A stretch of DNA of 52,731 nucleotides from Phycisphaerae bacterium. Lineage in GTDB: Bacteria; Planctomycetota; Phycisphaerae; Sedimentisphaerales; Anaerobacaceae. Shown in pieces: positions 1-52,731 of the stretch; position 1 is the first letter of the stretch; every line of letters starts with the position of its first letter. A program made the position numbers and the translations under genes. The stretch covers positions 1-52,731 of the forward strand of contig JAAYBV010000062.1 in assembly GCA_012744475.1 (NCBI GenBank), read 5' to 3'. Below the pieces are notes generated by a model that saw only the letters and a list, made by a program, of their open reading frames with translations, had not been told where the DNA came from and made no database searches.

Positions 1-79
1 CGCTGACGACGCGCGTACCCCGACCACGATGAACCGTGGACAGGGAATCTCCCCGATGGGAAAGCTGTACGAACCGCCG

Positions 80-478
80 TCAGAGTGTTTCAGTAACCTC
101 TATACTCTCCTTGGCACGCGTCAGAAGGTCCTCCAACATCTCTTGATACTTCCTGAGACTGTCCAGCCAGCGAGCAAGGCACCTGCGGCCGCGATCCGTG
201 AGTCGGTACACCCTCTTGGAAGGTCCCGCTTCGGAATCGCTCTTTGTCGAAGACAGAAGTTCCTCGCTCTCCATCCGCTTGAGCAGCCGGTAGAGCCCGG
301 TAAAGTCCGGCGGCTGGTCTCGAAAGAACCTGAGCTTCTGCAGCTCCTGCTCGACCGCGTAGCCGTGCAGGCCTTGCGCGTGATCGCACAGGATGGTCAG
401 AACCGCCGGACGGAGCATGCGATCCAGCGACTTGCCGGAACAAATGCACTTGCCAAGTTGTGGTCGGCTATTCGACAT
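80..478 (-). CDS. PadR-family transcriptional regulator
   Basis: A 132-aa DNA-binding protein of the PadR winged-helix type. Residues about 22-105 carry the family pattern: LRPAVLTIL, then LHGYAVEQEL, a GLYRLLKRME recognition-helix region, and the wing/helix YRLTDRGRRCLARW. PadR proteins are usually dimeric repressors of nearby transport or detoxification genes; the target here is unknown. The short N-terminal extension holds a C-x-C pair (C11, C13) just before the domain, a possible metal or redox site; this is inference. The start at 478 was chosen because the family similarity begins just after it. In-frame sequence further upstream is arginine/proline-rich and looks like an antisense shadow of the next gene. 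It lies downstream of, and on the same strand as, the CehA-like gene. Confidence 0.85.
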   Translation of the reverse strand: MSNSRPQLGKCICSGKSLDRMLRPAVLTILCDHAQGLHGYAVEQELQKLRFFRDQPPDFTGLYRLLKRMESEELLSSTKSDSEAGPSKRVYRLTDRGRRCLARWLDSLRKYQEMLEDLLTRAKESIEVTETL

Positions 479-602
479 GCTCCAATAGTGGCCGCGTTTA
501 CCGACGCCGTCAAGAACAAACTGGTTTTTTTCCGGAACGCCCTGCTGATCTTTGGCGGCGCATTGCACGATTGGTCCCGTAGATCGTATCAGGCCAGTTG
601 GC

Positions 603-2243
603 TTACAGGTCCTTGTAGAATTGCAGGGCTTGTTCGGCGGCGTGGCGGGCCGCCTGGCGGTCTTCTTCGAGGGCGAAGTTCGGGTTGGTGCCGAGCCAGT
701 GGAGGGTGCCTTCGACGTACTTCCGGAGGTAGGCAATCGACGCGGGCTCGCGGACTTTGCGGCCATCCTTGAGGAAATAGATCGGGCTGGTGTGGGCAAA
801 CACGGACAGCCCCCTCGGCAGTATGCGATTGGGCAGGTCCGGATGGTCGATCACGCGGGCGGCCAGCCAGGCGCTGTCCGTCAGCTCGACGGTGGCCTCG
901 ACCTCCAGCGAATAGATCCCGTCAGCAGGCGGATCGCGGTGGATCAGCGGAACCGTCGTGTGGCCGACCTTGCGTCCGTTCATGACGACATCGACGGTGT
1001 TGATCGGCAGGATGGAACGAGCCGTGACGCGGGCCTTGATCGTCCTGCTGCCCCGGAATTCGACCACGTCGCCGGGCGTGTTGCCGTCGCCGACAAACTC
1101 GAGCATCGGGCCGTTGGTGACGAAGCCGCGTCCGGCCTTGACCGCCGCAAGCCAGGAATCGTAGTTCCGCGCCCCGGTCACGCGGGCGTACGTCCGGTTG
1201 CTGCCCAGCGGAATCTCCTCACCCATCTTGTCCGTTCCGGCCGCGATCGGCAGGCGGAATCCAACATTGAGAAACTGGTAGTACAAGTCCATGCTCCGCA
1301 TGATTGGAAACTCGGCCTGCGAGAAGCCCGAATCCTCCCAGGGACCCCAGTGGTTCGGGAACTGCGTCGGGTCATTCCAGGTGAGCAGCTCGACACCGTC
1401 GACCAGATTCAGCGCCAGCGCCACAGGCAGTTCGGCACCGGGCAGAGAGCAGATGTGCGGCCAGAGGATCGTGCCGTCCTGTGCGCGTGTCGCCCGCAAG
1501 GCTCGCATCAGGTCCCATTGCGGCAGGCGCTTCCAGTATTCGAGCGAGCCGCCGGCGTGCGGGTAGCCGGGAACCAGAGATTTCAGGCCCAGCAGCGCCA
1601 GATGGCCCATCTGCCATTCCTGAATCTCCTGGCTCACGTAGATCTCGCAGCCCGGTGTGGAGTTCTCGTCGAGCTTGCCCGTGAAACACTTGTTCGTCGC
1701 AATCGGAGACTCCTCGTCCGGCAGGTACAGAAGAGTCAGCGTGTTCAGGTCCTCGGCCCGCATCTGCGGATGGGCAACCTTGGGGACAGGCAGATGCGCA
1801 TGGATGTCGCCATTGACATAGCCTCTGGCGCCCATGTCGATCCAGCGGCGAAGGCGAAAGGTCTTCTCGACCTTCTTCGATCCCCCACCGGCGATCTTGG
1901 CCGACAACGGCAGGGTTTCGAGACCTCTGCGAATCTCGATCGAGACGCCGTCTTCCGGGATCGTCAAAGCGAACGAACCATCCACATAACACCAGCGCTT
2001 GCCCAGGTACTCGACGTGCTCGTGCCGGCCGGCAATCTCCACGAACTTGCCGTGCACGTCCGTGACGGCGACGCGCGCCGCCAGGGGCTGACCGCTCGCG
2101 TCATCGACGATGCGCGCCTCCAGGCGGGCCGCCGCACCCGCCGACAACGGCAGGCCCATCCACACAAAGGATGCACAGAGCATCCGCAGGAACATCCTCG
2201 GCCTCCCACTGTCTCGATGATTCTCATGATGTTGCATGGTCAT
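603..2243 (-). CDS. Secreted CehA/McbA-like metallohydrolase (PHP-like)
   Basis: A 546-aa exported protein with an N-terminal hydrophobic segment (about residues 18-38, ending SAGAAA), a carboxypeptidase-regulatory-like beta segment (about 40-130), then a PHP-like hydrolase domain beginning at GYVNGDIHAHLP (D146, H148, H150). The D-x-H-x-H cluster is the expected first metal-ligand set. Later AAGTDKMGEEIPLG and GRGFVTNGP resemble the end of CehA/McbA-type domains. These families hydrolyse esters, phosphoesters or carbamates; the substrate here cannot be read from sequence. The start at 2243 is preceded by GAGGAG at good spacing, which favours it over an in-frame start about 36 codons upstream. 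A second PHP-type protein lies at 10691-11965. Confidence 0.82.
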   Translation of the reverse strand: MTMQHHENHRDSGRPRMFLRMLCASFVWMGLPLSAGAAARLEARIVDDASGQPLAARVAVTDVHGKFVEIAGRHEHVEYLGKRWCYVDGSFALTIPEDGVSIEIRRGLETLPLSAKIAGGGSKKVEKTFRLRRWIDMGARGYVNGDIHAHLPVPKVAHPQMRAEDLNTLTLLYLPDEESPIATNKCFTGKLDENSTPGCEIYVSQEIQEWQMGHLALLGLKSLVPGYPHAGGSLEYWKRLPQWDLMRALRATRAQDGTILWPHICSLPGAELPVALALNLVDGVELLTWNDPTQFPNHWGPWEDSGFSQAEFPIMRSMDLYYQFLNVGFRLPIAAGTDKMGEEIPLGSNRTYARVTGARNYDSWLAAVKAGRGFVTNGPMLEFVGDGNTPGDVVEFRGSRTIKARVTARSILPINTVDVVMNGRKVGHTTVPLIHRDPPADGIYSLEVEATVELTDSAWLAARVIDHPDLPNRILPRGLSVFAHTSPIYFLKDGRKVREPASIAYLRKYVEGTLHWLGTNPNFALEEDRQAARHAAEQALQFYKDL

Positions 2244-2385
2244 GGTCCGCTTCTCCTCGCCCGATCTTTCTGCATGGCCGCCGCACACCGGCGTTTCAGA
2301 CGACACGCAGGCCATTATACCAAGCCGCCTCGCACGCTCAAGCTCATCCACGTAACAAACTGTGATCGCCCCACTTCCCAGCTAC

Positions 2386-2405
2386 GGGCGAATGATGATT
2401 CGCCC
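2386..2405. repeat. Short palindrome, family A
   Basis: Perfect-armed palindrome GGGCGAAT-gatg-ATTCGCCC. The same unit recurs at 5853-5880, 31039-31056 and, inside a coding region, at 41099-41128. It resembles REP-type elements in size and symmetry. Confidence 0.85.
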
Positions 2406-2506
2406 CTGCAATGCCGGGCGCAGGCCGTCTTCCCACTTCCCACCTGGATTAAAAACACCAAACTGCCTCTTGAAAGTCCGAAGAAAAAGACGCAGATTTT
2501 CCAAAA

Positions 2507-2570
2507 AAGCGCTTGCATCGTTTTGCGCCGGCGCGCAAGCTATGGGTGGAAGTCGATGGGAAGCGCTTCC
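2507..2570. promoter_or_regulatory. Candidate LacI/GalR-type operator pair
   Basis: Two AAGCGCTT cores 52 bp apart: AAAAGCGCTTGC around 2507-2514 and the perfect 12-bp palindrome GGAAGCGCTTCC at 2559-2570. LacI/GalR regulators typically bind palindromes with a central CG and flanks of this kind. The pair sits between the CehA-like gene and the gene at 2843 and could control either. No cognate regulator is visible in the window, so this is inference. Confidence 0.35.
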
Positions 2571-2599
2571 GAGAGCTATATCCGTCGTGGTTCGCGTCT

Positions 2600-2651
2600 G
2601 GCGGCAGCCTCTCGCAGCGCTTCTGCCGGTCCAACCCGTGAGGCTGCCGCC
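2600..2651. repeat. 12-bp perfect inverted repeat, 28-nt loop
   Basis: Arms GGCGGCAGCCTC (2600-2611) and GAGGCTGCCGCC (2640-2651) are exact complements with a 28-nt spacer. The architecture (long perfect arms, 28-nt loop) matches the different-sequence element at 32267-32324. Confidence 0.7.
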
Positions 2652-2842
2652 TCTCCCCAACCAGAGGCGGGCCGCCGATGCGAGGCCGCGACGGAGACGA
2701 GTTGGAACAACTGGGATCCCGTACAATGAGTTCTTCCGCCCCCGGCGGATGCGGCGCAGAGCGTCTGCGCCCCCAATGAGGAAGCGACGCAGGATTCGTC
2801 GCACAGCGCGAGAGGACTGCGCATGGATACGGAGATACAGTT

Positions 2843-3232
2843 ATGGAAGACATCCAACGAACAACCCCCGCCCACACGCCCCGGCGCACCGGGGCCGATC
2901 GCGTCGAGACCCTGGAGAAGCGCGGTCCGCTGGAGCGCCTCTTCGAAAGCTGGCTGCTGGACGTGCAGATCCTGACCGGTCGGATGTCGCTCGGCACGAT
3001 CAGCGTCGGAGCGTATCTGGCCGCGTTGCAGATCGCCCAGGAGCGCCTCGCGTACTACGCGCCGGGCGGCGAACTCGAGCGCGATGTCACGCGCCTCGCC
3101 GCGGTGCTCGCGGGCCTCGATCCGTCCCCGGGGGCGGACGCGGAGAAACAAGATTTTTGTGCTCCAGAATCCGCTTCTGGCACGGGATTTGCGATTTCGA
3201 ATTCGAAGCGAATGCGAAAGATCAGGAAGTAA
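2843..3232 (+). CDS. Small hypothetical protein
   Basis: A 129-aa protein that I do not recognise. Residues about 25-95 look like a genuine helical domain (RLFESWLLDVQILTGRM, then AYLAALQIAQERLAYYA and ELERDVTRLAAVLAGL). The last 25 or so residues (from about DFCAPES) are read from the left part of the long palindromic element at 3202-3355, so the original C-terminus may have been replaced by repeat sequence. GGAG lies 8 nt before the ATG at 2843. There is no signal peptide or membrane segment. The gene stands alone between palindrome-rich intergenic regions. Confidence 0.5.
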   Translation: MEDIQRTTPAHTPRRTGADRVETLEKRGPLERLFESWLLDVQILTGRMSLGTISVGAYLAALQIAQERLAYYAPGGELERDVTRLAAVLAGLDPSPGADAEKQDFCAPESASGTGFAISNSKRMRKIRK

Positions 3233-3355
3233 ATCGAAAGCGAAATCCCGAGTTCGAAAGGGAATGGAAACTACTCTTTTTTTCGAACTCGGTGGTCCGC
3301 CTGCGGCGGACTCGCGTTTCGGAGAAAAACATGAATTTTTCGATTTCGCTTCGAA
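3202..3355. repeat. Long nested palindromic element
   Basis: Outer arms TTCGAAGCGAA (3202-3212) and TTCGCTTCGAA (3345-3355) are perfect complements. Nested arms GAGTTCGAAA (3250-3259) and TTTCGAACTC (3281-3290) are also perfect, and a GC-rich GTCCGCC-tgc-GGCGGAC hairpin lies at 3295-3311. It ends about 45 bp before the ribosome-binding site of the next gene. Similar AT-armed elements lie at 24821-24987, 40789-40916 and 43536-43621. Confidence 0.75.
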
Positions 3356-3411
3356 CTCGCTCGCTGCTACGATACGGCGTGAGCACGAACGGTTCTTTCA
3401 GGAGGTCGAAG

Positions 3412-5835
3412 ATGGCATCCAAACCGAGCGTTCTGCGATCCGGCGTGTTGTTCGGGCTGCTCTGGCTGGCCGCATGTCCCATGGGCACGGAGGCGGGTGA
3501 CGCGACGCAGGACGCCGCCCTGCCTGACGGAACGGTGGTCAAGCGAGTTCTGGATCAACGCAGCGGCGGGGAGAACCTGCTCCAGCCGGACGCGTGGCGC
3601 CCCTGGGGCGAAGGCTTCCAGCGAGATGGCGATGTCTTCGTTTGCGACAACGGCGCCGATTCGCAGGTCCAGCGGGGCGCTTCGCAGACGGTGGTGCTCG
3701 ATCAGGCCCAGCCCGAGCCGCTCGTCGCAACCGCCTGGAGCAAGGCCGAGAGCGTGGGCGGCAGCCGGAACAGCGACTACTCCCTGTACCTGGACCTGAC
3801 CTACCAGGACGGCACGCCTCTGTGGGGCCAGGTGGCCACCTTCCGCACAGGCTCGCACGACTGGCAGAAGGCCCAGGTAACCGTCTTCCCGGACAAGCCC
3901 GTCAGGACGGTGGCGTTCCACATGCTCCTGCGGGGACACACGGGCCGCGCGATGTTCCGCGATCCGGAGCTGCGCGTGGTTCGAGCGCCGGCCGGGACGT
4001 GCCTGTTCGACGCAGTCGCGGTGACGCTCGAACACTCGCCCGGGGAGGGCTTCCAGGTCCGAGACGTGGCGGCGGGTTCGAACTTCGTTGCCATCGATGC
4101 TGCGGCACTCGATCTGAAGCTCGAATGCCAAATGACGCAAGGCGACGGCGCGACGTTCTTCGACGTCACCCTTTCCGACACCAGCGGGAAGGACCGGGCC
4201 GTAACGCTCGTCTATGCGGTCCGCGCCGCCGCTACCCGCTGGTTTCAGAATCCACGTCAGACGATCGAGGTCGAGCCGGACCGCGAATATCTCGAAGCAA
4301 GTCGCTTCTCTGCAGGGTCGAACGGCCGGGTCTCCTGCTATCCGTTTGCGGCAGTGGCCAACGCCGGAGAGGCGGTCGCGCTCGGCATCGACATGAGCCG
4401 TCCGGCGTTCTTCCGAGCCGGCTACAACAGCGACAGCGAAGAGCTGTTCCTGGCCTGCGATGTCGGCTTGGCGCCCGAGAAGCCTTCGGCACAGGTGCGA
4501 TTCTGCAAATTCCATTTCGATCCCACGTGGGGATTTCGCGGTGCCCTGGATCGGTATTACGCGTTGTTTCCCGAGGCCTTTAAACGTCGCATCGCCGAGC
4601 AGGGACTCTGGATGCCTTTTGCCAAAATCAGCGAGGTGAAGAGCTGGCAGGACTTCGGCTTTCGATTCAAGGAAGGCACCGACGAGACCGCCTGGGACGA
4701 TGCGCATGGGATTATCACGTTCCGGTACACCGAGCCGATGACGTGGTGGATGCGGATGCCCAGGGAGATGGCCCGCACGCCGGAAGCGGCGCTGGCCTAC
4801 GCGCAGCAACTGGCCGAGGACAAACGCGATCCACAGGCCCGGGCGCTGCTGACCAGCGGCTACCATGACGAGATGGGGCAGTTCCCCGCCCGGCTGCTCG
4901 ATACACCCTGGTGCGACGGCGCCGTCTGGAGCATCAATTCGATGCCGAACATCGCGGGCGAAGTCACCGACTTCAAGAATAAGTGGAACCAGAAACTCCG
5001 TGACAGCCTCTACGGCCCGCAACGCAAGGTCGATCTGGACGGCGAGTACATCGACTCGTCGGAAGGGTACGTCACGGATGAGCTGGATTTTCGGCGCGAC
5101 CACTTCGCCGCCTCCGAGACGGCCCTGACGTTCTCACTCGACAGTCAGACGCCCGCGATCTTCCGCGGGTTGATCGCATTCGAGTATATTCGCGCGATCG
5201 CCGAAGATGTCCACGCGATGGACAAGCTCATGATGGCCAACTCCACGCCGGACCGTCTCTGCTGGCTGGCCCCGCTGCTGGATGTGCTCGGCACCGAGAC
5301 CGACTGGAATCCGAGCGGGAACTGGCGGCCCATGTCGGACGACGACTTGCTCTACCGGCGCGCGTTGTGCAAGGGCAAGCCCTTCTGCTTCCTGATGAAC
5401 ACCCGCTTTGAGGAATTCTCGCACGAACTCGTCGAGAAATACATGAAGCGATGCCTCGCGTACGGGATGTTCCCCGGCTTCTTCAGCCACAATGCCTCGC
5501 AGGGCCACTACTTCACCCGGCCGGAACTCTACGAACGCGATCGCGACCTGTTCCGAAAGTACGTCCCGCTGTGCAGGCAGGTCGCCGAGGCCGGATGGGA
5601 GCCGGTCACAGGGGCCAGAGCTGACAGCGAAAGCATCTACGTCGAGCGATTCGGCGAGCGGTACCTCACCGTCTTCAACAGCAACGACCGGCCCTGCGTC
5701 GCGAGGATCACCCTCGATGGAGAATCGCCTGCTGCCAGTCAGGAACTGGTCCGCGACCGAACCATTACCTGGCAGAACCAGCAGACCGAAATCCCCCTCG
5801 GCCCCGAAGACGTCGCCGTCCTGCAACTGCGCTGA
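3412..5835 (+). CDS. Large secreted protein, possibly glycosidase-like, family unassigned
   Basis: An 807-aa exported protein with an N-terminal signal peptide (SGVLFGLLWLAACPMGTEAG, residues about 8-27). The first half (about 30-370) looks like beta-rich carbohydrate-binding or sandwich modules. The second half (about 375-730) has alternating hydrophobic and acidic stretches such as VDLDGEYIDSSEGY near residue 545 and PFCFLMNTRFEEF, reminiscent of a TIM-barrel glycosidase with carboxylates at strand ends. The last 60 or so residues look like a small beta domain. I cannot name a family, so a glycan-active role is inference from architecture and from the many glycan genes in the window. AGGAGG sits 6 nt before the ATG at 3412, which fixes the start; in-frame sequence upstream is repeat-derived. 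Confidence 0.75.
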   Translation: MASKPSVLRSGVLFGLLWLAACPMGTEAGDATQDAALPDGTVVKRVLDQRSGGENLLQPDAWRPWGEGFQRDGDVFVCDNGADSQVQRGASQTVVLDQAQPEPLVATAWSKAESVGGSRNSDYSLYLDLTYQDGTPLWGQVATFRTGSHDWQKAQVTVFPDKPVRTVAFHMLLRGHTGRAMFRDPELRVVRAPAGTCLFDAVAVTLEHSPGEGFQVRDVAAGSNFVAIDAAALDLKLECQMTQGDGATFFDVTLSDTSGKDRAVTLVYAVRAAATRWFQNPRQTIEVEPDREYLEASRFSAGSNGRVSCYPFAAVANAGEAVALGIDMSRPAFFRAGYNSDSEELFLACDVGLAPEKPSAQVRFCKFHFDPTWGFRGALDRYYALFPEAFKRRIAEQGLWMPFAKISEVKSWQDFGFRFKEGTDETAWDDAHGIITFRYTEPMTWWMRMPREMARTPEAALAYAQQLAEDKRDPQARALLTSGYHDEMGQFPARLLDTPWCDGAVWSINSMPNIAGEVTDFKNKWNQKLRDSLYGPQRKVDLDGEYIDSSEGYVTDELDFRRDHFAASETALTFSLDSQTPAIFRGLIAFEYIRAIAEDVHAMDKLMMANSTPDRLCWLAPLLDVLGTETDWNPSGNWRPMSDDDLLYRRALCKGKPFCFLMNTRFEEFSHELVEKYMKRCLAYGMFPGFFSHNASQGHYFTRPELYERDRDLFRKYVPLCRQVAEAGWEPVTGARADSESIYVERFGERYLTVFNSNDRPCVARITLDGESPAASQELVRDRTITWQNQQTEIPLGPEDVAVLQLR

Positions 5836-5852
5836 TCCAGCGTGAGGCGTTT

Positions 5853-5880
5853 GCAGGGGCGAATAATCATTCGCCCCTAC
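5853..5880. repeat. Short palindrome, family A, between convergent genes
   Basis: Near-perfect palindrome built on AGGGGCGAAT-aatc-ATTCGCCCCT, 18 nt after the stop of the 807-aa protein and just beyond the convergent HEPN remnant. The position would suit a bidirectional 3'-end structure. Confidence 0.85.
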
Positions 5881-5907
5881 CTGTGAAGTGTGAAGGAACT
5901 TCAAACC

Positions 5908-6009
5908 TCAGACTTGAGACTCCGTCTTGGACAGGCCCCGGACATATTCCGATATCCTCGCACAGCTATCGGCGATGTCCTGCAGGTACATCATCTCGTC
6001 ACGCGACAT
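5908..6009 (-). pseudogene. Truncated HEPN (DUF86-like) remnant, 33 codons
   Basis: Reading from the ATG at 6009 gives MSRDEMMYLQDIADSC followed by ARISEYVRGLSK and a stop at 5908-5910. This matches the first helix and a half of DUF86/HEPN proteins, which are normally about 110 aa and carry an R-x4-6-H nuclease motif near the C-terminus; that motif is absent here. It overlaps the end of the nucleotidyltransferase gene by 11 nt in another frame, as intact HEPN/MNT modules often do. Past the stop the sequence runs into CTCAAGT-like repeat text and the palindrome at 5853-5880, so a repeat probably replaced the rest of the gene. Confidence 0.7.
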
Positions 6010-6292
6010 CGATGAGCTCCGTCTCAATCGCACATCGCACCTGGGGACGAAGGGCCTTGTCGGTCACCAGGTCAACCGGTTTGCCAAGCAGGTCTTCGAG
6101 GTAGAACTTCAGATCCATGAACGCATCGAAGGTTGGTGTGCCCTGAAAAACGACCAGAACGTCGATATCACTGGCTTGGCCGGCCTCATCGCGGGCCGCC
6201 GAGCCGAACAAGGCAAGCCTCTGCACCGAGAACGTCCGGCGGACCTCACTCAGCCGGCCGCTCAGGCGTTCGATGATCTCATGCGTGGTCAT
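5999..6292 (-). CDS. Minimal nucleotidyltransferase (MNT) of a HEPN/MNT pair
   Basis: A 97-aa MNT-type nucleotidyltransferase. The active-site pattern is complete: G30-S31 (LALFGSAARDE), D42 and D44 (SDIDVLV), and a third carboxylate near D74 (KPVDLV). In type VII toxin-antitoxin pairs MNT proteins silence HEPN RNases, in studied cases by AMPylating or otherwise modifying them. Here the partner immediately downstream is reduced to 33 codons, so the MNT is an orphan or in decay. GGGAGG lies 6 nt upstream of the ATG at 6292, supporting that start. A TATAAT hexamer on this strand at 6369-6374 could be its -10 box. Confidence 0.85.
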   Translation of the reverse strand: MTTHEIIERLSGRLSEVRRTFSVQRLALFGSAARDEAGQASDIDVLVVFQGTPTFDAFMDLKFYLEDLLGKPVDLVTDKALRPQVRCAIETELIDVA

Positions 6293-6356
6293 GGCAACCT
6301 CCCAGACAGTTCGGGTCTCTGCCCGTATTGGCAGCGTCAAAGCGATTGTCCGGCGC

Positions 6357-6385
6357 TTGACAGAAGTCATTATACGGCGTAAACT
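6357..6385 (+). promoter_or_regulatory. Candidate sigma-70-type promoter for the gltX run
   Basis: TTGACA at 6357-6362, a 17-nt spacer, and TAAACT at 6380-6385, about 40 nt before the gltX start. The opposite strand has TATAAT at 6369-6374 facing the MNT gene, so the two divergent promoters would overlap. This is sequence resemblance only. Confidence 0.4.
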
Positions 6386-6426
6386 CCTGGTTTTCATACT
6401 TTTGCAGCTATCGAGGAGCCTAAAGG

Positions 6427-8079
6427 GTGTCAGAGCCAGTGGTAACACGTTTTGCCCCGTCGCCGACGGGCTATCTGCACGTCGGAGGGGGCCGGACCGC
6501 GCTGTTCAACTGGCTTTGGGCCCGGCGGACGGGCGGGCGGTTCATCCTGCGGATCGAGGACACCGACCAGAAGCGAAACACCCCGACCGCCGCGCGGCAG
6601 GTGATGACCGACCTGCGCTGGCTGGGAATCGAGTGGGACGAGGGGCCGGACGTGGGCGGGCCGAACGGGCCCTACTGCCAGTCGGAACGCCGAGACCTCT
6701 ACGACAAGTACGTCAGACAGCTCCTCGACGCGGGCAAGGCCTATTACTGCTTCGAGACCTCCGAAGACCTCGATGCGATGCGGCAGGAGGCCGAGGCCCA
6801 GAAGACGGGATTCGTCTTCCGCCGGCCCGAGCAGTCGCCATCGGAGGAAGACGCGAGAAAGGCCCGGGCCGAGGGCCGGCCAGTGACCGTACGGTTCGCG
6901 ATCCCCCAGGATGGTCCCATCGTGGTCGACGACCTCGTTCGCGGCCAGATCAGCTTCAACCCGGCCGAGCTGGCCGATTTCATTATCCTCAAGAGCGACG
7001 GCTTTCCCACCTATAACTTCGCCTGCGTAGTGGATGACCGCCTGATGGAGGTGACGCACGTCCTTCGCGGCCAGGAGCACCTGATGAACACGCCGGGCCA
7101 GCAGGCCCTCTGGCAGGCGATGTTCCCCGATGCGCCGCTGCCGAAGTACGCTCACATGTCCGTGACCGTCAGCGACAGCGGAGGCAAGCTCTCCAAACGC
7201 GAGCGGCCCAAGGCCCTCCGCGCTGCGATCCAGGCCCTGTCGGACCCCGACACAGCCAAGTTGGCCGAGGCAGGCGGAATCAGCGAAGGCGACGTGCAAG
7301 CGTTTCTCGCTGGCGAGACCACGCCGGATATGCCCGCGATCGACGCTATCGCCAAACACTTCGGCGTGCATCTTCCCGAGATCAACATCGTCGACTTCTT
7401 CAAGAGCGGCTACCTGCCCGAGACGCTGGTCAACTTCCTGGCGCTGCTGGGCTGGAACCCGGGCGACCAGCGGGAAGTCATGACCGTTCAGGAGCTGATC
7501 GAGTCGTTCGATCTGACTCGACTGACCAAGAGCAACAGCCTGTTCGACCGTCAGAAGCTCGTCGCATTCAACACCGAGCATCTTCGTATGCTGCCTCCTG
7601 AGAAGGTTCTCAAGCACCTGCGCGCCTATCTGACCGAGGTCCGGTCGCCCCTGCTCGGGGCCGACGACGAGACGCTGTTGCGGATCATCCGCCTGTGCGA
7701 AGGCGCGCGGACGCTCGAAGACATCGACAACAAGAGCCGGTTCCTCTTCGTCGACGACGACAAGATCGAGTTCGACGAAGCCGCCGTGAAGAAGGTCTTG
7801 CTCAAGGGCGGCGCGATGGAGATTCTCCAGATCGTGCGGGAACGCCTGGCAACGATGGACGAGTACACTGAGCAGGCCCTCGAAGAGATGTTGCGCGGGC
7901 TGGCCGCCGACAAGCAGGTCGGCCTGGGCAAGGTGGCCCAGCCATTGCGCGTTGCACTGTGCGGAACCACGATCAGCCTGCCGATCTTCGATTCGGTCAA
8001 TCTGCTCGGCAAAGAGCGAACGCTCGCCCGCATCGACGCCGCCCTCGGAAGATTCCGCACGCAAGTGCCGTCGGAGTAA
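6427..8079 (+). CDS. gltX: Glutamate--tRNA ligase
   Basis: A 550-aa class I aminoacyl-tRNA synthetase that charges tRNA with glutamate (in many bacteria also tRNA-Gln, later amidated). The HIGH-like motif is PTGYLHVGG near residues 13-21 and the KMSKS-like motif is KLSKRERP near 253-260. In the usual bacterial enzyme KLSKR is soon followed by the GYLPEALLNYL-type segment. Here about 65 extra residues (roughly 258-320, containing ISEGDVQAFLAGETTP) come before GYLPETLVNFLALLGW. The start is GTG at 6427, with GAGGAG 8 nt upstream. It heads a co-directional run with the PfkB kinase only 8 nt downstream. Confidence 0.96.
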   Translation: MSEPVVTRFAPSPTGYLHVGGGRTALFNWLWARRTGGRFILRIEDTDQKRNTPTAARQVMTDLRWLGIEWDEGPDVGGPNGPYCQSERRDLYDKYVRQLLDAGKAYYCFETSEDLDAMRQEAEAQKTGFVFRRPEQSPSEEDARKARAEGRPVTVRFAIPQDGPIVVDDLVRGQISFNPAELADFIILKSDGFPTYNFACVVDDRLMEVTHVLRGQEHLMNTPGQQALWQAMFPDAPLPKYAHMSVTVSDSGGKLSKRERPKALRAAIQALSDPDTAKLAEAGGISEGDVQAFLAGETTPDMPAIDAIAKHFGVHLPEINIVDFFKSGYLPETLVNFLALLGWNPGDQREVMTVQELIESFDLTRLTKSNSLFDRQKLVAFNTEHLRMLPPEKVLKHLRAYLTEVRSPLLGADDETLLRIIRLCEGARTLEDIDNKSRFLFVDDDKIEFDEAAVKKVLLKGGAMEILQIVRERLATMDEYTEQALEEMLRGLAADKQVGLGKVAQPLRVALCGTTISLPIFDSVNLLGKERTLARIDAALGRFRTQVPSE

Positions 8080-8087
8080 GGTTTGCC

Positions 8088-8993
8088 ATGTCGCTACTGG
8101 TTACAGGCTCGATCGGAATCGATACCGTCAAGACGCCGCACGGGGTCAGCGAGCAATGTCTGGGCGGTTCGTCCATCTACTTCAGCATGGCAGCGAGCTT
8201 CTTCGCGCCCGTGCGGTTCGTGGGCGTGGTGGGCGACGATTGCCCGTTCGACCTCGCGGAGATCTTCAGGGGCCGCAACGTGGACCTGCGGGGCCTGGAG
8301 GTCCGACCCGGCAGCAAGACCTTCGTCTGGCACGGGACCTACCAGGAGAATATGAACGATCGGACGACGGACTACGTCGAGCTCAACGTCCTCCAGGAGG
8401 CGCCGCCGAAACTGCCGAAAGTCTTCAAGGACAGCCGGTTCGTCTTCCTGGCCAACACGGCGCCGGCGCTTCAGCTTGAGTTGCTCGAACAGATCACCCA
8501 GCCCGCGTTCGTTGCGGCCGATACGATGAACCTCTGGATCGAGGGACATCTCGCCGATCTCAAGAAGCTGCTCAAGAGGATCGATTGCCTGATCATCAAC
8601 GACGACGAGGCCAGGCTGCTTTCCGGCCGCTCCAATCTCGTCCAGGCCGCCGACGACGTGCTGGCGATGGGAATGAAGGTGGTGATCGTCAAGAAAGGCG
8701 AGTCGGGTTCGCTGATGTGCGGCGCCGACGGCCGCAAGTTCCTGCTGCCTGCGTATCCGGCCACCGAGGTCATAGACCCGACGGGCGCTGGCGACAGCTT
8801 TGCCGGCGGATTTCTGGGCTGCGTCGCTCAGCAGGGCCGGGCGGATTTCGATACCCTGAAACTGGCGCTGGCGTACGGGACCGTGGTCGCTTCGTTCACG
8901 ATCGCGGATTTCTCCTTGAATGGACTGAGCGGGACCGTCCGCAAGGACATCGACGCCAGGCTCGAAGAGCTGCGGCGATTCACGAGTTTCTGA
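8088..8993 (+). CDS. PfkB-family carbohydrate/nucleoside kinase
   Basis: A 301-aa ribokinase-fold sugar kinase. It opens with LLVTGSIGIDTV, then LGGSSIYFSMAASFF (the N-terminal GG motif) and VGVVGDD. It has the C-terminal PfkB signature DPTGAGDSFAGGF near residues 230-242, including the catalytic Asp of GAGDS. The substrate cannot be assigned; ribokinase- or adenosine-kinase-like activity would fit the family. The ATG at 8088 is 8 nt after the gltX stop with a weak AAGG upstream, so translation may be partly coupled. It continues the run toward thpR and recA. Confidence 0.9.
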   Translation: MSLLVTGSIGIDTVKTPHGVSEQCLGGSSIYFSMAASFFAPVRFVGVVGDDCPFDLAEIFRGRNVDLRGLEVRPGSKTFVWHGTYQENMNDRTTDYVELNVLQEAPPKLPKVFKDSRFVFLANTAPALQLELLEQITQPAFVAADTMNLWIEGHLADLKKLLKRIDCLIINDDEARLLSGRSNLVQAADDVLAMGMKVVIVKKGESGSLMCGADGRKFLLPAYPATEVIDPTGAGDSFAGGFLGCVAQQGRADFDTLKLALAYGTVVASFTIADFSLNGLSGTVRKDIDARLEELRRFTSF

Positions 8994-9011
8994 GAGAACG
9001 GAAGACGCACG

Positions 9012-9578
9012 ATGCGGTGTTTCATTGCGATCGAGATTGACGAAGACATTCGAGCCGCCCTCGGCGACCTCCAGCAAGATCTCATGGCGAACGCGAACAT
9101 CCGCAAGGGCGACGTCAAATGGGTCGGCCCCGAGGCGATGCACCTGACGCTCAAGTTCCTGGGCGAGGTGCGGGACAACGAGGTTGTCAACGTCTGCGAA
9201 GCCGTCAAGGTGGTGACAGCCTGTCATGCGGCGTTCGATCTTTCCGTCAACGAGGTCGGATGCTTCGGCGGCCGCAGCGCCCGCGTGCTCTGGGTCGGGG
9301 CGGGCCTCGATTGCCCCGAACTGCTGGAACTCCAGCAGGACCTCGAGGACGAGCTGGCTTTGGCCGGCTGGCCCAGAGAGGCCCGCAAGTTCTCGGGGCA
9401 CCTGACCCTGTGTCGCATTCGCAACACCAAGGCCGGCTTCGAGATGGCCAGGATGGCCGAGCAATACAAGGACTTCGATCTCGGCACGATGCGCTGTGAC
9501 TCGGTATGCGTGTTTGAGAGTCAACTGAAGCCCGAAGGGCCGATTTATACGTGTCTGGGCCGTTACGAACTGCAGTAG
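9012..9578 (+). CDS. thpR: RNA 2',3'-cyclic phosphodiesterase
   Basis: A 188-aa member of the 2H phosphoesterase family. Both H-x-T motifs are present: H44-L-T46 in [10 protein letters not shown] and H130-L-T132 in SGHLTLCRI. These supply the two catalytic histidines that open 2',3'-cyclic phosphate ends on RNA. The opening [10 protein letters not shown] and the [16 protein letters not shown] context are typical of ThpR (formerly called LigT). It sits 18 nt after the kinase and 44 nt before recA; neighbourhood with recA is common in bacteria. Confidence 0.93.
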
Positions 9579-9622
9579 CAGCCCGAAAACAAGAGGCGAG
9601 ACAATTCGTGGAGATCAACCCA

Positions 9623-10687
9623 ATGGCAAAAGCAAAGAAGGCAACACCGGTCGAGGGCGCCAGCGGCAAGGACGCTGCCCTGCATCGCGTGATCGCACAG
9701 ATCGAGAAGCAATACGGTCAAGGCTCCATCATGCAGATGGACGAGCACTCCTACGCGAAGATCGAAGGCATCGGCACAGGCTCGCTGTCGTTGGATATCG
9801 CTCTGGGCGGCGCCGGGATCCCGCGAGGCCGAATCACCGAACTGTTCGGGCCGGAATCCTCCGGCAAGACCACGCTGGCGCTGCACGCCATCGCCGAAGC
9901 CCAGAAGCTCGGCGGGATCGCAGCGTTCATCGATGCCGAACACGCTCTGGATACCACCTGGGCCAAGCGGCTCGGTGTCGACGTCAGCAGCCTGCTGGTC
10001 AGCCAGCCCGACACGGGCGAGCAGGCCCTCGATATCGCCCAGATGCTGATCGCCTCGAATTCGGTGGACATCATCGTCGTCGACTCGGTGGCGGCGCTGA
10101 CGCCCAAGGCGGAGATCGAAGGCGAGATGGGCGATGCCCACGTCGGCCTTCAGGCCCGCCTGATGAGCCAGGCGATGCGAAAGCTCACCGCCATCATCAA
10201 CAAGAGCCGGACGGCCCTGGTTTTCATCAACCAGATCCGTATGAAGATCGGCGTCATGTTCGGGAACCCCGAAACCACGCCGGGCGGAAAGGCCCTGAAA
10301 TTCTACAGTTCCGTCCGCATCGATCTGCGGCGGATCACCACACTCAAAGACGCCAAGGGCGCCATCGGCTCGCGCGTCCGCGCTCGAATCGTCAAGAACA
10401 AGATCGCCCCGCCCTTCCGCGAGACCGAGTTCGACATCATGTTCGACAGCGGCATCAGCTACGAGGGCGACCTGATCGATCTGGCCCTCGCGTCGGATGT
10501 CGTGCAGCGAAGCGGCGCCTGGCTCAACTACGGCGATCTTCGCCTCGGGCAGGGACGAGAAAACGCCAAGACGTACCTGGCGGAGAATCCCGATCTCCGC
10601 AACGAGATCAAGGAAAAGGTGCTGGCCACCAAGGGTCTGAGCGACCTGGTGAAAGAGAAGACGAAGGGCAAAGAGTCAGAGGAATAG
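9623..10687 (+). CDS. recA: Recombinase RecA
   Basis: A 354-aa RecA, the ATP-dependent strand-exchange protein of homologous recombination and the SOS response. The Walker A motif is GPESSGKTT near residues 76-84, Walker B is [10 protein letters not shown] near 155, and loop L2 is visible as [21 protein letters not shown]. Length is normal for bacteria. The ATG at 9623 has GGAG about 9 nt upstream; a GTG at 9608 is possible but less likely. The PHP-domain gene starts 3 nt after the stop. No obvious SOS box was noticed in the 44-nt gap to thpR, consistent with transcription from further upstream. Confidence 0.97.
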
Positions 10688-10690
10688 GCG

Positions 10691-11965
10691 ATGGAAATCC
10701 TGCACCGACTGTCGATGAGAATCCTTCTCTGGACGCTCCTGCTGATTTGCACGGCTGCAGCATTGCCCGCACGCGCCGGCGAAGAAACCGGGCCGCGCTG
10801 GTGGAAGGGCAATCTGCACACCCACACCTTCTGGAGCGACGGCAACGACTTCCCTGAGATGGTGGTCCAGTGGTACAAGGACCATGGGTATCACTTCCTG
10901 GCGTTATCCGACCACAATGTGCTGTCGCAGGGTCAGCGATGGATCGCGGTGACCGACGCCCGGCGGGCGGCCTTCGACAAATACCTCACCCGGTTCGGCG
11001 ACGGCTGGGTCGAGACCCGGCAGAACGACAAAGGCGAAACCGAAGTCCGGCTCAAACCACTCACGGAATACCGCTGTCTCTTTGAAGAGTCCGGGCGATT
11101 TCTGCTGATCCAGTCCGAGGAGATCAGCGACAAGGCGCATCTGAACGGCATCGATCTGATCGAGGTGATCCCGCCCCAGGGAGGCGCGACGATGGCCGAG
11201 CTGCTCCAGAACAACATCGACGCCGTCCATGCCCAGCAGGCCAAGACCGGCCAGGCCATGCTGGTCCACGTGAACCATCCTAACTTCCAGTGGGCCCTGA
11301 CAGCCGAAGACATGATTGGACTGCAGGGATTTCGGTTCTTCGAGGTCTATAATGCGCACGGCTATGTGAACAACGAAGGCGATGCGCAGCGGGCCAGCAC
11401 CGAACGGATGTGGGACATCCTGCTGGCAAGGCGTTTGGCCGAGTTGGGATCGGACATCGTGTACGGCGTGGCTACCGACGATGCCCACAACTATCACAAG
11501 TTCGACACCCGCGCCGCCAACCCGGGCCAGGCATGGATCGTCGTCCGAGCAGCGAAGTTGACGCCGGAATCGATCATGGACGCCATGAACGCCGGCGATT
11601 TCTACTGCTCGACCGGCGTGACACTGAAGGACGTTGCGTTCGACGGCACTACCCTGACCGTGGCGGTGGATCCGGAGCCCGGGGTCCACTACAGCACGCA
11701 GTTCATCGGCACGCGGCGCGGTTACGACCCGGCAAGCCAGGCGGTGACCGACGCCGAGGGCAAGGAGATACGAACGACGCGCCGCTACAGCAAGGACATC
11801 GGTGCGGTACTGGCCGAAGTCGAGGGCGTTCTCGCCCGATACCAGTTCCAGGGCGACGAGATCTACGTCCGCGCCAAGGTGGTCTCTTCGCATAAGAATG
11901 ATAAATCCCACGTGCCCGACGAGTGTGAATCCGCCTGGGTGCAGCCGGTCGTTGTCAGACCGTAA
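10691..11965 (+). CDS. Secreted PHP-domain metal-dependent hydrolase
   Basis: A 424-aa exported protein with a signal peptide (MRILLWTLLLICTAAALPARA, about residues 9-29) followed by a PHP domain. Metal-binding motifs are HTHTFWSDG (H43, H45, D50), LSDHN near 72, HVNHPN near 196, and TDDAHNY near 265. PHP proteins hydrolyse phosphoester bonds using a tri-metal site; secreted planctomycete versions have unknown substrates. The ATG at 10691 is 3 nt downstream of the recA stop, with GAGGA inside the recA end as ribosome-binding site, indicating coupling. A second start, M9, would shorten the n-region only. It is probably related in function to the CehA-like protein at 603-2243. Confidence 0.88.
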   Translation: MEILHRLSMRILLWTLLLICTAAALPARAGEETGPRWWKGNLHTHTFWSDGNDFPEMVVQWYKDHGYHFLALSDHNVLSQGQRWIAVTDARRAAFDKYLTRFGDGWVETRQNDKGETEVRLKPLTEYRCLFEESGRFLLIQSEEISDKAHLNGIDLIEVIPPQGGATMAELLQNNIDAVHAQQAKTGQAMLVHVNHPNFQWALTAEDMIGLQGFRFFEVYNAHGYVNNEGDAQRASTERMWDILLARRLAELGSDIVYGVATDDAHNYHKFDTRAANPGQAWIVVRAAKLTPESIMDAMNAGDFYCSTGVTLKDVAFDGTTLTVAVDPEPGVHYSTQFIGTRRGYDPASQAVTDAEGKEIRTTRRYSKDIGAVLAEVEGVLARYQFQGDEIYVRAKVVSSHKNDKSHVPDECESAWVQPVVVRP

Positions 11966-12049
11966 CAGACCGTGTCGTCGAATAAGGATGACTTGCCGTT
12001 CGCCACGGACGGAATTGTTGGAAAGAACCTGACCTGAGGTGCAAACACA

Positions 12050-14767
12050 GTGTTAACCGCCCGCGAAATCCGAAAGAGCTTCATCGAATTCTTCCTTGGA
12101 AAAGGCCACACGTTCGTTCCCAGTTCGCCGCTCGTGCCGCACGGCGATGAGACGCTGCTGTTCACGAACGCCGGGATGAACCAGTTCAAAGACATCTTCG
12201 TGGGCCTGACGTCGCCGCAGTGGCCGCGGGCGGTCAACAGCCAGAAGTGCCTGCGCGTCAGCGGCAAGCACAACGACCTCGAAGAAGTCGGCAAGGACAC
12301 CCGCCATCACACGTTCTTCGAAATGCTCGGCAACTGGTCGTTCGGGGATTACTTCAAGGCCGAAGCAATCGACTGGGCGTGGGAGCTGCTCACCAAGGTC
12401 TGGCAGATCAATCCGGATCGGTTGTGGGCATCGGTTTTCGCGGGCGACGAGAAAGACGGCCTGCCCAAGGACGAAGAAGCCTTACAGCTCTGGACGAAGG
12501 TCACACCGATCCGGCCCGAGCGCGTGCTGGGGTTCGGCAAGAAGGACAACTTCTGGGAGATGGGCGACACCGGTCCGTGCGGCCCTTGCACCGAGATTCA
12601 TATCGATCTCGGTCCCGAAGCGTGTGACATGAAGGACGTCGCGGGCCACCGGTGCGGCGTCAACGGCGACTGCGCCCGCTTCATCGAGCTGTGGAATCTG
12701 GTCTTCATCCAGTACAACCGCCAGCCTTCCGGCCGTCTGGTGCCGCTGTCGGCACACGGCGTGGACACCGGCGCCGGCCTCGAACGCATCGTCTCGGTGC
12801 TCCAGAACAAGGCAGGCAACTACGATACCGACCTGTTCATGCCGATCATTCAGCGCACGAGCGAATTGAGCGGCCACACCTATACATCCAAGCTCGGCAA
12901 CAAGACCGACAACGCGTTCCGCGTGATCGCGGACCACGTACGCACGCTCGTGTTCGCCATCACCGATGGCGCAACCCCCTCCAACGACGGGCGGGGCTAC
13001 GTCATTCGGCGCATCCTGCGGCGGGCGTCACGATTCGGGCGGGAGCTCGACATGCGCGAGCCCTTCCTGCACAAGCTGATCCCCGTCGTGATCGACGTGC
13101 TGGGCGAGGCCTTCCCCGAGATTCGAGATCGAGCTGCACACGTCGCGACAGTCGTGGAAGCGGAGGAGGCCAGCTTCGGTCGAACGCTCGACCGTGGGCT
13201 GGAGATCTTCCGCAGCGCCGCCAAGCGGGCCGCCGCAACCTCCGGCAAGACCATCCCTGGCGACGACGCCTTCCAGCTCTACGACACCTATGGCTTCCCG
13301 CTTGACCTGACGCAACTGATGGCCCAGGAGCGGGGTCTGGCGGTGGACACGGGTCGCTTCGCCCAGTTGATGGATGAGCAGCGGGAGCGCGCCCGGGCCG
13401 CCAAGAAGAGCGATGCCCTGCTTGCCAATCTGACGGACAACGAACTACCGACCACCGAGGACGTGCAGAAGTATCGCACGGATCGCTGCGACAGCACACT
13501 CCTTGGCTGGATCGATCCGGAAGGCTTCAAGAGGCAGGGCCAGGTGCCTCGTGATGTCGAGGTGGGTCTGGTTCTCGACAAGACGTGTTTCTACGCCGAG
13601 TCGGGCGGCCAGGTCGGCGATTGCGGCGTGATCGTCGCCGACGGCAGCGAGTTCGTCGTCGAGACCACGATGCGCATCGCCAACTGCGTTGTTCATCGGG
13701 GCACGTTGACCAAGGGCGCGCTCAGCGCGGGCCAGGCCGTCACCGCGATCGTCAACAAGGACCGCAACGCGATCAAGAAGAATCACACCGCCACCCACCT
13801 GCTCCAGTGGGCGTTGCAGCAGGTGCTCGGCAAGTCCGTGTCCCAACAGGGCAGTTACGTGGGACCCGATTACCTTCGCTTCGACTTCACATATCCCAAG
13901 GCGCCGACGAAGGACGAGCTGGCCAGGGTCGAGACGCTGGTCCGCGAGAAGATCGCATCCGATCTGCCCGTGACCTGGACGGTGATGGCCAAGGACCAGG
14001 CGCAGAAGCTCGGCGCGATGGCTCTGTTCGGCGAGAAATACGGAGAGGAGGTTCGGGTCGTGGCCGTCGGCGCCGGCAGCGAGAACGAGCTCGACAGGGC
14101 GTTCAGCCGGGAATTCTGCGGCGGGACCCACGTAGACCAGCTTGGCTCGATCGGCGGTTTCAAGATCCTCAAAGAGGAGAGCATCTCCGCCGGCGTTCGC
14201 CGCATCACCGCAATGACCGGCGCCGCCCTCATGGCCCATCTCGAACAGGCCGGCGAGGTCATCGACCGCCTGACCGCCCTGCTTCAGATCCCCGCCGACA
14301 AGCTCGCCGACCGCGTCGCGCAGCTCATGGAAGACAACAGGAAGCTCGCCAGGGAGATCAAGAACGCCTCCAGGACCGCCGGACCCGACACCATGGCCGA
14401 GGCCCGCGATCTGCTCGACGCCTGCGAAAAAGCCGGAGATTCCTCGATTATCGTCGGCCGCCTCGCGTCTACTTCCATAGAGCGGGCCCGTGAGGCCGTG
14501 GACATGCTCAAGAAGAAGGCGGTTTCAGCCGCTATCGTGCTGGGCTTCGAAGAAGACGGCAAGGCGACGCTGCTGGCCGGCGTGACGGACGATCTGATCA
14601 AAAAAGGTCTCAAAGCCGGCGACGTCATCAAGGAGATCGCCCCGATCGTCGGTGGCGGTGGCGGCGGCCGACCCCAGATGGCCCAGGCCGGCGGCAAAGA
14701 CCCCGCCAAGCTCGACGAGGCCCTTGCCCGCGCCAAGGCGCTGATTGGGGCAAAGCTCAGCACATAG
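12050..14767 (+). CDS. alaS: Alanine--tRNA ligase
   Basis: A 905-aa class II alanyl-tRNA synthetase of full length. The N-terminal catalytic domain starts TAREIRKSFIEFF and contains FTNAGMNQFKDIF. The editing domain zinc site is H-x-x-x-H in HTATHLLQW (near 581-585) plus CGGTH near 690. The C-terminal DHHA1 region ends with a glycine-rich GGGGGGRPQMAQAGG that helps oligomerise the protein and bind tRNA. Translation starts with GTG at 12050, with GAGG about 10-12 nt upstream. The 84-nt gap after the PHP gene shows no clear terminator. Confidence 0.97.
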   Translation: MLTAREIRKSFIEFFLGKGHTFVPSSPLVPHGDETLLFTNAGMNQFKDIFVGLTSPQWPRAVNSQKCLRVSGKHNDLEEVGKDTRHHTFFEMLGNWSFGDYFKAEAIDWAWELLTKVWQINPDRLWASVFAGDEKDGLPKDEEALQLWTKVTPIRPERVLGFGKKDNFWEMGDTGPCGPCTEIHIDLGPEACDMKDVAGHRCGVNGDCARFIELWNLVFIQYNRQPSGRLVPLSAHGVDTGAGLERIVSVLQNKAGNYDTDLFMPIIQRTSELSGHTYTSKLGNKTDNAFRVIADHVRTLVFAITDGATPSNDGRGYVIRRILRRASRFGRELDMREPFLHKLIPVVIDVLGEAFPEIRDRAAHVATVVEAEEASFGRTLDRGLEIFRSAAKRAAATSGKTIPGDDAFQLYDTYGFPLDLTQLMAQERGLAVDTGRFAQLMDEQRERARAAKKSDALLANLTDNELPTTEDVQKYRTDRCDSTLLGWIDPEGFKRQGQVPRDVEVGLVLDKTCFYAESGGQVGDCGVIVADGSEFVVETTMRIANCVVHRGTLTKGALSAGQAVTAIVNKDRNAIKKNHTATHLLQWALQQVLGKSVSQQGSYVGPDYLRFDFTYPKAPTKDELARVETLVREKIASDLPVTWTVMAKDQAQKLGAMALFGEKYGEEVRVVAVGAGSENELDRAFSREFCGGTHVDQLGSIGGFKILKEESISAGVRRITAMTGAALMAHLEQAGEVIDRLTALLQIPADKLADRVAQLMEDNRKLAREIKNASRTAGPDTMAEARDLLDACEKAGDSSIIVGRLASTSIERAREAVDMLKKKAVSAAIVLGFEEDGKATLLAGVTDDLIKKGLKAGDVIKEIAPIVGGGGGGRPQMAQAGGKDPAKLDEALARAKALIGAKLST

Positions 14768-14832
14768 GACCTCTTGGGTGGATGCGATGTGCGGGACCGA
14801 CCGTCGTCCGCCCATCAGACCTCGAGGGTCTT

Positions 14833-15831
14833 ATGCTGGAGTTTCGCTGTCCGAATTGTTCGCAATGGCTTGTCGTCCGGGAAGATTGGGCCGGTCGCAT
14901 GAGCCGATGCCCCCGGTGCAAGGCCGAGATTGCGATCCCGCAGGCGTCGGCCCCTGAGCCGGTCGTCGAAACGGAAGGAGACGAACTGACGCTTGTCACA
15001 CCGGCCAAGCCGCTGGACAAGGCGATGCTGGATCTGCCCGACGAGCAGGAACTGCGGGACCGGATTGCGGAGCACAGGCACGAGGAGGAACGACTCCTGA
15101 CGTCGCTCGGCATCCAGCGCAAGCCTCCGCACACGGGGCAGCGCCGTTTCGCCTGGCCGATCGACATCCTGCTGTACCCCACCAGCGCATCGGGCCTGAT
15201 CGTAATGGCGGTGCTCATCGGCGCGCCGCTGGCGTTGGCCCTCATCCAATCGTTCCTCCCCATGGTCGGGCGCATCGGTTTCGTGTTCTTCCTCGCCTCC
15301 GTCATCCTCGGCCTTTACGCCGCCTGGTACCTGGCCGAGTGTGTCTACGACAGCGCCCTGGGCGGCACGCGGGCCCCGGAATTCGTCGGAGTCGGACTCG
15401 GGGACATGTGGTCGCGCGTGGTGTACCTGCTGGCGGTCTACTTCCTCTACCTGCTGCCGACGATTCTCTGCGCCATGCTCGCCCAGCGAACCGACGCGAT
15501 CTTCTGGGGCCTCGCAGCGTACAGTCTGGTGTTCTTCCCGATCGGCCTGCTGGCGATGGTCGTCAACGACTCGATCAGCGCGCTGAATCCGGTCTTCCTG
15601 GTGGTTTCGATCTTCCGCGCGTTCTTTCCGTACGTCGGCCTGCTGCTGGTCCTTGTCATTTTGGGCGCGCTCTACTGGTTCGCATCTCAGATCGGTCTGG
15701 ACGATGGATCGCGGCCGTTCTGGCTGGAGGCCGTCGGCCTGGTGGCGTCGATGTATGGTACCTTCGTACTGGCCCACGTGCTGGGCCGCTTCTACTGGCG
15801 CAACGCCGACCGTCTCGACTGGGGACTCTGA
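14833..15831 (+). CDS. Zinc-ribbon membrane protein (paralogue 1)
   Basis: A 332-aa protein of unknown function with an N-terminal zinc ribbon of the MJ0042 kind (C6-P-N-C9 and C26-P-R-C29), an acidic linker (about 35-110) and then five or so membrane segments: about 125-147, 152-175, 192-220, 225-250, 262-290 and perhaps 300-320. It ends with LGRFYWRNADRLDWGL. The zinc ribbon should be cytoplasmic. The next gene has the same architecture and the same ending, so the pair arose by tandem duplication. The ATG at 14833 has GAGGG close upstream; a start at 14782 is possible but lacks support. Confidence 0.85.
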   Translation: MLEFRCPNCSQWLVVREDWAGRMSRCPRCKAEIAIPQASAPEPVVETEGDELTLVTPAKPLDKAMLDLPDEQELRDRIAEHRHEEERLLTSLGIQRKPPHTGQRRFAWPIDILLYPTSASGLIVMAVLIGAPLALALIQSFLPMVGRIGFVFFLASVILGLYAAWYLAECVYDSALGGTRAPEFVGVGLGDMWSRVVYLLAVYFLYLLPTILCAMLAQRTDAIFWGLAAYSLVFFPIGLLAMVVNDSISALNPVFLVVSIFRAFFPYVGLLLVLVILGALYWFASQIGLDDGSRPFWLEAVGLVASMYGTFVLAHVLGRFYWRNADRLDWGL

Positions 15832-15872
15832 GGACGACGTTTGCAGAGAATGACGCCGGAGGAAGAGAAGAC

Positions 15873-16883
15873 ATGGTGACATTTCGCTGCCCGAACTGCG
15901 GTCAGAAGATCCGAGTGCCGGACGAGAAGGCCGGCAGGACCGGACGCTGTCCACGCTGCAAGGCCAGGATCCAAGTCCCGCCGGCGCCCGAGCCGGCGGC
16001 GCCTGAGGCCGTCGTCCCCAAGAAGCCGACTCTGAATGACCTTCTCGATCTGCCCGCTCCGACTCAGGCGCCTCTGCCCCGCAGCCAAGCCGATGAGGTC
16101 GTGACGTCGGAGGCCGAGCAGGGTCAGAGTGTCCCCCTCCCGGCCGACCCTCTGGCCGAGGTGATTGAGGAGCCGCGGTTGCCCTGGTTCCTCGACGCCC
16201 TGGCCTATCCCGTCAGCAGTTCCGGGGCCGTGAACATCGGAGTGTTCGTGATCGCGCCGCAGATCGTGGCGTTCGTGGGCAACTGCTTGGCCAGGTTCAT
16301 CGGGCCGGCTCTTCCCGGGGGCGGCGCCGCGTATCTGACGCGACTGCTGACATTGCCGTTCTACATCGTCTTTGCGTGCTATGTGTGCTACTACATTGCG
16401 CACTGTGTGATCGATAGTTCCAGGGGCCACCGGCGCGCCTCGGATATCCAGATGACGCGCGCATTGAGCTTCGGTGACCTTCTGTCACAAACCATCCTCT
16501 TGATCGCCTGTGTCGCCATCTCGTGCTGGCCCGTGGCTGTCTACTACGTCCTGACCGAGCGGACCGACGCATGGTATTGGCTACTCGGGGCCGTCGGCGT
16601 CTTCTTTCTGCCCATGTCGTTTCTGGGCGGGGTGGTCTTCGATTCCTTCGAAGCGCTGAACCCCCTGCTGATCCTCCAGTCGATATGGCGAACCCTCCTG
16701 CCCTATGGCGCCCTGGTCCTGTTCTTCCTGGCCATCGCCGCTCTGGCCACGGCGGTCATACCTCGCTTGCCGATCTGGGCGTTTCTCCGCCTGGCGGTGC
16801 AGATCTACCTGCTCCTGGTCCTGGCCAACGGTCTCGGTCGGTTCTACTGGCGCTATCGCGACCGGCTGGATTGGGGCATATAG
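15873..16883 (+). CDS. Zinc-ribbon membrane protein (paralogue 2)
   Basis: A 336-aa paralogue of the upstream gene. The N-terminal ribbon has the same spacing (C6/C9 and C26/C29, FRCPNCGQKIRVPDEKAG), followed by a proline/alanine-rich linker (about 35-105) and about six hydrophobic segments. The end, LGRFYWRYRDRLDWGI, nearly repeats that of paralogue 1. GGAGGA lies about 10 nt upstream of the ATG at 15873. Function unknown; two different copies kept side by side suggest a heteromeric membrane complex (inference). It converges on hisD with a 9-nt gap. Confidence 0.85.
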   Translation: MVTFRCPNCGQKIRVPDEKAGRTGRCPRCKARIQVPPAPEPAAPEAVVPKKPTLNDLLDLPAPTQAPLPRSQADEVVTSEAEQGQSVPLPADPLAEVIEEPRLPWFLDALAYPVSSSGAVNIGVFVIAPQIVAFVGNCLARFIGPALPGGGAAYLTRLLTLPFYIVFACYVCYYIAHCVIDSSRGHRRASDIQMTRALSFGDLLSQTILLIACVAISCWPVAVYYVLTERTDAWYWLLGAVGVFFLPMSFLGGVVFDSFEALNPLLILQSIWRTLLPYGALVLFFLAIAALATAVIPRLPIWAFLRLAVQIYLLLVLANGLGRFYWRYRDRLDWGI

Positions 16884-16892
16884 GCGCTACAA

Positions 16893-18212
16893 CTACAGGC
16901 GAATCTGGACGCTGCGGGCGTGAGCGTCGAGACCCTCGACCTGGGCGAGGCGAATGATGTCGTCGGCGCAGGCGGCCAGCCGCTCGGGGCTGTATTCGAT
17001 CAGGCTGATGGACTTGAGGAAGTCGTTGCTGGTCAGGGCGCTGGAGAATTTGGCCCGCGTGCCGGTGGGCAGGGTGTGGCTCGGCCCGGCCCAATAGTCG
17101 CCGACGGCGACCGGCGTATGGGGACCGATGAAGATCGCTCCGGCGTTGGCGATCCGGTCCGCAATCTCCCGGCTGCGGGAGCCGCACTGGATCTCCAGGT
17201 GCTCGGAAGCGAACTCATTGGCCAGGTCCACAGCCGCATCCATATCCGCCACCACGATGACGCGGCTGAATCGCTTCAGCGAGGCCCTGGCTTCATCCGC
17301 TCGGGGAAGCTGCGCGAGCTGCGAGGCGAGCTGCGCGACGATGGCTCGGGCCAGCAATTCGGAATCGGTCACCACGACGGCGCTGCTGTCGGCGGCGTGC
17401 TCGGCCTGGCTGAGCATGTCGGCCGCGACCCAGGCGGGATCGGCCTGGTCGTTGGCGATGATGAACACCTCGCTCGGTCCGGCGATCGAGTCGATTCCCA
17501 CGTAGTCGCCTGCGACGTTCTTCTTGGCGGCCTGAACCCAGGAGTTGCCCGGTCCGACGATGATGTCCACCTTGCGAATGCTCTGTGTCCCGCAGGCCAG
17601 GGCGCCGACCGCCTGTACCCCTCCGATGCGATAGACCTCCTCGACGCCCAACTCGTGACAGACCCCGAGGATGACCGGATGGATGCTGCCCTCGTGACGC
17701 GGCGGCGAAACCACCGCGATCTCCCGGACGCCCGCCACCTGGGCGGGGACCACAGTCATGATGACCGTCGAAGGCAGAGGCGCTGAGGCGCCGGGAACGC
17801 AGACGCCGGCCCGGCGGATCGGGGTGTATCGGATGCCCGTTCCGTCCGAGAAAGCGGAGCTATGGCCGAGGAAGATCTTCGCCTGATACGCGCGGACGTT
17901 CTCGATGGCCTTCCGCAGCGCCGCCAACAGCGCCGTGTCCATCGAGGCATGGGCGGCAGCCAGCGCATCGGGGCCGACGCGAAACTCGTCGGGCCGCAAA
18001 GTGACTCGGTCGAACTTCTCGGTGTAGGCGGCAACCGCCTCATCGCCCCGCTCGCGGATATCGCGAAGAACCTCGACGACCGTTCGATTCTGCTCGCTGT
18101 TCTCGCTCGCCGACCGCGCAGCGCCGAGCATGTCGAGTCGCAGCTTCGCGAGTCTCGCCCTGGCCTGCGGGTCCGACGTCAGGATCAGCAGATCTTGCAG
18201 CCCGTCGCTCAT
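16893..18212 (-). CDS. hisD: Histidinol dehydrogenase
   Basis: A 439-aa enzyme of the last two steps of histidine biosynthesis (L-histidinol to L-histidine, NAD and zinc dependent). Recognisable segments are RRAGVCVPGASAPLPSTVIM, VGPGNSWVQAAKKNV and IAGPSEVFIIA. The zinc-ligand region is LSQAEHAADS, the catalytic Glu-His pair lies in ASEHLEIQ, and AVGDYWAGPSHTLPTG contains a further Asp ligand. A C-terminal histidine (DAHARSVQIRL) is in the expected place. It is the last gene of a minus-strand operon, starting 6 nt after the secreted unknown; no other his genes are present. Confidence 0.96.
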   Translation of the reverse strand: MSDGLQDLLILTSDPQARARLAKLRLDMLGAARSASENSEQNRTVVEVLRDIRERGDEAVAAYTEKFDRVTLRPDEFRVGPDALAAAHASMDTALLAALRKAIENVRAYQAKIFLGHSSAFSDGTGIRYTPIRRAGVCVPGASAPLPSTVIMTVVPAQVAGVREIAVVSPPRHEGSIHPVILGVCHELGVEEVYRIGGVQAVGALACGTQSIRKVDIIVGPGNSWVQAAKKNVAGDYVGIDSIAGPSEVFIIANDQADPAWVAADMLSQAEHAADSSAVVVTDSELLARAIVAQLASQLAQLPRADEARASLKRFSRVIVVADMDAAVDLANEFASEHLEIQCGSRSREIADRIANAGAIFIGPHTPVAVGDYWAGPSHTLPTGTRAKFSSALTSNDFLKSISLIEYSPERLAACADDIIRLAQVEGLDAHARSVQIRL

Positions 18213-18218
18213 CAGATT

Positions 18219-19076
18219 CTACCCACCGAAGTTGCCGTAGTTGTAGACGCGGATGGCCCGTTGCAGCAGCAGATACTTCCTGCCCTGGTATTCGGTGACC
18301 AGCCCGGCGACGTTGAACCGGATGGGCTGGGGGAACGCCGCGAGCCGTCGTTCGGCCTGCTCCAGGGCGCTGCACGGCAGCAGCGTGTAGCGGGTCTCGG
18401 AGACGCCCCGGCCCAGGCCGTCCGGGACGAACACCGGGTGGCCCTCGGCGAACTCGATGAAACCGACTCGATCCACAAGCACGCGCGTTCTCGCCCGGCG
18501 CCCGGTTTCGGCCGGGGGTCCCGGCGCGCCGGGATCGGTCTCTCTGCGCTGGGGCCCGCGCGCCTGTCGCCGGGTTCTTATCCGATCGAGCACCTCCTCC
18601 GGAATCTCCAGCGGACCGCCCGGCCCGACGCCGGGATCCGACACCGTCTCAAGACGTTCCTCAGGTTCCTCCTGCGGCTCGTCGGCGCCCTTCAACTTGC
18701 TCAACGGCAGATAATAGCTGGGAAACAGGTAGTTCATCCCGCGGTACCGCGTCACCAGGGCGCTGAGCCGGTAGCGAGGCAGGAGACGGTCGTTGGCGTC
18801 GGCGACCATGCTGTCCAGGATTACAGAGGGCAGCACCTGGAGTTGCGAGCCGGCCGGCAGCGCACCGCCGACGTCGTTGACGTCCCGAACGAACTGGAAC
18901 AGCCAGAGATCGTTGCTGTCGCTGCGAGCCAGCGTGCCGTCGGTCGCCTGAAGGACCGTGCCGTCGGGCACCAGCGGAGCGGTCGAGGTCTCGGCCGCAT
19001 TCGCCGAAATCGCGGCCAGCAGGACCACGCTAAAAACCATCCTTGAGACATTCATCCGTTTTGTCCTCATCTTCAT
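18219..19076 (-). CDS. Secreted protein of unknown function
   Basis: A 285-aa exported protein I do not recognise. It has a basic n-region and a hydrophobic core (MVFSVVLLAAISANAAE, about residues 13-29). It then shows two similar beta-rich segments (about 35-125 and 200-285), each with wording like LLP and a final tract on a visible structure (YRGMNYLFPSYYLPLSK; YQGRKYLLLQRAIRVYNYG), suggesting an internal duplication. A proline/arginine/glutamate-rich linker lies between (about 130-195). Alternative starts at M3 or M8 have better ribosome-binding spacing (GAGG 8-9 nt upstream). It is tightly packed between the LOG gene (9 nt) and hisD (6 nt). Confidence 0.75.
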   Translation of the reverse strand: MKMRTKRMNVSRMVFSVVLLAAISANAAETSTAPLVPDGTVLQATDGTLARSDSNDLWLFQFVRDVNDVGGALPAGSQLQVLPSVILDSMVADANDRLLPRYRLSALVTRYRGMNYLFPSYYLPLSKLKGADEPQEEPEERLETVSDPGVGPGGPLEIPEEVLDRIRTRRQARGPQRRETDPGAPGPPAETGRRARTRVLVDRVGFIEFAEGHPVFVPDGLGRGVSETRYTLLPCSALEQAERRLAAFPQPIRFNVAGLVTEYQGRKYLLLQRAIRVYNYGNFGG

Positions 19077-19085
19077 ATCCTCGGG

Positions 19086-19616
19086 CTAATCGCCGAGGAC
19101 CCTTCTGATACAATCGATCGCATCGGCCGGCCCGGCGGCGAAACTCACCTGTTCGGCGCTGCGCGGATCGTCACGGCAGACCAGGTCGACCAAAGGCCTC
19201 CAGAAATCCCCCAACAGCACGATCGGCTTGCGCCGGTCAAAGAACTTCTTGTTCCTCAGCTCCCAGACCTTCGCCAGCTCCAGCAGCGTCCCGGTCCCAC
19301 CCGGCAGAACGACGTAGCCCGTGCCGAGGCGGACTAGCGTATCGAGCCGCTCGTCCAACGAGACCGTCGTCACCTGCTCGCTGACGAACTCGTTGGCGAC
19401 GCTGTTCTTGAACGCCGAGCAGGTCACGCCAATCACCGTTCCGCCGGCCTCGCGGGCGCCTTTGGCCGTCGCCAGCATGGTACCACTATACCCCCCGTTG
19501 GCAACCGCAAAACCCGCCTGCGCCAGCGCCCGGCCCAACTGCTCGGCCGCGGCAAACACCGGCTCGCCCGCGCGGGCCCGCGCCGTGCCGAAGACGCTGA
19601 TCGTTCGCTCACGCAT
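19086..19616 (-). CDS. LOG-family protein (putative nucleotide-binding/phosphoribohydrolase)
   Basis: A 176-aa Rossmann-fold protein of the LOG family. The nucleotide-binding motif is PGGTGTLLE at residues 105-113 and the earlier glycine motif is GGYSGTM at 41-47. Characterised LOG proteins cleave nucleoside 5'-monophosphates (including cytokinin ribotides) to base and ribose phosphate, but many bacterial members are uncharacterised. The ATG at 19616 lies inside the end of the aconitase gene (8-nt overlap), so the two are translationally coupled. A link to aconitase is not obvious. Confidence 0.88.
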   Translation of the reverse strand: MRERTISVFGTARARAGEPVFAAAEQLGRALAQAGFAVANGGYSGTMLATAKGAREAGGTVIGVTCSAFKNSVANEFVSEQVTTVSLDERLDTLVRLGTGYVVLPGGTGTLLELAKVWELRNKKFFDRRKPIVLLGDFWRPLVDLVCRDDPRSAEQVSFAAGPADAIDCIRRVLGD

Positions 19617-21582
19617 GGGCCTTTTCTCGCGTGTAGCTCAGCAGGCCGGCGGTCAGAAGGACCTCGCGGTCACGGCTCGACAGCTCCAGATTGCCGACGA
19701 ACTGGAAGCCATCGCTCGGGCGGGCGACCCTGACCGTCTGGGCATTCCTGACCGCGCCGATCAGATCGTCGATGACCAGCGCATCGCCTGCTTCGAGCCT
19801 GTCGTAATCGGCCGGATCGGCGAACCGGATCGGAACGATGCAGAAGTTGATCAGATTGGCGCGGTGGATTCTTTCGATCGTCTTGGCGATGACCGCGCGG
19901 ACGCCCAGGTACATCGGGCAAAGCGCCGCGTGCTCGCGCGACGAGCCTTGTCCGTAGCTCTCGCCGGCGACGATGATGCCGGCAATGCCCTTGCTCTTGA
20001 GCGCCAGCGCCCGCTCGGCAAACGTCGGCGAGCCCGGCTCGTTGAAACAGTTGAACACCACCTTCGCGTACTCGGGCACGTTCGAACGCAACTTGAGGAA
20101 CGTACCGGCCGGCATAATGTGGTCAGTGGTAATCTTGTCGCCGCACTTGAGCAGGACCTGACCGTCGAGCTTCTTCTGAAGCGCCGGCGGCGCCTCGGGC
20201 ACGACGATCGTGCGGCCCCGCAACACCTCGGCCTTCCTCGCCTGTGCCTCATCCAGAGGCGGCTCGATCATGCTGTCGTCGATGTGGAACTCCCCAGGCA
20301 TCTCAATCGTCGGAAACGCAATGCCCCTTCGTTCGGACAGGTCGCGCGGATCGGTGATCTCGCCGGTCAGGGCCGCCACAACGGCGGTCTCCGGACTGAC
20401 GAGGTAAGCCCGGTCGCCCTTGGTCCCCGTCCGCCCGGCGAAGTTGCGATTGAACGTCCGCAGGCTCACCACGTCGTCGGCGGGCGAAAAGCCCTGGCCG
20501 ATGCACGGCCCGCAGCCCGATTCGAGAATCCGCGCCCCGGCGGCGATCAGGTCGGCCAGTGCCCCGTTGCGGGCCAGCATGTTCAGCACTTCCCGGCTGC
20601 CCGGCGAAATGCCAAGCTCGACCATCGGGTGGACGCGACGGCCCTTGAGGACCTGGGCGACCATCATCAGATCGGTGTAGCTGGAATTCGTGCAACTGCC
20701 GATCGCGACCTGGCCGACCTTGGTCCCGGCGATTTCGCGAACCGTTTTGACATTGTCCGGCGAGGAGGGACAGGCCGCCAACGGTTCGAGTTGCGACAGG
20801 TCGATCTCGATGACCCGGTCGTACTCGGAGTCCGCATCGGCCTGCAAGGGCAGATAGTCCTTCTGGCGCCTCTGGGCGATCAGAAAAGCCCGTGTCTGCT
20901 CGTCGCTGCCGAACAGGCTCGTCGTAACGCCCAGCTCGGCGCCCATGTTCGTGATTGTCGCTCTCTGCGGGACGCTCAACGTCCGGGCGCCGGGACCGAA
21001 GTATTCGACCGCCCAGCCCACGTTGCCCTTCGTCGACAGAATGCTCAGCAGCTTGAGGATCACGTCCTTGGCCGCGACCCAGTCGCTCAATCGGCCGGTC
21101 AGTTTGACGCCCAGCACCTTCGGGCAGGTCAGGTAGAACGGCCCGCCTGCCATCGCCACCGCGACGTCGAGTCCGCCGGCCCCGATCGCGACCATGCCGA
21201 TTCCGCCGCCGGTTGGGGTGTGTGAATCGCTGCCCAGCAGCGTCGCGCCGGGCTTGCCGAACCGCTCCAGGTGTACCTGATGGCAAATCCCATTGCCGGC
21301 GCGGGAATGGTAGACGCCGCTCTTGGCCGCGACGGTCTGGAGATACAGGTGGTCGTTGTGGTTTTCGGGCCCGAACCCGGCCATGTTGTGGTCGACGTAG
21401 CTGACCGAAAGGTCCGTCCGCACGCGCGGAACGCCCATCGACTCGAACAGCAGAAAAGCCGTCGTGCCGGTGGCGTCCTGGGTCAGCGTCTGGTCGATGC
21501 GAATCCCGATCTCCTGGCCTGGCGCCATTCGGCCCGCGACCAGATGGGCTTCCAGTATCTTGTGAATCAGCGTCTTGCCCAT
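19609..21582 (-). CDS. Aconitate hydratase
   Basis: A 657-aa 4Fe-4S hydro-lyase interconverting citrate and isocitrate in the TCA cycle. Cluster ligands are the Cys of GSCTNSS (near residue 296) and the two Cys of ESGCGPCIGQG (near 356 and 359). Other landmarks are SYVDHNM, LLGSDSHTPTGGGIGM, KITTDHIMPAG and the swivel-domain motif SYGQGSSREHAAL. At about 650 aa it belongs to the short aconitase subgroup, smaller than the roughly 890-aa AcnA enzymes. It heads the operon aconitase - LOG - secreted unknown - hisD. Confidence 0.95.
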   Translation of the reverse strand: MGKTLIHKILEAHLVAGRMAPGQEIGIRIDQTLTQDATGTTAFLLFESMGVPRVRTDLSVSYVDHNMAGFGPENHNDHLYLQTVAAKSGVYHSRAGNGICHQVHLERFGKPGATLLGSDSHTPTGGGIGMVAIGAGGLDVAVAMAGGPFYLTCPKVLGVKLTGRLSDWVAAKDVILKLLSILSTKGNVGWAVEYFGPGARTLSVPQRATITNMGAELGVTTSLFGSDEQTRAFLIAQRRQKDYLPLQADADSEYDRVIEIDLSQLEPLAACPSSPDNVKTVREIAGTKVGQVAIGSCTNSSYTDLMMVAQVLKGRRVHPMVELGISPGSREVLNMLARNGALADLIAAGARILESGCGPCIGQGFSPADDVVSLRTFNRNFAGRTGTKGDRAYLVSPETAVVAALTGEITDPRDLSERRGIAFPTIEMPGEFHIDDSMIEPPLDEAQARKAEVLRGRTIVVPEAPPALQKKLDGQVLLKCGDKITTDHIMPAGTFLKLRSNVPEYAKVVFNCFNEPGSPTFAERALALKSKGIAGIIVAGESYGQGSSREHAALCPMYLGVRAVIAKTIERIHRANLINFCIVPIRFADPADYDRLEAGDALVIDDLIGAVRNAQTVRVARPSDGFQFVGNLELSSRDREVLLTAGLLSYTREKAHA

Positions 21583-21695
21583 GGTCCGTCACTCCTGAAG
21601 AATCCCAAGCCGCCAGTCTACCAGAAGGCGAACGAGAATTCAAACCCGGCCCCGCGCCTTTTCACATCGTCAGAGGGGAACAAAAGCTACAAAAG

Positions 21696-21716
21696 CCACA
21701 TCAAATGTGGTAAAAT
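21696..21716 (+). promoter_or_regulatory. Candidate operator and -10 box
   Basis: A 6-bp-armed palindrome, CCACAT-caa-ATGTGG (21696-21710), directly abuts TAAAAT (21711-21716), which is a reasonable -10 hexamer 22 nt before the toroid gene. No convincing -35 was found. Binding there would block transcription; regulator unknown. Confidence 0.3.
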
Positions 21717-21738
21717 AGGTGGTTTGGGAGGTTTTGGG

Positions 21739-22644
21739 ATGCTCCTTGACCCAAATGACAAATGGCACCTGAAAGCCCTGGAAGAACGTTATGTCGAAGG
21801 GGTTGGGGTAGTCAATCGGCCGGGCGGGAGTTTCCGACCCGACGCGGCATGTTGGGCGATTCTGGCGCTTCGGGCGGCCGGTGGCGACGCCCGCGTGGTC
21901 GAGAACGCAAGACGGCTCCTTGCGGATACGCAGACCCAGGACGGACGGGTACCCGTCTCGGCGGAGCAGCCGGACGCCTACTGGCCCACCGCCCTGGCCG
22001 TGCTGGCATGGCATGGCGCACCGCAATACCAGGAGTCTCAGGCCAGAGCCCTTCAGTTCCTGCTCGAATGCGCTGAGGTGAAAACCCCGGACCCCTCGGA
22101 GGCGCTGCCGGGGCACGACGTAACGATCAAGGGCTGGGCGTGGATCGCCGGGACGCACCCTTGGGTCGAGCCGACCGCGTACGTCATCCTGGCGCTCCGG
22201 GCCTGCGGACGAATGACTCACTGGCGCGCACAGGGCGGGGTCCACCTGCTCCTGGACCGGCAACTCCCTTCCGGCGGCTGGAACTACGGCAACACCTTCA
22301 CGTTCGGAACGGAGTCGCGACCCACGGCGGAGACTACCGGCATAGGCCTGCAGGCCCTTGCGGGACTGACGCCGAAAGACTCCGTGAAAAACAGCATTGC
22401 GTACATGCAGTCGGAAGTGGCGTTGTTGCACGCGCCGCTGTCTCTGGCCTGGGCGATTCTCGCCCTTCATGCCTGGCAGGAAACCGTCGACCGGCCGCAG
22501 GAACGCATCCTCCAGGCCCTTGCCCGACAGAAGAAATTCGGGCCGCATGACACGGTTTCCTTGAGTCTGCTCACACTCGCGTGGCATTGCAGGACGGGCC
22601 TGGTCGATTTCTTCGAGCGTGCTGACTGGCAGGGTGAGAAATGA
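21739..22644 (+). CDS. Prenyltransferase/squalene-oxidase-repeat (alpha-alpha toroid) protein
   Basis: A 301-aa protein made of helical hairpin repeats of the terpenoid-cyclase/prenyltransferase fold: ACWAILALRAAGG, YWPTALAVLAWHG, PTAYVILALRACG, TTGIGLQALAGL, LAWAILALHAW and SLLTLAWHC, with a QLPSGGWNYGN (QW-like) motif. There is no DxDD cyclase motif and no signal peptide, so it is unlikely to be a full squalene-hopene cyclase; a binding or processing role is inference. GGGAGG lies 7 nt before the ATG at 21739. Its stop overlaps the start of the DUF362 gene (ATGA), so the two proteins are probably made together. Confidence 0.85.
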   Translation: MLLDPNDKWHLKALEERYVEGVGVVNRPGGSFRPDAACWAILALRAAGGDARVVENARRLLADTQTQDGRVPVSAEQPDAYWPTALAVLAWHGAPQYQESQARALQFLLECAEVKTPDPSEALPGHDVTIKGWAWIAGTHPWVEPTAYVILALRACGRMTHWRAQGGVHLLLDRQLPSGGWNYGNTFTFGTESRPTAETTGIGLQALAGLTPKDSVKNSIAYMQSEVALLHAPLSLAWAILALHAWQETVDRPQERILQALARQKKFGPHDTVSLSLLTLAWHCRTGLVDFFERADWQGEK

Positions 22645-23708
22645 GCGATCCGCATCCGGACAATCCGTCGTCGCGAAGGATCACGAGGCGAGCGCTGCTC
22701 GTCGACGCCCTGGCCGCCACCGGTATCGGCGTCGCCGGCGCGCTGGCCGTCGATCGGTTCCGCCACCGTCGCAGGAGGGCCGCGGTCTTCATCGGCAAAG
22801 CCCCCTCCTATAGCGTGGACCTCGCCTCCATCATCGAGGCTGGATTGGGCCAACTCGGTATCGGCTCCGGCGAAGTTCGCGGCAAGAGGATCCTGCTCAA
22901 GCCAAACTTCGTGGAAACCGTCCGCGGCGCGCTTCACATCTGCACGCAGCCGGAGGTCGTTTTCGCAGCGGTCGAGGCGTTCCGCAAGCTGGGAGCGGCC
23001 GAGGTCCTCATCGGCGAAGGGTCCGGCCACTGCCCGGACGCGATGCGGATCATCGACGAGGTCCGCCTGGCCGAATCGCTCGTCGAACAGAAGCTGCGGT
23101 TCGTCGATCTCAACAACGACGATCTGATCGTGCGACCGAACGCCGGCGGCCGAACGAGCCTGCGCACCCTCGCGCTGCCGGCCACCGTGGACCAGGTCGA
23201 CTGGATCGTCTCGATGCCCAAGATGAAGACGCATCACTGGGTCGGCGCGACCCTTTCGATGAAGAACCTGTTCGGCATGATGCCCGGCATCGTGTACGGG
23301 TGGCCCAAGAACGTCCTGCACTGGGCGGGGATCGAGGGGTGCGTTCTGGATATCAATCAGACGGTGCAGCCGCACCTGGCCATCATCGACGGCATCGTCG
23401 GCATGGAGGGCGATGGCCCGATCATGGGCACGCCGAAACCGACCGGAGTGATCGTGATGGGCACGAATCTGCCCGCAGTCGATGCCACGGCGGCGCGAAT
23501 CATGGGGATCGACCCGACGAAGGTCGCCTACCTGCGAAACGCCCACGGCCGGCTCGGGACCATCGCCCTTGATGAGATCGTGCAGCGAGGCGAAACGATC
23601 GCGTCGGTCCAGACCGACTACCAGCTCGTGGACTTCATCCCGGCCCATCGGGGCCTGCGTCCGGCTCGTGGATCCCGAGCGATTCCTGCGTCAGGGTTGT
23701 CCTCCTGA
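22641..23708 (+). CDS. DUF362 protein with Tat-type signal
   Basis: A 355-aa DUF362 protein. The N-terminus has a twin-arginine stretch (SRRITRRALL) followed by a hydrophobic segment (about 20-38), suggesting Tat export. The DUF362 domain runs from about residue 65 (KRILLKPNFVET) through GEGSGH, VDWIVSMPKMKTHHWVGATLSMKNLFGMMPG and HLAIIDGIVGMEGDGP to AARIMGIDP. There is no 2x4Fe-4S ferredoxin extension as seen in some family members. DUF362 function is not established; the conserved K-T-H and D-G residues suggest an active site. The start overlaps the previous stop as ATGA. Confidence 0.9.
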   Translation: MSDPHPDNPSSRRITRRALLVDALAATGIGVAGALAVDRFRHRRRRAAVFIGKAPSYSVDLASIIEAGLGQLGIGSGEVRGKRILLKPNFVETVRGALHICTQPEVVFAAVEAFRKLGAAEVLIGEGSGHCPDAMRIIDEVRLAESLVEQKLRFVDLNNDDLIVRPNAGGRTSLRTLALPATVDQVDWIVSMPKMKTHHWVGATLSMKNLFGMMPGIVYGWPKNVLHWAGIEGCVLDINQTVQPHLAIIDGIVGMEGDGPIMGTPKPTGVIVMGTNLPAVDATAARIMGIDPTKVAYLRNAHGRLGTIALDEIVQRGETIASVQTDYQLVDFIPAHRGLRPARGSRAIPASGLSS

Positions 23709-23731
23709 ACAGGTTGCTGTTCTCGTCCTGG

Positions 23732-24655
23732 TCAGCGATCCAGAGCCGTTATGTATCCCACCCGGCCCCAGGTGGCGCGTTGGAGTCGCTGGAGGTCTTG
23801 GAGTCCATCTTCGGTCTGTACCATGTAGCCGTAGTCGCGCCTGCCGTCCGGCAATTCCACCTCGCTGAGGACGGCATCGTCGATGATGTCATGGAAAAGG
23901 TCGCCGCGCGGAAAGAGTCTGCGAGGGATGGCGATGGTCTCGCGTCCCTTCCACTTCCAGCACTCGGCGTGCCCGTCGGCGAAGGAAAGCGTCGTCCCGG
24001 ACGCATGGCGAAGGGGCGGCGGGTAGGCGGTATGCCACAAGGGAAAAAGGTAATCCACATGAAAATCGGATATGATGGATTGCCCCAGGTCGATGAAGAC
24101 CGCGCGTTTGGCCGGGCCGGGATGGGTAATCTCCTCCAGACGCGACAGGTGCAGGACCGTCTTCCCGACGCGCTTGCCCGTGCGGTTCAGGGTCCCCCAA
24201 TCGCGAGTGTCGCCCACGACGGTTCCCTGCATCTCCGTGCCGTTGGCGCCGGAGACGATGCCGTAGGTGGCCAGATGACCCGGCATGCCATTGGGGCAGC
24301 GATAGAAGTCCACGTCGTTGATGTAAGGCCAGAGGGAACCCTTGTCGGGGTGCTCTGCCAAAGCGGTACGATTCGTCTCCAGGAAGGCCCGGCCCAACCA
24401 GCCGCGCACGGTGCCGCGTCTTTCCGCCTCTCGATACGTGTGGACATGGGCGACGCTGCCGTCAACGAGGCAGCCGTCGTGCTCGTGGGCATAGCTCAAC
24501 CAGGCGAGTGTGAGCTGGCGGTGGTTGCTCAGGCACACGGCCCTTCGGGCCTGCTCACGGGCGGCGCCCAACGCCGGGATCAGCAACGCCAGCAGCAGCG
24601 CGATCACCGCGATGACGACGAGCAGCTCGATCAGCGTGAAACCCTGCCGCTTCAT
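23732..24655 (-). CDS. Prepilin-like protein (type II secretion/pseudopilin type)
   Basis: A 307-aa secreted protein with a prepilin leader: [20 protein letters not shown], in which cleavage after G5 by a prepilin peptidase would expose a methylatable Phe and E5 of the mature form. The C-terminal domain has [13 protein letters not shown], the x-x-F-x-DGH motif of planctomycete prepilin families. It is the most divergent of four such genes in a row. The ATG at 24655 is chosen over an in-frame GTG five codons upstream because GGGG sits 7 nt before it and the leader is then canonical. It converges on the DUF362 gene with a 23-nt gap. Confidence 0.9.
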
Positions 24656-24820
24656 TTCCGTCCCCTTCACCTGACTGAGATCACCAATTATACCGGATCG
24701 TGGCAGGCGCCACCACCGACAAAGGCCGCCTGGGGTGCATGACCGTTCTTGCGATCAGGCTCGCTCCGACCCTTTCTGCCGGGCATCCATTCATGGCTGG
24801 CGAGGAGAAACTCGAAATCC

Positions 24821-24987
24821 GAAGCACGAAACTCGAAACAAATTCAAAGCACGAAATCCGAATGCTCCAAAGCCGCCCCGGTTTGCATGGGCAGGGCCGA
24901 CTTGCACGCGATGGCCTCCGTGCTTCGAGCTTGGATTTTCGGTCATTCGAGCTTGTTTCGAAATCCGGACTTCGTTATTCGTGCTTC
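24821..24987. repeat. Long palindromic element with 10-bp terminal inverted repeat
   Basis: Ends are GAAGCACGAA (24821-24830) and TTCGTGCTTC (24978-24987), exact complements about 147 nt apart. Both halves are full of GAAATCCG/CGAAAC-type words. The AAGCACGAA word also occurs at the ends of the element at 40789-40916, which places the two in one family. Confidence 0.75.
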
Positions 24988-25032
24988 TGTCGTATGACCA
25001 AGCGAGCAGCGCAGGAACAGTCATGCACCCGG

Positions 25033-25062
25033 GCGGCCCCGCGCTCCGCATCGCGGGGCCGC
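25033..25062 (-). terminator. Terminator hairpin of prepilin copy 1
   Basis: An 11-bp perfect GC-rich stem (GCGGCCCCGCG with CGCGGGGCCGC) and 8-nt loop, 44 nt after the stop of the gene at 25107. There is no long T-tract. Equivalent hairpins follow copies 2 and 3 at nearly the same distance. Confidence 0.7.
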
Positions 25063-25106
25063 TTCGACGTGCCGGGACGGCGCCCTCAAGCCCCTTTCTG
25101 TCTCTC

Positions 25107-25997
25107 TCAGCGCCACTTGTCGGGATCGTGCAGGAGCAGCGAGTCCCTCCGGTTGGCCGGCTCGATCCCCGTGCGTCCGCTGATGGTCGGCTGGAGGCCT
25201 CGGGTGGCTCCTTTGCCGACGGTGGAGTCGGAAATCGTGTAGATGTTGTCTTCCTCCAGCGAGCAGTACGCCCGCTTGGCAAAATCGACGTGGCTGTCGA
25301 GGAACAGTACGTTCTGGCCGTCGCTCTGGTGGGCAATGGCGTTTCCCTTGATCGCCGCGTCCGAGCCGCCGTTGTACGGCGGAATGTCCGGCACGAACTC
25401 CGTGAACACGCCGGGCTCGACAGCCGGGCTCTTGATCCACGGGTTGCGGTCGGCCGCGACCGCCAGACCGGGCTCGCTCGACGTGGTCAGGTGATACTTG
25501 CCGAACGGATCGTGGTAGGAGTAGCTGCAATGATCCCACGGCGTCTTTCCGAAATCCCAGGCGTCGATCAGCTCGAACCCGACCGGGACATTCTGCTCGT
25601 CGGCCAGAGTGAACTCCGTGGTCCCGGTGTCGCCCTTGCAGACGAACGACTTCGGAGTCACTTCGGCATACTTGACCAGCAGATAGAAGCACGAGGTGAT
25701 GCTTCCTTTGCCGGCCGTCGTGCCGCCCATCCCGTAGGCCGCATATCGGTCACTGGCCGCCCAGTTGGGCAGCGGCCCCCACTCGCCGTTCTTGCCGCCG
25801 GAACGCGGCAACTCGTTGTCGTAGTCGTTGGCGTAGATCATCATAGCCTTGCCGACGCCGGCCAGGTTCGTTCCGCAGGTCAGCCGGAAGGCCAACTGCC
25901 GGACCCTTGCCAGTGCGGGCATCAGAATGCCCATCAACAGAGCGATGATCGCAATCACGACCAACAGCTCGACTAAGGTGAAACCTTTCCGTTTCAT
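25107..25997 (-). CDS. Prepilin-like protein, tandem copy 1
   Basis: A 296-aa protein with the leader MKRKGFTLVELLVVIAIIAL and a long N-terminal helix (to about residue 60). The globular domain has paired cysteines (LTCGTNLAG; TSCFYLLVKYAEVTPKSFVCKGD), the NVLFLDSHVDFAKRAYC motif and a C-terminal DSLLLHDPDK tail. It is a paralogue of the genes at 26560 and 28208; the first 47 residues are identical to copy 2. Likely a major (pseudo)pilin or secreted surface fibre subunit processed by prepilin peptidase; no assembly ATPase or peptidase gene lies nearby. It has its own ribosome-binding site and terminator, so each copy is an independent unit. Confidence 0.9.
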   Translation of the reverse strand: MKRKGFTLVELLVVIAIIALLMGILMPALARVRQLAFRLTCGTNLAGVGKAMMIYANDYDNELPRSGGKNGEWGPLPNWAASDRYAAYGMGGTTAGKGSITSCFYLLVKYAEVTPKSFVCKGDTGTTEFTLADEQNVPVGFELIDAWDFGKTPWDHCSYSYHDPFGKYHLTTSSEPGLAVAADRNPWIKSPAVEPGVFTEFVPDIPPYNGGSDAAIKGNAIAHQSDGQNVLFLDSHVDFAKRAYCSLEEDNIYTISDSTVGKGATRGLQPTISGRTGIEPANRRDSLLLHDPDKWR

Positions 25998-26559
25998 TGT
26001 CGTCCCCTTTCAATTCGCCGAGATCGGCGGGTCAGACCGCCTTGTGGCAACCCTATCGACAGGAACCAATCCGCCTTCGCACCGGCCCATCCAGCCGGCA
26101 CGAGGATCGCGCGGGCGCGCAGACGCCCGTCGACGCAGGACGCAGACCACGGGCACCCGCTGATCCCGTTGGTTGACGCGGTCGGTCCCCGGTTCGCCGT
26201 TCTGCGCCGATCCGGAGCCGTCCCATCAGGAAGGACGACTCTCAACGCCCGACAACAGCGCGACCCGATCTCGAAGGGAAGCTCTCTCGCACGCAGCAGG
26301 ACGATGGAGCGGGATTCGAGGGGATATGGAACGAATGATGGCTACCGAGTATCCTCGTCCACCCGCCCGGCCGCCCTGCCGTATACGCCCACCGTGCAAA
26401 GGAGACCTTCACGACGATCCTCAGGCATCGCCGTCGTCGGCACATTCAGATGCATTCTCAAAGAGCACATCGCGAGGTCGAAGGCGACCCCGTGCTGAAA
26501 TCGCACGAGGTCGCCCTCAGAAGAAAAGGTATACCCTCACGCGAAAGCACCGCTGGACC
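25998..26559. other. Intergenic region between prepilin copies 1 and 2
   Basis: About 560 bp. Apart from the hairpin at 26483-26515 that ends copy 2 transcription, I see no gene or repeat. It should hold the promoter of copy 1, which I could not assign. Confidence 0.5.
26483..26515 (-). terminator. Terminator hairpin of prepilin copy 2
   Basis: Stem GGCGACCCCGTGC (26483-26495) with GCACGAGGTCGCC (26503-26515), one C/A mismatch, 7-nt loop, 45 nt after the stop of the gene at 26560. Confidence 0.7.
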
Positions 26560-27468
26560 TCACGGCTTGGTCGGCCTTCCCGGCGTCATCTTGTCCGGAT
26601 CGTGAACCAGCAGGCTGTCCTTGCGATTCATCGGCGTATACGTGGGCGAGTAGACCGGCATGACGCCCTTGGCATCGCCCTTGACGTTGTTCGCCGACTT
26701 CGTGTAGACGTTGTCGTCTTCGAGCGAGCAGAACGCCCGTTTGGCGAACTCGACGTGGCTGTCCAGGAACAGCACGTTCTGGCCGTCGCCCTGGTGCGAG
26801 ATCGCGTTGCCCCTCAGCGCCGTCTCCGTGCTTCCGTTGTACGGAGTGACGTCGGGATTGAACAGCGTGAAGTCGCCCGCCTCGGCCGCCGGACTCTTGA
26901 TCCACGGATTCCGGTCGGCCGCCACCGCCAGGCCGGGCTCGCTCGACGTGGTCAGAGCGTACTGCCCGAACGGCAGATGGTACGAATAGCTGCAATTGTC
27001 CCAGGGCGTCGCGCCGAAGTCCCAGGCATCGATCATCTCGAAGCCGGTCGTGACGTTCGTCTCATCGGACAGTTGCCACTCGGTGGTCCCGGTGTCGCCC
27101 TTGCAGACGAACGACTTCGGGGTCACTTCGGCGTACTTGACCAGCAGATAGAAGCACGACGTGATCGTGGCCTTGCCGCCGCTGCCATCCGACTGGCTGA
27201 CGCCATAGGCGTTGTACCGATCGGCGGCGTTCCACACGACCGGGCCGTTCCACTGGGAGAGCCGGCCGCCAGCTCGGGGCAGCTCATCCTCGTAGTCGTT
27301 GGCGTAGATCAGCATGGCCTTGCCGATACCCGCCAGGTTCGTCCCGCAGGTCAGCCGGAAGGCCAACTGCCGGACCCTTGCCAGTGCGGGCATCAGAATG
27401 CCCATCAACAGAGCGATGATCGCAATCACGACCAACAGCTCAACCAGGGTGAAACCTTTCCGCTTCAT
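26560..27468 (-). CDS. Prepilin-like protein, tandem copy 2
   Basis: A 302-aa paralogue with the same leader and N-terminal helix as copy 1. Its globular domain is closest to copy 3: shared IYANDYEDELPRAGGRLSQW, SDGSGGKATITSCFYLLVK and VKGDAKG segments. The NVLFLDSHVEFAKRAFCSLEDDN motif and the tail DSLLVHDPDK are kept. AGGAGA sits about 7 nt upstream of the ATG at 27468. Divergence from copies 1 and 3 is concentrated in short loops, for example after GGR and before DSL, as expected for surface-exposed parts of a fibre subunit. Confidence 0.9.
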   Translation of the reverse strand: MKRKGFTLVELLVVIAIIALLMGILMPALARVRQLAFRLTCGTNLAGIGKAMLIYANDYEDELPRAGGRLSQWNGPVVWNAADRYNAYGVSQSDGSGGKATITSCFYLLVKYAEVTPKSFVCKGDTGTTEWQLSDETNVTTGFEMIDAWDFGATPWDNCSYSYHLPFGQYALTTSSEPGLAVAADRNPWIKSPAAEAGDFTLFNPDVTPYNGSTETALRGNAISHQGDGQNVLFLDSHVEFAKRAFCSLEDDNVYTKSANNVKGDAKGVMPVYSPTYTPMNRKDSLLVHDPDKMTPGRPTKP

Positions 27469-28207
27469 TTTCGTTCTCCTTTCCGAGACGTCCGATCGGC
27501 GGGCCGGCCGTTTTCAACAGATCGCTGTATCTTCATGGATAAATGCGGTTGGAACGCCGGCGCACGGGCCGGCACGGGCAGCAAGGGCGCACGAAGGGCC
27601 CTCGGCTGCCGGACTCGGGGAGTTCTTGCCCGCCAATCTTCCGGGTTTAGGGTTTACGGCCGATGGCCGAGTCCAGTGAACAGCCACTATACGCAGAAGA
27701 TCGACACATCAAGTGGGACGCGCGCAACGGACCTTGGGCGCACAATGCACCCGATAAGGAAGATCAAGGAGCCCCCGGATGGGGCGAAGAGCGCCAGATG
27801 CTGGACGAGGTGAATGGAATGATGGCCAGGATGCCGGAATCACGTCCCGCACCGGAAAGCACAGTCAGACCCTGGGGTTTCCCGGTTCGCGCAGCGCAAC
27901 ATCAGCAAGGGCAGAACCATCCGGCCAAGTGAGTCCTCTGTCGCGACAGAAATGGAATGACGGGATGAAATCCAGAGTGATGCTGAATAGATGATGACTG
28001 AGAATATGATGATACGTCTGTCGAGCCCGTCGCGCAAACCGCGCGATCCCGCGATCCAGGTTTCTCACAGCAGCTTTCCAGCACTGCCACTGCTCAGTTA
28101 GATATCCGGACACATTGTCAAAGAGCCTGCCGCAAGAAAGAAGGCGGCCCCGAAGAGCCCGGGGCCGCCATCGAATTCAGACTACGAACTCACATGCAGA
28201 CCCCGGA
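27469..28207. other. Intergenic region between prepilin copies 2 and 3
   Basis: About 740 bp. The only features I can support are the terminator hairpin of copy 3 (28143-28169) and an AGAATATGATGA block near 28001 that recurs near 29404. Short reading frames here have no family features. Confidence 0.5.
28143..28169 (-). terminator. Terminator hairpin of prepilin copy 3
   Basis: Perfect 9-bp stem GGCGGCCCC/GGGGCCGCC with a 9-nt loop, 38 nt after the stop of the gene at 28208. Confidence 0.7.
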
Positions 28208-29113
28208 CTAACTGCCTCGGGTCGTCGTGGCGAACTTGTCCGGGTCATGAACCAGGACGCTGTCCTTGCGGTTCATCGGAGTGAAGGTCTTCGAGTAGAC
28301 CGGCAGGGTGCCCTTGGCATCGCCCTTGACGTTGTTCGCCGACTTTGTGAAGATGTTGTCATCTTCGAGCGAACAGAACGCCCGTTTGGCGAACTCGGTG
28401 TGGCTGTCGAGGAACAGCACGTTCTGGCCGTCGCCCTGGTGCGAGATCGCGTTGCCCTTCAGCGCCGTTTCCGTGGTCCCGTTGTACGGAGTGACGTCAG
28501 GATTGAACAGCGAGAAGTCGCCCGGCTCGGCCGCCGGGCTCTTGATCCACGGGTTCCTTTCGGAGGCCACCGCCAGGCCGGGCTCGCTCGACGTGGTCAG
28601 AGCGTACTGGCCGAACGGAAGGTGATACGAATAGCTGCAATTGTCCACGGGCGTGTTGCCGAAGTCCCAGGCGTCGATCATCTCGAAGTTGGTCGCAACG
28701 TTCGTCTCATCGGCCAGTTGCCACTCGGTGGTCCCGGTGTCGCCCTTGCAGATGAAGGACTTCGGGGTCACTTCGGCGTACTTGACCAGCAGATAGAAGC
28801 ACGAGGTGATCGTGGCCTTGCCACCGCTGCCGTCCGACTGGCTGACGGCATATGCCTGGTAGCGATCGTTGGCGTTCCAGACAACCGGGCCGTCCCACTG
28901 GGAGAGCCGGCCGCCGGCGCGGGGCAGCTCATCCTCATAATCGTTGGCGTAGATCAGCATGGCCTTGCCGATACCCGCCAGGTTGGTGCCGCAGACCATT
29001 CTGAACGCCAACTGCCGAACGCGGGCCAGCGCCGGCATCAGAATGCCCATCAGCAGAGCGATGATCGCGATAACGACCAGCAGCTCGACCAGGGTAAAAC
29101 CTTTTCTTCTCAT
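28208..29113 (-). CDS. Prepilin-like protein, tandem copy 3
   Basis: A 301-aa paralogue with the leader MRRKGFTLVELLVVIAIIAL. It is very similar to copy 2 over its whole length, with the NVLFLDSHTEFAKRAFC motif and the tail DSVLVHDPDK. The ATG at 29113 has AGGAG about 7 nt upstream; in-frame codons further upstream (to 29164) precede the leader and are not credible. It is the first gene of the tandem array in transcription order and lies after a long AT-richer region that probably holds its promoter. Confidence 0.9.
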   Translation of the reverse strand: MRRKGFTLVELLVVIAIIALLMGILMPALARVRQLAFRMVCGTNLAGIGKAMLIYANDYEDELPRAGGRLSQWDGPVVWNANDRYQAYAVSQSDGSGGKATITSCFYLLVKYAEVTPKSFICKGDTGTTEWQLADETNVATNFEMIDAWDFGNTPVDNCSYSYHLPFGQYALTTSSEPGLAVASERNPWIKSPAAEPGDFSLFNPDVTPYNGTTETALKGNAISHQGDGQNVLFLDSHTEFAKRAFCSLEDDNIFTKSANNVKGDAKGTLPVYSKTFTPMNRKDSVLVHDPDKFATTTRGS

Positions 29114-29583
29114 GGTGTTCTCCTTTCGTTGCTTACGAGATTCGCAGACCGACCGCTCTTCCACTGGCTACTTTAGCGATAGTAACGATGAATCCTTTTG
29201 CCACCCGACCGGCAAATACGCGCGCCGCGAATCTCCTGAGCACATACGTCTTTGACTGAAAGAGACGGCCGGCCGGTTTCAAACGCCTGTTTTATCGGAA
29301 CATGAACCCGTGGGCACAAGAGCCCAGCACTCCTCACAGTAGGAAAACTCGTTCGTTTCCCAACGTTCCGCAGCAGGCAGGCTTTGATATGAAGATGCTG
29401 ACAAGAATATGATGACAGTCTGCAATATGAAATACGGCCTTAGACAAGCCTACCTATCTACAACTGCAATCTAACAGACCCAAAGAGGTCCGTCAATGTC
29501 TTTTTCGTAATTTTCGGCCCCTACCTTGAATTTTTTTGGACATCCCTTAAGATTCACCCGTTTTCCTGGTTTTGGAGTCAACC
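29114..29583. other. AT-richer divergent intergenic region
   Basis: About 470 bp between divergent prepilin copy 3 and the UDP-sugar pyrophosphorylase gene, clearly richer in A/T than its surroundings and so a likely promoter region. A block near 29404-29415 repeats the AGAATATGATGA words seen near 28001. No gene was seen. Confidence 0.5.
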
Positions 29584-31020
29584 ATGCAGGGCAATCAGAG
29601 CGCGAAAATCGACGTTATCAGGCGACAGCTTTCCGCGTGCGGCCAGGATCATCTCCTGAGCTTCTGGGATCGACTGGGTCCTGGCGAGCAGGCCGGGCTG
29701 GCCGAACAGATCCGGGAACTGGACCTGGACAAGATCCCCACCTGGGTCGAAACCCTGGTCCGGCACGCCCCGCAAACCCCAGTCCGGCACGAGGAATTCC
29801 GGCCAGCCCCTTCCTACGGAATCGTGCCCAGGACCGATGCCGAACGCCGCAAGTACGCCGACGCCGTGAAACTTGGCAAAGAGCTGATCGCGGCAGGAAA
29901 GGTGGCCGCGTTCGTGGTCGCCGGAGGCCAGGGAACGCGGCTGGGTTTCGACGGCCCCAAGGGCAACTACCCTATCAGCCCGGTCAGGAACAAGACGCTC
30001 TTCCAGATATTCGCCGAAACCATCAAGGCGGTTTCCCGCCGCTACCGCACCACCTGCCCCTGGTACATCATGACCAGCCCGATGAACCACGAGGCGACGG
30101 TGCGAATCTTCGAATCCAATGATTTCTACGGCCTGGACCGAGACTGTGTTTTGATCTTTCAGCAGGGCACGCTGCCCAATTTCGGGTTCGACGGGAGAAT
30201 CCTGATGGCCGACAAGGCCTCCATCGCCCGCTCGCCCGACGGCCACGGCGGCAGCATCCGGGCTCTGGCCCGCAGCGGCGCGCTGGCGGACATGAAGAAT
30301 CGCGGCGTCGAGTACCTCAGCTACTGGCAGGTCGACAACCCGCTGGTGAAGCTCTTCGACCCGCTTTTTGTCGGCCTGCACGCCACCGACGGCGCGCAAA
30401 TGTCGTCCAAAGCAGTGATTAAGAACGATCCCAAGGAGAAGGTCGGCAACTTCTGCCTCGTCGACGGCAAGGTCACCGTCATCGAGTACAGCGATCTGGA
30501 CGACAGTCTGGCCGAGAGACGAAACCCGGACGGATCTCTGACATTTCGCCTCGGCAGCATCGCGATTCACATCATCAGCACCGATTTCATCGAGAAGCTG
30601 AACACCGAGGGCTTCTCGCTGCCACTGCACCGGGCGGTGAAGAAGATCCCCCATATCGATTCGCAGGGCAATCCGGTCGAACCGGCCCAGCCCAACGGCA
30701 TCAAGCTTGAATCGTTCATCTTCGACGCGCTGCCCATCGCGAATCGGTCGATCATCCTCGATATTGACCGCGCCGAGGAGTTCGCCCCCACCAAGAACGC
30801 CACGGGTGTCGACAGCGCCGAATCGACGCGGGCAATGATGGTGGACCGGGCCGCCAGGTGGCTCGAATCGGCGGGCGTGACCGTGCCGCGAAGGCCGGAC
30901 GGCTCCCCGGACTGTCTGCTGGAGATTGCCCCGTCCTTCGCGCTCGAACCCGAGGACCTCAAGGTCAAGCTGGACCAGATCCCGGCCATCCAGCCGGGGG
31001 GCCAAGTCTATCTCGGGTAG
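29584..31020 (+). CDS. UTP--sugar-1-phosphate uridylyltransferase (UDPGP family)
   Basis: A 478-aa nucleotidyltransferase of the UDPGP family, which includes eukaryotic-type UDP-glucose and UDP-N-acetylglucosamine pyrophosphorylases. The nucleotide-binding motif VVAGGQGTRLGFDGPKG is at residues 111-127; TSPMNHEAT, FQQGTLPNF and the uridine/sugar site VEYLSYWQVDNPLVK follow, then FIFDALP. The combination most resembles UDP-GlcNAc/GalNAc pyrophosphorylases, but glucose-1-P cannot be excluded. The ATG at 29584 is preceded by TTGGAG; an in-frame TTG upstream is less likely. It would supply UDP-sugars for polysaccharide or envelope synthesis, next to the aldose epimerase. Confidence 0.92.
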   Translation: MQGNQSAKIDVIRRQLSACGQDHLLSFWDRLGPGEQAGLAEQIRELDLDKIPTWVETLVRHAPQTPVRHEEFRPAPSYGIVPRTDAERRKYADAVKLGKELIAAGKVAAFVVAGGQGTRLGFDGPKGNYPISPVRNKTLFQIFAETIKAVSRRYRTTCPWYIMTSPMNHEATVRIFESNDFYGLDRDCVLIFQQGTLPNFGFDGRILMADKASIARSPDGHGGSIRALARSGALADMKNRGVEYLSYWQVDNPLVKLFDPLFVGLHATDGAQMSSKAVIKNDPKEKVGNFCLVDGKVTVIEYSDLDDSLAERRNPDGSLTFRLGSIAIHIISTDFIEKLNTEGFSLPLHRAVKKIPHIDSQGNPVEPAQPNGIKLESFIFDALPIANRSIILDIDRAEEFAPTKNATGVDSAESTRAMMVDRAARWLESAGVTVPRRPDGSPDCLLEIAPSFALEPEDLKVKLDQIPAIQPGGQVYLG

Positions 31021-31038
31021 CGTGCGACCCAAGGCAGC

Positions 31039-31056
31039 GGCGAATGATTATTCGCC
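31039..31056. repeat. Short palindrome, family A, between convergent genes
   Basis: GGCGAATGATTATTCGCC, 18 nt after the UDPGP stop and 10 nt from the convergent galM stop. Same family as 2386-2405 and 5853-5880. Confidence 0.85.
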
Positions 31057-31065
31057 CCTACGCGG

Positions 31066-32106
31066 TTACTTCGTGGAGAACTTGTGTACGGTCCGGCTGG
31101 TGAAGGTCTGCCCCGGCTCCAGGACCGTCGACGGGAAACTGGGTTTGTTTGGCGAGTCGGGATAGTGCTGGGTTTCCAGGCAGAACCCGGCGTGTTTGTT
31201 GTAGCGGGTGCCGCCCTTGCCCGCCACTCCATCAAGGAAGTTGCCCGTGTAAAGCTGGACCCCCGGCTCGGTGGTGTGGATTTCCATGACGCGGCCCGTG
31301 CCGGGCTCGCGCACCTGGGCGCAGCATTTCAGATCGCCCGCCTTGCCTTTGAGCACATAATTGTGATCGTATCCGTTTCCGGTCTGGCGAATCCGCGAAC
31401 CGATCGTCCGGGTCCGCGTGAAATCCAGCGGCATGTCCAGCACACTGGCAAGGACGCCCGTCGGAATCAACCCCTTGTCGATGAGCGTGAACTTCTCGGC
31501 GGCCAGCTGAAGCTCGTGGCCCAGAATATCGCCGTTGCCCTGTCCGGCGAGGTTCCAGTAGCTGTGATTCGTCAGATTGACCACCGTCTTCTTGTCCGTG
31601 CGGGCCTCGTAGCTGATGCACAGCTCGTCGGCGTTCGTCAGCATGTAGGTTACGGTGCACTGGAGGTTGCCCGGATACCCTTCCTCGCCGTCGGCGCTCA
31701 GGTAGCTCATCTTGACCCAGGCCTCGTCCTCGGCCGCCACCACCTCTTTCGTATGCCACACGACCTTGTCGAAGCCTTTGATGCCGCCGTGCAGGTGGTT
31801 CGGACCGTTGTTGGCGGCCAGCTTGTATTCGACCCCATCGAGCTTGAACTTGGCGCCGCCGATGCGATTGGCGTAGCGGCCCACGGTGGCGCCCATATAC
31901 GTAGTGTGGCCGATGTAGCCCTGCAAGTCGTCAAATCCCAGCACGACGTCGCCGAGGTTGCCATTGCGGTCCGGCACATATAAGGAAACGAGTGTCGCCC
32001 CGTAGTCCGTGATCCGCGCTCGCAGCCCTTTCGAGTTGGCGAGCGTGTAGACGGAAGCCTCCCGGCCATCTGCGGTTCGTCCAAACGGTTCCTTATTGGC
32101 GTTCAT
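31066..32106 (-). CDS. galM: Aldose 1-epimerase (galactose mutarotase)
   Basis: A 346-aa mutarotase that interconverts alpha and beta anomers of aldoses. Catalytic residues are visible: H104/H106 in GPNHLHGG, the proton-donor H181 in NLTNHSYWNL, and the base Glu in CLETQHYPDSPN near 315. Substrate-contact motifs GRYANRI and YDHNYVL are present. No signal peptide is evident, so it is probably cytoplasmic. The start at 32106 has AAGGAG upstream; an in-frame TTG six codons earlier is the alternative. The gene supports intake of sugars released by the GH2 enzyme, which is inference from context. Confidence 0.95.
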   Translation of the reverse strand: MNANKEPFGRTADGREASVYTLANSKGLRARITDYGATLVSLYVPDRNGNLGDVVLGFDDLQGYIGHTTYMGATVGRYANRIGGAKFKLDGVEYKLAANNGPNHLHGGIKGFDKVVWHTKEVVAAEDEAWVKMSYLSADGEEGYPGNLQCTVTYMLTNADELCISYEARTDKKTVVNLTNHSYWNLAGQGNGDILGHELQLAAEKFTLIDKGLIPTGVLASVLDMPLDFTRTRTIGSRIRQTGNGYDHNYVLKGKAGDLKCCAQVREPGTGRVMEIHTTEPGVQLYTGNFLDGVAGKGGTRYNKHAGFCLETQHYPDSPNKPSFPSTVLEPGQTFTSRTVHKFSTK

Positions 32107-32224
32107 AGGCACATCTCCTTTCAAACGTCGTGCGCTGCGCAGCGCGCAAGACGCGCGACGCGAAACGAATCCGGAGTATACAGAGCCGGTTTCGGCCTGT
32201 CAAAGGGCTTTGCGCCCTCGGTGA

Positions 32225-32242
32225 TCCCGATGTACATCGGGA
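32225..32242. repeat. Short palindrome, family C
   Basis: Perfect 18-bp palindrome TCCCGATGTACATCGGGA. A related copy with the same CCCGAT/ATCGGG arms lies at 38333-38352. Confidence 0.8.
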
Positions 32243-32266
32243 CTGGCGGTTTGTGTGGATTCTCAC

Positions 32267-32324
32267 GTCCTTTGGGTCCCTCAGGTCCTTCCGGGGTCCA
32301 AAGGATGTAAGGGACCCAAAGGAC
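32267..32324. repeat. 15-bp perfect inverted repeat, 28-nt loop
   Basis: Arms GTCCTTTGGGTCCCT (32267-32281) and AGGGACCCAAAGGAC (32310-32324) are exact complements. The loop repeats parts of the same words (GGTCC, AAAGGA), so the element may have grown by internal duplication. Confidence 0.8.
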
Positions 32325-32355
32325 CGGGACGCGGGGACCGACATCGCCCTTAAAC

Positions 32356-32383
32356 GCAGGGGCGAGGCATGCCTCGCCCCTGC
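32356..32383. repeat. Short palindrome, family B
   Basis: A 28-bp perfect palindrome centred on GGGCGAGGCATGCCTCGCCC, 20 nt after the stop of the LamG protein on the minus strand. Further copies lie at 51935-51957 and 51971-51991. Confidence 0.85.
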
Positions 32384-32402
32384 AAATCGGTTCTGTTCAC
32401 AG

Positions 32403-34754
32403 TTATTCGGCCAAGGGCGCGCCGTAGCCGATGTCGTCGATGAACAGCAGGCCGCTGCCGCCAGCGGTCGGGGTGGCGCGGTTGCCGACGCCGATGTACA
32501 TCGTCTCGACCCGCGCCATGTTCACGCCCGCCAGCTCGCTATAGGAGATCGTCCAGGACTGCCAGGCGGCGACCCTCAGCGCCTCGGGATCAGGATGCGC
32601 AACGACCGCGACCTGACCGGCGCTGTCCTCGACCGCCACGTACAGCGTTTCGGCGGTGTTGTCCTCGGGGCCGTAGAAGTGCAGCACCAGAGTGTTTGCG
32701 CTGTGGCCGGTCCAGTCTTGCGGGCTGTCCCACGTTCGCAAGATCTCGGAATAGAACGGGGCTGAAGTGTTGTCGTAGCTTACGGGCATCGACTGCCGCC
32801 CGCCGTGAACGATGGCCTTCTCGGCAAACGGCGACTCGGCGTAGCCGGTGGTCGATCCGGTGTTGTTGGTCCAGCCGTCGATCCAGGTCTGGAAGACGGC
32901 CTGGCCGGCGTCGATGTCGTCGGTATAGCCTTCGATGTCGTCGATCGTCGCGTATTCCTGGGTCGTGAAGCTCCACAGGTTGCCTTCCCACGTCGCAGGG
33001 CTGGCGGTCTCGTTGACCTCGTCGACTCGCCAGTAATAGACGTTGCCGAAGACGAGGTCATCCGGCTGGAAGCTCGCCGCGTCAACCGTCCCGGCCAGGA
33101 CCAGGTTCGCCGGATCGGCGCCCAGATAGACCTGGTGCGAAGCCGCCTCGCGCCCGGCGCGCCAGCTCAGGGCCGTCATCGGTTCAACATCAACCGCTCC
33201 GTCCGCCGGTTGCGGCTCCCGAGCATGAGCCGGAATGTACATGAACCGAACTTCGCTGAGCCCGTATTGGCCCATGACTCCGAAACCGCTCTTGACGACC
33301 AGCCGGACGTACCTGGCGGCGACGCCGCCCATGTCGATCGCCGTATTGTAGGTGTAGGTCGCCTTTGCCGTACCCTGTGCAAACTGGGCATCTCCCAGCG
33401 TCGTCCACTCGATCCCATCCAGAGAGTGCTCGATGGTGACATCCTTTACGCCGAAGCCGAGGAGCACCTCGAACTGCACGTTGTAGTTCCAGACCCGCAG
33501 CTCGTTGAGCTTGTAGACGCGATCGAACTCAAACTGGATCCACAGCGGCTCGTCCGCCACAGCGCCGGTCACCCACATGTCTTCGCTGACGGTCGAGTGC
33601 TCACCGTTTTCATTGAGGCCCGAGCCGTTGACCGTGTTTTCCGGCCCGGCGCCGGGTTGAGCGGCGCCGTTGCTCGTGGCGATCACGCCGGCAATCGGAT
33701 ACGCCAGCGGCTCGGCGGTAAAGCTCCAGACCTCGCCCTTGAAGATCGTGTTGTCAGGAGCGGCGTTGACTTCATCGACGCGCCAGTAATAGGTCTGGCC
33801 GAACGCAAACACGCCGGCCGGATCGTATGCGGTCTCGGCCTGACCCTGGCCGAGGAGCACACCCATCGGATTGGCCCGGCTCGCCTCGTTGACGTCGTCG
33901 AAGGCCGTCCCCAGATAGACATCGTGCGTCGCGGCGAATTCCCCCGGCATCCAGCTCAAGGCGGTGTCCCGCGGGACATCGGTGGCTTCGTGGGCCGGAA
34001 TGGGCGCAAAGGCCAGGGCACGTGACACAGGACCTTCCGGGAGAATGAAATCCTTCTCGGGGTCGAACGTGCCGCTGAAGGTGGAGAAGGCCACTGACTC
34101 GTATTGCCCGATGAGCTGCCGCCCGCCATCGACGGAGCTGTGACGGATATTCCCCCACGAGATCAGCGTGGTGATCTCCTGCGGCGAGCCGTTGTCGCTC
34201 TGGAAGATCAGAACGCCGTCTTTGTAGTACTCGATGGTCTCGGCGCCGTGGTACACGATGGCATAGTGGTGCGTTTCGCCGACATTCGGGATCGCTTCGA
34301 TGTTGTTGTTGACCACTTCCGTGCTGCCGTTCCAACTGCCGGCGGACAGCCCGTCGTGGAAGCGGATGAAGCACTGACCGCCCAGGTCCATGATCGGCGC
34401 CATCGAGTCACTGGCGTCGGTCGCGGTGAAGACGGCTTCGACCACGAAGGACGTCCCGGCAAACGACGTTCCGTTGTTGTTGAATGCGGACGCATCGAAC
34501 TGGAAACTCTCCTGGCTGGCGCCGTCCGCGTCGGCGAGGATTCCCAGTCCCCCGGACACGACTTCGGTTCCGTTGTGAGCGGCGAAGGTGCCGGTCACAT
34601 CGATCTCGCGCGGTCCCAGCGTGTAGGACGTGCCGGCCAGGGCGCCTTCAAAATCGACGAAGATCACCGGCGCGACCTCCGCCGCGCCGGCCAGAGGCGC
34701 GCAGATAGTGCTCAACAAAACGGAACAAACTACACACATGAACTGCCTGGACAT
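32403..34754 (-). CDS. Secreted LamG + discoidin (F5/8C) multidomain protein
   Basis: A 783-aa exported protein. Order: signal peptide (1-24), LamG-like jelly roll (about 30-235), a fibronectin-III-like module ending TYYWRVDEVNAAPDNTIFKGEVWSF (about 245-350), a discoidin domain (about 352-505; ATSNGAAQPGAGPENTVNGS, LWIQFEFDRVYKLNELRVWNYN and YGLSEVRFMY), a second fibronectin-III-like module (to about 600) and a C-terminal beta domain beginning IDDIEGYTDDIDAG and ending GLLFIDDIG. No catalytic domain is evident. LamG and F5/8C modules usually bind glycans, so a cell-surface adhesin or scaffold is likely. It is paralogous over its length to the gene at 35010-37907. GGAGG precedes the ATG. Confidence 0.9.
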   Translation of the reverse strand: MSRQFMCVVCSVLLSTICAPLAGAAEVAPVIFVDFEGALAGTSYTLGPREIDVTGTFAAHNGTEVVSGGLGILADADGASQESFQFDASAFNNNGTSFAGTSFVVEAVFTATDASDSMAPIMDLGGQCFIRFHDGLSAGSWNGSTEVVNNNIEAIPNVGETHHYAIVYHGAETIEYYKDGVLIFQSDNGSPQEITTLISWGNIRHSSVDGGRQLIGQYESVAFSTFSGTFDPEKDFILPEGPVSRALAFAPIPAHEATDVPRDTALSWMPGEFAATHDVYLGTAFDDVNEASRANPMGVLLGQGQAETAYDPAGVFAFGQTYYWRVDEVNAAPDNTIFKGEVWSFTAEPLAYPIAGVIATSNGAAQPGAGPENTVNGSGLNENGEHSTVSEDMWVTGAVADEPLWIQFEFDRVYKLNELRVWNYNVQFEVLLGFGVKDVTIEHSLDGIEWTTLGDAQFAQGTAKATYTYNTAIDMGGVAARYVRLVVKSGFGVMGQYGLSEVRFMYIPAHAREPQPADGAVDVEPMTALSWRAGREAASHQVYLGADPANLVLAGTVDAASFQPDDLVFGNVYYWRVDEVNETASPATWEGNLWSFTTQEYATIDDIEGYTDDIDAGQAVFQTWIDGWTNNTGSTTGYAESPFAEKAIVHGGRQSMPVSYDNTSAPFYSEILRTWDSPQDWTGHSANTLVLHFYGPEDNTAETLYVAVEDSAGQVAVVAHPDPEALRVAAWQSWTISYSELAGVNMARVETMYIGVGNRATPTAGGSGLLFIDDIGYGAPLAE

Positions 34755-35009
34755 GATGCTCCTCCGTCTAAAGAACCTTGTGCGATATCACCTGTCGGGA
34801 AAACGCCCCCGTCCGCGTCGTTTCCACGGGCCTCAGGCGGCGTTCCCGAAAACCTTGCAGTTTGTTCTATTATGCCATCCTGTGGCCTGTGCGGGCAAGA
34901 CTCAATTGCGTTTTCTTTTCGCCCATTTGCGACAGACCCCGCGCAAAGAGCCATCGTCGGCCGTGCGAACATCCTCGTCCGTAGCGTTCTCGACCGCTTG
35001 CCGGCGGCC

Positions 35010-37907
35010 CTACTCGGTGGTTGCCCGGCCGAAAGCGATATCGTCGATATAGATCAGTCCGGTTCCCCCGGCGGCCGGGCTGGTCCGCGAACCAACTCCG
35101 ATCGTCATCGTCTGGACCCGGCTCAGGTTGACGCCGGCCAGCTCGGTGAACGGGATCTGCCATTGGTTCCACGAGCCTCGGGCCGTGACCAGCGCGTCCG
35201 GATTCGTCACGACGCCGACCTTGCCGGCGCTGTCCGCAATGGCGACGTAGAGCGGTTCGGCCGCATTGCCCGTGTCGGGCTGCTCGACGCCGATCTCCGC
35301 CACCTGCCAAGCGCCCGTGACGTTCCCGGTTGCCGAGATGCCGGAGAAGTCGGCCCCGGTCGCCACCGTCGCGCTGTGGCTGGTTACAGCCAGGCCGACG
35401 TAGACGTTGGCGGCCATCGGAATCGTCAGAGCCGGGCTGACTTCGATGTCGATCCAGGTCTGCCCGTCCGCGGAGCGCTGCGCGGTAAACGTGTTGTTCG
35501 TTCGCGTCAGCTTCACCCAATGCGGCGCGACCAAACCGGTCGCGTCGGTGCTCGTGCTGGCGCCGTCCGTCTCGATGCGACGCTGGAACGAGACGCCATT
35601 GGACGGGGTGACCACCACCATCGCGTGCTTGGAGCCCGGCGCCAGGCTCTCGCGGATCATCACACCGGCCTTGGCCCAGCCATCGCTCAGGAACACGCTG
35701 TCGATGCGGGCGATGATCGACCCGTCACCGCTGAGGCTCTTGTAGGCGAAGCGGAACTCATCAGCGTTGTTCCAGATGTCGGTGCCGATGGCATTCATGA
35801 TGACGCTCGCATCGGCGCTTTCGAGAAAGGCCGGAGCGATGCCTCGTACGTACAGCACCAGAGTGTCGGCGCCATGCACCAACCAGTTCTGAGCGGTGTC
35901 AAACGTTCGATCCGCTTCGGAATACCAGGGAGAGGCCTCGTTGTCGTATGCCAGAGGCATCGACTGCGCGCCGCCGTGCACGATGGTCTTCTCCGCAAAC
36001 GGAGCGGTGAGGTACCCGACCGTCGATCCGGTGTCGTTGACCCAGCCGTCCAGCCAAGTGTCAAAGATGGTAGTGCCGGCGTCGACGTCGTCGTTGTAGC
36101 TTTCGAAGTCGTCGATCAGCGCGTACTCCTGCGTCGAGAAGCTCCAGAGATCGCCGGCCCATGCCGTCACTGCGTCGGCCTCGTTAACCTCCACCACCTG
36201 CCAGTAGTACGTGCTGCCGAACTCCAGCGCCGCCGCGAAGGTGGGCGAGTCGACCGTGGCCGCCAGGGCCAGGGCGTTCGGGTCCGTGCTCAGATACACT
36301 TCGTGCGAGGCCGCCTCGCGACCGCTGCGCCAGGCCAGCGCCGTGCCGACTTCGACGTCGACAGCGCCGTCGGCCGGCTGCGGCTCGCGGGCCTGGGCGG
36401 GGATGAACAGGAACCGCACCTCGCTGAGGCCGTACTGGCCCATCATGCCCCATCCGCTGTTGACCGTCAGGCGAACCGACCGGACGGGGACCCCTCCGAA
36501 GTCGACGGCGGTATTGGCGACGTACGTGGCCTTTGCGGTGGCCTTGGCGAATTCGAAATCGCCCAGGGCGGTCCAGTCCGCTCCGTTCTCGGAACACTCG
36601 ATCGTCACGTCTTTGAGCCCGAAGCCGAGGATCGACTCGAACATGACGTTGTAGTTCCAAACGAGCATCTGGTGCAGTTTGTACACCTTGCCGAGATCGT
36701 ACTGAATCCACAGAGCGCCCTCAGCCAGCGGGTCGGCCAGCCACATATCGGCCGCAGCGGTGGAATGCTGATCGTCGGCATCAATTCCCGACCCGTTGAC
36801 GGTGTTCTCCGGTCCGACGCCTGCTTCGGAGATCCCGTTGCTGGTGGCAACCACACCCGGTACGGCGTAGGCGAACGGCTCGGTCGTAAAGCTCCAGACA
36901 TCGCCCTTGAAGGTGGTGTTGTCCGGGGCGGCGTTGACCTCGTCGACACGCCAGAAGCAGGTCTGGCTGAAGTCGAGAACAGCCGGCGGATCGTACGAGA
37001 CATCGGCCTGTCCCTGGCTGAGCAGCACGCCCATTGGATTGGCTCGATCCGCGTCGTTCACGTCGTCGAACGCTGTTCCAAGGTACACGTCGTGGGTCGC
37101 CGCGAACCGGCCGGCCTTCCAGCTCAGGATCACGTCGCGAGGCACATCCGTCGCCCCATCGGATGGGACAGGATCGCCCGCCTTTTCGCTGTCGGGCCCG
37201 AGGCCTGCCATGGCGTTTCGAATCTCGCCGATCTCCAGCGCGCGATCGTACACGCGGATGTCATCCATCGGACCGAGGAAGAGGCGAGCGACCTCCCTCT
37301 CGTTGTCGAGGATGCCCACGGCCAGGCCAAAGGAGTCCGTGGGATCGAACACACTGGTGTCGGCGGCGGCGCCGATCTGCTCACCGTCGATGTACAGCGC
37401 GATCTGGCCGGCCGACTTGACGATCGCTGCATGGTACCAGTTGCCGTCGGCGTAGGAGGCGGTGCTGTAGACATTCGTGCCTCCCCCCGTACCCAGCGGG
37501 TACCGGTGCAGGTAGCGGAGCGTGCCGGCGGCCTGGACCTCCAGCAGGATGCCATGCTGCACGCCGACCGCGTAGGCCGACAGGATGTCGCGCTGGGCCA
37601 GCGAATCCACGCGGAACCAGACCGTCATCGTGTACTCGGCCAACTGGAAGTGGCCGTCGATGAAGATGTAGTCATCTGTCCCGTCGAACAGCAGACCGCC
37701 TCCGTAGATCGCCTTCGCCATCCACTCGGGGTTGCCGAAGAGCTCTCCGTCCACGCTGCGACCGCTGGAATCGGTGGCGATCGTGCCGGCGCCGTCGTCG
37801 AGCTTCCACCAGCCGACGAGACTCGGATCGGCCGCACGCGTCGCACTGAGGTTGAACGTTCCCAAGACCACCGCGAGAATCAACACAGGCATGAATTGAG
37901 TGCGCAT
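35010..37907 (-). CDS. Secreted LamG + discoidin multidomain protein with extra sandwich domain
   Basis: A 965-aa exported paralogue of the gene at 32403. It has a signal peptide (1-25), a canonical LamG domain opening LVGWWKLDDGAGTIATDSSG (about 28-235), two fibronectin-III-like modules flanking a discoidin domain (about 245-600) and the C-terminal IDDFESYNDDVDAG...IDDIAFG domain. About 180 residues are inserted within that last domain (roughly 690-870, from SADASVIMNAIGTDIW to GNVTGAW). The insert resembles DUF1349-type concanavalin-like sandwich domains (AGVMIRESL, GQTWIDIEV). AGGAGG lies 7 nt before the ATG at 37907; the frame runs 16 codons further upstream without support. Likely a glycan-binding surface protein. 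Confidence 0.9.
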   Translation of the reverse strand: MRTQFMPVLILAVVLGTFNLSATRAADPSLVGWWKLDDGAGTIATDSSGRSVDGELFGNPEWMAKAIYGGGLLFDGTDDYIFIDGHFQLAEYTMTVWFRVDSLAQRDILSAYAVGVQHGILLEVQAAGTLRYLHRYPLGTGGGTNVYSTASYADGNWYHAAIVKSAGQIALYIDGEQIGAAADTSVFDPTDSFGLAVGILDNEREVARLFLGPMDDIRVYDRALEIGEIRNAMAGLGPDSEKAGDPVPSDGATDVPRDVILSWKAGRFAATHDVYLGTAFDDVNDADRANPMGVLLSQGQADVSYDPPAVLDFSQTCFWRVDEVNAAPDNTTFKGDVWSFTTEPFAYAVPGVVATSNGISEAGVGPENTVNGSGIDADDQHSTAAADMWLADPLAEGALWIQYDLGKVYKLHQMLVWNYNVMFESILGFGLKDVTIECSENGADWTALGDFEFAKATAKATYVANTAVDFGGVPVRSVRLTVNSGWGMMGQYGLSEVRFLFIPAQAREPQPADGAVDVEVGTALAWRSGREAASHEVYLSTDPNALALAATVDSPTFAAALEFGSTYYWQVVEVNEADAVTAWAGDLWSFSTQEYALIDDFESYNDDVDAGTTIFDTWLDGWVNDTGSTVGYLTAPFAEKTIVHGGAQSMPLAYDNEASPWYSEADRTFDTAQNWLVHGADTLVLYVRGIAPAFLESADASVIMNAIGTDIWNNADEFRFAYKSLSGDGSIIARIDSVFLSDGWAKAGVMIRESLAPGSKHAMVVVTPSNGVSFQRRIETDGASTSTDATGLVAPHWVKLTRTNNTFTAQRSADGQTWIDIEVSPALTIPMAANVYVGLAVTSHSATVATGADFSGISATGNVTGAWQVAEIGVEQPDTGNAAEPLYVAIADSAGKVGVVTNPDALVTARGSWNQWQIPFTELAGVNLSRVQTMTIGVGSRTSPAAGGTGLIYIDDIAFGRATTE

Positions 37908-38007
37908 GATCGTCCTCCTTCGAGAAGTTCGACATGGGCCCGCTCCCGGCCACAAGCGAGAGCGGAGACCTTGCGTCTGACCCTATTGCCCGGCGGCACC
38001 GGCCCAC

Positions 38008-38070
38008 GTGGCGAGGGCGTCTCGCCCTCGTGTCCGAGAAGAAAGAGCAAGGGCAAGATGCCCTCGCCAC
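38008..38070. repeat. Nested palindrome (GTGGCGAGGGC arms)
   Basis: Outer arms GTGGCGAGGGC and GCCCTCGCCAC are complementary and flank the region. The left half also folds on itself (CGAGGGCG near 38012 with CGCCCTCG near 38023). Confidence 0.65.
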
Positions 38071-38332
38071 ACAGCCAAAGCCGCAGAACACGCACCGATG
38101 AACTTGCCTCAGACCGCGACATCCATGAAGTGATCCTGCCGATCCGTTGTATCCCGTCCACACACCTTCATCAGTTCATTGTACCGCAAGACGGGGTTCG
38201 GCACAACCTCATTGGCCGGCAGAATCCCGCGATGCCAGCAGAACCCGTGCTGGCCCGAGACGAAAGCCAAGGGGGCGATGCGGCATTTTGGGTTGAAAAC
38301 CGGCTCGCGAGGCAATACCCTGAGGCTTGCCG

Positions 38333-38352
38333 ATCCCGATGTCGATCGGGAT
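38333..38352. repeat. Short palindrome, family C
   Basis: ATCCCGATGTCGATCGGGAT, arms ATCCCGAT/ATCGGGAT. Related to the palindrome at 32225-32242. Confidence 0.8.
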
Positions 38353-38392
38353 TGACCGTGTCCAAGCAACTCACGACTCTGGAGGTTGAACG

Positions 38393-40654
38393 ATGAACAG
38401 CAGCCCAGCAGGAACCCAGCCACTCTCAAACAAACGCACGATCTGGCTCGCCGCCATTCTGGTCGCGTGCCTGTGTCTGGTCGCCGGCGCCGCGTGGAAG
38501 CCGGCCGACGGCCCTTTGATGACGAAGTGGGCCCATGATGTCAGGCCGCAGAGTGCCCACGCCGAGTATCCCCGGCCCCAGATGGTCCGTCAGAACTGGC
38601 TCAACCTCAACGGTCTGTGGGACTATGCGATCCGGCCGAAGGACGACCGGCAGCCACGTGATTTCGACGGGCAGATTCTCGTGCCGTTCCCGGTCGAGTC
38701 GGCTCTGTCCGGCGTGATGAAGCCGGTCGGCCCGGACAACCGGCTCTGGTACCGCCGCACCTTCGACGTCCCCAAAGACTGGGGCGAGGGCAATCGCATC
38801 CTGCTGAACTTCGGCGCGGTGGACTGGGATGCCACCGTCTGGGTCAACGGCATGAAGATCGACAGCCATCAGGGCGGATACGATCCCTTTGCGTTCGACA
38901 TCACCCACGCTCTGAGAGCCGGCGGACCGCAGGAAATCGTCGTGTCCGCATGGGACCCCACCGATGCGGGTGACCAGCCGCGCGGCAAGCAGGTCCGCAA
39001 GCCCAATGGGATTTGGTATACGGCGGTGACCGGCATCTGGCAGACCGTCTGGCTCGAACCGGTGTCCAGACGCTGCATCGAGGGCCTCAAGCTCACGCCG
39101 GACGTCGACGGGTCCAAGCTCATCGTCGAAATCGGGACGAGGCTCACACGCAGCGACAACGTGACGGTCGAGGTCTCCGCCGCCGGTGAGCCGGTCGCTC
39201 AAGCCAAGGGCTTGAACCAGATCGAGGTGCCGATCCCCAATCCACACCTGTGGTCGCCGGACGATCCGTTCCTCTACGATGTCAAGATCACGCTGGGGCA
39301 CTTCAACCTCCCGGTCGTACACGACGAGGTGAAGTCGTACTTCGGCATGCGGAAGATTTCCCTGGAGAAGGACGAGGAAGGCATCAATCGCCTGTTCCTC
39401 AACGGAAAGCCGCTGTTCCAGTACGGCCCGCTCGACCAGGGCTGGTGGCCCGATGGGCTCTATGCCGCGCCGACCGACGAGGCGCTGCGGTACGACGTCG
39501 AGGTGACCAGGCAACTCGGCTGCAACATGGCCCGCAAGCACGTAAAGGTCGAGCCGGCCCGATGGTATTACTGGTGCGACAAGCTCGGCCTGCTCGTCTG
39601 GCAAGACATGCCCAGCGCCAACAACAAGACCGACGAAGGCAAGAAGCAGTTCGAGCTGGAGTGGAGCCGCATCGTCGCGGCGTTCGCCAACCATCCATCG
39701 ATCGTGATGTGGGTTCCATTCAACGAAGGGTGGGGCCAGTACGACACGCCTCGCATCGTGGAGGTGACCAGGAAGCTCGACCCGAGCCGCCTGGTGAACA
39801 ACGCCAGCGGCTGGACCGACAACAAAGTCGGCGACGTTCACGACATTCACAGCTACCCTGGTCCGGCGGCTCCGCCGGTGGAAGAGGCCAGGGCGATCGT
39901 ACTGGGCGAGTTCGGCGGCCTGGGCCTGCCTGTGCGAGGCCACACCTGGCAGGACGAAAAGAACTGGGGCTACCGCAGCTATGAGTCGCGCGAGGCGCTC
40001 ACCGATGCGTATCTGGCGCTGATCGGCAACCTGCGACCGTTGATCGGCGGCGGTCTGAGCGCGGCGGTCTACACGCAGACGACCGACGTGGAGATCGAGG
40101 TCAACGGCCTGCTCACGTACGATCGCGCCATGATCAAGATGGACGCCGACAAGGTGCGAGCCGCCAACGAGAAACTCTATCTGCCGGCCCCGATCGTCAA
40201 GACCATCGTGCCGACCTCGCAGGACGAGGGCCGGGTGTGGCGCCACACAACGACCGAACCGGCCGCCGGCTGGCAGAAGGACAATTTCGACGACACCGCA
40301 TGGCAGATCGGCAAAGGCGGCTTCGGCACGGAAAGCACGCCGGGCGCGGTGGTGCGCACGAAATGGGACTCCTCGGACATCTGGCTGCGTCGCAGTTTCG
40401 ACCTGGGCGGCACGATTCCCGCCGAGCTGCATCTGGCCATCCACCACGATGAAGACGCCGAGGTCTACATCAATGGGCAGATCGTCGCGAGCATCCAGGG
40501 GTATACCGCCGGATACGTGCAGGTGCCGCTCGATGAGAAGGCCAAGGCGGCGCTGAAGCCGAACCTGAACCGCCTAGCCGTCCACTGCCACCAGACCGGC
40601 GGCGGCCAGTACATCGACGTCGGCCTCGTCAGCGTCACCGAACGCACACCGTGA
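38393..40654 (+). CDS. Glycoside hydrolase family 2 protein (beta-galactosidase-like), exported
   Basis: A 753-aa enzyme of GH2 layout: an N-terminal membrane/signal segment (TIWLAAILVACLCLVAGAA, about 16-34), a sugar-binding jelly roll (about 60-220, LWYRRTFDVP and VDWDATVWVNG), an immunoglobulin-like domain (about 225-330) and the TIM barrel (about 335-590). The acid/base is E445 in VPFNEGWGQ and the nucleophile E506 in VLGEFGGLG, as in GH2 retaining enzymes. A C-terminal beta domain (about 610-753) resembles galactose-binding modules. GH2 specificity (galactosidase, glucuronidase or mannosidase) cannot be told from sequence alone. GGAGG lies just upstream of the ATG at 38393. It acts outside the cytoplasm, beside the LamG binders. 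Confidence 0.92.
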   Translation: MNSSPAGTQPLSNKRTIWLAAILVACLCLVAGAAWKPADGPLMTKWAHDVRPQSAHAEYPRPQMVRQNWLNLNGLWDYAIRPKDDRQPRDFDGQILVPFPVESALSGVMKPVGPDNRLWYRRTFDVPKDWGEGNRILLNFGAVDWDATVWVNGMKIDSHQGGYDPFAFDITHALRAGGPQEIVVSAWDPTDAGDQPRGKQVRKPNGIWYTAVTGIWQTVWLEPVSRRCIEGLKLTPDVDGSKLIVEIGTRLTRSDNVTVEVSAAGEPVAQAKGLNQIEVPIPNPHLWSPDDPFLYDVKITLGHFNLPVVHDEVKSYFGMRKISLEKDEEGINRLFLNGKPLFQYGPLDQGWWPDGLYAAPTDEALRYDVEVTRQLGCNMARKHVKVEPARWYYWCDKLGLLVWQDMPSANNKTDEGKKQFELEWSRIVAAFANHPSIVMWVPFNEGWGQYDTPRIVEVTRKLDPSRLVNNASGWTDNKVGDVHDIHSYPGPAAPPVEEARAIVLGEFGGLGLPVRGHTWQDEKNWGYRSYESREALTDAYLALIGNLRPLIGGGLSAAVYTQTTDVEIEVNGLLTYDRAMIKMDADKVRAANEKLYLPAPIVKTIVPTSQDEGRVWRHTTTEPAAGWQKDNFDDTAWQIGKGGFGTESTPGAVVRTKWDSSDIWLRRSFDLGGTIPAELHLAIHHDEDAEVYINGQIVASIQGYTAGYVQVPLDEKAKAALKPNLNRLAVHCHQTGGGQYIDVGLVSVTERTP

Positions 40655-40697
40655 AGAACCGCCGAGAAAAGCAAAGATCAAGCAGCAAAATGCAAAA

Positions 40698-42059
40698 ATG
40701 AGGAAGTCATCCGCCGAAGGCGGATTCCGCCAAGCCGGCTCGATCCTACCGGCGCCGGCGAAGCAGGCCAAATCCGAAATCCGTATGTCGAAATCCGAAA
40801 CAAGCACGAAAGCCCAAAACCCAAAATTCGAAAGCGGCCTGCGGCCGAAGGTTTGGGACATTAGGATTCGGTTTATTCGAATCTGTTTCGGATTTCGGGT
40901 TTCGGGTTTCGTGCTTTACGTTGTGCTGGCAGCGGCGGTGATGTTGCAGGGCTGTCGCTCGCCCTCGGTGCGGCGGCTGGATCGGATCGACGCGATGGTC
41001 AACGAGGAGATCGCCGCCGGGCATGTCCCCGGCGCGGTCGTGCTGGTCGGGCGGTCGGATCGGATTCTCTATCACAGGGCGTTCGGATCGGCCATGATCG
41101 TAGGGGCGAATGATGATTCGCCCGTACGGAAGCCGATGGGGATCGACACCGTCTTCGACTTGGCGTCACTGACCAAGCCTATCGCGACCGCAACGTCGAT
41201 CCTGATCCTGGCGGACCGAGGCCAACTGAACATCGACGATCGCGTCGGCGCCTACCTTCCGGCCTTCGCCTGTGCCGGCAAGGCCGATGCGCGAATCCGG
41301 CATCTGCTGACTCACACGTCGGGCCTGCCGGCGTATACCACCGCCAAGCCGCTGGCCGACGAGTATGGCAGCCCGTGCCCGGAGCAGGTGATCGAGAAGA
41401 TTTGCCGCCTGGAGGCGATGAATGCGCCGGGCGAGGAGTTTCGCTATAGCTGCCTGGGTTACATCGTGCTGGCTCGCATCGTCGAGATCGTCTCCGGCCG
41501 GAACGTCGCGGAATTCAGCAAAGAGAACATCTTCGAGCCGCTGGGCATGCACCGGACGACGTTCAACCCGCCCACATCCTGGGAGGACGGGATCGCCGCA
41601 ACGCAGATCGTCGACGGCAAGCCCTTGCGCGGAACCGTCCACGACCCGCTGGCCCAACTGATGGATGGCGTCAGCGGCAACGCGGGTCTGTTCTCGACCG
41701 CGTTCGATCTGTCGATCTACTGCCGGATGCTCCTCAACGGCGGCGCTTGGCACGGGACGAGAATCCTGAGCCCCGATGCCACGCGAATGCTGACGACGGT
41801 CCAGTCCCACGGCCGCGCCTACGGCTTCGACGTCGCCTCCGATTACGCATGGCTCAAGGGCCCGCACGCCTCCGAGCAGGCGTTTTGTCACACTGGGTAC
41901 ACCGGAACCAGCATCGTGTGCGATCCGGCCGTCGATACGTACGCGATCCTCCTGACCAACCGCGCGCACCCACACGACAAGGGCACCGTACGAGAGCTGC
42001 GGCTCAAAATCGCCGAGGCGGTCTTTCAGCCACGTGGCTCCGTCGTCGCAGGCCGGTGA
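40698..42059 (+). CDS. Serine hydrolase (beta-lactamase/DD-peptidase class C type), probable lipoprotein
   Basis: A serine hydrolase with all three active-site elements: S-x-x-K in DLASLTKPIAT (Ser codon at 41166), a Y-x-N-like Y-S-C motif in EFRYSCLGYIVLA, and HTG in FCHTGYTGTS. Such proteins are DD-peptidases, esterases or beta-lactamase-like. A lipoprotein signal, YVVLAAAVMLQGC, precedes the domain. The true start is unresolved: ATG at 40698, ATG at 40785 or GTG at 40911 are in frame, none with a good ribosome-binding site. All codons before the lipobox are read from palindromic repeat DNA. A further 30-bp palindrome (41099-41128) lies in frame before the SLTK motif, adding about GANDDSPVRK. 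The 3' end overlaps the convergent symporter by 34 nt. Confidence 0.88.
   Translation: MRKSSAEGGFRQAGSILPAPAKQAKSEIRMSKSETSTKAQNPKFESGLRPKVWDIRIRFIRICFGFRVSGFVLYVVLAAAVMLQGCRSPSVRRLDRIDAMVNEEIAAGHVPGAVVLVGRSDRILYHRAFGSAMIVGANDDSPVRKPMGIDTVFDLASLTKPIATATSILILADRGQLNIDDRVGAYLPAFACAGKADARIRHLLTHTSGLPAYTTAKPLADEYGSPCPEQVIEKICRLEAMNAPGEEFRYSCLGYIVLARIVEIVSGRNVAEFSKENIFEPLGMHRTTFNPPTSWEDGIAATQIVDGKPLRGTVHDPLAQLMDGVSGNAGLFSTAFDLSIYCRMLLNGGAWHGTRILSPDATRMLTTVQSHGRAYGFDVASDYAWLKGPHASEQAFCHTGYTGTSIVCDPAVDTYAILLTNRAHPHDKGTVRELRLKIAEAVFQPRGSVVAGR
40709..40725. repeat. Short palindrome, family F
   Basis: ATCCGCC-gaa-GGCGGAT. The same type occurs at 43576-43592 (ATCCGC-tgcag-GCGGAT) and 3295-3311 (GTCCGCC-tgc-GGCGGAC), the other two inside long palindromic elements. 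Confidence 0.7.
40789..40916. repeat. Long palindromic element overlapping the 5' end of the serine hydrolase
   Basis: Two pairs of perfect arms: CGAAATCCGAAACA (40789-40802) with TGTTTCGGATTTCG (40884-40897), and AAGCACGAAA (40802-40811) with TTTCGTGCTT (40907-40916). The centre is the GC palindrome CGGCC-tgc-GGCCG (40835-40847). The GTG at 40911 that could start the lipoprotein lies inside the right arm. Confidence 0.8.
41099..41128. repeat. Family A palindrome inserted in frame in a coding sequence
   Basis: Arms CGTAGGGGCGAAT and ATTCGCCCGTACG flank a 4-nt centre with one mismatch. At 30 bp it adds 10 codons without shifting the frame of the serine hydrolase. Confidence 0.85.
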
Positions 42060-43399
42060 TCTGCGGGCGAGTCGGCTCGATCCAAACCCACCAGGTTCTC
42101 CCTGGTGGCGACCGCGTAGGAGCAGACCAGGTCGCCGGTGACGTTGTTCATCGTCTCGAACATGTCGAGAATGGGATTGATGCCGAGCGCCAGCGCCACG
42201 ATCACCGCCACCTGCTCGGCGCTCAGGCCCATGCTTTCGAGAATGACGAACAGCAGCATCAGGCTGCCGCCGGGGACGCCACCGGCGCCGATGGAGGCCA
42301 GCACCGTGGTGATCACCAGCACCGCCAGCATGCCGACCGTCAGCTTGACGTCGAACATGTTGGCCGCCAGGACCGCGAACATCGGCAGGTGGACGCACAC
42401 ACCGTCCATGTTGATCGTCGCGCCCAAAGGCAGCGAGAAGCTGGCCAACTCGTCATGGATCTTCAGCTCCTCGTGCGCGGTCCTGATCGACACCGGTAAC
42501 GTCGCGGCGCTGCTGCGCGTGATAAACGCCATGATCATCGGTTCGCGGATGCGCTTGAGCACGCCAAACGGATTGTGGCGCGTCACTGCCCACAGCAGCA
42601 GCGGATAGACGACGAAAACCATCGCTCCGATACCAAAGATGACGCCCAGCGTCACACTGACGTAGGGCCCGACGATGGATGGGCCGTAGAGCCCGAAGTT
42701 GACAATCGACAAGGCCAGCACGCCGATGGGCGAGTACTCGAGAATCCAGTCGACCAGTTTGAACATCGTGTCCCGGCAGGCTTCGAGCAAATCGATCAAG
42801 CCCTCCAGACGCCTGATCTGACGGGCCTCGCCTGCCTCAATCAGCACGCGAATCGCCAGGCCGAACAGGATGGCGAAGATGATGATGGGCAGGAAGTTGC
42901 CCGTCGCCAGCGCCTCGAACGGATTGCGGAACAGGTTCAGCACGATCTGCGAAAGCGCCCCCTGCTCGGTTGCGCCCTTGGCCACGTCGCCTGCCTCTGT
43001 CATCTTGAGATCCGCCAGCTTGCGCCAGGCGTCCAGATCGGCGCCGGCTCCCGGATCCAGAGCCAGAGCCAGGCCTGTCCCAAGAACCGCAGCCAGCAGG
43101 CTCGTCGCCAGATACCAGGCAATGGTCTTGAGCCCGATGTGCCCGAACCTCTTGATCGGCAGGCTCGAAGCGCCGACCACGAGAGAAAAAAAGATGATCG
43201 GCACCACGATCATCTTGAGCATGTGCACGAAGACCTGGCCGAAGGGAAGGATGTAGGGGATGACGGCTTGCGAGACCATCGCCTCGCCCGAGCGGGATCG
43301 GGACCAGAACAGAACGCCGATCAGCGAGCCGATGAGGAAACCAGCGAGAATCCGCAGGATCAGAGACGTCTGGAAGTACAGCCGCAACAGCTTATTCAT
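42026..43399 (-). CDS. Dicarboxylate/amino-acid:cation symporter (DAACS family)
   Basis: A 457-aa membrane transporter of the glutamate/aspartate/dicarboxylate family with eight membrane segments. Diagnostic motifs are the serine-rich hairpin ITRSSAATLPVSI, the NMDG motif in LGATINMDGVCVHLP, the hairpin-2 motif ASIGAGGVPGGSL, and the final binding helix DMFETMNNVTGDLVCSYA with the conserved Asp and Asn residues. It couples uptake of anionic substrate to Na+ or H+. The start at 43399 is preferred (AGGA about 11 nt upstream); 43411 is also possible. The last 12 codons overlap the end of the convergent serine hydrolase. Confidence 0.93.
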   Translation of the reverse strand: MNKLLRLYFQTSLILRILAGFLIGSLIGVLFWSRSRSGEAMVSQAVIPYILPFGQVFVHMLKMIVVPIIFFSLVVGASSLPIKRFGHIGLKTIAWYLATSLLAAVLGTGLALALDPGAGADLDAWRKLADLKMTEAGDVAKGATEQGALSQIVLNLFRNPFEALATGNFLPIIIFAILFGLAIRVLIEAGEARQIRRLEGLIDLLEACRDTMFKLVDWILEYSPIGVLALSIVNFGLYGPSIVGPYVSVTLGVIFGIGAMVFVVYPLLLWAVTRHNPFGVLKRIREPMIMAFITRSSAATLPVSIRTAHEELKIHDELASFSLPLGATINMDGVCVHLPMFAVLAANMFDVKLTVGMLAVLVITTVLASIGAGGVPGGSLMLLFVILESMGLSAEQVAVIVALALGINPILDMFETMNNVTGDLVCSYAVATRENLVGLDRADSPADHRPATTEPRG

Positions 43400-43535
43400 G
43401 GACGCGTTCATCCTTTCGACGCACGTCGTGCCGTCCTTGCGGCACACGGCGCCAGGATTCTACAGTGGCCCTCGCGCGGCGACAACCTGCAAGTCGCCAA
43501 GTCATTGACCCCTGAAGCGACTTGTGGTATAGAGA

Positions 43536-43621
43536 GATCAAAATTCAAGAATCAAATATCAGAGTTTAGGAGGTCATCCGCTGCAGGCGGATGCCGCCGG
43601 TTTGATTCTTGCCTTTTGATC
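43536..43621. repeat. Long palindromic element upstream of the oxidoreductase
   Basis: Perfect arms GATCAAAA (43536-43543) and CAAGAATCAAA (43546-43556) pair with TTTGATTCTTG (43601-43611) and TTTTGATC (43614-43621). The centre is ATCCGC-tgcag-GCGGAT (43576-43592). It ends 31 nt before the next start codon. Confidence 0.8.
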
Positions 43622-43652
43622 CTTACACTTCACCAGGGAAAAGGGGCTTGTC

Positions 43653-45083
43653 ATGGAGCACACCACTCGAAGAGCCGTTCTCAAAGGATCGTTGGCCGCA
43701 GGATTGTCTCTGGCGATGCCGTTCTCCCGCGTCCGCGGCGCCAACGACGCCATTCGCATCGGCGTCATCGGGCTGCGCAATCAGGGGAGCAATCACATCA
43801 AGTGGTTCAGCGCCATCCCCGGCGTCCGCGTGGTGGCCATCTGCGACGCCGACCGGGCCCTTCTCGATCGCGAAGAGAAGAAGTTCCGCGACCGCCAGGA
43901 AACGGTCGATACCTATGTCGATCTGCGCGAGCTTCTCGACGACAAGAGCATCGACGCGGTCATTACGGCCACGCCGAATCACTGGCACGCCCTGGCCACC
44001 GTCTGGGCCTGCCAGGCGGGCAAGGACGTGTACGTCGAGAAACCCGTCTCATACGACATGTGGGAAGGCCGCCAGATGGTCAAGGCCGCTCGCAAGTACA
44101 ACCGGATCGTCCAGAGCGGCATACAACGCCGGTCGGACACGGGTCTGGCCGAGGCGATCGAATACATCCGGCAGGGTCACCTCGGCGCGATCAAGTCCGT
44201 TCGGGGCATCGTCTACGTCCGCCGCGACAGCATCGGAAAGGTGGACGGGCCCCAGCCGGTGCCCGAGGGCGTGGACTACAATCTCTGGTGCGGGCCGGCC
44301 CCCATGGACCCGCTGATGCGCAAGAACCTGCACTACGACTGGCACTGGGTCTGGCCGACCGGCAACGGCGACTTCGGCAACAACGGGATTCACTTCATCG
44401 ACATCTGCCGCTGGGTCCTCGGCGCCAACGAACTGCCACGTCGCGTGATCTCGATCGGCGGCCGCTTCGGATACATCGACGACGGGCAGACGCCCAACAC
44501 GCAGATTCTCTTCTACGACTACCGGCCCGCGCCGATCATCTTCGAGGTTCGCGGCCTGCCGCGAGACAAAGGCAACAAGGCGATGGACTATTATTACGGC
44601 ACCTCGGCCGGAACCGTGGTCCACTGCGAGAAAGGCTACTTCGTCGGCGGGTGGGCCTACGACAACGACGGCAAGAAGATCAGGCAGTTCCAGGTCACCG
44701 AGGGCGCCGGGCACCACGCCAACTTCATCGACGCCGTCCGCAGCCGCAAGCCGGGCGACCTCCATGCGGAGATCCTCGAAGGGCATCTGTCCAGCGCGCT
44801 GTGCCACATGGGCAATATCTCACACCGGCTGGGGACGGAGGCCTCGCGCGAGAAGATCGTCGAACGAGTCCAGGACGCCGAGGGCATGACCGAGTGCTTC
44901 GAACGCATGCAGGAGCACCTGCTCGTCAACGGCGTGGATCTTCAGCAGACGCCGCGAATCCTCGGACCCTGGCTGACCTTGGACCCGAAGACCGAAACCT
45001 TCACCGGTGAATTCGCCTCGGAAGCCAACGCGCTGATCCGCCGTACCTATCGCGAGCCTTTCGTCGTCCCCGACAGCGTGTAG
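43653..45083 (+). CDS. Tat-exported Gfo/Idh/MocA-family oxidoreductase
   Basis: A 476-aa protein with a twin-arginine signal (TTRRAVLKGSLAAGLSLAMP, residues 4-23), a Rossmann NAD(P)-binding domain (IGVIGLRNQG, 36-45) and the family catalytic motif E129-K130-P131 in VYVEKPVSYD. The C-terminal alpha/beta domain has GDFGNNGIHFIDICRWVLG, with Asp and His in the usual active-site positions. Secreted family members are very common in planctomycetes, and some act on glycosides by oxidation/reduction at a sugar carbon; the substrate here is unknown. The start at 43653 is the only one that keeps the Tat motif. Confidence 0.92.
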   Translation: MEHTTRRAVLKGSLAAGLSLAMPFSRVRGANDAIRIGVIGLRNQGSNHIKWFSAIPGVRVVAICDADRALLDREEKKFRDRQETVDTYVDLRELLDDKSIDAVITATPNHWHALATVWACQAGKDVYVEKPVSYDMWEGRQMVKAARKYNRIVQSGIQRRSDTGLAEAIEYIRQGHLGAIKSVRGIVYVRRDSIGKVDGPQPVPEGVDYNLWCGPAPMDPLMRKNLHYDWHWVWPTGNGDFGNNGIHFIDICRWVLGANELPRRVISIGGRFGYIDDGQTPNTQILFYDYRPAPIIFEVRGLPRDKGNKAMDYYYGTSAGTVVHCEKGYFVGGWAYDNDGKKIRQFQVTEGAGHHANFIDAVRSRKPGDLHAEILEGHLSSALCHMGNISHRLGTEASREKIVERVQDAEGMTECFERMQEHLLVNGVDLQQTPRILGPWLTLDPKTETFTGEFASEANALIRRTYREPFVVPDSV

Positions 45084-45110
45084 GTTGACGGTATGCGTGT
45101 TTGGATTTGT

Positions 45111-45132
45111 AGTGTGCCCTCACGGGCACACT
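45111..45132. terminator. Bidirectional hairpin between convergent genes (family D palindrome)
   Basis: Perfect 9-bp stem AGTGTGCCC/GGGCACACT with a 4-nt loop, 27 nt after the oxidoreductase stop and 9 nt from the convergent stop at 45142. A related but imperfect copy lies near 51903-51922 (TATGCCC-ttac-GAGCACA). It could work as a terminator on both strands. Confidence 0.55.
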
Positions 45133-45141
45133 GCGAACTGG

Positions 45142-47412
45142 TCACTCGACTGGCTCGACCGGACCGCGCCACACGCTGCCGCCGAAGGTGGTGACGTACA
45201 TCACGCGCCGATCCGATGGGTCGAACGCAACGCGTTGGACGTTCGAGAAAGGCAGGTCGTCAAACGCCTGCCAGGAGCGGCCGTGGTCCCGCGAGAGCCA
45301 CAGGCCGGCGTCCGGCGCGCCTTCGGTGAGCGTCATGTAGATCCATTCCTCGTTCCGCGGATGGAAATATCCGCCGAAGGTTTGCCGCCCTTGCCGGCCG
45401 AGACGCTGCCATGAGCGCCCGCCATCCTGGGTGCCGTACAGACCGCCCGACCGGTCCTGGCTGTCGGCGTCGCACGCGCCGAGGAGGATCACGTTGCTGT
45501 CGGTCGGATGAACGGAGAAATCCTTGGGATAAAGAAACAGGTGCGAAGTGTTGACCTTCTCCCACGTCTGGGCCCCATCGGTGGAGCGGTACAACCCCAC
45601 GCCCTCCTTCATCAGAGGCTGGCCCCGGGCCGGACGCCTGGCGCAAACCATCGCGAACAGTGTACCATCACCGTGCAGAATCACACGCGAGACGCGCATG
45701 TTCTTCGGGTCGCCCAAACCGGTCTTCTTGAGCGTCCACGTCCTGCCATCGTCGATGGACTTGTACACGCCTTCGTCGAACACGCCGGCATACAGCGTGC
45801 GCCGGCCCTTCGGGCTCTTCGAATCGAGCACGATCGACGTCACCGGCCTGGGCGGGATGCCCTGCGCCTCCGCCTGCCAGGAGGCGCCGAAGTCACGCGA
45901 GACGCACACGCCGCCGGGCCGATTGTGCCCGTGACGCTCGGAGATGATGTTGTCGTTGGGGATGTCGTGCACGTCGGAGAACGCGCCCCACATCTTGCCC
46001 GGCGCCTCCGGGTCGAATGCGATCTCGTAGCAGGTGTTTCGCCACGGGGCCCAGGTGTTCTTGTCCCACCAGATCCAGGTCTTGCCCGTGTCGAGCGAGC
46101 GGGCATAGCCGATGTCCGTGTAGGCGATATAGTGACGGTTCGCCTCGAAGGGATCGATGTAGTAGTTCCACGTCGTGGTGACGACCAGGCCCGTGCAGGC
46201 CCAGGCGCAGCCGGGCTCGGCCTCGTGCCCGGGCGCGACGTAGGTGTCGCCGTTGAACCATGAATCGCCGCCGTCGTGCGTGATGTAGGATTCGCTCCAC
46301 ACCAGGATCAGGCGATTCGGGTCGCTGTTACAGATGGCCGCCCCGAAGGGCGTGCCGCCTCCCTTGAGCGATTGGCCCACCGAGGCCGTGACGTAGTTGG
46401 GGGCGACGTTGTATTGCCTGAATCGCGGGTCCTGAAAGTAGGTGGCCCGCCAGGTGCGTCCGGCGTCGTCGCTGCGATACACCGTCTCGTGGTGGGGCGG
46501 ATGGAACCCCGTGCTGGTGTTCAACGCGTATACGGTGCGCGGATCGGCGTCGGTGGTCAGGACCTGCCTGTACTGGGCGATGGGACCGTAGGCCCATTGA
46601 TCGACCTGCTTCGTCCCGGCATTGATGCCCTCGCCCATAGCCGACTGCCAGGTGTCGCCCCGGTCCATCGAGCGGAAAACACCGCCGGTGAAGACGCCGC
46701 CTTCGTCCTTGCTGGGGACGGTGCAATAGAGAACGATGCGGCCCTCGGCCTCGTTCGACCCGCCGGCAAAGCCCTGGATGCTCGTCGAGGGCAGGCCATC
46801 GGTCTTTGTCGCCCAGGTCTGGCCGGCATCGTCGGATCGCCAGATCCCCTGGTCCGTCGCGGCAAACAGGATGCGGCCCTTGTTCGTGCGGTCGAAATGG
46901 AAGCCGATCACCTGCCCTTGCGGTCCCTCGCAGGCCACCCATGTAACACCCGCGTCGCGTGAGATTCGGCATCTTCCATTCCGCATGCCGGCCAGTATGA
47001 CGTCCACCGCAGATGGGTTGATCGCGATCTCGCCGTACAGCGAGTCGTTCAGGTCCCCGATGGGCGCGAAGATCCGCCCCCGGTCCCGGCTGACCCGCAG
47101 CTGCCCGCCCGAGGACGCATAGATGATATTGGGGTCGTGCGGATGAAACGCCGGCCGGCAACGGGTATCACTGCGAAGCTGCGCGTGGTGGATCATCCGC
47201 CAGTGGTGGCCGCCATCCTCGGAGATGTAGGCGGCGCTCATGTCGCAGTTGAGCATCATCAGATTGGGATCGGCCGGCGAGATCGCCGGCGAGAACATTC
47301 CACCCCCACCCGACAACCCCACCGGCTCCCAGGGAATTCCCGCCGGAGATACCGATGCAGACGCGGATAGCCCCAGGCACACCAGCAGCGACCATAACGA
47401 GAGACATTGCAT
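45142..47412 (-). CDS. Secreted Asp-box (BNR/sialidase-like) beta-propeller protein
   Basis: A 756-aa exported protein with a signal peptide (LSLWSLLVCLGLSASASVSPA, about 4-24) and about a dozen Asp-box repeats of the S-x-D-x-G-x-T/S-W type: SEDGGHHW, SRDAGVTW, SDDAGQTW, SMDRGDTW, SDDAGRTW, THDGGDSW, SLDTGKTW, SRDFGASW, SIDDGRTW, TQDGGRSW and SRDHGRSW among them. These fold as one or two beta-propellers, as in sialidases, sortilin-type receptors and GH74 xyloglucanases. No sialidase arginine triad could be assigned, so enzyme activity is unproven; GH74-like or binding roles are both possible. It converges on the oxidoreductase. Confidence 0.88.
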   Translation of the reverse strand: MQCLSLWSLLVCLGLSASASVSPAGIPWEPVGLSGGGGMFSPAISPADPNLMMLNCDMSAAYISEDGGHHWRMIHHAQLRSDTRCRPAFHPHDPNIIYASSGGQLRVSRDRGRIFAPIGDLNDSLYGEIAINPSAVDVILAGMRNGRCRISRDAGVTWVACEGPQGQVIGFHFDRTNKGRILFAATDQGIWRSDDAGQTWATKTDGLPSTSIQGFAGGSNEAEGRIVLYCTVPSKDEGGVFTGGVFRSMDRGDTWQSAMGEGINAGTKQVDQWAYGPIAQYRQVLTTDADPRTVYALNTSTGFHPPHHETVYRSDDAGRTWRATYFQDPRFRQYNVAPNYVTASVGQSLKGGGTPFGAAICNSDPNRLILVWSESYITHDGGDSWFNGDTYVAPGHEAEPGCAWACTGLVVTTTWNYYIDPFEANRHYIAYTDIGYARSLDTGKTWIWWDKNTWAPWRNTCYEIAFDPEAPGKMWGAFSDVHDIPNDNIISERHGHNRPGGVCVSRDFGASWQAEAQGIPPRPVTSIVLDSKSPKGRRTLYAGVFDEGVYKSIDDGRTWTLKKTGLGDPKNMRVSRVILHGDGTLFAMVCARRPARGQPLMKEGVGLYRSTDGAQTWEKVNTSHLFLYPKDFSVHPTDSNVILLGACDADSQDRSGGLYGTQDGGRSWQRLGRQGRQTFGGYFHPRNEEWIYMTLTEGAPDAGLWLSRDHGRSWQAFDDLPFSNVQRVAFDPSDRRVMYVTTFGGSVWRGPVEPVE

Positions 47413-47592
47413 GACCGGCCCCTTCCCATTCTGGAATCGACGTGCGAACCTGATCGGTCACAGCATAGCGGAACAGAATGGGGATTTCCAGAGCCGAGAT
47501 CAGCGATCGGACGTGTCGTATGTGCGGCAAACTGGACAGAAGTGCACGCTGCCCGCCCTGCACTCAGACGGATCGACGGGCAACGGTCAGTG

Positions 47593-47853
47593 CTAACTCT
47601 TGGCGTTGATCAGGGCGGCCAGGAGGAGGTGGCGGAGCCGGTCGATGTCCATCGCGTCGAGATAGTCGTCGGTGAAGTCGAGCTTGAAGCGCCCGCGGAA
47701 ATTCTTGATCCGGCTCTTGAGCTCGCGCCGGCCCAGCACGGCGATCGATGTGGCAACCTGCTCGAAACGTCCTTGTGAATACACAGTCGTGACCTTCAGA
47801 TTCTCGTGGCTGTCGTTCCCGGAAGCACCCCCGTGGTGCTCGCCCTGACACAT
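47593..47853 (-). CDS. Small hypothetical protein
   Basis: An 86-aa protein. Residues about 40-86 (RRELKSRIKNFRGRFKLDF, then DDYLDAMDIDRLRHLLLAALINAKS) look like a real, charged helical domain with an amphipathic last helix. The first 25 or so residues look unconstrained, and the ribosome-binding site at 47853 is poor, so the true start may be internal. I cannot assign a function. It stands alone, divergent from queA, with about 130 nt between the starts. Confidence 0.5.
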   Translation of the reverse strand: MCQGEHHGGASGNDSHENLKVTTVYSQGRFEQVATSIAVLGRRELKSRIKNFRGRFKLDFTDDYLDAMDIDRLRHLLLAALINAKS

Positions 47854-47981
47854 CCATATCGCCCAGCCGAGCGGACCACTTTGCCTGCGAATCAGCGAAA
47901 CGGATCACACCCTCGGAATTGACGCATTGTCGGGCGGAAAAATATTCGTCTGTTTATAACCTCGTCTGATAACATACGCCG

Positions 47982-49064
47982 ATGAGAACAGAGCTGTTCG
48001 ATTACGAGCTTCCGCCGGAACGGATTGCGCAGACGCCGACGCCTTCGCGAAGCGAATCGCGACTGCTCGTCCTGGATCGCAAGGGCGACGTCCTGATGCC
48101 CGTCGGGGTCGCTCCTACCTTGTTAGACTGCCGATTCGCCGAGGTCGGCCGGTTTTTGCGCGAGGGCGATTGCCTCGTGCTGAACGACACGAAGGTGCTA
48201 CCCGCGAGGTTCTTCGCCGAGCGCAAGACCAGCGCCTCGCTCGAAGGCTTGTTCCTGGCCGAGCGGCCGGACACGCCAGCCGTTTGGGAGGTGATGCTCA
48301 AAGGCACTCGCAAGGTCCGCATCGGCGAACGCATCCGCATCGTGGATCGACACAGGGGACATCGTTACGAGGCGGAGCTGATCGAGAAGAGGCCGGACGG
48401 AGTGTGCCTGCTCAAGATCGACTCCGACCGAAGCGCCGAGGAGATCCTTGAGGAAGTGGGATTCCCCCCGTTGCCCCCGTATATTCGCCGCGATGGCAAC
48501 ATCGATCAGGCTCAGGAGGACCGGCAGCGCTACCAGACGGTCTACGCCCGCGCCCCCGGTGCGGTGGCCGCGCCGACCGCCGGCCTGCACTTCACGGAGT
48601 CTCTGCTGGCCCAGTTGCAGGAGCAGGGAGTGCGTCTGGCCTGGGTGACGCTCCACGTCGGGACCGGAACGTTCAAACCGGTCACGACCGAGAACCTCGA
48701 GGACCACGAGATTCACCACGAGTGGTACCAGATCGATGAGGAGAACGCCCGCGCCATCAACGAAGCCTGGCAGGCGGGCGGGCGCATCGTGGCGGTCGGC
48801 ACGACGGCGACGCGCGTGCTGGAAACCGTTGCATCCGGCCGCTGCGTGGCGCCCGGTATGGGGACAACGGGCCTGTTCATCACCCCCGGCTACGAGTTCA
48901 AGATCGTCGACGCCATGATCACCAACTTCCACCTGCCCCGCAGCACGCTGCTGGCGCTCGTCGCGGCCTTTGCCGGACTCGACCGCACGCTGGCCGCCTA
49001 TCGCCACGCCGTCGCGCAGCGCTACCGCTTCTACTCCTACGGCGACGCCATGCTGATCCTTTGA
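47982..49064 (+). CDS. queA: tRNA preQ1(34) S-adenosylmethionine ribosyltransferase-isomerase
   Basis: A 360-aa QueA, which transfers and isomerises the ribosyl part of S-adenosylmethionine onto preQ1-modified tRNA to give epoxyqueuosine. Typical segments are FDYELPPERIAQ at the N-terminus, LVLNDTKVLPARF, PPYIRR, RYQTVYA...GAVAAPTAGLHFT, WVTLHVGTGTFKPV and MITNFHLPRSTLL. Length is normal. The ATG at 47982 has no clear ribosome-binding site, and TAACAT lies very close upstream, so the message may have a very short or absent leader (inference). No other queuosine genes are in the window. Confidence 0.95.
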   Translation: MRTELFDYELPPERIAQTPTPSRSESRLLVLDRKGDVLMPVGVAPTLLDCRFAEVGRFLREGDCLVLNDTKVLPARFFAERKTSASLEGLFLAERPDTPAVWEVMLKGTRKVRIGERIRIVDRHRGHRYEAELIEKRPDGVCLLKIDSDRSAEEILEEVGFPPLPPYIRRDGNIDQAQEDRQRYQTVYARAPGAVAAPTAGLHFTESLLAQLQEQGVRLAWVTLHVGTGTFKPVTTENLEDHEIHHEWYQIDEENARAINEAWQAGGRIVAVGTTATRVLETVASGRCVAPGMGTTGLFITPGYEFKIVDAMITNFHLPRSTLLALVAAFAGLDRTLAAYRHAVAQRYRFYSYGDAMLIL

Positions 49065-49070
49065 TGCGCC

Positions 49071-50210
49071 TCACAGAATCCGGCGGGCGACAGGGAGGCG
49101 GCGGATGCCGGCCGCCAGCAGGAAACACAGCGGAACCAGCACCAGCGAGACGACGACGAACTTCAGGAGAGGATATATCGTGACATGTCGGACCGCCAGC
49201 GCGCCGAGAATGATGACCGGAGCATGGATCACGTAGGCGGCATAACTGGAGGCTGACGCTTCGACGGTCAGCCTGTTCGGGCGGTTGAACCGCTCGCGGA
49301 ACAGCACCAGCAAGGTGATCATCAGGGCGATGCCGGTCGCATGCTCCCACATCGCCAGCGCCAGAGACTGCCAGTGGAAACCTCCTTTGAACGGCGTCAG
49401 GTTGCCACGCATCGCGCCTCCCAAAAGGAACAGCAGCGGGAAGCCCACCAGGATCAGCACCGCCGCAATCGCCAGCCAGCGCCGGCCCGTCTTCGCCGGG
49501 ATCGCCATGAGCCAGCCACGATGATAGGCGTGGATACCAAGAACAAACAGAGCGATGTACTGCGGGAAGAAGCACAATTGCAGGTTGAACGGCTCGAAAC
49601 TCCAGCCCAGCGGGAACCAGAAGCGCACGATGAAGCTGGCGATACTGAGCAGGAGAATCAGAACGACAATCTCCCGGTCACGCGGACATCGGCGGTCCGT
49701 CGTCGCGATCCTGGTCTTCGACGGCCACACCCGCCGATGCAGCAGATAGATCAGACTGAAGAACAGCAGTGTCTCCACGAACCAGAGCGGCCCGCGCCCC
49801 ATGTGGAACCCGCTGAAATACTCGCCCAGCCACGCGCGACACGACGCCTCGGGGCCGTAATAGCCCGCCGCCATCAGCGAACAGACCGAAAGCGGATGCA
49901 GGACCCAGTCGTAGACCAGCATCGGGATGCCCAGACGCAGCAGCCGGTCCTTCGCGAATCGGCCGGGCCCCTTGCGCTCACAGGCGTCGGCGGTGAAATA
50001 CGCCGAGAGCAGGAACAGCAGACCCATGAAGAACGATTGGCAGGTCGCGTTGAACCAGGTGAGCAGGATCGAGGAGATGGTGCCCTTCGGCCCCTCGCTG
50101 TAATACCATCCGCCCTCGCCGCCGTAAGTGATGGACAGGTGGACCAGGATCACCAGCACGATCACGAGGGTGCGGAGATTATCCACAAACAGCAGACGGG
50201 ATTTCGCCAT
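49071..50210 (-). CDS. Acyltransferase-3 family membrane protein
   Basis: A 379-aa integral membrane protein of the acyltransferase 3 (OafA/MdoC-like) family, with about ten membrane segments. It opens RLLFVDNLRTLVIVLVILVH, containing the D-N-L-R motif and the conserved histidine of helix 1 thought to take part in acyl transfer. A second motif is FAKDRLLRLGIPM (the R-x-x-R-L-x-x-P type), followed by GPLWFVETLLFFSLIY. Members O-acylate exported polysaccharides or glucans; the acceptor here is unknown. GGAG lies 6 nt before the ATG at 50210, which is preferred over 50279. It converges on queA with a 6-nt gap. Confidence 0.9.
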   Translation of the reverse strand: MAKSRLLFVDNLRTLVIVLVILVHLSITYGGEGGWYYSEGPKGTISSILLTWFNATCQSFFMGLLFLLSAYFTADACERKGPGRFAKDRLLRLGIPMLVYDWVLHPLSVCSLMAAGYYGPEASCRAWLGEYFSGFHMGRGPLWFVETLLFFSLIYLLHRRVWPSKTRIATTDRRCPRDREIVVLILLLSIASFIVRFWFPLGWSFEPFNLQLCFFPQYIALFVLGIHAYHRGWLMAIPAKTGRRWLAIAAVLILVGFPLLFLLGGAMRGNLTPFKGGFHWQSLALAMWEHATGIALMITLLVLFRERFNRPNRLTVEASASSYAAYVIHAPVIILGALAVRHVTIYPLLKFVVVSLVLVPLCFLLAAGIRRLPVARRIL

Positions 50211-50316
50211 GCGCTCTCCCCGGACCGCAACGTGGCCGCCGGAAGACAGGATCAACCGTTTCGACCTTCCGGCGGCCACGAGATCGTGACACTTCCGTTT
50301 GCGACTCCGGCGATGC

Positions 50317-51444
50317 CTATGCTTTATACATCTCGTCGAAGGCGTTCTGCGCCATGACGACCGCGGCTCGCATCATGTCCTCGGCCTTGGCGGTCTCGCG
50401 CTGGGCCAGGGCTTTGAGCAGCGCCTTGGCGTTGAGCTTGCGGGCCGCCTGCTCGCAGGCTTCCCAGCTCAGGACGCTGCGGATCACGCGGTCGATCCCC
50501 TGCTCGGCGTTGTCGTAGGCGCGGGTCTGCATGTCGTGACCCTTCCACCGCTCGTAGCCAGCCTGCTGGATCAGTCCGGCGATCGCGATGTTCATCCCGT
50601 TGACGCGCGCGCCGTGGTCGATATCGTACTTGCCCGGGCCGCCGAGGATGATCCCGTCGTTGTAGCCCTGGCTGTTCAGGTGCATGTGGACGCACATGCC
50701 GTTGTCGAGTTCCTCGACCGTGTCGGCCACGTGGTCCAGACCGATCATCTCGGAGTGGCCGAATTCCTTGTTGACGCCCTTCCGGGCGATGTTGACGCCG
50801 AATTCCTTCTCGACCTTGTACCAGAACAGCAGCGCGCTGGCGACCGTTGGGATGAGCATCGCCGGATGCCCCTCGTTGGGCTTGGGTTCGAAGCCGATGT
50901 AGAGCTGGCCGCCCTTCCTGGCTTCGTACTTGCACAGGCCCGCGACGCTCTCCTTGAGGTTCTGGTACATCTGCTTGATGCCGACGGTGGCGATGTCGTA
51001 GCCGAACGAGCCGTTCCAGATGACGAACGCCGGCGCCACTTCAGGGTGCCACGCCTTCTTGAGGGTTCCGTAGGCCAGGTCCACCGTCCGCGTGCCCAGA
51101 TCCTCGGCAGCCTTGCGCTCGTTCCGGTCGAGCGAGGCGATGCCGCCGTAAGCGAAGTGCGAATGCGCCCCGGGCGTAATCATCGCCAGGTACAGCTTGT
51201 TGGACACCAGCGCATCGGCCACGGCGGCGGCGTTCTTGTCGTCGACCTCGGCGTCGTAGTGCATCTCGATGCCCAGCAGGACGTTCTTGGGCATGCGGGG
51301 CCGGACCTTCCTGGCCACCAGTTCGATCATCTCGGGGGTGCCGAAGCCGCGACCCCATTCCGGCCGCATATCGCCGGGCACGAATCCGCCCTTGCCCGGA
51401 TTAAATGTCCACCGGCAGATGCTGTGTAAGGATTTCTTCGCCAT
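50317..51444 (-). CDS. Xylose-isomerase-like TIM-barrel sugar isomerase
   Basis: A 375-aa protein resembling xylose isomerase. Metal-ligand segments are in family order: IGFEPKPNEGHP (E185, K187), NKEFGHSEM (E227, H230), and CVHMHLNSQGYNDG...KYDID (H253-N257, Asp near 274), with PGAHSHFAYGG early in the barrel. It differs from classical XylA in the wording around these sites, so it may act on another aldose/ketose pair; the symbol is withheld. The ATG at 51444 has AAGGAG 9 nt upstream, whereas the in-frame GTG three codons earlier abuts that site. No xylulokinase is adjacent. Confidence 0.85.
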   Translation of the reverse strand: MAKKSLHSICRWTFNPGKGGFVPGDMRPEWGRGFGTPEMIELVARKVRPRMPKNVLLGIEMHYDAEVDDKNAAAVADALVSNKLYLAMITPGAHSHFAYGGIASLDRNERKAAEDLGTRTVDLAYGTLKKAWHPEVAPAFVIWNGSFGYDIATVGIKQMYQNLKESVAGLCKYEARKGGQLYIGFEPKPNEGHPAMLIPTVASALLFWYKVEKEFGVNIARKGVNKEFGHSEMIGLDHVADTVEELDNGMCVHMHLNSQGYNDGIILGGPGKYDIDHGARVNGMNIAIAGLIQQAGYERWKGHDMQTRAYDNAEQGIDRVIRSVLSWEACEQAARKLNAKALLKALAQRETAKAEDMMRAAVVMAQNAFDEMYKA

Positions 51445-51652
51445 CTGAGCCACTCCTTCTATCTACGTCTATTTGCGTTGTTTCGCGCCTGCGACCCGAA
51501 ACGTCTGTAGTGCGCCCGCAGGGGCCAGACGTGCCTCGCCCTTGCCGGTACGAGCCCTATACTACCGCCTGCAGCCGGCGAAGGCAACCCGCCACCGAAA
51601 ACGCGGCCGCAGACCAACTCCCCAAGCCTGCACCCGGGCCCGAGAGCGCCCA

Positions 51653-51712
51653 TGGCGTGCCACGTGTGCCAACACACACCCCTGTTGTTGGCACGTGGCA
51701 CGTGGCACGCCA
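51653..51712. repeat. Terminal hairpin family, copy 1
   Basis: Perfect outer arms TGGCGTGCCACGTG (51653-51666) with CACGTGGCACGCCA (51699-51712), and inner arms TGCCAACA (51667-51674) with TGTTGGCA (51686-51693). Together they give a 22-bp stem with a 5-nt bulge and an 11-nt loop, CACACCCCTGT. Confidence 0.85.
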
Positions 51713-51840
51713 TCGTCACATCCATGGATCTGCCCTAGTCCAGGCGTTGGTGGAGAACAGGATGTGTGGAGACTCCGCACGGTGATCCCATGCCAGTGCC
51801 AAGTGCCAACACACACCCCTGTTGTTGGCGGTGGCACTGG
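51667..51840. repeat. Composite repeat unit, copy 1
   Basis: Starts inside hairpin copy 1, runs through about 80 nt of unique sequence and ends with hairpin copy 2. The first 124 nt match 52301-52424 with 3 mismatches and no gaps. Confidence 0.85.
51793..51840. repeat. Terminal hairpin family, copy 2
   Basis: Outer arms CCAGTGCCA/TGGCACTGG and inner arms GCCAACA/TGTTGGC around the same 11-nt loop as copy 1. Confidence 0.85.
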
Positions 51841-51934
51841 TACTGCCGCTGGAATGGCACATTTGCAGGGACGCTGGGAGGCGTCATTGTTCCGAAGGTG
51901 GGTATGCCCTTACGAGCACACGGCAAACGGGGAA

Positions 51935-51957
51935 GGGCGAGGCATGCGTCGCCCCTA
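51935..51957. repeat. Short palindrome, family B
   Basis: GGGCGAGGCATGCGTCGCCC, one mismatch from the perfect copy at 32356-32383. Confidence 0.75.
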
Positions 51958-51970
51958 CGGGTCAATGGTA

Positions 51971-51991
51971 GGGGCGAGGCATGCCTCGCCC
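51971..51991. repeat. Short palindrome, family B
   Basis: A perfect GGGCGAGGCATGCCTCGCCC core, 14 nt after the previous copy. Confidence 0.85.
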
Positions 51992-52018
51992 GGAATGGGT
52001 TGCGGATCGGCAGGCCGT

Positions 52019-52261
52019 ATGAGCCCAATGCGATCACAGAACGACATCGAGTTCATCCTGATGCAGAGGAATCCCGGCGGGTATCGGCAACCTACGGATG
52101 AGCAACGGCGCCAGAGCCGAATCGAGAAGGCCCAGTTTAATAAGTGGTTCCAGCAGATGTGGAAGATCCCCGGGGCGTCCACACGGAATCCTCCTGCTCC
52201 GTTCCCTTTGGAGCTGGCCACATTATCCCACCTGCGAGCGACCCGCCAGCGTATCGGCTGA
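52019..52261 (+). CDS. Possible small hypothetical protein
   Basis: An 80-codon frame (MSPMRSQNDIEFILMQRNPG...) between repeat blocks. The middle (TDEQRRQSRIEKAQFNKWFQQMW) has protein-like composition with a charged helix, but there is no ribosome-binding site, no recognised family and both flanks are repeats. It may be a gene remnant. Start codons at 52019 or 52028 are possible. Confidence 0.25.
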   Translation: MSPMRSQNDIEFILMQRNPGGYRQPTDEQRRQSRIEKAQFNKWFQQMWKIPGASTRNPPAPFPLELATLSHLRATRQRIG

Positions 52262-52290
52262 CCGGGATGCGCTGGGAGAGACTGCAGTGC

Positions 52291-52344
52291 CAGTGCCAAG
52301 TGCCAACACACACCCCTGTTGTTGGCACGTGGCACGTGGCACGC
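52291..52344. repeat. Terminal hairpin family, copy 3
   Basis: The same inner stem and 11-nt loop as copy 1. The right arm equals that of copy 1, but the left arm (CAGTGCCAAG) equals that of copy 2, so the outer stem is imperfect. Confidence 0.8.
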
Positions 52345-52473
52345 CATCGTCACATCCATGGATCTGCCCTGGTCCAGGCGATGGTGGAGAACAGGATGTG
52401 TGGAGACTCTGCACGGTGATCCCATGGCGTGCCAAGTGCCAACACATACCCCTGTTGTTGGCGGTGGCACTGG
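52301..52473. repeat. Composite repeat unit, copy 2
   Basis: Second copy of the unit at 51667-51840, again ending in a hairpin (copy 4). Confidence 0.85.
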
Positions 52474-52476
52474 CAC
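52425..52476. repeat. Terminal hairpin family, copy 4
   Basis: Inner stem and loop as in the others, with CACAT for CACAC in the loop. The left arm is TGGCGTGCCA-like (copy 1 type) and the right arm TGGCACTGGCACC (copy 2/5 type), so it looks chimeric. Confidence 0.8.
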
Positions 52477-52604
52477 CGGTCACCTCCAGAGGCCACGCGA
52501 CCTGGACACTCTTGCCTGTCTTACCAGGAATTCCCATATTGGCTCATCCAGGCTGCGTGATAGGCAAAGAGGTTATATATGGACTGTGTCTGATACGCTT
52601 GAGT

Positions 52605-52650
52605 CAGTGCCAAGTGCCAACACACACCCCTGTTGTTGGCGGTGGCACTG
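52605..52650. repeat. Terminal hairpin family, copy 5
   Basis: Outer arms CAGTGCCA (52605-52612) and TGGCACTG (52643-52650) around the shared inner stem and loop. About 55 nt after it resemble, with divergence, the sequence after copy 4 (GACCTG, then ACTCTTGCC). Confidence 0.85.
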
Positions 52651-52731
52651 GCACCGCCTGCGTCCACCGGCCAGGGGACCTGTCGACTCTTGCCCATCTT
52701 CCCAGATCGCAGGGTGTGCCATCTACACCAG

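Follow-up and report, generated by a model that had tools for sequence, protein, structure and literature searches.

A REPIN consists of two REP hairpins in inverted orientation. REPs that lie within genes, some of them in frame and including cases in recB-type repair genes, are already in print (Di Nocera, De Gregorio and Rocco 2013, PMC3733652). According to the passages of that paper compared here, GTAG REPs are reported from Planctomycetes, with R. baltica named, and from Verrucomicrobia, and are linked to RAYT genes; the GTAG is an unpaired tag at one end of the repeat, and the Rickettsia palindromic elements, which are CGTC-tagged, are inserted in frame in a wide variety of coding genes.

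The movement of REPs is hard to read, since most copies are intergenic and empty sites align poorly there. In-gene copies with empty, filled, or swapped sister sites make the insertion step readable, namely, that target DNA is removed and that the site of one repeat family can be occupied by another. Here we describe such copies of a palindrome family, family A, starting from the window, i.e., the whole stretch of DNA analyzed (52,731 nucleotides), which is the entire contig C39 of G000, a planctomycete genome of 5.75 Mb. The relatives used for comparison were G001 to G005, the five further genomes from this genus.

The family-A palindrome and its serine-hydrolase carrier

The palindrome under study and the related repeats and genes of the window are as follows.

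40941-42059, plus strand: PF00144 serine hydrolase (beta-lactamase/esterase fold) carrying the family-A element
41100-41127, no strand: family-A palindrome GTAGGGGCGAATGATGATTCGCCCgTAC, 28 bp, inside the serine-hydrolase gene
41100-41129, plus strand: insert codons, ten codons reading VGANDDSPVR, formed by the 28-bp element and two bases 3' of it
42026-43447, minus strand: putative dicarboxylate-symporter-like gene, adjoining the hydrolase gene and empty in G000
2382-2409, no strand: family-A copy, not flagged as in-gene
5853-5880, no strand: family-A copy, not flagged as in-gene
31034-31061, no strand: family-A copy, not flagged as in-gene, with a same-site copy in G004
32356-32383, no strand: family-B palindrome with center GGCATGCC and GTAGGGGCGA-type arms as in family A
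51931-51958 and 51968-51995, no strand: two family-B palindromes

The palindrome in the hydrolase gene is near-perfect, with 1 mismatch to the consensus GTAGGGGCGAATNATNATTCGCCCCTAC. The initial annotation was right that it is real and lies in this gene, and erred in its extent, which had been given as 30 bp at 41099 to 41128. With up to 3 mismatches allowed, the family-A 28-mer was found 149 times in G000 (matches on each strand), 69 times in G004, 39 in G005, 28 in G002, and 23 in G001, and not at all in G003 or in the 35 other genomes of the family or order that were searched, while the reversed-sequence control gave 0 in every genome. With up to 8 mismatches, 809 kb of fetched G000 sequence held 106 copies, versus 1 in a single base shuffle. 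The likeness to other copies claimed at the outset is thus beyond chance on both counts, and the copies at 2382, 5853, and 31034, which had been described as intergenic, were indeed not flagged as in-gene. A draw of 392 genomes from the phylum, which left out G001 to G005, returned the 28-mer at up to 2 mismatches in 13 genomes, with 115 copies in G000 and no more than 9 in any other.

The hydrolase is listed as an open frame from position 40698; its true start is uncertain, and the orthologue search began at 40941. The protein matched PF00144 with an E value of 1.1e-65 and 222.5 bits (cut-off, 27), and the insert sits about 20 residues ahead of the SLTK motif. The SxxK motif itself (S76-x-x-K79) was unchanged in all four aligned sequences. 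We presume that the enzyme still works despite the insert; it is possibly a lipoprotein.

Alignment with close homologues, which had been proposed as a check, showed the insert in none of those compared. Thirteen homologues, picked from 29 other loci of the orthologue search, could be aligned across the site, and all lacked the element, 11 with a six-residue gap and 2 with a seven-residue gap. The insert was likewise absent from G001 to G005, which have four codons (E-P-x-x) at this place, and the DNA alignment gave an 18-nt gap against all four orthologues aligned. Judged from these alignments, the 28 bp replaced about 10 bp, with a net gain of 18 nt, i.e., 6 codons, and not the exactly 10 codons that had been annotated. 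The polar insert, initially given as about GANDDSPVRK, reads VGANDDSPVR. In an AlphaFold2 model of modest confidence (four sequences; mean pLDDT, 64.5), the insert forms residues 54 to 63 within a low-confidence stretch, 54 to 73, before the helix of S76-x-x-K79. This fits a predicted position in a tolerant surface loop; since the model is of modest confidence, the placement is mostly alignment based.

Other repeats were seen in the window. An inverted-repeat stretch at 40740 to 40930 (CCGAAATCCG... / ...CGGATTTCGGG) lies upstream of and partly within the open frame of the hydrolase and may supply its promoter or first codons; its core, GAAATCCGAAA, was counted 23 times, spread over 13 stretches, in 1.33 Mb of G000. 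A 54-nt unit containing GTGCCAAGTGCCAACA and ACCCCTGTTGTTGGC is clustered in five copies near the contig end, at 51657 to 52705; the former core was present in no other fetched stretch and the latter in one other.

In-frame copies in other genes and in sister genomes

In-gene copies were called with a codon-usage model trained on the long ORFs of G000 (frame accuracy over 120 bp, 0.89 on the training set), a copy being flagged when the frame was open through the element and the flanks were coding on both sides. In the first G000 sample (809 kb), 21 of 106 copies were flagged, or 20 after L086_8859 was dropped, all in one phase. The dropped copy turned out to be intergenic, with the opposite strand scoring higher and the element at the stop codon of the upstream gene; this family-A copy (L086:8860-8887) lies directly 3' of the gene and forms part of its stop codons (TAG TAG). 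At L073_15020 the flanks were coding in different frames, and the site probably spans two genes. The phase was then predicted in writing before a second G000 sample (523 kb) was drawn without regard to where copies lay; of 35 copies there, 3 were in genes, and each had the expected phase. One of these differs from family A at 8 positions and from family B at 4. When both samples (1.33 Mb) were recounted under stricter rules, 20 of 131 copies remained in genes, all in phase 0, and 111 were unflagged. Among family-A copies with up to 3 mismatches, the in-gene share was 16 of 81 in the first sample and 1 of 17 in the second, a difference due to the first sample, but not the second, having been chosen for its exact copies. 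The search of a related genome for in-gene copies, which had also been suggested, was productive: 800 kb of G004 held 26 copies, 7 of them in genes in phase 0, including 2 orthologous to sites already counted. One G004 hit in phase 2, with 8 mismatches, was counted as chance; the homologous G000 stretch is without the element.

The carriers are diverse. When 17 further carrier proteins were scanned, 15 had Pfam matches, in one case (L070) only below the cut-off; the matches included a GlcNAc epimerase, an FtsK-like protein, a squalene cyclase, an amidotransferase, ThuA, a lamin-tail/CotH protein, an MTHFR-like protein, an acyltransferase, GH127, an FtsH-like protein, AddB, and a cytochrome c protein with the hydrazine-synthase-alpha middle domain. 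The AddB-like gene (L093:8685-12326, on contig C62 of G000) contains palindromes in frame at three separate sites, and these belong to two families. A large cytochrome protein with PF18582, the hydrazine-synthase-alpha middle domain (L057:14001-18491), has a decayed palindrome close to the C terminus. On this sequence evidence, the window gene is one instance of a recurring process in these planctomycetes.

All 20 strict in-gene copies of G000 share one reading phase, and most encode (V/A)GANxxSPL; the first-sample peptides are (V/A)GAN(D/N)xSP(L/V)x or a decayed form of it. The frame was open through the element in 209 of 212 readings in phase 0, 110 of 212 in phase 1, and 66 of 212 in phase 2. 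Intact GTAG ends put a TAG at the start of every phase 1 reading, and most loop types close phase 2, leaving a real choice of frame only for the GATGAT/CATCAT loop class. The single phase is therefore largely forced by the stop codons that fill the other two frames. A frame-aware insertion mechanism was considered and is not needed, since stops and selection account for the phase. Within the family-A in-gene loops of the strict set, Asp-Asp was read 8 times and His-His 0 times (two-sided sign test by hand, p 0.008), a result that is no more than suggestive; the His-His reading does occur in two viral-contig ORFs, L369 and L370. At the 10 sites common to G000 and G004, the dN/dS of the inserts was 0.56, versus 0.24 in the flanks, so that the codons of shared inserts appear to evolve more loosely than their surroundings, and constraint on the inserts was not clear from this test.

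Twenty G000 sites were searched for in G004, and 14 had alignable orthologues, 10 of them filled in frame and 4 empty. Relative to empty relatives, the net change, read from the alignments by eye, was +18 nt in the window gene, the MTHFR-like gene, and an acetyltransferase-like gene, and +21, +27, +27, +33, +15, +9, and -9 nt at further sites. The last value belongs to the symporter-like gene next to the hydrolase, whose G004 orthologue holds an in-frame family-A copy. A clean 30-bp insertion with a 2-bp duplication, another candidate, is argued against, +30 having been seen at no empty site compared. The changes are multiples of three because the compared genes stay open, most simply through selection, and their spread shows, as far as alignments can, that the amount of target DNA lost varies. 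Nine of 141 G000 copies had both flanks homologous in the searched part of G004, and no clean intergenic empty site was found among them; the empty sites are in-gene.

Two sites differed in the kind of repeat they held. The FtsK-like gene and addB carry family A in G000 and G004 and a decayed form in G001; in G005 the position is taken, in frame, by GTAG hairpins that belong to a different family. The G005 addB insert is a clear head-to-head hairpin pair, and its FtsK-like insert is, by our own reading, one clear hairpin with a decayed partner. With strands summed, this other GTAG family had 47 matches in G005, 43 in G003, and 4 to 7 in the others, and its control gave one match over all genomes.

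A tree of fragments around eight sites in six genes, in which G002 is mostly gaps, placed G000 outside G001, G004, and G005 with 100% support; the G004-G005 node received 53%. At the MTHFR-like site, G000 and G004 have the element, and G001, G005, G002, and G003 do not. Over 13 sites, divergence within 45 bp of the element versus further out was 0.263 versus 0.175 in pairs differing in the element, 0.183 versus 0.147 where both were filled, and 0.099 versus 0.128 where neither was, in a comparison whose pairs are not independent and to which misalignment at gap edges may contribute.

A RAYT-like gene and related palindromes in phage genes

A candidate for the mover was found elsewhere in G000, on contig C77.

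L130:11629-12198, or from 11587: RAYT-like gene with family-B palindromes on both sides and inside

The palindromes lie 18 bp 5' of the ATG, in frame inside the gene, and 4 bp after the stop. The protein scored 65.3 bits against NF047646 (E value, 5e-18), below the curated cut-off of 80, and 25.7 bits against PF01797, over the cut-off of 23, and has an HUH-type motif. Since families A and B have arms in common, we infer that family A may be moved by this RAYT-like protein. A relative with 84% identity is present in G005, and no close relative was found in the other four genus genomes, including G004 with its 69 family-A copies. Neither family A nor family B was present within 1.5 kb of any of 18 other Y1-transposase loci. 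Another gene, L043, exceeds the NF047646 cut-off with a score of 101.6; it has neither repeat nearby. About 300 bp upstream of the L130 gene there is a fragment resembling the first 25 residues of the RAYT-like protein.

In scans of IMG/VR viral contigs, 9 stretches had the family-A 28-mer without mismatch, 52 had the wider arms pattern, and 33 had a shorter family-A core; removal of duplicates left 122 copies in 65 loci. Twenty-four distinct viral ORFs were put through family searches, and 11 matched; the 13 without a family match were left out of the phage count. In the following matched genes the palindrome lies inside the gene in phase 0.

L307:3400-4920: Mu-type phage portal (L308, from another metagenome, has the identical 6.6 kb)
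L369:4626-6404: second Mu-type phage portal
L316:480-2153: phage terminase large subunit
L355:2546-3640: phage head-maturation protease
L323: capsid-protease fusion

The palindromes of L307, L316, L369, and L355 are GTAG-type and encode VGAxxxSP. Those of L321 (lambda-type portal), L370 (ParB-like), L302, and L303 lie outside or between the matched domains, and that of L331 lies between two. The portal L335 holds a related palindrome in phase 1, counter to a strict phase rule. The terminase stretch of L316 is five codons longer than in phage relatives and likewise exceeds the solved terminase 6z6d in length; at L369 and L335, 9 of 10 and 10 of 10 residues, respectively, have no counterpart in phage relatives. 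L307, L355, and L323 are too divergent from theirs for a clean insertion to show. REPs in frame in phage structural genes were not found in the open-licence literature, judged by title and abstract start.

Possible origins and comparison with known repeats

We consider it likely that family A is a GTAG-type mobile REP whose insertion replaces target DNA and whose in-frame loop cases survive. Empty relatives, in-frame sites, variable net length, and a RAYT-like gene with sister repeats are what was observed in its favor. Family A would be a small nonautonomous mobile element that has spread in the genus, with 0 to about 150 copies per genome, probably moved by a RAYT-like tyrosine transposase acting on a GTAG-tagged hairpin in single-stranded DNA. 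A copy landing in a gene would usually break it and be lost; in surviving copies, 28 bp would have been swapped for a stretch of the target with the frame intact and the peptide in a tolerant loop. Read in the surviving phase, the element gives (V/A)GAN(D/N)xSP(L/V)x, a short stop-free polar peptide; the other two phases are mostly interrupted by stops. Selection would produce the frame bias of the in-gene copies. More tentatively, and with less than even probability, GTAGGGGCGA-N8-TCGCCCCTAC elements may be portable VGAxxxSPL cassettes that enter bacterial and phage genes by target replacement, with families converting in place and phages carrying them between hosts. The in-gene copies themselves show how selfish DNA can add peptides to functional proteins, those of phage portals, packaging, and head proteases apparently among them.

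Other origins were weighed against a mobile REP. An ordinary loop-length polymorphism with a palindrome matching by chance can be given practically no credence: the site is a variable loop of the PF00144 fold with gaps in printed alignments, but the 28-mer has one mismatch where control counts are zero and like DNA recurs in one phase in many unrelated genes, so that copy number and controls refute this origin. Selection for the peptide itself, as a polar loop or tag of benefit to the carrier proteins, is highly improbable. The in-frame state at 10 of the 14 sites compared with G004 and the eight Asp-Asp against no His-His loops in the strict family-A set would suit it, but the insert dN/dS exceeds that of the flanks, the carriers are unrelated, His-His is read in the two viral-contig ORFs, and other species keep empty forms of the genes.

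Without any transposase, the element could have been captured in error-prone repair or template switching, an unlikely origin that nevertheless has several results on its side. Capture would explain the variable target loss and the raised divergence beside insertions; net changes do span -9 to +33 nt, divergence close to the element (up to 45 bp) is raised most in pairs differing in it (0.263 versus 0.175), and two sites hold the other GTAG family in G005 and family A in G000 and G004. It leaves unexplained, however, the amplification of one GTAG-ended sequence and the RAYT-like gene between sister repeats. Arrival by interspecies exchange of gene segments or by phage instead of local transposition seems to us rather improbable. 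The fill pattern of the MTHFR-like site is at odds with the tree, whose G004-G005 node has only 53% support, and related palindromes are present in viral contigs, but sliding identity gave no clear tract of extra similarity around that site, and the window insertion is missing from the five other genus genomes.

As a probable mobile REP, family A is to be set beside the described systems. Like the GTAG REPs, as given in the passages of PMC3733652 compared, it is a short palindrome with a GTAG end and many copies, mostly intergenic and some in-gene; its 28 bp and 149 copies agree with their size and number (20 to 40 bp, many copies), and its 20 in-gene and 111 unflagged copies of 131 agree with their location. 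The GTAG of those REPs is unpaired, whereas that of family A pairs with CTAC in a full palindrome, and the repeats flanking the RAYT-like gene are of family B, not A. The L130 gene resembles RAYT genes (NF047646, PF01797) in its HUH-type motif and in the sister repeats on both sides, and differs from them in scoring below the curated cut-off of NF047646 and in carrying an in-frame repeat itself. REPINs (PMC3116915, in the part of that paper compared) are unlike family A, which is one 28-bp hairpin; the G005 addB insert alone has the REPIN layout.

The initial annotation had drawn a parallel to the Rickettsia palindromic elements, which holds for an in-frame mobile palindrome in coding genes with empty relatives and fails for the sequence class: those elements have a CGTC end motif and belong to another phylum, and family A, ending in GTAG/CTAC, is nearer to the GTAG-type REPs. 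Its statement that no planctomycete case had been described has to be narrowed, in-gene REPs and planctomycete GTAG REPs each being in print (PMC3733652, in the passages compared). By title and abstract start, the open-licence literature gave no report on family A under planctomycete REPs or in-gene palindromes, and the letters GTAGGGGCGA led to no paper on repeats. The recB-type carriers of PMC3733652 have their counterpart here in the AddB-like gene with its three in-frame palindromes. Target replacement and in-place change of family do not appear in the passages of that paper compared, and both were seen here. In-gene REPs are thus a kind already known; the repeat swap, the target replacement, and the phage-gene cases are newer.
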